A stretch of 32,532 nucleotides of DNA, taken from the NCBI GenBank assembly GCA_937873005.1, contig CALMUY010000202.1, positions 1 to 32,532 of the forward strand, in the 5' to 3' direction. This stretch comes from an uncultured Aeromicrobium sp. (GTDB lineage Bacteria > Actinomycetota > Actinomycetes > Propionibacteriales > Nocardioidaceae). The notes under the pieces were generated by a model. It ran no database searches. It was not told the DNA's origin and saw only the letters and a program-made list of their open reading frames with translations. Made by a program: the position numbers and the translations under genes. Positions 1-32,532 of the stretch are shown here, one piece after another. Numbering within the stretch: position 1 is the stretch's first letter; the number at the start of each line of letters is the position of its first letter.

Positions 1-130
1 GGATCTGGGTAACCACGTTGGTGTCGGCCGCCAAAACGGTAACCGGAACAACGCGGCCTTCCCCATCCCAAACTTGGGTCATGCCGAGTTTGCGACCAAG
101 GAGGCCGCGTGCAGTGAGTTTGCTGCTCAT
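1..130 (-). CDS. rplC: 50S ribosomal protein L3, N-terminal part (cut by window edge)
   Basis: Only the first 43 codons are in the window. They read [20 protein letters not shown] and continue to a [10 protein letters not shown] stretch, which is the characteristic start of bacterial L3, an early-assembling 23S rRNA-binding protein. The ATG is preceded by a GGGGAG Shine-Dalgarno sequence about 9 nt upstream and follows the rpsJ stop after 16 nt. This is the normal rpsJ-rplC junction of the S10 operon. The rest of the gene and operon lie beyond the left edge. Confidence 0.95.
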
Positions 131-146
131 AATGTGCGTTCTCCCC

Positions 147-455
147 TCAGAGCTTGATCTCGATGTCGACACCAGCCGGCAGATCGAGACGCATAAGCGA
201 GTCGACTGTCTTCGGGTTGGGGTCGATGATGTCAATGAGCCGCTTATGCGTGCGCATTTCGAAGTGCTCGCGGCTGTCCTTGTACTTGTGCGGCGAACGG
301 ATAACGCAGAACACGTTCTTTTCCGTCGGCAGTGGCACTGGGCCTGCTACTTTGGCGCCGGTACGGGTCACAGTTTCGACAATTTTCTTAGCCGAGGAAT
401 CAATGACCTCGTGGTCGTAGGCCTTGAGCCGGATACGGATTTTCTGTCCCGCCAT
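147..455 (-). CDS. rpsJ: 30S ribosomal protein S10 (NusE)
   Basis: This 102-residue protein has the full S10 length and signature, with [14 protein letters not shown] near the N-terminus and [19 protein letters not shown] in the middle. S10 sits in the head of the small subunit. In the transcription machinery it acts as NusE, the partner of NusB and of the NusG KOW domain; nusG is also in this window. It is the first gene of the S10 operon and is followed closely by rplC. The ATG has an AAGGA ribosome-binding sequence about 11 nt upstream. A long leader with a hairpin precedes it. Confidence 0.97.
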
Positions 456-502
456 GCTCTCGCTCGTCCTTTACGTTTCGTCTTCGCTTCACTGGCCCCC
501 GG

Positions 503-526
503 TTGGGAGACAGTCATCGCTCCCAA
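503..526 (-). promoter_or_regulatory. Hairpin in the rpsJ (S10 operon) leader
   Basis: TTGGGAG and CTCCCAA form a perfect 7-bp stem around a 10-nt loop, about 48 nt before the rpsJ start codon. No T-tract follows on the minus strand, so it does not look like a plain terminator. It could be a translational or anti-termination element of the S10 leader; this is inference. Confidence 0.5.
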
Positions 527-728
527 ACGCACCCCGAGGTCGGGCGTGTCGCGCTGTCCGCGCAAAAGTCACACACATCTCGAATTAGGTGGTTGGACCG
601 GCGCCAGGGAACCGTTCGGTTCACACTGGTTGGCCGGACAACATGTTCTCGGGCTCGGCGTTTGCGTTAAGTCAGGCGTGAGTTCCTAACCGCAATCGCC
701 ACCGCAAACATGCCGGGGCAACCTGTCC

Positions 729-758
729 ATTCTGACAGATACTCCGCACGACATGCAA
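729..758 (-). promoter_or_regulatory. Predicted S10 operon promoter
   Basis: TTGCAT (-35) and CAGAAT (-10) are separated by 18 bp on the minus strand, just downstream of the cation-efflux stop codon. The 18-bp spacer matches the promoters proposed for rpoB, rplJ and tRNA-Thr in this window. Transcription would start near 722 and give a leader of about 265 nt. Confidence 0.5.
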
Positions 759-800
759 ATCGGGTCAGGGGTGACTCGAATCACGTGAAGTTTAGACCTA

Positions 801-1703
801 CTATCTGTGCGTTTTTGCCTCTGATTCCTGGTGTTCGACGGGCTCGAACTGGAAAGTCGAGTGGCGGATGTCGAAGTGAGTGCTGAGACACTCATCGAGT
901 CGGTCAAGGATTTCGTGCGCGTGACTCATTGTGGTGACGTCAGGACCGACTACAACGTGTGCGCTCATCACCGGCAATTGCGAAGTGAGCGTCCATACGT
1001 GCAGGTCGTGAATATCCACCACGCCATCGACCCCGGTAATGTGTGATCGAAGCTCGTCTAGGTCCATACCTCTCGGGCTGGCCTGCAATAGCACCTCTCC
1101 CACCTCGCGCAGGAGCGACATGGCTCTCGGCAAGATTAGTGCGGCGATCACGAGTGAAGCGATCGGGTCAAGGATGTACCAGCGGCCCACGAGGATCGCT
1201 ATTGCGGATACCAGAACTGCAACGGATCCAAGAGCATCGCCGAGAACTTCCATGTAGGCGCCCTTGACATTGAGATTCTCTGCCGCTCCCGAGCGCAGTA
1301 ATAGCAGACCAATAACGTTCACTGCGAGACCAACAATGCCTGCACCAAGCACAAGTGGTGCGTCGATCCTCGGAGGGTCTGCCAAGCGGCCAACTGCAGA
1401 TATCACAATGCCGATACACATGCCAAGCAGCATTAACCCGTTAGCCCCGGCCGCCAAAACTTCGCTGCGATGAAGACCAAATGTTCGCCGATTGCTACTG
1501 GGGACTTGAGCAATCATTGATGCTACGAGAGCCATCATCAAACCGGCCGAATCGCTCAGCACGTGGACCGCATCAGACAGTAGCGCAAGGCTTCCCGTCA
1601 TCAGGCCAACGACCAACTGCAGCACGAACACGAGAAGAGACATGGCCAAAACAGTGGCTAACTTGCCGCGGTGATTTGTCGAATGCGCATGATCGTGACC
1701 CAC
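801..1703 (-). CDS. Cation diffusion facilitator (Zn/divalent metal efflux protein)
   Basis: This is an integral membrane CDF-family exporter of about 300 residues, with six predicted membrane segments and a cytoplasmic C-terminal domain. The N-terminus is His-rich (GHDHAH). TM2 carries the metal-site motif HxxxD (H47, D51) within DAVHVLSDSAG. The second site in TM5 reads ExxxD (E152, D156) within YMEVLGDALGS, where classical zinc CDFs have HxxxD. The C-terminal part (HDLHVWTLTS) is the usual CDF cytoplasmic fold. I chose the GTG at 1703 because a TAGGCT -10 hexamer lies 6 nt upstream, which fits a leaderless mRNA; a GTG two codons earlier is possible. The gene is inserted between tuf and rpsJ. 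The exact metal cannot be inferred. Confidence 0.88.
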   Translation of the reverse strand: MGHDHAHSTNHRGKLATVLAMSLLVFVLQLVVGLMTGSLALLSDAVHVLSDSAGLMMALVASMIAQVPSSNRRTFGLHRSEVLAAGANGLMLLGMCIGIVISAVGRLADPPRIDAPLVLGAGIVGLAVNVIGLLLLRSGAAENLNVKGAYMEVLGDALGSVAVLVSAIAILVGRWYILDPIASLVIAALILPRAMSLLREVGEVLLQASPRGMDLDELRSHITGVDGVVDIHDLHVWTLTSQLPVMSAHVVVGPDVTTMSHAHEILDRLDECLSTHFDIRHSTFQFEPVEHQESEAKTHR

Positions 1704-1709
1704 TGGCAC

Positions 1710-1715
1710 AGCCTA
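1710..1715 (-). promoter_or_regulatory. Leaderless -10 box of the cation-efflux gene
   Basis: TAGGCT lies 6 nt before the GTG at 1703, the same arrangement as at pyrD. No good -35 is visible; that region falls in the tuf terminator stem. There is no Shine-Dalgarno sequence. Confidence 0.45.
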
Positions 1716-1728
1716 CCGCCCGCGAATG

Positions 1729-1768
1729 GCAAGAACCCCGCCTTGCCGAAGCAGGGCGGGGTTCTTGC
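1729..1768 (-). terminator. Terminator of the str operon (after tuf)
   Basis: There is a perfect 14-bp G+C-rich stem (GCAAGAACCCCGCC with its complement), then one mismatch, three further pairs and a 4-nt loop, 21 nt after the tuf stop codon. No U-tract follows, so it is of the high-GC type common in actinobacteria. It ends only 13 nt before the -10 box of the next gene. Confidence 0.85.
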
Positions 1769-1789
1769 TGATCTGTGATCGTTACTGAA

Positions 1790-2983
<1,194 letters not shown>

Positions 2984-3072
2984 TTTGGGCCCTCCTGGTT
3001 TGATGTGTACTTTTTGACGCCGTGGCTCCGGAATGAGAACCTCAGGTCATCTTATGACGAAGGTGTTGGCGA

Positions 3073-5184
3073 TTACTCGCCGCGTACCTTCTTGATGATC
3101 TCTTCCGCGACGTTCCGTGGAACCTCGGCGTAGGAATCGAACTGCATCGAGTAAGAAGCACGACCCGAGGTCTTCGACCGGAGATCGCCAACATACCCGA
3201 ACATCTCTGACAACGGAACAAGCGCCTTGATCAACTTAGCGCCACCGTAGCCTTCGTCCATGGACTGAACTTGTCCACGGCGAGAGTTAAGGTCGCCGAT
3301 CACGTCACCCATGTAATCCTCTGGGGTGGTGACTTCAACAGCGAACATGGGCTCGAGCAAGACCGGATCGGCCTTACGTGCAGCTTCCTTGAACGCCATC
3401 GTGCCGGCGATTTTGAAGGCCATTTCTGAGGAGTCGACGTCGTGGTACGCGCCGTCTTCGAGAGTGACCTTGATGTCGACCATGGGGTAACCCGCGAGAA
3501 CACCGACCTGCATCGCGTTCTGGGCACCGGCGTCGACCGATGGGATGTATTCGCGTGGAACGCGGCCACCCGTGACTTCATTGGCGAACTCGTAGCCACC
3601 CTCGCCACCAACGATCGGGCCGGTAGGCTCGATGCCGATGATGACCTTTGCGAACTGGCCGGAACCGCCAGTCTGCTTCTTGTGGGTGTAGCTGTGGTGT
3701 TCGACCTTCTTCTTGATCGTCTCGCGGTACGCGACCTGCGGCTTGCCCACGTTGGCTTCAACGCGGAACTCACGACGCATGCGGTCGACGAGAACGTCAA
3801 GGTGCAATTCGCCCATACCAGCGATGATCGTCTGACCAGTCTCTTCGTCGGTGTGAACCTGGAAGGTTGGGTCTTCTTCAGCGAGACGCTGAATAGCGAC
3901 ACCCAACTTCTCTTGATCGCCCTTGGTCTTTGGCTCAATGGCAACCTGGATCACTGGATCCGGGAAAGTCATCGATTCAAGCACGATCGGGTTCGCGGGA
4001 TCCGCGAGCGTTTCACCCGTCGTGGTGTCTTTGAGGCCCATGACGGCAACGATCTGGCCGGCGCCTACCGAGGAGATTTCTTCACGCTTGTTGGCGTGCA
4101 TCTGGTAGATCTTGCCGATGCGTTCTTTGCGGCCCTTTGTGACGTTGAGCACCTGGGTACCAGCGTCGAGACGACCGGAGTAGACGCGAACGAAGGTCAA
4201 CTTGCCCAAGTGCGGATCCGCGGCGATCTTGAAAGCAAGACCAGCGAAAGGTTCGGAGTCAGAAGGTTCGCGAGTCAACTCAACGGATTCATCGTTTTCC
4301 TTCGTACCCTTGATCGCGTCGATGTCGAGCGGCGAAGGAAGGTAGTCGACGACTGCGTCGAGGAGTGGCTGAACGCCCTTGTTCTTGAACGCAGTACCAC
4401 AGAAAACCGGGTTGAGAACCGCAGCAAGAGTCGCGCGACGAATGCCCGCTTTGAGTTGCTCGATGCTGATTTCTTCGCCCTCGAGGTAAAGTTCTGCGAT
4501 CTCATCATCCACATCGGAAAGCGTTTCAAGGAGTGCTTCGCGAGCTTCTTCAGCCGCATCGGCCATGTCAGCTGGGATGTCTTCAACTTCGTAGTCTTCA
4601 CCGACAGCGGTCTCACCGCGCCAGACTTTGGCTTTCATGTCGACCAAGTCAACTACGCCAATGAAGTCGCCTTCAGCGCCGATTGGCAACTGCATGACGA
4701 GTGCCGTCGCGCCGAGGCGTTCGCGGATGGTCGTAACACAGAAATCGAACGATGCGCCCGTGCGGTCGAGTTTGTTGACGAAGCACATGCGCGGAACGCC
4801 GTACTTGTCGGCTTGACGCCACACGGTTTCAGACTGTGGCTCTACGCCAGCAACACCATCGAAAACAGCGACAGCGCCATCGAGGACACGCAGCGAACGC
4901 TCAACCTCAACCGTGAAGTCAACGTGACCGGGGGTATCGATGATGTTGATCTGGTGGTTCTTCCACCAGCAGGTGGTAGCGGCCGAGGTGATCGTGATGC
5001 CACGCTCTTGCTCTTGCTCCATCCAGTCCATGGTGGCCGAGCCCTCATGGGTATCACCGATCTTGTAATTGATGCCGGTGTAGAAAAGGATGCGCTCAGT
5101 GGTGGTGGTCTTACCGGCATCGATGTGGGCCATGATGCCGATATTGCGCACGCGCTTCAGGTCGGTTGTGATCTCAGTTGCCAT
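3073..5184 (-). CDS. fusA: Elongation factor G
   Basis: EF-G is the translocation GTPase of the ribosome and also acts in ribosome recycling. The protein has 703 residues, full length. Motifs are AHIDAGKT at 19-26, RGITIT at 61-66, DTPGH at 83-87 and NKLD at 137-140. The later domains include GMGELHLDV and the C-terminal [16 protein letters not shown]. It lies between rpsG (81 bp upstream) and tuf (89 bp downstream). The ATG has only a weak ribosome-binding sequence, and the rpsG-fusA gap contains a hairpin and a 12-bp tandem repeat. The protein looks intact. Confidence 0.98.
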
Positions 5185-5214
5185 GGGGCTTCACGCTTTC
5201 GAGGATTCCGGGCC

Positions 5215-5238
5215 GGCCCCCGTGGTTCTCACGGGGCC
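5215..5238 (-). promoter_or_regulatory. G+C-rich hairpin in the rpsG-fusA gap
   Basis: GGCCCCCGTG pairs with CACGGGGCC around a 5-nt loop, with one bulged base, 30 nt upstream of fusA. No T-tract follows. It may be an RNA processing or attenuation structure setting the ratio of fusA to rpsG; this is inference. Confidence 0.45.
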
Positions 5239-5240
5239 AG

Positions 5241-5264
5241 CCAGAAGGATTGCCAGAAGGATTG
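5241..5264 (-). repeat. 12-bp perfect tandem repeat after rpsG
   Basis: CCAGAAGGATTG occurs twice with no spacer (5241-5252 and 5253-5264, read on the plus strand), one base from the rpsG stop codon. It looks like a recent slippage duplication. Confidence 0.9.
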
Positions 5265-5265
5265 A

Positions 5266-5736
5266 TTACCAGCGGTAGTGGGCGAATGCCTTGTTGGCTT
5301 CGGCCATCTTGTGGGTGTCTTCGCGCTTCTTAACGCTGGCGCCCAAACCGTTGCTCGCGTCGAGCAGTTCGTTCTTTAAACGCTCAGCCATGGTGCGTTC
5401 ACGACGGTCGCCGCTGTACTTGACCAACCAACGCAAAGCGAGGGTGGTCTGACGGTTGGGGCGTACGTCTACCGGTACTTGGTAGGTTGCGCCACCGACA
5501 CGACGGCTTTTCACTTCGAGGGCCGGCTTGACGTTGTCAAGCGCACGCTTCAATGTGATAACCGGATCAGTGCCCGTCTTTTCGCGAGTGCCTTCGAGCG
5601 CCGTGTAAACGATGCTCTGAGCGACCTGCTTTTTGCCATCAACGAGGACTTTATTGATCAACTGGGTGACCAGTTGGCTACCGTAGACCGGATCGGCCTC
5701 GATAGGACGCTTTGGAGCGGGACCCTTACGAGGCAT
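5266..5736 (-). CDS. rpsG: 30S ribosomal protein S7
   Basis: S7 is a primary 16S rRNA-binding protein of the small-subunit head. The 156-residue product starts [20 protein letters not shown] and ends with the typical [14 protein letters not shown]. Its ATG shares one base with the rpsL stop codon (TGATG), so the two are probably translationally coupled. In E. coli S7 is the autoregulator of the str operon and binds the rpsL-rpsG gap. Here there is no gap, so that E. coli site cannot exist in the same form. Confidence 0.97.
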
Positions 5737-6110
5737 CAGCTCTTCTCCTTCTTCGCGCCATAACGGCTGCGAGCCTGCTTACGGCCCTTAACACCCTGGG
5801 TGTCCAAGGAACCGCGAATGATCTTGTAACGAACACCTGGCAAGTCCTTTACACGACCACCGCGTACCAACACGATGGAGTGCTCTTGCAGGTTGTGACC
5901 TTCACCCGGAATGTAGGCCGTGACCTCGACGCCGCTCGAAAGCCGGACACGAGCAACCTTGCGCAACGCGGAGTTTGGCTTCTTTGGGGTCGTGGTGTAC
6001 ACGCGGGTGCACACGCCACGACGTTGGGGCGAACCCTTAAGCGCTGGCGTGTTCGTCTTGGACACCTTCGACTGGCGTCCCTTACGAACCAACTGGTTGA
6101 TTGTGGGCAC
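5736..6110 (-). CDS. rpsL: 30S ribosomal protein S12
   Basis: S12 lies at the decoding centre and controls translational accuracy. The 124-residue product starts [13 protein letters not shown] and contains [13 protein letters not shown]. Lys43 and Lys88, the classic sites of streptomycin-resistance substitutions, are both Lys, the susceptible form. The start is GTG, with a weak AAAGAAG purine stretch upstream. It opens the str operon (rpsL-rpsG-fusA-tuf). In most actinobacteria rpoC is its upstream neighbour; here an accessory block intervenes and a separate promoter is visible. Confidence 0.97.
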
Positions 6111-6211
6111 TACACAACTTCTTTCTGCTGATAAATGTTGCCGGGGGCGAACCGGCCGATCTTCATACCGGACAACGGTCGCCTACGCCTGCGTGACAGG
6201 CACAGCATCCA

Positions 6212-6240
6212 ACAATACCGGAGGACCTTCCGCTGCGCAA
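6212..6240 (-). promoter_or_regulatory. Predicted str operon (rpsL) promoter
   Basis: TTGCGC and TATTGT are separated by 17 bp on the minus strand, in the 141-bp gap between the FAD oxidase stop codon and rpsL. The leader would be about 95 nt and contains a small hairpin (GCCTG/CAGGC, near 6187-6201). Confidence 0.5.
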
Positions 6241-6251
6241 AATCGGCCCAC

Positions 6252-9095
6252 TCAATCGGACGACACTCTCGTGTTGGTCGCAGATTTCGCCAGCAATTCT
6301 GATAAGTGCAGCGCTTGAACGCCAGCGAGATCATCGAGTTGCGTACGGCAACTAAACCCATCCGCGAGCACGATCGTGCCCGGCTCGGCTGCTTCGATCG
6401 CCGGCAACAATTGCAGGTGGGCGACATCAACTGAGACTTCGTAGTGGCCCTTTTCGACTCCGAAGTTACCGGCCAAGCCACAGCAACCCCCGAGTCGCTG
6501 AACTGTGGCGCCCGTCGCTCGTAGAAGTTCCATGTCGGCATCGAAGCCGATCACGGCATTCTGATGACAATGCGGTTGCACAACGATCGTAGCTTCGGCA
6601 AGATCAGGGGCCTGCCAATCCTCGTCTGCGGCCAACAATTCGGCCAAGGTAAATACTCCCGCCGCGACCTGAGCAGCCCTCGGATCATCAATCAAGTCCA
6701 GCGCGTCGTGACGCAATACAGCAAGGCACGATGGCTCCAACCCCAGCACCGGAATCTGCTTCTCAACGAACGGGTGCAACTGTTCGATAGCCGCCTGAAC
6801 CATCTCTCGGGCGGTATCGAGTTGTCCTGTCGAAATCCATGTAAGACCACAGCACTGGGGTCGGTTCAGCACTTCAACGTCATAACCCGCGTTTGCCAAA
6901 ACGTCGAGCGCGGCCAAGCCCGCCTTAGTCGAAAAGTACTCAGTGAATGTATCCGCCCAAATCACGACGGGCTTCAGATTGGAGCCGACCACCAACTTCG
7001 GAGCGCTCGAGGTGAACTTCCGGGTAGAAAACTGGGGCAAACTGCGCCGTTGATCAACACCTGCGACCCACCGCGCAATGTGCGCAAGTCCTGGCACCTT
7101 CAGCGTGAAGTTGACGAGCCACGAAAGCCGTGAACCGACTGTGAGTTTCGCCCACATGGGCAGTCGACCGATGATGTAGTGGCTGCGCGGCCTAAACCGA
7201 CCACGGTAGGTCTGATGCAAGACTTCGGACTTGTAACTGGCCATGTCGATTCCTGTTGGGCAGTCACTCAAACACCCCTTGCAGGAAAGGCACAGATCTA
7301 ATGCTTCATGCACTTCTGGACTGCGCCAGCCCTTGTCGATGAGGCGACCGTCGACCATTTCTTGCAAGACACGAGACCGGCCGCGGGTCGAATCTTTCTC
7401 GTTCCTCGTCGCTTGAAACGAGGGGCACATGACTCCGACGCCGGGCGCGGCGAGGCACTTGCCGACCCCCGTGCAGCGGTGAACGGCCGTACCGAAATTG
7501 CCGTTGTCACTGACGAGCGTGAGGCCCTCACGGATCGGCGCAAGCCCCTCTTCCCAATGCGCGCCTTGAGAACGTAAATCTGCATCGAGTGGCCGCGGTG
7601 CAACCAGCACGCCTGGATTAAGCAAATTCTGAGGATCAAAGACACTCTTGACGGCCGAAAAGATGTTCATCGCGTCGGCTGAATACATATGGCCCAACAG
7701 TTCAGACCGGGCTCGGCCGTCGCCATGCTCACCCGAGAACGACCCACCATGACGGGCAGCCAATATTGCGGCATCGGTAAGGAACGCGCGGAACCGCTCG
7801 GCACCATCGGGCGCGTCCAATTCGAAGGTGATGCGCACGTGAACACACCCGTCGCCAAAGTGCCCAAACGGTTCGCCATCGACACCGTGCTGATCGAGCA
7901 GTGCGACAAACTCACGCAAGTAGGCGCCCAAATTCTCTGGCGGGACAGCCGCGTCTTCCCAACCAGCGAGAGCTGGCTTATCAAGCGCGCGACTCGCCAG
8001 ACCAGCACCTTCTTCTCGCACGCGCCACAAGACGGCTTGCACGATCGGGTCGGTGACGTGAACGGCACCCAATGCCCCGCTGGCCTTGACCACGCTTTCG
8101 GCGTTCGAGCGCAATTGGGTTGGGTCTTCGCCGGCAAGTTCGACATACAGAAAGCCACCACCACTCGGGAGCTCCGGAACTGCCGCACGACCGTGTTTGG
8201 CGCGGTAGACATCAACGATGCGGATTCCGAGCCCCTCACAGGCAACAGGCCCAAACGGCAAAAGCAGAGGCACGTGATCGGCTGCGTCGATCATGGTGGG
8301 ATAGCCCAACACGACAAGATGGCGGAAGGCAGGATCGTGCACGAGATCGACCGTGGCTCCCAACATCACCGCAAGTGTGCCTTCGGTACCTGCCATGAAC
8401 GAAGCCACATCAAAATTGCGTTCCGGCAAGAGATGTTCAAGGCTGTATCCCGAAACCTGACGGCCGAAGCGGCCAAACTCCGTGCGAATTGTTGCCAAGT
8501 TCGAACCCACGAGGCTCCGCAAATCCTCAAGCCGTGCCGAATCTACCGAGACGTCACGGCCCACTTGAAGGCGTTCGCCGCCGATCGTGAGCACATCGAG
8601 TGCGGCGATGTTATCGGCGCTTCGCCCATAACCCAGCGCCCGGTTTCCACACGCGTTGTTCGCAATCATGCCGCCGACCGTGCAACGCGTGTGCGTCGAA
8701 GGGTCTGGCCCGTATCGCAAGCCAACCGGCGTGGCCGCAGCCTGCAACTTCGCGTGAACGACACCAGGTTCAACTTGGGCAGTTGCCGTTGTCTCATCGA
8801 TCGCAAGGACCTTGTTGAGGTGCTTGGAAAAGTCGAGAATGACTCCAGTTCCGATTGCGTTTCCGGCAATCGACGTGCCAGCGCCCCGCGCCGTCAACGG
8901 GGTCTGCGTCTCGGCACAAGCAGAAACGACAGCTTGGACTTCGTCGATGTCGCGTGGCCTGACGACGACTTCAGGAACGACTCGGTATAGAGATGCGTCT
9001 GAGCTATAGAGCGCACGTGTGAGACTCGAATTGTCGACATCGCGCACACCGTTGCTTTTGAGCGCCGCGACGACATCTCCATTCGGATCGCTCAT
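6252..9095 (-). CDS. FAD/Fe-S oxidoreductase, probable D-2-hydroxyglutarate dehydrogenase (YdiJ-type)
   Basis: This is a 947-residue fusion. The N-terminal FAD_binding_4 domain (about 40-250) contains TARGAGTSIAGNA and GGMIANNACGNRA. The FAD-oxidase C domain follows, with GHFGDGCVHVRI and SGEHGDGRARSELLG. Next is a ferredoxin-like part with two Cys clusters (C541, C547, C557 and C602, C605, C608, C612), then a C-terminal CCG domain with PQCCGLTW and GGCCGLAGN. This architecture is shared by E. coli YdiJ and by some D-lactate or glycolate dehydrogenases. The HOT-type neighbour makes D-2-hydroxyglutarate the best substrate guess (inference). Electrons probably pass via the Fe-S part to the respiratory chain. 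I prefer the ATG at 9095, two bases after the upstream stop; an in-frame GTG at 9104 would overlap that gene. Confidence 0.85.
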   Translation of the reverse strand: MSDPNGDVVAALKSNGVRDVDNSSLTRALYSSDASLYRVVPEVVVRPRDIDEVQAVVSACAETQTPLTARGAGTSIAGNAIGTGVILDFSKHLNKVLAIDETTATAQVEPGVVHAKLQAAATPVGLRYGPDPSTHTRCTVGGMIANNACGNRALGYGRSADNIAALDVLTIGGERLQVGRDVSVDSARLEDLRSLVGSNLATIRTEFGRFGRQVSGYSLEHLLPERNFDVASFMAGTEGTLAVMLGATVDLVHDPAFRHLVVLGYPTMIDAADHVPLLLPFGPVACEGLGIRIVDVYRAKHGRAAVPELPSGGGFLYVELAGEDPTQLRSNAESVVKASGALGAVHVTDPIVQAVLWRVREEGAGLASRALDKPALAGWEDAAVPPENLGAYLREFVALLDQHGVDGEPFGHFGDGCVHVRITFELDAPDGAERFRAFLTDAAILAARHGGSFSGEHGDGRARSELLGHMYSADAMNIFSAVKSVFDPQNLLNPGVLVAPRPLDADLRSQGAHWEEGLAPIREGLTLVSDNGNFGTAVHRCTGVGKCLAAPGVGVMCPSFQATRNEKDSTRGRSRVLQEMVDGRLIDKGWRSPEVHEALDLCLSCKGCLSDCPTGIDMASYKSEVLHQTYRGRFRPRSHYIIGRLPMWAKLTVGSRLSWLVNFTLKVPGLAHIARWVAGVDQRRSLPQFSTRKFTSSAPKLVVGSNLKPVVIWADTFTEYFSTKAGLAALDVLANAGYDVEVLNRPQCCGLTWISTGQLDTAREMVQAAIEQLHPFVEKQIPVLGLEPSCLAVLRHDALDLIDDPRAAQVAAGVFTLAELLAADEDWQAPDLAEATIVVQPHCHQNAVIGFDADMELLRATGATVQRLGGCCGLAGNFGVEKGHYEVSVDVAHLQLLPAIEAAEPGTIVLADGFSCRTQLDDLAGVQALHLSELLAKSATNTRVSSD

Positions 9096-9097
9096 GT

Positions 9098-10408
9098 TCA
9101 CCACAATTCGATTGATTCGCTCAAGATCGTTTCGACATCTTCTTCACGAACAACTCGAGGTGCTGTTGACAAAAGACGTTGTTGTTTGAGCGTACCTTCC
9201 GTCAATTCTGGAATGTCAGCAGCCGTGAAGCCCAGTTCTGCCAACCCTGACGGCATTCCCACATCGCGCAAGATCTCGGTAATGACTTGGGGCAAGAACT
9301 CGGCCGGATCGTTCGGCAGCTGCGCGTTTGGGGCGAGCAACGTGGCTGCCCTGATATGCCGTTCAGGTGAGGCCTCGAAGGTAAATCGAAACGCCGCCGG
9401 TGCCGTTTGCGAAACTGCCATTCCGTGTGGCACAAGCCCATGCGAGTGCGCTTCGGTCCGGGCCGGATAGTCGTGCGGCCAATAATCCCGAACTTGACTG
9501 GCAATCGGATAGGCGTTCGCGTGGGGGATGTGTACTCCCGCATTCCCAAAGCCCAGACCGGCGAACGTTGCCGCCAACGCCATCTGTTCACGCGCCTCGA
9601 CATTACTGCCATCGCTGACTGCTGCTCGGAATGCTCCCGACAACAAGGACAGCGCCTGCTCTGACCATTGGTCGGAAATTGGGTTCGAGCCGCAATAAGG
9701 CACACGTTGTTGAGGCGTCTTTGCTTCATAACTCGTGTAGCCGCGGGCCGTATAGCTTTCGAGCGCGTGACAGAGCACATCGAGTCCGGACGCTGCCGTG
9801 ACTAGCGCGGGTTGACTGACCGTGAGCTCTGGGTCGACGACGGCAGCAGTTGGCCGCAACATCGCGTGCGAAATTCCTGTCTTCACGCGTTGCGCCGTGA
9901 TGTCCAGAACACAAATGGTCGTGCTTTCGCTGCCGGTCCCCGTCGTTGTCGGTACGGCCACGAGCGGCAACAAATCGTTTGTGGGCGGTCTGCCATCACC
10001 GATGGGCGCGTTCACGTATTCCATGAGTTCGCCGGGATTCGTCACCATCAAGTTCATCGCTTTAGAAGTGTCGATGACCGAACCGCCACCGACGGCAATC
10101 ACGACGTCAAAGGGCCCTGACTCGCGAGCAAAATCGACAGCTGCTTGGACGCTCACATCCGTCGGCTCGATTCGCACATCGTCAAAAAGCACAACCTGCG
10201 ACCCCGCAGCAGCGAGACTATCGACGATTTCCTCAATACGGCCTGAGGACATGAGGTTCTTGTCCGTCACGAACAGCACTCGCCTTGGCGAGTACTTCGC
10301 AATATCGGCTGCTATTTCAAACCGTGCGCCCGTTCCGAACTTGAGCGCCGGGGCGCCGTACGTGAAGATCGTTTCAGGACGCGAAACCGGATCAAGAAAC
10401 ACTCGCAT
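9098..10408 (-). CDS. Iron-type alcohol dehydrogenase family, hydroxyacid-oxoacid transhydrogenase (HOT/ADHFE1-like)
   Basis: HOT converts 4-hydroxybutyrate plus 2-oxoglutarate to succinate semialdehyde plus D-2-hydroxyglutarate. The 436-residue protein resembles human ADHFE1 (compared from memory) through APIGDGRP, AVPTTTGTGSES, DVLCHALESYT, GSNPISDQW, AGLGFGNAGVH and LVPHGMAV. The nucleotide-binding GGGSVID lies at 107-113. Likely metal ligands are D210, H214 and H328. At 300 there is Tyr where ordinary iron alcohol dehydrogenases have a His ligand; I recall the same in ADHFE1. I start at the ATG at 10408, which has AAAGGA directly upstream; an open frame runs 39 codons further but with non-family sequence. 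It forms an operon with the FAD/Fe-S oxidase. A plain 4-hydroxybutyrate dehydrogenase is the alternative. Confidence 0.85.
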   Translation of the reverse strand: MRVFLDPVSRPETIFTYGAPALKFGTGARFEIAADIAKYSPRRVLFVTDKNLMSSGRIEEIVDSLAAAGSQVVLFDDVRIEPTDVSVQAAVDFARESGPFDVVIAVGGGSVIDTSKAMNLMVTNPGELMEYVNAPIGDGRPPTNDLLPLVAVPTTTGTGSESTTICVLDITAQRVKTGISHAMLRPTAAVVDPELTVSQPALVTAASGLDVLCHALESYTARGYTSYEAKTPQQRVPYCGSNPISDQWSEQALSLLSGAFRAAVSDGSNVEAREQMALAATFAGLGFGNAGVHIPHANAYPIASQVRDYWPHDYPARTEAHSHGLVPHGMAVSQTAPAAFRFTFEASPERHIRAATLLAPNAQLPNDPAEFLPQVITEILRDVGMPSGLAELGFTAADIPELTEGTLKQQRLLSTAPRVVREEDVETILSESIELW

Positions 10409-10503
10409 TTCCTTTCGACAGATACCTACAACAGAACAATATGCCCCCGTACGACGTGACCAGCGGCACCTTCCACGACGTGGTTCTCCTTGCGTTGAAT
10501 CGC

Positions 10504-10509
10504 TAGGCT
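10504..10509 (+). promoter_or_regulatory. Possible -10 box for the PT-linker lipoprotein
   Basis: TAGGCT, a typical actinobacterial -10 hexamer, lies 34 nt before the ATG at 10544. The -35 is not clear. The gap to the divergent HOT gene (10409-10543) must carry both promoters. Confidence 0.35.
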
Positions 10510-10543
10510 GGTAATTCCGAGTCAAGGTGGAGAAGGAACAGTC

Positions 10544-11674
10544 ATGGGTAAAACGTCAATTGCGTTGATCGGTTGTCTCGTTTTACTACTGGGGACAGCC
10601 GCATGTGGTCCCGAGTCGAGCGCTGAACTCGCTGACGGTTCCAATAGCGAGACGACAACACAATCGGCCCACGAATCAGCACCGGCTAGCCCAATCGCCT
10701 TCGGCATTTCGGTACCGCACGGCTCCGTCCAATTGGGTCCGCTGGTGCGTTGGCGCTCCCGAGCTCTTCTCGACTCGTACCAAGTGGATCTCGACGCAAT
10801 TCTTGCAACCGAGGAGGCCGAACGTCTCCAGAAAATCGAAGAGCAACAGGCGGAGGACCCGTCTTTCACTCCCCCAACTCCCACGCCGACGCCAACGCCG
10901 ACTCGCGCCACCAAAGATACGTTTGCCAAGTTAGACGAGCCGCCTCGTGCTGACACATATGTCTCACTCATGCGAATTACCGGTAAGCCGACGCCAGTGG
11001 TGCGATCGATGCTTGCCAAATTGGATGTACTGCTGCCTGAGGCGGGCATTGTCAGTGATGATCTTTCGCAGTACTGCACCGCTCGTAATCGGCGAGTCAC
11101 AGGCTGTTCGCTTTCCGTTGAAGGCAAGACCCCCAGTGGTCGCACTCTTGACGTTCACTTGACCGTCGACCCAGGTGACATTGTTGAACGCACGAGTGCC
11201 ATAGGTTCCAACGAACGACCAGTAATGGTCCTATACATGCGCCAGACCGGTGATCCGCGTGAAGCGCAACAGCATCGCGATCCAGAACGTCTCAGTACGC
11301 CGGCAGATGTCAGCAAGACCGCTGAGAAGACTGGCTGGATCTGGCCGCGTATGGATGAATCCACGCCCGAGACAGATCCCGTTATCGACGGATGGTCAGC
11401 ACCTGCGAGTGCCACCGTCTTGTTAAGTGGGCATCAACCCGACTTTGCCACGATGGCTACGTATCGAGCCTCGATCACCGAAGAAATTTCACAGTCGTTC
11501 ATGTCATCGCAACTTGGCAAGACTCAACCGAAAACGGACGTACTCACTGAACTGAACGAAACGATTCACAGTTCGTTCGGGGTGACCACAGATCAGCGAC
11601 AAGTTCGCGCAGTCCAGATTGCTTCGGCCCGCGGGAACTTCGTCTCACTTTTCATCTTGCCCAAGGGTTGGTAA
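10544..11674 (+). CDS. Predicted lipoprotein with Pro-Thr linker, function unknown
   Basis: I do not recognise the family. The 376-residue protein starts with a lipoprotein signal peptide: a positive start, a hydrophobic stretch, then GTAAC with Cys21 as the lipidated residue. A Ser/Thr/Glu-rich spacer follows. A charged stretch at about 80-105 (TEEAERLQKIEEQQAED) leads into a PTPTPTPTPT linker near 113-122. The larger C-terminal part contains two Cys (in QYCTARNRR and TGCSLSV) that could form a disulfide. It is probably anchored on the outer face of the membrane. The ATG has a good AAGGA site. It is divergent from the HOT operon and followed by an acyltransferase gene on the same strand, 64 bp away. 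Confidence 0.8.
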   Translation: MGKTSIALIGCLVLLLGTAACGPESSAELADGSNSETTTQSAHESAPASPIAFGISVPHGSVQLGPLVRWRSRALLDSYQVDLDAILATEEAERLQKIEEQQAEDPSFTPPTPTPTPTPTRATKDTFAKLDEPPRADTYVSLMRITGKPTPVVRSMLAKLDVLLPEAGIVSDDLSQYCTARNRRVTGCSLSVEGKTPSGRTLDVHLTVDPGDIVERTSAIGSNERPVMVLYMRQTGDPREAQQHRDPERLSTPADVSKTAEKTGWIWPRMDESTPETDPVIDGWSAPASATVLLSGHQPDFATMATYRASITEEISQSFMSSQLGKTQPKTDVLTELNETIHSSFGVTTDQRQVRAVQIASARGNFVSLFILPKGW

Positions 11675-11704
11675 ACACACGCGACGCAATGTGCTTGTTC
11701 TGTC

Positions 11705-11730
11705 TTGACAGGCTTTCGCCTCGTTAGAGT
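11705..11730 (+). promoter_or_regulatory. Leaderless promoter of the acyltransferase gene
   Basis: TAGAGT ends 8 nt before the ATG at 11739, so transcription would start at or next to the start codon; no Shine-Dalgarno sequence is present. A perfect TTGACA lies upstream, but with a spacer of only 14 bp. It is part of a small palindrome (CTGTC TT GACAG, 11700-11711), which might instead be an operator. Confidence 0.5.
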
Positions 11731-11738
11731 GGACTCTC

Positions 11739-12794
11739 ATGAGCTCACTTCAGCCGCTCTCCCAAGGGCCGCGCCAACCAAGCGAACGCGTCGCATATCT
11801 CGACAACGCACGCTACTGGGTGATGCTGCTCGTCGTCGTTGGGCACTTCCTCACAGAGCTCGTTGTCTTTGAGTCCGCACGTGGCGTCTATATCTGGATT
11901 TATGCCTTCCACATGCCATTCTTCGCCCTGATTTCCGGATACACAGCGCGAAACTACACCGGAAGTTACGCACAGGTTCGGCGCATTATTTCCACATTGG
12001 TCGTCCCATACCTGCTCGTGGAGACAACCCTTCAGTTGTTGACCCAGCATTACGACGACTACCCCGCTGACCTCATGATTCTGTCGCCTCAATGGCTTGG
12101 ATGGTTCTTGGCCGCGTTGCTCATTTGGAGACTCACAACTCCACTGTGGCGAGTATTGAAGTATCCGATCAGCGTATCGGTCGTCATCTCGTTGACGGCT
12201 GGACTCGTAGAGATTCCCAATGTTCTCGCCATACCGAAGATTCTCGGTTTGCTCCCGTTCTATGTATTGGGTTTGCACTTTTCGCAAGACCTTTTCGACC
12301 GAGTAAAGCGACCAAAAGTGACGATTGCCGGCGCTGCGGTCTTAATCAGCAGTCTCATTGCTTGCCTTATTTGGGCCGAGAAGATCACCGAGTATTGGCC
12401 GCGGGCTTGGCTGCTCTGGAAACACCGCTACAACGAAGAACCCCTCAACGCCGATGCCTTCGAAGGGATCGTGACCCGCGGCTGGTTTCTCACCATCGCT
12501 TTCGTGCTCTCCATTGCGATGCTTGCTGTGATCCCCAAGGCGAAGTCATGGACAACCGACTTCGGCGGGCGCACCCTTTACGCCTATCTCTTGCACGGCT
12601 ATGTGATCTTATTCCTTGACCGCCAGTTCGGGCTCTGGGAAAAGATCGAGCCGTACGGCATGTGGGCGGTCATCGGCTGTGTCGTCGCTGGGATCATTCT
12701 GGCGAATCTCCTGATGACAAAGGTGGTCGGGCGAGTGTTTAAGCCTGTCTTTGAGCCACGTCTCACGTGGCTATTTCGCAAGCCTCTCGACTAG
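11739..12794 (+). CDS. Membrane acyltransferase, acyltransferase-3 family
   Basis: This 351-residue integral membrane protein has about ten hydrophobic segments. The N-terminal motifs are typical of acyltransferase family 3: YLDNARYWVMLLVVVGHFL with the conserved His, then FHMPFFALISGYTARN. The family moves acetyl or other acyl groups onto sugars and surface polymers; the closest type is the fucose-4-O-acetyltransferase-like group (COG3594). C-terminal motifs include GRTLYAYLLHGYVILF, also usual. The substrate cannot be told. The gene seems to have its own leaderless promoter and ends before a bidirectional terminator shared with rpoC. Its neighbours give no surface-polysaccharide context. 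Confidence 0.85.
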   Translation: MSSLQPLSQGPRQPSERVAYLDNARYWVMLLVVVGHFLTELVVFESARGVYIWIYAFHMPFFALISGYTARNYTGSYAQVRRIISTLVVPYLLVETTLQLLTQHYDDYPADLMILSPQWLGWFLAALLIWRLTTPLWRVLKYPISVSVVISLTAGLVEIPNVLAIPKILGLLPFYVLGLHFSQDLFDRVKRPKVTIAGAAVLISSLIACLIWAEKITEYWPRAWLLWKHRYNEEPLNADAFEGIVTRGWFLTIAFVLSIAMLAVIPKAKSWTTDFGGRTLYAYLLHGYVILFLDRQFGLWEKIEPYGMWAVIGCVVAGIILANLLMTKVVGRVFKPVFEPRLTWLFRKPLD

Positions 12795-12847
12795 CGCGGC
12801 GGTGTCCTGATATCAAGCACTCCAAGACCCATTCGAGTATCAATACA

Positions 12848-12885
12848 AAAAAGAATGGGCGCCCCGAAAGGCGCCCATTCTTTTT
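12848..12885. terminator. Bidirectional terminator between the acyltransferase gene and rpoC
   Basis: A perfect 16-bp stem (core GAATGGGCGCC) surrounds the 6-nt loop CCGAAA, with an A-run on the left and a T-run on the right. It therefore makes an intrinsic terminator in both directions, for the converging acyltransferase gene and rpoC. Confidence 0.93.
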
Positions 12886-12893
12886 GTTTCCGA

Positions 12894-15800
12894 TCAGTTA
12901 TCGAAAGCGAATCCCTCAATGTCGTCAAGCGCCACCGGTGCTTGATCGGGGGTTCCGAACGATCCGTAATCGTAGTTGTCGTAGCTCGTGATCGCGTAAG
13001 CGTTCTGGCGAGCTTCCTCAGTGGGCTCGACTCGGATATTGCGGTAACGCTCAAGACCTGTTCCAGCCGGAATGAGCTTACCGATGATGATGTTCTCCTT
13101 GAGGCCACGCAAGGAATCGGACTTACCATTGATCGCTGCTTCGGTAAGAACACGCGTGGTCTCTTGGAACGACGCAGCCGAAAGCCACGACTCAACAGCG
13201 AGCGATGCCTTGGTGATACCCATGAGCACTGGACGTCCTGAAGCCGGCGTACCGCCTTCAGCCACGACACGACGGTTCTCATCTTCGAAGGTCGAACGAT
13301 CAGCCAAGTCGCCTGGGATCAACGTCGAATCACCTTGTTCGATGACTGTGATGCGTCGCAACATCTGGCGCACGATGATTTCGATGTGCTTGTCGTGGAT
13401 CGCTACCGACTGGCTGCGGTACACCTCTTGCACTTCGTTAACCAAGTGCTCTTGCGCCTTACGGACGCCCAGAATACGCAAAACTTCTTGCGGATCAGGC
13501 GTACCGTGCGTCAGTTGCTGACCGACCTCAATCGATTGACCTTCATCAACGAGCAAACGCGAACGCTTCGTGATGGGGTACTCAATCGGGTCCGTACCGT
13601 CGTCCGGCGTGACCACAAGTTTGCGCGCCTTTTCGGTCGTATCGATCGACACGCGACCGGCAACTTCCGAAATCGGAGCCTTGCCCTTAGGCTGGCGCGC
13701 TTCGAAGAGTTCGACGACGCGAGGCAGACCGTGCGTGATGTCGTCACCAGCCACACCACCGGTGTGGAAGGTACGCATCGTCAACTGTGTTCCTGGCTCA
13801 CCAATTGACTGGGCCGCAATCGTACCGACTGCTTCACCAATATCAACGAGCAAACCAGTAGCCAACGAACGTCCGTAGCACTTCGCACACGTACCCGTCT
13901 TAGCTTCACAGGTCAGGACGGTACGGATCTTGATCTTCTCAACACCCTGCGCGAGCAACTCTGCAATCTCAACGTCGCCAAGGTCAGACCCTGCTGGCAG
14001 AAGCACGTCACCAGTTTCTGGATGAACGATGTCTTCGGAAGCACAGCGCGCATACGACGAGGTCTCAATGTGCTCGGCTGGGCTGAGTGTGCCGTCCACG
14101 TTACGTTCGCCGATTTGCTTCGGCAAACCGCGTTCAGTGCCACAGTCTTCTTCACGAATGATGACGTCTTGGCTGACGTCAACCAAACGTCGAGTCAAGT
14201 AACCGGAGTCAGCGGTACGGAGGGCGGTGTCAGCCAGACCCTTACGCGCACCGTGAGTAGCGATGAAGTATTCAACGACCGACAGGCCTTCACGGTAGTT
14301 GGCCTTGATCGGGCGAGGAATAATTTCACCCTTCGGGTTTGCCACCAAACCACGCATAGCAGCGATCTGTCGCAACTGCTTCTGGTTACCACGAGCGCCC
14401 GACGAAACCATCATGAAGATGGTGTTGTCTTCGTCGAAGGTCGCTTCCATCTTGTCGGCGACTTCGTTCGTAGCTTGCGTCCAGATCTCGATGAGTTCTT
14501 GACGACGCTCGTCTTCGGTGATGAGACCACGATCGTACTGACCTTGAACCTTGGCTGCGAGTTCTTCGAACTTGGCCAAGATTTCGGGCTTCTCCGAAGG
14601 GCTAACAACATCGTCGATCGAGATCGTCACGCCTGAACGCGTGGCCCAGTGGAAGCCTGCGTCCTTCAACTTGTCGAGGGCAACAGCGACATCAACCTTG
14701 CTGTAACGCTCTGCCAAATCGTTGACGATTACGCCAAGTTGGTTCTTGTCGACTTGCTCTTGAACGTACGGATAGTCCTCAGGGAGTGCGTCATTGAAGA
14801 TCGTCTTGCCAAGCGTGGTGTCGAGCAATTCGCCTTCGCGACGAATGCGCACCTTGCTCTGCAACGTGATTTCGCCCAAATCGAACGCCATCGTTGCTTC
14901 GGCAGGTGAACTGAATACACGGCCTTCGCCCGGATGACCATCGCGATCGAGCGTCAAGAAGTACAGGCCGATAATCATGTCCTGAGTTGGCATGGTCACG
15001 GGGCGACCATCCGATGGCTTCAAGATGTTATTCGTCGACAGCATCAAGATGCGGGCTTCTGCCTGCGCCTCAGCCGACAACGGCAAGTGAACAGCCATCT
15101 GGTCACCATCGAAGTCAGCGTTGAACGCTGAACAAACGAGCGGGTGAATCTGAATAGCCTTGCCTTCGATCAATTGAGGTTCGAAAGCCTGGATACCGAG
15201 TCGGTGAAGCGTTGGTGCACGGTTCAACAACACGGGGTGTTCAGTGATGACCTCTTCGAGAACGTCCCACACGACGGGGCGAGCACGCTCCACCATGCGC
15301 TTAGCGCTCTTGACGTTTTGTGCATGGTTGAGGTCAACCAGGCGCTTCATCACGAATGGCTTGAACAGTTCGAGCGCCATTTGCTTGGGCAAACCACACT
15401 GGTGCAGTTTGAGCTGAGGGCCAACAACGATGACCGAACGGCCCGAGTAGTCGACGCGCTTTCCGAGCAAGTTCTGGCGGAAACGGCCTTGCTTGCCCTT
15501 GAGCATGTCGGAAATCGACTTGAGCGGACGGTTGCCTGGTCCGGTTACTGGACGGCCACGACGACCATTGTCGAACAGCGAGTCGACTGCCTCTTGAAGC
15601 ATGCGCTTCTCGTTGTTCACGATGATTTCAGGCGCACCGAGTGCCAACAGGCGACGCAAACGCTTGTTGCGGTTGATGACACGACGGTACAGGTCGTTCA
15701 AATCGCTGGTCGCGAAGCGGCCACCATCTAGTTGAACCATAGGACGCAACTCCGGCGGGATGACCGGAACAACATCAAGAACCATGCCTTCTGGCTTGTT

Positions 15801-16718
15801 TCCACCGGTCATGAAGGCCGTCACGACCTTCAGTCGCTTAAGCGCACGCGTGCGCTTTTGTCCCTTACCGGTTGCGATGAGTTCACGCAGCGATTCGGCT
15901 TCGGCTTCGAGGTCGAAGTCCTGGAGACGCTTCTGGATCGCCGCAGCGCCCATGTAGCCCTCGAAGTACTTACCGAAGCGGTAGTCCATTTCGCGGTACA
16001 GCATTTCGTCGCCTTCAAGGTCTTGGACCTTGAGGTTCTTGAACCGATCCCAAACCTGTTCCAAGCGATCGATTTCGCGCTGCACACGATCACGACGTTG
16101 CTTAGCTTCACGCTCAGCGCCGTCCTTCACCTTGCGGATTTCGGCGGCCTTGGCGCCGGCCGTTTCGAGTTCCTTGAGGTCCTCTTCAAGCTTGGCCATG
16201 CGATCGTTGACTTCATTGTCGCGGCGGCTCTCGAGTTGTTCTTTCTCCATCGAGATCTTGGCTTCGAGGCTCGAGAGATCACGGTGACGTGCTTCCTCGT
16301 CGACCTTCGTCACCATGTATGCGGCGAAGTAGATGACCTTTTCGAGGTCCTTCGGTGCGAGATCCAACAGGTAACCCAAACGGCTCGGAACACCCTTGAA
16401 GTACCAGATGTGCGTGACCGGAGCAGCCAGTTCAATGTGACCCATCCGTTCACGGCGCACCTTGCTGCGAGTGACTTCAACGCCACAACGCTCACAGATG
16501 ATGCCCTTGAAACGGACGCGCTTGTACTTACCGCAGGAGCACTCCCAGTCGCGAGTAGGCCCGAAGATCTTCTCGCAGAAGAGTCCGTCACGCTCTGGCT
16601 TGAGCGTGCGGTAGTTAATCGTCTCTGGCGCCTTAACCTCGCCATGCGACCAGCTGCGGATGTCGTCAGCTGTCGCGAGACCGATCTTGATTTGATCGAA
16701 GAAGTTTACGTCTAACAC
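12894..16718 (-). CDS. rpoC: RNA polymerase subunit beta'
   Basis: This is the catalytic large subunit of RNA polymerase, 1274 residues. The N-terminal zinc ribbon has C60, C62, C75 and C78. The absolutely conserved active-site Mg loop [12 protein letters not shown] has D535, D537 and D539. The trigger-loop region contains [11 protein letters not shown] second zinc site is formed by a Cys near RCASED and the [12 protein letters not shown] stretch. The start is GTG ([15 protein letters not shown]) with an AAGGGAAAG purine sequence upstream. It follows rpoB after 41 bp. It ends 9 bp from a strong bidirectional terminator, so it is not co-transcribed with rpsL. Confidence 0.98.
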
Positions 16719-16759
16719 GCGGTCTTCTTTCCCTTCAGAAATTTCGGTGGTCTATGGAC

Positions 16760-20239
<3,480 letters not shown>

Positions 20240-20381
20240 GAGAAGTCCTTCCAAAAGACTCGCAGCCCAGGGTGTCCGGGTCTGAGCGATTCAGTTTTTG
20301 CGCACGACAAGCCAACCACGTCAAATTTCTACGTCGAAACGTTGAGCAAATGATGGCAGGTCAAAACGGGCGCGAAAGTAC

Positions 20382-20411
20382 AGTCTAACCGCATCGACAC
20401 GCGCAAATCAA
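20382..20411 (-). promoter_or_regulatory. Predicted rpoBC promoter
   Basis: TTGATT and TAGACT are separated by 18 bp. The -10 and the spacing are identical to the proposed rplJ promoter. It lies downstream of the rplL terminator, so rpoBC can be transcribed independently of rplJL. Confidence 0.65.
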
Positions 20412-20500
20412 TACCGGGTCTTGACTTTGGTGTGAGAATACGGCACGATTTTTGGTTTCCCCGAATCGCGCACGCGTCAATTTCGCACGAAGGCAACAAA

Positions 20501-20538
20501 AAATTGGGGCGCGTGACAATCGTCACACGCCCCAATTT
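20501..20538 (-). terminator. Intrinsic terminator after rplL
   Basis: A 17-base stem with a single mismatch (AAATTGGGGCG paired in full, then GTGAC) and the 4-nt loop AATC is followed by a T-run on the minus strand, 19 bp after the rplL stop codon. It should stop most rplJL transcripts before rpoB. Confidence 0.9.
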
Positions 20539-20557
20539 CAGGGAGACTAACTGCGAA

Positions 20558-20947
20558 TCACTTAAGCGTGACCGTAGCGCCGGCAGCTTCGAGAGTTTCC
20601 TTCGCCTTGTCTGCAGCTTCCTTGTTGACGCCTTCGAGAACAGGCTTCGGAGCGCCCTCAACGAGTTCCTTAGCTTCCTTCAGGCCGAGGCTCGTGAGTC
20701 CACGAACTTCCTTGATGACCTGGATCTTCTTGTCGCCAGCAGCTTCGAGAACAACGTCAAATTCGTCCTTCTCTTCAGCAGCAGCAGCGTCGCCACCGCC
20801 AGCAGGTGCGCCAGCAACGGCTACGGCAACCGGAGCGGCTGCGGTAACTTCGAAGGTCTCTTCGAAGAGCTTCACGAACTCGGAGAGTTCAATGAGTGTC
20901 ATTTCCTTGAATGCGTCCAACAATTCGTCGGTGCTGAGCTTCGCCAT
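20558..20947 (-). CDS. rplL: 50S ribosomal protein L7/L12
   Basis: L7/L12 forms the flexible stalk that recruits the translation GTPases. The 129-residue protein has the N-terminal dimerisation part ([20 protein letters not shown]), an Ala/Gly-rich hinge at about 35-58, and the globular C-terminal domain with [20 protein letters not shown]. It starts at ATG with AAAGGA upstream and follows rplJ after 57 bp of hairpin-rich sequence. It is followed by a strong terminator. Confidence 0.98.
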
Positions 20948-20970
20948 GAGAAGCGTCCTTTCGTAGATGA

Positions 20971-21000
20971 GACCCCGAGGGGGTCCCGATTGTTATCGGG
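20971..21000 (-). promoter_or_regulatory. Two tandem hairpins in the rplJ-rplL gap
   Basis: Adjacent stems occupy half of the 57-bp gap: GACCCC/GGGGTC with a 3-nt loop (20971-20985) and CCCGAT/ATCGGG with a 4-nt loop (20985-21000). They share one base at the junction. They lie upstream of the rplL ribosome-binding site. They could stabilise or process the mRNA so that L7/L12 is made in excess over L10; this is inference. Confidence 0.55.
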
Positions 21001-21004
21001 CGGT

Positions 21005-21700
21005 TCAGCCCTCGGTGGTGGCGTCTTCAGACGCCGTGTCTGCTGCGGCTTCGGCTGGTGCCTCGTCTGCAGCTTCTGTGGTTTCTGCTTCGGCTGGTGC
21101 CTCTGCGGGTACTTCTTCGGCAACGTCTGCGACGGGCTCGGCTGCAACTTCTGCAACCGGTTCGCCAGCAGCAAGTACCGACGGATCCGACTCTGCCTTG
21201 GCCTGCAATGCTGCGAGCGTGCGTGCAGCCTGCGACAGCGGGGCGTTGAAGAGCCCTGCAGCCTTGGAGAGGTTTGCCTTGAGGCCACCTGCGAGCTTCG
21301 CGAGAAGCACTTCGCGCGATTCGAGGTCTGCCAGTTTCTTTACGTCATCGGCAGTGAGGGCCTTCCCATCGAGGAAGCCTCCCTTGATGACGAGCGGTGC
21401 ATTTGCCTTCGCAAAGTCACGTAGACCTTTAGCTGCTTCTACTGCATCGCCATTGATGAAAGCGATCGCGGTAGGACCCGTAAGCAACGATTCATCCAAA
21501 TCGATGCCCGCGTCTCTAGCGGCCAGTTTGGTCAGCGTGTTCTTGGCGACGGTATAGCTCACGGTTTCGCCGAGCGAACGGCGCAATTCCTTCAGCTGCT
21601 TTACGCTGAGGCCGCGGTACTCGGTGAGTACAGCACCATTGGACTCGCGGAAGCTTTCCGCAAGTTCAGCAACAGCTGCTGTCTTGTCCGGGCGTGCCAT
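21005..21700 (-). CDS. rplJ: 50S ribosomal protein L10 with an acidic C-terminal extension
   Basis: L10 anchors the L7/L12 dimers to 23S rRNA. The N-terminal 170 residues are an ordinary L10 ([41 protein letters not shown]). Residues 171-231 are a low-complexity tail of Ala, Glu, Pro and Val with repeated PVAEV and PAEA units, making the protein about 55-60 residues longer than the usual 170-180. The ATG has a strong GGAAGGAG site. A promoter and an attenuator lie upstream, as expected for L10 autoregulation. The tail keeps the reading frame up to a clean stop. Confidence 0.96.
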
Positions 21701-21752
21701 GTGTCTCCTTCCAGCACTGGGTCAAAGCCTGAGACCAACCGCCCACATAAAA

Positions 21753-21780
21753 AACGCCCCGTGCGTAAGCACAGGACGTT
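21753..21780 (-). terminator. Attenuator hairpin in the rplJ leader
   Basis: A 12-bp stem including two wobble pairs, with a 4-nt TTAC loop, is followed by six T on the minus strand, about 53 nt before the rplJ start codon. It looks like an intrinsic terminator inside the leader. The 7-nt sequences GCCCACA upstream (21823-21829) and TGTGGGC downstream (21741-21747) are complementary and could enclose it. Further stems lie at 21836-21853 and 21782-21794. This fits an L10-type autoregulatory leader. Confidence 0.75.
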
Positions 21781-21876
21781 GATCGGAAACCGATTCAGTT
21801 CTGAACCTACGCGGGCCGCCCGTGTGGGCAATTGAGAATCTCGCGGGAGATTCGCCAGCGGTCTTTGGCTTTGAAC

Positions 21877-21906
21877 AGTCTAGAACACGCTCGTAGGCAA
21901 AACCAA
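21877..21906 (-). promoter_or_regulatory. Predicted rplJL promoter
   Basis: TTGGTT and TAGACT are separated by 18 bp, matching the rpoB promoter in -10 and spacing. The -35 directly abuts the terminator of the upstream lipoprotein gene. The leader would be about 170 nt. Confidence 0.6.
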
Positions 21907-21937
21907 ATCGGTCCCGGCCCACTGGGCCAGGACCGAT
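21907..21937 (-). terminator. Terminator of the first LolA-like lipoprotein gene
   Basis: ATCGGTCC pairs with GGACCGAT, then one non-canonical position and a GGCCC/GGGCC stem around a 3-nt loop, 24 bp after the stop codon. A T-rich stretch (TTTGGTTTT) follows. Confidence 0.8.
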
Positions 21938-21961
21938 GAGGTCTCGAAAAGTGAGGTCACC

Positions 21962-22735
21962 TTACGCGAGGGGGCTCTCGGTGATTTGGTCAGCGTTCGG
22001 GACGTTGATCTTAAACTTATGTCCCCACTCGGTGAAGAGGATTTCAGTCTCAACATCGTTGATGCTGTACGTCTGACGGCGCGGGAGATTATCTTCACCA
22101 ATCCACATGAGATAGGTCAGGGTCTTGGGAGCAAGCGCCGCAGCGTTTTCGTCCAGATCCATCTTGCTGGTGTCGACAGTAACTTCCCACTTCGTCGTGG
22201 AAACGCCATCAAGTTCGCCGCCATCGCCAAGTTTCTTGACCGAAATCTTGGCCTTCTTCACGTTCTTCAACTGTTCGGCCGGATCCATTTGCTTGGCCAA
22301 ATCCTTGAACTCACTGGCGGACTTGTCGGCCTCGTCTGCAAGATCTGTCTTGATGTATTTGTTGTCGGTCAATTCGCCCATGTTCATGTACATGAAGCCA
22401 TCAACGAGAATCAGTTCCGTTTGCGCAATTCCCATATCCATGCTCATCGTCATGGCCAGATCTTCAAGATTTTCTGCCAACTGAACGCGAGCATCCATCT
22501 GCATCGTTTCGCCGCCCATCGCCATGTTCATGACCATGCGAGAAGATCCTGCTGCCACTTGACTGGACATGAGGACATCAAAAAAGTTGCCTTCGGTCAG
22601 CTTGACTTCGGCCTTTTCGCCGACTTCGACCTTTTCCTTGTCTTTTGAGGCACTTCCGGTAGTGGCTGGATCGCCACAGGCCGACAACGTAAGCATCATC
22701 ACAACGGCTGCTAGGAGCCCGAGGAACTTCTTCAT
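21962..22735 (-). CDS. Lipoprotein, LppX/LprAFG-like (LolA-like fold)
   Basis: This 257-residue secreted lipoprotein starts MKKFLGLLAAVVMMLTLSAC, with lipobox LSAC and Cys20. The mature part is Met-, Lys- and Asp-rich and has the pattern of actinobacterial LolA-like lipoproteins: a mid-protein LILVDGFMYMN strand, LDGVSTTKWEVTVDTSK, and a C-terminal FTEWGHKFKINVP. Mycobacterial relatives (LppX, LprG, LprA) bind or carry lipids, but that role here is only family-level inference. I start at the ATG at 22735; TAAGTT lies 7 nt upstream and no Shine-Dalgarno sequence is seen, suggesting a leaderless mRNA. It is a diverged tandem copy of the next gene upstream. Confidence 0.8.
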   Translation of the reverse strand: MKKFLGLLAAVVMMLTLSACGDPATTGSASKDKEKVEVGEKAEVKLTEGNFFDVLMSSQVAAGSSRMVMNMAMGGETMQMDARVQLAENLEDLAMTMSMDMGIAQTELILVDGFMYMNMGELTDNKYIKTDLADEADKSASEFKDLAKQMDPAEQLKNVKKAKISVKKLGDGGELDGVSTTKWEVTVDTSKMDLDENAAALAPKTLTYLMWIGEDNLPRRQTYSINDVETEILFTEWGHKFKINVPNADQITESPLA

Positions 22736-22742
22736 GCGGCTC

Positions 22743-22748
22743 AACTTA
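22743..22748 (-). promoter_or_regulatory. Possible leaderless -10 box of the first lipoprotein gene
   Basis: TAAGTT lies 7 nt before the ATG at 22735. A TTGACG is present at 22770-22775, but the 21-bp spacing is too long for an ideal -35. An alternative -10 is TGATAA, a few bases upstream. Confidence 0.35.
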
Positions 22749-22811
22749 TCAGTAGAACTGACCTCGTACCGTCAATCCCACACAGCCAGCCGTGCGAGCC
22801 AACCGATCGCG

Positions 22812-23570
22812 TCAGCGATCCGCTTCTAGCCCCGCAGTATCAAGCACCTCACCGCCGGCCGGCACACCCACCGCTGAATGCTCGCCCCATTCGCGCCACG
22901 ACTGTTTCAACGTTCCGCCTTGAACTTTCGTGGTCATCTTGCGCAGAAGTTTGTCTCGGCCAACCCAGAGCGTGAACTCCATATTCGACCCTGAACGAAT
23001 CGCGTTTGTAAGAGATGTGAGTTCGGCATCGTTGACACGCACGCGCCACCGTGTGGTCTCGATTCCGTCGATCACGTCGCCATCGCCCAAGAACGTGACG
23101 TCTGGTTTCGCTGCGGCCAGTTCTGAGACGAACCCTGCCGGGGCCAACTGATCTCGCAAGAAATCGCCTTGCCGAGTTGCGCCGTTCATCGGATCGGTGA
23201 GATCGAACTTGACGAACTTGCCTTCGGGCATGCCTCGCTTGCCCTGCAAGTAGAAAGCGTCACCCACCAAGATCATGCGGACGACTTCGTCGGTTTCAGA
23301 GTTGCTTGAGGCGATGTCCAGCGCGAGTGTCGCAGGTTTTGCACCCCACACGACAGGACCCTTCATCGTCAACGCCCGCTCGCCCTCATGCACATTCAAC
23401 TCAGTAAACACAGAGGTCTGCGCTTGGTGCGCTTTGCTGAGTTCAGCCAAAAAGTTCGCTGGGGTGAGGCCTGAGGCGTTCTTCGAGTCAGCCACAGAGT
23501 TTGCATTCGAACCGCACCCCGACAGCCCGAAAGCCAACACGAGCACGGAAACAACGACAGAAAACCTCAT
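22812..23570 (-). CDS. Lipoprotein, LppX/LprAFG-like (second copy)
   Basis: This 252-residue lipoprotein starts MRFSVVVSVLVLAFGLSGC, with lipobox LSGC and Cys19. It shares the plan of its downstream neighbour: a strand with ILVGDAFYLQ, then DGDVIDGIETTRWRVRVND, a TLWVGRDKLLRKM strand and a C-terminal WREWGEHSAVGVP. This marks an actinobacterial LolA-like lipoprotein, possibly lipid-binding. I start at the ATG at 23570 because the frame upstream lacks a signal-like sequence, and TATTGT sits 6 nt before the ATG (leaderless). The pair sits between rplA and rplJ, which are otherwise close in the rpl-rpo cluster. Confidence 0.8.
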   Translation of the reverse strand: MRFSVVVSVLVLAFGLSGCGSNANSVADSKNASGLTPANFLAELSKAHQAQTSVFTELNVHEGERALTMKGPVVWGAKPATLALDIASSNSETDEVVRMILVGDAFYLQGKRGMPEGKFVKFDLTDPMNGATRQGDFLRDQLAPAGFVSELAAAKPDVTFLGDGDVIDGIETTRWRVRVNDAELTSLTNAIRSGSNMEFTLWVGRDKLLRKMTTKVQGGTLKQSWREWGEHSAVGVPAGGEVLDTAGLEADR

Positions 23571-23576
23571 GGGCAA

Positions 23577-23582
23577 ACAATA
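23577..23582 (-). promoter_or_regulatory. Leaderless -10 box of the second lipoprotein gene
   Basis: TATTGT lies 6 nt before the ATG at 23570. A weak TCGACA occurs 20 bp upstream, close to the end of the rplA terminator. Confidence 0.45.
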
Positions 23583-23616
23583 GCGACCCCATACACGAGC
23601 CTTGTCGATGACAAAA

Positions 23617-23652
23617 AAGTCGCCCCCAACCATTACTGGCTGGGGGCGACTT
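23617..23652 (-). terminator. Terminator of the secE-nusG-rplK-rplA unit
   Basis: A 12-bp perfect stem (AAGTCGCCCCCA) is extended by four inner pairs to a 4-nt GTAA loop and followed by six T on the minus strand, 12 bp after the rplA stop codon. It is a canonical strong intrinsic terminator. Confidence 0.93.
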
Positions 23653-23664
23653 GGTGAAACTCAA

Positions 23665-24381
23665 TCAGGCCTCTTCGGGCTCCGCGAAGTTGCGGATGCG
23701 CGATGGGTCAACCGGTACGCCGGGGCCGTTGGTCGTGGAGACCGTAACCTTGCGGACGTAGCGACCCTTCGAGCTTGACGGCTTGATACGCAAGATCTCT
23801 TCGAAGGCCGCACCGTAGTTCTCGGCCAATTGTGCTGGCGTGAACGAAGCCTTGCCGATGATGAACTGCAAGTTCGCGTGACGATCAACGCGGAACTCGA
23901 TCTTGCCGCCCTTAATATCAGCAACTGCCTTCGCCACATCAGTGGTGACAGTTCCAGTCTTGGGGTTTGGCATCAAGTTGCGTGGCCCAAGTACGCGGCC
24001 GAGGCGGCCGACCTTGCCCATCATGTCCGGCGTTGCGACGACCGAATCGAAGTCGAGCCAACCTTCGTTGACCTTATCTACCAATTCGTCGGCGCCGACA
24101 AAGTCAGCTCCGGCTTCACGGGCCGCATCTGCGTTCGCTCCAGTGGCAAAGACCAGGACCCTGGCGGTCTTGCCGGTTCCGTGTGGGAGGTTGATGGTGC
24201 CGCGCACCATCTGATCGGCCTTACGGGGATCAACACCCAAACGGATCGAAACATCAATGCTGGAGTCGTACTTTTTGCTGCCCGCTTCACGCGCCAAAGT
24301 CAATGCTTCAAATGGCTGGTAAAGCTTGTCGCGGTCGATCTTTTCGGCAACCGCGCGGTATGCCTTGCTTCGCTGTGTCAT
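23665..24381 (-). CDS. rplA: 50S ribosomal protein L1
   Basis: L1 forms the mobile stalk at the ribosomal E site. The 238-residue product starts [23 protein letters not shown]. It contains the signature [24 protein letters not shown] and ends with [20 protein letters not shown], all typical. The open frame extends 19 codons upstream, but that stretch is not L1-like, so I use the ATG at 24381. The ribosome-binding site is weak (AAGAAAGAG). It follows rplK after 69 bp and is closed by a terminator. L1 commonly represses its own operon by binding the mRNA near rplK; I see no obvious mimic. Confidence 0.97.
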
Positions 24382-24450
24382 ATCTGGTTTCTCTTTCTTG
24401 TGACCAGTTCGTGGTTCGGACCCAGCTGGCCCTTCCACTGTGGATTGTTA

Positions 24451-24879
24451 TCAGTCGACCGTTACGCCCATGGAGCGTGCGGTGCCTTCGATGATCTTCG
24501 ATGCTTGATCGAGATCGTTGGCGTTGAGATCTGGGAGTTTGGTTTGCGCGATTTCGCGAACCTGATCCTTGGTGATCTTGCCAACCTTGTCCGTATGCGG
24601 AGTTCCCGAACCCTTCTGCAGGCCAGCGGCCTTCTTGATGAGTTCTGCCGCTGGAGGTGTCTTCGTGATGAAGTCGAAGGTGCGGTCTTCGTAGATGGTG
24701 ATTTCTACTGGAATGACGTTGCCACGCATGGACTCTGTTTGAGCGTTGTACGCCTTGCAGAAATCCATGATGTTAACGCCGTGGGGACCGAGAGCGGTAC
24801 CAACCGGCGGTGCCGGGTTGGCCTGTCCGGCCTGCAGCTGGACTTTAACGACAGCTGCGACTTTCTTCTTGGGAGGCAT
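24451..24879 (-). CDS. rplK: 50S ribosomal protein L11
   Basis: L11 lies at the GTPase-associated centre and is needed for stringent response activation. The 142-residue product has [23 protein letters not shown] with the conserved Pro motif of the thiostrepton-binding domain. The C-terminal rRNA-binding part ends [13 protein letters not shown]. The ATG has AAGGA upstream. It lies 51 bp after nusG and 69 bp before rplA, the conserved nusG-rplK-rplA order. Confidence 0.98.
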
Positions 24880-24930
24880 GAGAGGTCCTTGTTTCTGTTG
24901 TTGTTTCAGGTGCCAATTGAACTGAACGGA

Positions 24931-25710
24931 TCAGATTTTATCAATCTGAGTGAAGCTCAACTCGACTGGCGTTTCACGACCGAAGATCTCAACGAGCGCC
25001 TTAACACGCTGGGCGTCGAGGTTGATCTCCGTGATCGTTGCGTGCATCGTTGCGAAGGGCCCATCGACGACCATGACGGAATCTCCGACGAGGAAGTCGC
25101 TGAACTCCACCTTTGGAGCCTTCGCAGCTTGCGGTTCTGAGGTTTCTGCGACTGCCTCGGCAGCAGCTTCAGCCTCAACGGCCGGAGCGAGCATTTTCTC
25201 GACTTCGGCCAAACTCAGGGGGAATGGTTCATGTGCATTGCCGACGAATCCGGTGACCGACGGTGTGTGGCGAACGACCTGCCATGTCTTGTCGGTCATA
25301 TCCATACGGACAAGAACGTAGCCAGGCAATACGGTGCGCTTGACGAGCTTGCGCTGACCGTTCTTGATTTCGGCAACTTCTTCAATAGGAACCACAATCT
25401 CGTAAATGTAGTCTTCGACGTTCATCGAGACAATACGGTTTTCGAGGTTCTGCTTGACTCGGTTTTCCATGCCGGCGTACGTGTGAATGACGTACCAATC
25501 GCCAACCTGGTTGTAAAGCATCTCGCGGAATTCGCGAAGCGCTTCGGGAACTTCCGGCTCTGCTTCTTCTGCTTCTTCAGCTGAAACTACATCAGCAGCG
25601 TCGTCATCGCTGAGGCCGCTGTCGGCGCCGTCTACGACGTCGTCGACAGCGTCGCTAGCAACATCGGCTGCGTCGGCGTCGAGAGTCTGCTCGTCAAATT
25701 CTGAGGTCAC
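24931..25710 (-). CDS. nusG: Transcription termination/antitermination factor NusG
   Basis: NusG binds RNA polymerase, affects pausing and termination, and couples to the ribosome through S10. The 259-residue protein has an acidic low-complexity N-terminal extension (1-55, rich in Asp, Ala and Val). The NGN domain lies at about 71-175, with [16 protein letters not shown] and LPGYVLVRM. An Ala/Glu-rich linker at 176-201 follows, then the KOW domain at about 206-259 with [14 protein letters not shown]-terminal extensions are common in actinobacterial NusG. The start is GTG with AAGGA upstream. It follows secE after 16 bp. Confidence 0.97.
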
Positions 25711-25726
25711 GGAAACAAGTCCTTAG

Positions 25727-25948
25727 TTACGCGAAGATCCAGAACATGGCTTTACCGAACCCGTAGTCCAGTCCAGCCACGATCGCCATCATGATGAGAA
25801 CGAAGACGAGAACCACGAAAAAGTAGTTGACCATTTGCGGACGCGTAGGCCAAACAACTTTGCGCAGTTCTGCGACGCTCTGTCGAAAGAACGTCAAGAG
25901 CGAGGTACGTCCGGCTTTCTTGCCGGACAGTTCGTGATTACTGCTCAC
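25727..25948 (-). CDS. secE: Preprotein translocase subunit SecE
   Basis: SecE stabilises the SecY channel. The 73-residue protein has the expected amphipathic region FFRQSVAELRKVVWPTRPQM followed by one membrane segment (YFFVVLVFVLIMMAIVAGLDYG). I start at the GTG at 25948 because GGAGGAAA lies 7 nt upstream; a longer open frame exists but runs back into the tRNA-Trp gene. It lies between tRNA-Trp and nusG, a conserved actinobacterial arrangement. Confidence 0.95.
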   Translation of the reverse strand: MSSNHELSGKKAGRTSLLTFFRQSVAELRKVVWPTRPQMVNYFFVVLVFVLIMMAIVAGLDYGFGKAMFWIFA

Positions 25949-25999
25949 GTACTTTCCTCCATCATTCGTTAAGGCCGCTCGGTTGAACGACCGTTCTCG

Positions 26000-26072
26000 C
26001 AGGGCAGGAGGGACTTGAACCCCCAACCTCCGGTTTTGGAGACCGATGCGCTGCCAGTTGCGCCACTGCCCT
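26000..26072 (-). tRNA. tRNA-Trp (CCA anticodon)
   Basis: The 7-bp acceptor stem AGGGCAG/CTGCCCT is perfect. The anticodon loop is CTCCAAA with anticodon CCA, the T-arm has GGTTCAAGTCC, and the discriminator is G73, as expected for Trp. The 3' CCA is not encoded. It lies 51 bp before secE and is probably on the same transcript. Upstream (26073-26217) I see only a possible -10, TAGGTT, at 26079-26084. Confidence 0.95.
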
Positions 26073-26217
26073 TCGAAAAACCTAGAAACTCGAACGGCCC
26101 ATTCAGGGCACGACGAATCACCATATTTTTCGCGGTTTCGTCAAGTGTACGTCGCCAGACCCAACAAAGTCGAACCGGCTACCTGCACGAGCACTGAACT
26201 AGTGCCACGATGGTCAT

Positions 26218-27234
26218 GTGCGGTCACTATTGAATCTCCCCAAAGCGCACCTGCACCTGCATTTTGCCGGGTCGATGCGTCATGCCACCTTACTGGAACT
26301 GGCCGATCGCGACGGAATCAACCTGCCGCCTGGGCTCAGCGACGAATGGCCGCCGCAACTCTCGGCAGCAGACGAGAAGGGCTGGTTCAGATTTCAGCGG
26401 CTCTACGACGTTGGTCGGTCCGTGCTTCGCACCCCAGACGACATCCGGCGACTCGTGCTCGAAGCGGCCCAAGACGATCGAGAAGACGGTTCAGTCTGGA
26501 CTGAAATCCAAGTGGACCCTTCTGGCTATGCAAACAAGTTCGGTGGGATAACTGAATTTACCGAGCTCGTGCTCGACGCCGTCGCCGATGCGAGCACAGC
26601 AACCGGTCTCCAGATGAGTGTTGTCATTGCGGCCAATCGCACGCGCCACCCCCTCGACGCCCGCACGCTCGCCCGGTTGGCAGCCAAGTTCGCGCATCGG
26701 GGCGTACACGGTTTCGGCTTATCGAATGACGAACGGCGTGGCGACACGGTTGATTTCGAACCAGCGTTCGCCATCGCGGAACGCGCAGGCCTCAAACTCA
26801 TGCCGCACGGCGGCGAGTTGCGCGGGCCCGCCCACATCCGCACGGTCATCGACACGTTGCATCCGAATCGGCTAGGGCATGGAGTTCGCGCTGCAGAAGA
26901 CAAAGAATTGCTTCGCGAACTCGTAGCCGGCGGAGTGGCCCTGGAAGTCTGCCCAGCATCGAACGTCGCGCTCGGCGTCTATACGAGCATCAACGACGTC
27001 CCGATTCGCGAGTTGAAAGCCGCCGGCGCACGGATCGCCCTCGGTTCAGATGATCCCCTCCTGTTTGGAACCCGACTGGCCGGCCAATACGCGCTGCTGC
27101 GCGCCGCCCAAGATTTCACTGACGAGGAACTCGCCGACTTGGCCCGTGACTCGATCGAAGCGTCGTACGCACCTGCTGAACTCAAGCAGTGCGCAATGGC
27201 CGACATTGAAGCCTGGTTGGCCACCCCTGGGTGA
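26218..27234 (+). CDS. Adenosine-deaminase-like amidohydrolase
   Basis: This is a 338-residue zinc hydrolase of the adenosine/AMP deaminase family. Visible metal and catalytic residues are H13 and H15 (HLHF), H197 and E200 (PHGGE), H221 (RLGHGVRA), and D278 and D279 (GSDDPLLFG). The family motif usually reads HxHLDG; here it is HLHFAG, so the Asp that contacts the ribose 5'-OH in mammalian ADA (D19) is Ala17. The substrate may therefore be a purine nucleoside or relative modified at the 5' side, not plain adenosine (inference). The start is GTG; CACGAT lies 6 nt upstream with no Shine-Dalgarno sequence, suggesting a leaderless mRNA. It is divergent from tRNA-Trp and followed by the DUF4190-type genes. 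Confidence 0.85.
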   Translation: MRSLLNLPKAHLHLHFAGSMRHATLLELADRDGINLPPGLSDEWPPQLSAADEKGWFRFQRLYDVGRSVLRTPDDIRRLVLEAAQDDREDGSVWTEIQVDPSGYANKFGGITEFTELVLDAVADASTATGLQMSVVIAANRTRHPLDARTLARLAAKFAHRGVHGFGLSNDERRGDTVDFEPAFAIAERAGLKLMPHGGELRGPAHIRTVIDTLHPNRLGHGVRAAEDKELLRELVAGGVALEVCPASNVALGVYTSINDVPIRELKAAGARIALGSDDPLLFGTRLAGQYALLRAAQDFTDEELADLARDSIEASYAPAELKQCAMADIEAWLATPG

Positions 27235-27282
27235 ACGAGCCGTAGACCGAGAATTGTCAGTCGAACGTGGCATCATGCGGCT

Positions 27283-27630
27283 ATGCCTGATCTGCCGCCC
27301 AGAGACAAGGGTTCGTCGTTTGAACAGATCCCCCCGGTCTCGCTCAATGCCGATGGCTCGCGTTCCAATCACCCAAACGCAACGCCGTCGCTGCTGATGG
27401 GCCTGCTGAGTGTCGTGTTTTGTTGCATCCCGTTCGGCCCGATCGCATGGATTGGGGCGAACAAGGCGCTGCGAGAAATCGACGCAAACCCGACTGTGTG
27501 GACCGGTCGCGGTATCGCCACCGCTGGCAAAGCGATTGGAATTGTGATGACATCGCTGTGGGTTTTGTTCTGGCTGACTTTCGTCGTTCTCAACGTCGTT
27601 GAACTAGCGCGGGGCCTGCGAGCATGGTGA
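27283..27630 (+). CDS. DUF4190-type membrane protein, copy 1
   Basis: This 115-residue protein has a short hydrophilic N-terminus, two membrane segments (SLLMGLLSVVFCCIPFGPIA and IVMTSLWVLFWLTFVVLNVV), and between them the family core ANKALREIDANP followed by GRGIATAGKAIGI. Such proteins are frequent in actinobacteria and have no known function. It is the first and shortest of three tandem paralogues. A possible -10 (CATCAT, 27271-27276) lies 6 nt before the ATG and no ribosome-binding site is seen. Confidence 0.82.
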   Translation: MPDLPPRDKGSSFEQIPPVSLNADGSRSNHPNATPSLLMGLLSVVFCCIPFGPIAWIGANKALREIDANPTVWTGRGIATAGKAIGIVMTSLWVLFWLTFVVLNVVELARGLRAW

Positions 27631-27727
27631 GAAAGGTGAGATTTCTGTCAATTCGAGCCAATGGGAAACGTAGACACTCAGGCGATATTGGACAACTCGC
27701 ATTTAAGGTTCGTGCGACGATAAACCC

Positions 27728-28165
27728 ATGACTGAACTCCCACCCGAGAACGAACCACCTCCCTACCCCGGTCAGCAGCCTTATCAAGGCCAGCAGCCCT
27801 ACGAAGGCCAAGGCCAGCACTATCCGGCACCCGCGCCAACACCACAAACGCCCTACGGCGCAGGCATGCCGCCCAACCACCCACAGGCAACTGCCTCGAT
27901 GGTGATGGGAATTGTCAGTGTCGTCCTCGTCATGTTCTGCTGCCTGCCGCTCGGCCCAGTCGCTTGGATCATGGGCAGCAAGGCAGTGAAAGAAATCGAC
28001 GCAAACCCGGCGATGTGGGGCGGCCGCAGTAACGCCAACGCCGGCAAGATTCTCGGTATTGTCGCCACGGGACTTTTCGTATTTTTTGTCGTGATCTTCG
28101 TTGGCGTTGTAATCGCCTTGGGCATCGCAGAATCAGGAAATGCCAATTTCGATTCAGATTTCTGA
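27728..28165 (+). CDS. DUF4190-type membrane protein, copy 2, with Pro/Gln/Tyr-rich N-terminus
   Basis: This 145-residue paralogue of the preceding gene shares the core GSKAVKEIDANP and NAGKILGIVATG and the two membrane segments. It adds an N-terminal disordered part of about 45 residues with PGQQPYQGQQPYEGQGQ repeats. Such Pro/Gly/Gln/Tyr tails are usually cytoplasmic and often mediate self-association or protein contact (general knowledge). GACGAT (27716-27721) lies 6 nt before the ATG, again fitting a leaderless mRNA. The function is unknown. Confidence 0.82.
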   Translation: MTELPPENEPPPYPGQQPYQGQQPYEGQGQHYPAPAPTPQTPYGAGMPPNHPQATASMVMGIVSVVLVMFCCLPLGPVAWIMGSKAVKEIDANPAMWGGRSNANAGKILGIVATGLFVFFVVIFVGVVIALGIAESGNANFDSDF

Positions 28166-28233
28166 CCTCCGACTTCGCTCTCGGGGAGATTTTGGCCCAA
28201 CCCAACCGTTCAAGCTAAAGAAAGGTGCCACCC

Positions 28234-28710
28234 ATGAGTGACACACCACCTGGAAACGAACCACCCGCCTACCCCGGCCAACAGCCCGGCGCAACTCCTC
28301 AGCCCTACCAAGGCCAGAATCCATATACTGGCCAAGGTCAGCAATACCCACCGCAGGCACCACAACCGGGCGTTCCTGGCGGGCTCAAGCCCAAACACCC
28401 TCAAGCAACCACGGTTCTCGTGTTGGGCATCGTCGGCTTCATTTTCTGCCAGATCCTCGGTCCGTTTGCGTGGGTCATGGGCAATAAGACGATCAAGGAA
28501 ATCGACGCGAACCCGAATCAGTGGGACGGCCGGAGCGAAGCACTCGTCGGCAAGATCCTCGGAATCGTATCGACCGTTCTCTTGGTGCTGAGCGTGTTGA
28601 CACTCATCGCTGTCTTCGGGTTCATCCTCGTGGTAGGCGCAACCAGCGAGTTCAGCGACAGTTCGTGGGAGAGCGAAACTTACTCAGGAATCCTCGCGGC
28701 ATTTTTCTAA
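28234..28710 (+). CDS. DUF4190-type membrane protein, copy 3
   Basis: This third tandem paralogue has 158 residues. Its N-terminus has NEPPAYPGQQPG and PYTGQGQQYPPQAPQPG, the core is GNKTIKEIDANPNQW and LVGKILGIVSTV, and two membrane segments follow. Unlike copies 1 and 2 it has a ribosome-binding sequence (AAAGGTG, 7 nt before the ATG) and a possible promoter TTGGCC-18 bp-TAAAGA at 28192-28221. I use the ATG at 28234; a GTG three codons earlier is less likely. It ends before a terminator shared with murB. Confidence 0.82.
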   Translation: MSDTPPGNEPPAYPGQQPGATPQPYQGQNPYTGQGQQYPPQAPQPGVPGGLKPKHPQATTVLVLGIVGFIFCQILGPFAWVMGNKTIKEIDANPNQWDGRSEALVGKILGIVSTVLLVLSVLTLIAVFGFILVVGATSEFSDSSWESETYSGILAAFF

Positions 28711-28731
28711 ACACCAACGCAACGCCTAGTT

Positions 28732-28768
28732 CCGGTCCTCGTCACCATGCAATACCGACGAGGACCGG
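28732..28768 (+). terminator. Terminator after the DUF4190 genes, inside the murB 3' end
   Basis: CCGGTCCTCGTC pairs perfectly with GACGAGGACCGG (12 bp) around a 13-nt loop, followed on the plus strand by a T-rich stretch (TTCTATTTCT). The murB stop codon and last codons lie inside the structure. Confidence 0.7.
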
Positions 28769-29761
28769 TTCTATTTCTAGCGTGATTCCGAATACGTCTT
28801 GCACACCAGAGCGAACCTCACTGGCCAACTCCATGAGGTTCGCGGCCGTCCCGGCACCTCGGTTCGTTAATGCAAGTGGGTGCTTAGTTGACAGGCTCAC
28901 ACCGTTTCCCGCGTAGCCCTTGCCAAAGCCTGCGTGGTCGATCAGCCAGGCCGCGCTGGTCTTGACGCGGCCGTCCCGCTGCGGATGACGTGGCGCCGCC
29001 TCCGGCAATAGTTCGGCTTGCTCAGGCGTCAAGATCGGATTCATGAAGAAAGAACCAGCACTCCAGGTGTCGTGATCGGCAGGATCGAGCACCATCCCCT
29101 TACCGCGGCGCAAAGCCAGCACCTGCTCACGAACCGCAACCGAAGGTGCCCGTTCTCCCGGCGCAACATCCAAGGAGCGCGCAAGTTCGGCATAGACAAT
29201 TGGTGCGCTCAAGTCCCCCAGCGGGAACTGGAACGTGACGGTCAAGATGACGAAGCGTTCGGGATCTCGTTTGAACGCACTCATGCGATAGGAAAAGTCA
29301 CAATCGGCGTGCATGAAGGTACGCACCGCCCTCTTGCGCCGATCCCAAACCCGGACGCGCACGATCGTGTCAGCCACCTCTTGGCCGTACGCGCCGACAT
29401 TCTGAATCGGGGTTGCCCCAACCGATCCTGGTATCCCCGACAAAGCCTCTAGCCCCACCCACCCGTTCGCAACGGCCAGTCGGACAAGTTCGTCAAAGGT
29501 CTCGCCCGCTGCGACGGTGACCATAGCACCGCTGCACGCGTCTTGATCGATCTCGATTCCGCTCGTACGTACGAGCACCACACGCCCCGCGAAACCATCG
29601 TCGCTCACGACGAGGTTGCTGCCGCCCGCGACAATCAACACCGGTTCGTTGCGCGCATCAGAGGACGAAACTGCTTCGATCAGGTCGCTCTCGCTGTGAG
29701 CAACCACGCACGATTGCGCCGGGCCGCCCAAGCGCAGCGTGGTCACTTCCGAAAGACTCAT
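28742..29761 (-). CDS. murB: UDP-N-acetylmuramate dehydrogenase (UDP-N-acetylenolpyruvoylglucosamine reductase)
   Basis: MurB reduces UDP-GlcNAc-enolpyruvate to UDP-MurNAc with NADPH in peptidoglycan synthesis. The 339-residue FAD protein shows TTLRLGGPA at the start, the FAD-binding VAGGSNLVVSDDGF, ALSGIPGSVGATPIQNVGAYGQE, DFSYRMSAFK with the conserved active-site Arg, and AGSFFMNPI with the proton-donor Ser. The C-terminal LEIEPVLVG supplies the conserved Glu. I start at the ATG at 29761, with TAGCGT 7 nt upstream (leaderless); an open frame extends 13 codons further without family sequence. It lies downstream of rpmG but has its own promoter. Confidence 0.95.
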   Translation of the reverse strand: MSLSEVTTLRLGGPAQSCVVAHSESDLIEAVSSSDARNEPVLIVAGGSNLVVSDDGFAGRVVLVRTSGIEIDQDACSGAMVTVAAGETFDELVRLAVANGWVGLEALSGIPGSVGATPIQNVGAYGQEVADTIVRVRVWDRRKRAVRTFMHADCDFSYRMSAFKRDPERFVILTVTFQFPLGDLSAPIVYAELARSLDVAPGERAPSVAVREQVLALRRGKGMVLDPADHDTWSAGSFFMNPILTPEQAELLPEAAPRHPQRDGRVKTSAAWLIDHAGFGKGYAGNGVSLSTKHPLALTNRGAGTAANLMELASEVRSGVQDVFGITLEIEPVLVGIAW

Positions 29762-29768
29762 GAGCAAA

Positions 29769-29774
29769 ACGCTA
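29769..29774 (-). promoter_or_regulatory. Leaderless -10 box of murB
   Basis: TAGCGT lies 7 nt before the ATG at 29761, with no Shine-Dalgarno sequence. The -35 position falls inside the rpmG terminator stem, where no clear hexamer is visible. Confidence 0.45.
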
Positions 29775-29781
29775 CCGAAAA

Positions 29782-29819
29782 CACAAAACCTCCGTGCCAC
29801 ACGGGCCGGAGGTGTTGTG
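29782..29819 (-). terminator. Terminator of the tRNA-Thr/tRNA-Met/rpmG unit
   Basis: CACAAAACCTCCG and CGGAGGTGTTGTG form a 13-bp stem with one mismatch around a 12-nt loop, 11 bp after the rpmG stop codon. The sequence after the stem on the minus strand is T-rich (TTTTCGG). Confidence 0.75.
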
Positions 29820-29830
29820 AGAAAACTAGA

Positions 29831-30001
29831 TCAGCGAGTTTCGCGGTGAACCTGATGAGTCTTGCAACGCGGGCAGAACTTCTTGAGGTCAAGGCGGTCA
29901 GCGTTGTTGCGACGGTTCTTCTTGGTGATGTAGTTGCGTTCTTTGCACTCTGTGCATGCCAAGGTGATCTTGGGACGGATTACTGAACTCTTGCTGGCCA
30001 C
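29831..30001 (-). CDS. rpmG: 50S ribosomal protein L33 (zinc-binding type)
   Basis: This short gene encodes 56 residues starting [20 protein letters not shown] and ending [10 protein letters not shown]. Two CxxC pairs (C16, C19, C43, C46) form the zinc site of the C+ type of L33. Organisms that also carry a cysteine-free L33 switch between the two under zinc limitation (general knowledge; the other copy is not in this window). The start is GTG with AAGAGG upstream. It follows tRNA-Met after 47 bp and is closed by a terminator. The arrangement tRNA-Thr, tRNA-Met, rpmG is typical of actinobacteria. Confidence 0.96.
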
Positions 30002-30048
30002 GGTGTGCCTCTTCTTAGATCGATCGATGTTGCATTCAATTGTGCCGG

Positions 30049-30122
30049 TAGCTGGGGCGGGACTCGAACCCGCGACACCACGATTATGAGTCGTGTGCTC
30101 TAACCGCCTGAGCTACCCAGCC
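30049..30122 (-). tRNA. tRNA-Met (CAT anticodon, elongator type)
   Basis: The acceptor stem GGCTGGG/CCCAGCT has a G-U first pair, the D-arm is GCTCAGGCGGTTAGAGC, the anticodon stem is ACGAC/ATCGT with loop TCATA giving CAT, and the T-arm has GGGTTCGAGTCCC. The first pair and D-arm fit the elongator form, not the initiator. The 3' CCA is not encoded. Confidence 0.93.
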
Positions 30123-30150
30123 GCAGGGTACGAGTTTCCTCGTTACCCAG

Positions 30151-30223
30151 AGCCCCTTTACGGAATCGAACCGTAGACCTTTTCCTTACCATGGAAACGC
30201 TCTGCCGACTGAGCTAAAGGGGC
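30151..30223 (-). tRNA. tRNA-Thr (GGT anticodon)
   Basis: The acceptor stem GCCCCTT/AAGGGGC is perfect, the anticodon stem TTTCC/GGAAA holds the loop ATGGTAA with anticodon GGT, and the T-arm has CGGTTCGATTCCG. The discriminator is U and no CCA is encoded. It lies 28 bp upstream of tRNA-Met in the same unit. Confidence 0.95.
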
Positions 30224-30236
30224 AAGCCGACAAGCA

Positions 30237-30266
30237 AACTTACCGCGTGAGGGCTGCCGGTTTCAA
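30237..30266 (-). promoter_or_regulatory. Predicted promoter of tRNA-Thr/tRNA-Met/rpmG
   Basis: TTGAAA and TAAGTT are separated by 18 bp, with the expected start about 7 nt before the tRNA-Thr 5' end. Confidence 0.65.
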
Positions 30267-30308
30267 ATCGGGGTCACCTTTGGTGCCACTCGGCGTCGCG
30301 TCTGGGGG

Positions 30309-31331
30309 TCAGATGGAGGCGCGCGCCATCCGCGCCGGCCACGTTGGGCCTTCATAAATGAACGATGTGTAGCCCTGAACGAGGTCCGCTCCTGCGGCGA
30401 TGCGCTCACGCACATCGTCTTGAGTGACAATGCCGCCGACCCCAATGATCGCTAGGGAGTCGCCTGCGCGCGCACGAATCTCTCGAACCATCTCAACCGC
30501 CCTCGGAGCCAGAATTGGACCCGAAAGGCCGCCTGCGCCCGCCGCGTCGATAACGCTGCGCGGCGCCCGGAGGCTATCTGGGCGCGAGATCGTCGTGTTC
30601 GCGGCACTAATCCCGTCGAGGCCCAGTTCGAGCGCGAGATCCGTGACAGCGAAAACGTCATCGTCGCTGAGGTCTGGGGCAATCTTGACGACGAGCGGAA
30701 CGCGCTTGCGTTGGTTTTCTGCCACTTCCTTGACGCTCTGCAAGATCGGGCGCAGCGACTCAACGGCCTGCAGGTCTCGCAATCCAGGCGTGTTCGGCGA
30801 CGAGACGTTCACGACTAGATAGTCAGCGAACCCAGAAAGCAGTCGCGCACTCTCGACGTAGTCTGCGACAGCATTTTCTGCGGCGACGACCTTTGTTTTG
30901 CCGATGTTGATTCCGATGACGGCCTTCGCGCCGGCTTTCGTGTCTCGCAGCCGATGCAGTCGTGAAGCCACGTGGGCTGCGCCGTCGTTGTTGAAACCCA
31001 TTCGGTTGATGATGGCTCGGTCATCAACCAACCTGAAGAGTCGCGGTTTCGGGTTGCCTGGTTGTGGCTTGGCGGTAATGGTGCCGACTTCTACGTGACC
31101 GAAGCCCAGGTTGAGCAGTGGGACGACTCCCGTTGCGTTCTTGTCGAAACCGGCGGCCAAACCGAAGCGATTCGGAAAGGTGATGCCCATGACTTCAACG
31201 GGCGCATTCGCCGCCGGAAAAAGTATCGGTGTGACAAAGCGAGCAGCACGAATACCACTGAAGGCACCGTGATGAGCCTTTTCGGTGTCAAGTCGAGACA
31301 GAACGTTGTCGAAAAGCGCGCTATAAACCAC
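30309..31331 (-). CDS. pyrD: Dihydroorotate dehydrogenase (quinone), class 2
   Basis: PyrD oxidises dihydroorotate to orotate in pyrimidine synthesis and passes electrons to the quinone pool at the membrane. The 340-residue protein has the class 2 N-terminal helix region, FPNRFGLAAGFDKNA, NRMGFNNDG at 109-117, and VNVSSPNTPGLR at 174-185, where Ser is the base (class 1 enzymes use Cys). ISAANTTISR and GVGGI form the FMN phosphate site. The start is GTG; TAGGCT lies 6 nt upstream with no Shine-Dalgarno sequence, again suggesting a leaderless mRNA. No other pyrimidine gene is nearby. Confidence 0.96.
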   Translation of the reverse strand: MVYSALFDNVLSRLDTEKAHHGAFSGIRAARFVTPILFPAANAPVEVMGITFPNRFGLAAGFDKNATGVVPLLNLGFGHVEVGTITAKPQPGNPKPRLFRLVDDRAIINRMGFNNDGAAHVASRLHRLRDTKAGAKAVIGINIGKTKVVAAENAVADYVESARLLSGFADYLVVNVSSPNTPGLRDLQAVESLRPILQSVKEVAENQRKRVPLVVKIAPDLSDDDVFAVTDLALELGLDGISAANTTISRPDSLRAPRSVIDAAGAGGLSGPILAPRAVEMVREIRARAGDSLAIIGVGGIVTQDDVRERIAAGADLVQGYTSFIYEGPTWPARMARASI

Positions 31332-31337
31332 GCCCTG

Positions 31338-31343
31338 AGCCTA
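31338..31343 (-). promoter_or_regulatory. Leaderless -10 box of pyrD
   Basis: TAGGCT lies 6 nt before the GTG at 31331, identical in sequence and distance to the box at the cation-efflux gene. No clear -35. Confidence 0.5.
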
Positions 31344-31646
31344 ATGCACTCGCTGACCCGCCCCACGCTCCCTGCGCGCCCTGCGGTCGCCTCCCCCAGC
31401 GCACTATTCCCACGAGACCGTCGGCTCTTGGGTTCAGGCGGACCAAATAGGTACGCTCGTACCCAAATTCGAGCGGTATCGCGGGAATAGTGGAACACGA
31501 GGGTTTGCACGACTGGCAGGTTCCGCGTCGCCTCGCACCAGTTTTGCCCCCCATATCTCGTAGTAGCACGCAACGTCTCGCACGGGCTGCCCAGTGATCA
31601 CGTTGTTCTCGACACTGCCATCGCGTGAAATGTCCGTGTTCGATCG
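31344..31646 (-). other. Intergenic region upstream of pyrD
   Basis: About 300 bases without a gene I can support. The only structure I see is a perfect 14-bp palindrome, GGTACGCTCGTACC, at 31450-31463, about 120 bp upstream of pyrD. It could be an operator or a small hairpin. No clear terminator for the nuclease gene is visible. Confidence 0.5.
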
Positions 31647-32532
31647 TCAGCTCGGCGAGTTCGAGACCTTCGCAAGAAACTCCGCCACCGAGAACCAGTT
31701 GGAGTTCGGCGGTTCAGTCGCGGAACACACTTGATATGCCCAATCCCGCCAAGTACCCGATTGGACATCTTCGGCAAATTCGGGCCCATGAAGACCTCGA
31801 TTCCGGCCGACGTGTGTGTACGTGAGCGTTTTGTCATTGGCGCGGTCGACGATAGTGGCACCTAAGATCTTCGCTTGGGCGTTGGGCATGTTTCCACCGG
31901 CACGTACGGCAGCGTCTTTGAGCTTCACCTCGACCATGAGTTCCTCGGCCTCCGGCAATGGAATGATCAAACCCGCGTCGATAAGCAGCCGGTTATTGAG
32001 GCGATACATAGTTAGCCGAACGCAACGTATGCCCAAGTCATAGAACTCGTTGAGCCACATCACGGTTGCCGTGACTTCCTTGCTGAACTCCTGCGAGACG
32101 AGGACGATCCTAGGAGTGTCATTGGGCTCTGGGAATGAATCCGCCTCCGTTAGCCCCAAGTACGCCCGCAGTTCGGACTCGGCGGACTCACGCCCACCAT
32201 CCAGGCCACGGGTCTTACGGTAATCGGCATGGGCCCGAACCATCTGTTCGGAAGTCATCGTACGAAGCAGTGCGGCATACCTGAGAGCCTGCAGCTCCAT
32301 GTGCCCGCCGTCCTCAGTCCGTTTCAATTCCACCACCACGAGATTGCCATCAGGATCGAGGCACAACAGGTCGATACGCCGCCTGACGTCTTTGAAGCCG
32401 CCAAACTCCTCGGCAACGACGTGGAGGTTTAGGCCGAGAACATCAATGCGGTCGCGCAACGCCGCCTGAAGATGGAACCGCTCAGATAAGCCTTCTCCCA
32501 CGAACGAGGTCGAACTAACCGGCGTAATCGCA
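31647..32532 (-). CDS. PD-(D/E)XK nuclease-like protein (NucS/DUF91-like core), 5' end beyond window
   Basis: The core reads RRIDLLCLDPDGNLVVVELKR, with catalytic-type D and ExK as in PD-(D/E)XK nucleases, followed by GGHMELQALRYAALLRTM, a sequence I associate with stand-alone DUF91/NucS-like proteins. It lacks the N-terminal DNA-binding domain of true mismatch-specific NucS. The C-terminal half (IVLVSQEFSKEVTATVMWLNEF and a later DRANDKTLTY) is less familiar. A GTG at 32501 could be taken as the start. However, the frame stays open to the window edge and reads AITPVSSTSF just before it, similar to the usual N-terminus of such proteins, so I treat the gene as partial. Its role is unknown; DNA repair or defence are both possible. 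Confidence 0.75.
   Translation of the reverse strand, partial: AITPVSSTSFVGEGLSERFHLQAALRDRIDVLGLNLHVVAEEFGGFKDVRRRIDLLCLDPDGNLVVVELKRTEDGGHMELQALRYAALLRTMTSEQMVRAHADYRKTRGLDGGRESAESELRAYLGLTEADSFPEPNDTPRIVLVSQEFSKEVTATVMWLNEFYDLGIRCVRLTMYRLNNRLLIDAGLIIPLPEAEELMVEVKLKDAAVRAGGNMPNAQAKILGATIVDRANDKTLTYTHVGRNRGLHGPEFAEDVQSGTWRDWAYQVCSATEPPNSNWFSVAEFLAKVSNSPS

Follow-up and report, generated by a model that had tools for sequence, protein, structure and literature searches.

The rpoC-rpsL interval of an Aeromicrobium genome encodes a coupled gene pair

The stretch of DNA analyzed here (the window; 32,532 nucleotides) corresponds to contig C202 in the genome of an uncultured Aeromicrobium species; this genome measures 2.17 Mb and is 97.5% complete. 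It contains two intact open reading frames on the minus strand, one for an iron-dependent alcohol dehydrogenase (iron-ADH) of the hydroxyacid-oxoacid transhydrogenase (HOT) type, P0002, and one for a large flavoprotein, P0001 (Table 1). Among named relatives, an Aeromicrobium MAG is the closest, with both proteins 94% identical. The HOT gene ends with a TGA stop codon at 9100-9098, and the flavoprotein gene starts either with a GTG at 9104, giving a 7-nt overlap, or with an ATG at 9095, leaving a 2-nt gap, so that its start is coupled to the HOT stop in either case, as described in the initial annotation. P0002 comes first and P0001 second, followed by rpsL, rpsG, and fusA, while a divergent lipoprotein-like gene lies upstream of HOT and rpoC lies further out. 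The pair is chromosomal and occupies the rpoC-rpsL interval. The divergent lipoprotein-like gene (window 10544-11674) is kept together with HOT at this site across Aeromicrobium.

Table 1 Genes, domains, and residues of the HOT-flavoprotein locus (window coordinates).
Feature	Position	Strand	Basis
HOT-family iron-ADH gene P0002, 436 aa	9098..10408	-	ORF, Pfam, alignment, tree
Metal ligand Asp210 (= FucO D196)	9779..9781	-	alignment
Metal ligand His214 (= FucO H200)	9767..9769	-	alignment
First HOT-specific insertion, about residues 222-239	9692..9745	-	alignment; definition PMC5125639
Metal ligand His296 (= FucO H263)	9521..9523	-	alignment
Tyr300 (= FucO His267 / human ADHFE1 Tyr334), no metal ligand	9509..9511	-	alignment
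Second HOT-specific insertion, about residues 307-324	9437..9490	-	alignment
Metal ligand His328 (= FucO H277)	9425..9427	-	alignment
YdiJ-type FAD/Fe-S/CCG flavoprotein gene P0001, 950 aa from GTG (947 aa from ATG at 9095)	6252..9104	-	
FAD_binding_4 domain, residues 44-181	8562..8975	-	Pfam
FAD-oxidase_C domain, residues 258-498	7611..8333	-	Pfam
Arg424, at human D2HGDH Asn443 position	7833..7835	-	alignment
4Fe-4S dicluster domain, residues 541-619	7248..7484	-	Pfam
First CCG cysteine-rich domain, residues 725-797	6714..6932	-	Pfam
Second cysteine-rich motif C846, C874, C875, C919	6348..6569	-	alignment; conserved, uncalled by Pfam

The iron-ADH has the insertions and metal ligands of the HOT subfamily

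Pfam and NCBIfam identify P0002 as a generic iron-ADH, with the Fe-ADH domain in Pfam. We aligned it with FucO, YiaY, and about 40 relatives. Two insertions are unique to the HOT subfamily: ~19 residues that follow the second metal ligand, and a loop of 13 residues ahead of the last ligand (PMC5125639). When P0002 is judged by the features of the HOT family (cd08190), the first insertion is present with 17-19 residues and is missing in FucO and YiaY, the second is present with 18 residues compared with 13 in most bacterial HOTs, and the ligands D210, H214, H296, and H328 are all in place. HOTs with both insertions form a clade with 100/100 support that is separate from FucO and YiaY in a tree containing no ADHFE1 sequence. 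Both diagnostic insertions, the four ligands, and this clade of its own bear out the earlier description of the iron-ADH as HOT-like, and it does not group with the NAD-dependent alcohol dehydrogenases. Plasmid-borne relatives with 55-60% identity to P0002 carry the NCBI name hydroxyacid-oxoacid transhydrogenase. Three haloarchaeal proteins with the same NCBI name (L068, L183, L184) have the first insertion and lack the second, and for these the name may be too generous.

The initial annotation also placed Tyr300 at a usual metal-ligand position. The tyrosine is indeed there, but the position is not that of a ligand: its counterpart in E. coli FucO is His267, a non-ligand residue on the substrate side, and in human ADHFE1 it is Tyr334 (PMC5125639). 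With all four ligands present, Tyr300 as a lost metal ligand is ruled out, and the error has no effect on the relay proposed below.

The flavoprotein belongs to the YdiJ-type superfamily

Pfam detects FAD_binding_4, FAD-oxidase_C, Fer4_8, and CCG domains in the single P0001 chain, which confirms it as a fusion of FAD, Fe-S, and CCG modules. Its earlier description as being like E. coli YdiJ holds for the architecture and for the best family match, with a YdiJ score of 415 bits versus 213 for GlcD among the curated families, but does not extend to equivalence, as the curated cut-off of the YdiJ equivalog (NF049975) is 1350 bits and the identity is ~25%.

The catalytic residues of human D2HGDH (R386, H434, H441, E475, and H476), which bind the metal, the C1-carboxylate, and the C2-hydroxyl, correspond to R363, H415, H422, E459, and H460 in P0001. 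The residues of the human enzyme that bind the second (C5) carboxylate, K401, Y432, and N443, correspond to W382, F413, and R424, and P0001 therefore does not have the Lys401/Tyr432/Asn443 set of the short human-type D2HGDH. The position of Arg424 is an arginine in every YdiJ-type sequence of the alignment, including E. coli YdiJ, and a methionine or leucine in GlcD and in a distant clade of FAD/Fe-S fusions. In D-lactate dehydrogenases and GlcD, the Asn443 position is occupied by a hydrophobic residue (PMC7801405); P0001, with its arginine, does not follow that pattern. Arg424 may instead serve as an anchor for the second carboxylate of the substrate. The four-domain chain, the R/H/H/E/H set, and the arginine at the Asn443 position all place P0001 in the YdiJ-type superfamily, and it groups with YdiJ and HglS-linked homologs, away from GlcD and from the Met/Leu clade. 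Possible substrates of that distant clade (L188, L189, L201, L204) are short D-hydroxy acids, for example D-lactate.

The pair recurs in Aeromicrobium and on catabolic plasmids

We surveyed 48 other Aeromicrobium genomes, counting by hand from coordinates, and found HOT in 41. Once two genomes in which a contig end blocks the call are left out (G045, G048), the flavoprotein adjoins HOT on the same strand in 37 of the 39 that can be judged; in the remaining two (G004, G020), HOT is at the site and the flavoprotein is elsewhere in the genome. This recurrence shows that the gene coupling is not due to chance. In four relatives, the flavoprotein occupies this site and no HOT was found: three of them have a GntR gene beside it (G006, G041, G047), and one has the flavoprotein alone (G017, 82% complete). 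It follows that the flavoprotein has other work too.

HOT and the flavoprotein are separated by a GntR/FCD regulator in at least eight Aeromicrobium genomes; this regulator is missing from the lineage of the window. It lies between the two genes in L008, L009, L010, L022, L025, L031, L045, and L046, and accompanies a flavoprotein without HOT in L039, L041, and L043. The GntR-family protein DhdR senses D-2-hydroxyglutarate in Achromobacter (PMC8651671), and by analogy the regulator of the sister species is a candidate D-2-hydroxyglutarate sensor.

In the wider phylum, HOT was found in 46 of 396 genomes; the genome scan with a single-protein query returned few HOTs. Outside the family, G110, G125, and G322 have the HOT-flavoprotein pair. 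HOT is also followed directly by a FAD/Fe-S gene on catabolic plasmids for tetrahydrofuran and dioxane, those of Rhodococcus ruber YYL and Mycobacterium dioxanotrophicus PH-06, pairs that cannot be explained as neighbors brought together by the conserved rpoC-rpsL site alone.

Gene neighborhoods point to 4-hydroxybutyrate and D-2-hydroxyglutarate

The two plasmid pairs resemble the Aeromicrobium pair in gene order and differ from it in being plasmid-borne and in what lies beside them. On R. ruber plasmid pYYL1.1, the order is a monooxygenase cluster, aldehyde dehydrogenase, GntR, HOT, and FAD/Fe-S gene, and on the PH-06 plasmid it is succinate semialdehyde dehydrogenase (SSADH), MFS, HOT, and FAD/Fe-S gene. 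R. ruber YYL degrades tetrahydrofuran (THF) by a pathway that passes through 4-hydroxybutyrate; in THF breakdown, γ-butyrolactone or 4-hydroxybutanal gives 4-hydroxybutyrate and then succinate (PMC7464125). In the actinobacterial family f21, an AttM/AhlS-type lactonase is found within 1.5 kb of HOT at 20 of 23 loci and, at L101 and L102 (longer stretches L141 and L202), within about 4 kb, with CoA ligase and polyhydroxyalkanoate (PHA) synthase commonly present too. At L101-L124, L141, L154, L155, and L202, HOT is clustered with the lactonase, CoA ligase, aldehyde dehydrogenase, and class III PHA synthase (PhaC). The f21 clusters suggest storage or mobilization of 4-hydroxybutyrate, and a role in γ-butyrolactone metabolism for lactonases that are usually named quorum quenchers. 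HOT and AttM are also neighbors in Deinococcus, as are a lactonase and HOT in the haloarchaeon Haladaptatus, where the HOT protein is without the second insertion. Across these contexts the shared theme is a γ-lactone or 4-hydroxy acid, and the proximity of HOT to lactonases, SSADH, PHA synthase, and THF genes indicates 4-hydroxybutyrate as its probable substrate.

The neighbors of the flavoprotein point to D-2-hydroxyglutarate, the product of HglS. At L128, the flavoprotein gene has the gene for L-piperidine-6-carboxylate dehydrogenase (808 bits against a cut-off of 730) on one side and, on the other, genes for a glutamate-dehydrogenase-like protein and HglS (675 bits against a cut-off of 600). 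This is a predicted lysine pathway in which the flavoprotein would serve as the D-2-hydroxyglutarate dehydrogenase. The flavoprotein gene starts one base after DUF1338/HglS in two Burkholderiaceae. HOT-linked and HglS-linked flavoproteins co-occur in each of two separate subclades of the flavoprotein tree, and because D-2-hydroxyglutarate is what HOT and HglS have in common, it is indicated as the flavoprotein substrate. A general linkage between HglS and the flavoprotein was rejected, as none of eight HglS loci sampled across the actinobacterial phylum had the flavoprotein nearby, and the operon evidence thus comes from three loci that were found via the flavoprotein.

The window genome encodes no second YdiJ-type protein. 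It has an SSADH-like ORF (525 bits, under the family cut-off of 646) and an E. coli-type SerA (PRK11790) over its cut-off; since E. coli SerA makes D-2-hydroxyglutarate, SerA-derived D-2-hydroxyglutarate is likely in this organism as well. The genome has no HglS at E ≤ 1e-60, no malonate/methylmalonate-semialdehyde dehydrogenase over the cut-off, no match to a lactonase, and no GABA transaminase over the cut-off, and owing to the last two, the source of 4-hydroxybutyrate is not visible in it. At G000:C28:8949-10307, an aldehyde dehydrogenase gene (AldB-like by eye) has one in-frame TAA and is either a pseudogene or the result of an assembly error.

A proposed two-enzyme hydride relay

We think it likely that HOT and the YdiJ-type flavoprotein form a two-enzyme hydride relay that would oxidize a hydroxy-acid, most likely 4-hydroxybutyrate, to its semialdehyde while D-2-hydroxyglutarate is recycled. 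The 4-hydroxybutyrate/D-2-hydroxyglutarate module suggested in the initial annotation is supported by our comparisons, through the HOT clade and insertions, Arg424, and the HOT and HglS contexts. In this relay, HOT would oxidize the ω-hydroxy acid and hand the hydride to 2-oxoglutarate, forming D-2-hydroxyglutarate, by way of a bound nicotinamide that we infer from ADHFE1, which binds its nicotinamide cofactor tightly (PMC5125639). The flavoprotein would then return D-2-hydroxyglutarate to 2-oxoglutarate; the electrons would go to FAD and on through the Fe-S and CCG domains, with the quinone pool as their probable acceptor. A separate SSADH-like enzyme would convert succinate semialdehyde to succinate. 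Because 2-oxoglutarate would be regenerated by the flavoprotein, it would be needed only catalytically, no free NAD would be used, and a toxic by-product would be kept from building up; the net effect would be oxidation of the hydroxy-acid into the respiratory chain. Removal of SerA-derived D-2-hydroxyglutarate is probably a further task of the flavoprotein. We observed directly the family features and active-site residues, as well as the coupling of the genes and the recurrence of this coupling; the enzyme activities, cofactor, electron acceptor, and hydroxy-acid used by this organism are predicted from these by homology and gene context. We lean slightly toward a fuller picture of a dedicated, operon-encoded bacterial 2-oxoglutarate/D-2-hydroxyglutarate hydride shuttle, in which 4-hydroxybutyrate would be oxidized without free NAD, the Fe-S flavoprotein would feed respiration, and D-2-hydroxyglutarate would be a true intermediate, sensed by the GntR regulator in sister species.

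The relay could also be right with a different substrate, such as another ω-hydroxy acid or 3-hydroxypropionate in a propionate shunt like that of C. elegans, where the ADHFE1 ortholog HPHD-1 oxidizes 3-hydroxypropionate and yields D-2-hydroxyglutarate that DHGD-1 recycles (PMC10096224). The window genome, with neither a lactonase match nor a GABA transaminase over the cut-off, is compatible with this substrate. However, bacterial HOT genes have lactonases, SSADH, PHA synthase, and THF genes as neighbors, and the genome also lacks a malonate/methylmalonate-semialdehyde dehydrogenase over the cut-off, so that we consider 3-hydroxypropionate or another such acid unlikely. It is in our judgment distinctly improbable that there is no relay, with HOT an ordinary 4-hydroxybutyrate oxidoreductase and the flavoprotein a housekeeping dehydrogenase for the D-2-hydroxyglutarate by-product of SerA that became its neighbor by chance. 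The presence of an E. coli-type SerA fits this explanation, as do the four relatives that keep the flavoprotein without HOT and the two in which the genes are apart, but catabolic plasmids of distantly related actinobacteria carry the same pairing, their flavoproteins coming from two separate subclades, and this is not explained by a chance neighbor.

We give very little probability to a D-lactate or glycolate dehydrogenase identity for the flavoprotein combined with an NAD-linked alcohol dehydrogenase identity for the iron-ADH. In the PDB, the top sequence matches of the FAD domain are enzymes for lactate, D-lactate, and glycolate, a resemblance explained by their shared fold. Against this identity stand the higher score for YdiJ than for GlcD, Arg424 in place of the hydrophobic residue, the HglS operons of the flavoprotein, and the HOT insertions of the iron-ADH; in addition, no lactate permease was recognized, by eye, beside the flavoprotein homologs examined.

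Relation to known systems

The proposed relay, involving 4-hydroxybutyrate and D-2-hydroxyglutarate, most resembles the HPHD-1/DHGD-1 system of C. elegans and the human ADHFE1/D2HGDH system, in which a HOT-family enzyme makes D-2-hydroxyglutarate and a flavin dehydrogenase recycles it. There, however, the genes are unlinked, the recycling enzyme is a short D2HGDH without Fe-S or CCG domains, and the substrate shown is 3-hydroxypropionate, whereas in Aeromicrobium the genes are coupled and the predicted recycling enzyme is a YdiJ-type fusion. YdiJ of E. coli and Pantoea shares with P0001 the fusion of FAD, Fe-S, and C-terminal GlpC-like regions, the invariant catalytic residues, and the arginine at position 424, and the E. 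coli enzyme is a strict D-2-hydroxyglutarate dehydrogenase; it differs in its low identity to P0001, which falls under the equivalog cut-off, and in being tied to SerA rather than HOT (PMC9504171). The HglS-linked proteins of lysine catabolism (L128, L175, L176) belong to the same family and are likewise co-operonic with an enzyme that makes D-2-hydroxyglutarate, although there it is made from 2-oxoadipate and not by a transhydrogenase. A literature search, with most subscription journals outside its scope, found no description of a bacterial HOT paired with a D2HGDH, and the relay pairing, known from animals, has most likely not been worked out before in bacteria.

The usual view of D-2-hydroxyglutarate is that of an error product or an oncometabolite. 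If the relay is correct, bacteria would have a pathway for the deliberate production and use of this compound, and the 4-hydroxybutyrate step of tetrahydrofuran breakdown would be filled in. As of 2016, HOT activity outside animals was called unknown (PMC5125639), and the HOT gene contexts described here give a first candidate substrate for it. The relay also offers a function for the common unnamed class of "FAD-binding and (Fe-S)-binding domain-containing" proteins. Flavoprotein paralogs with about 44% identity (L160, L205, L174) instead have a GABA-transaminase-like gene on one side and an SSADH gene on the other, and HOT is absent from these loci.
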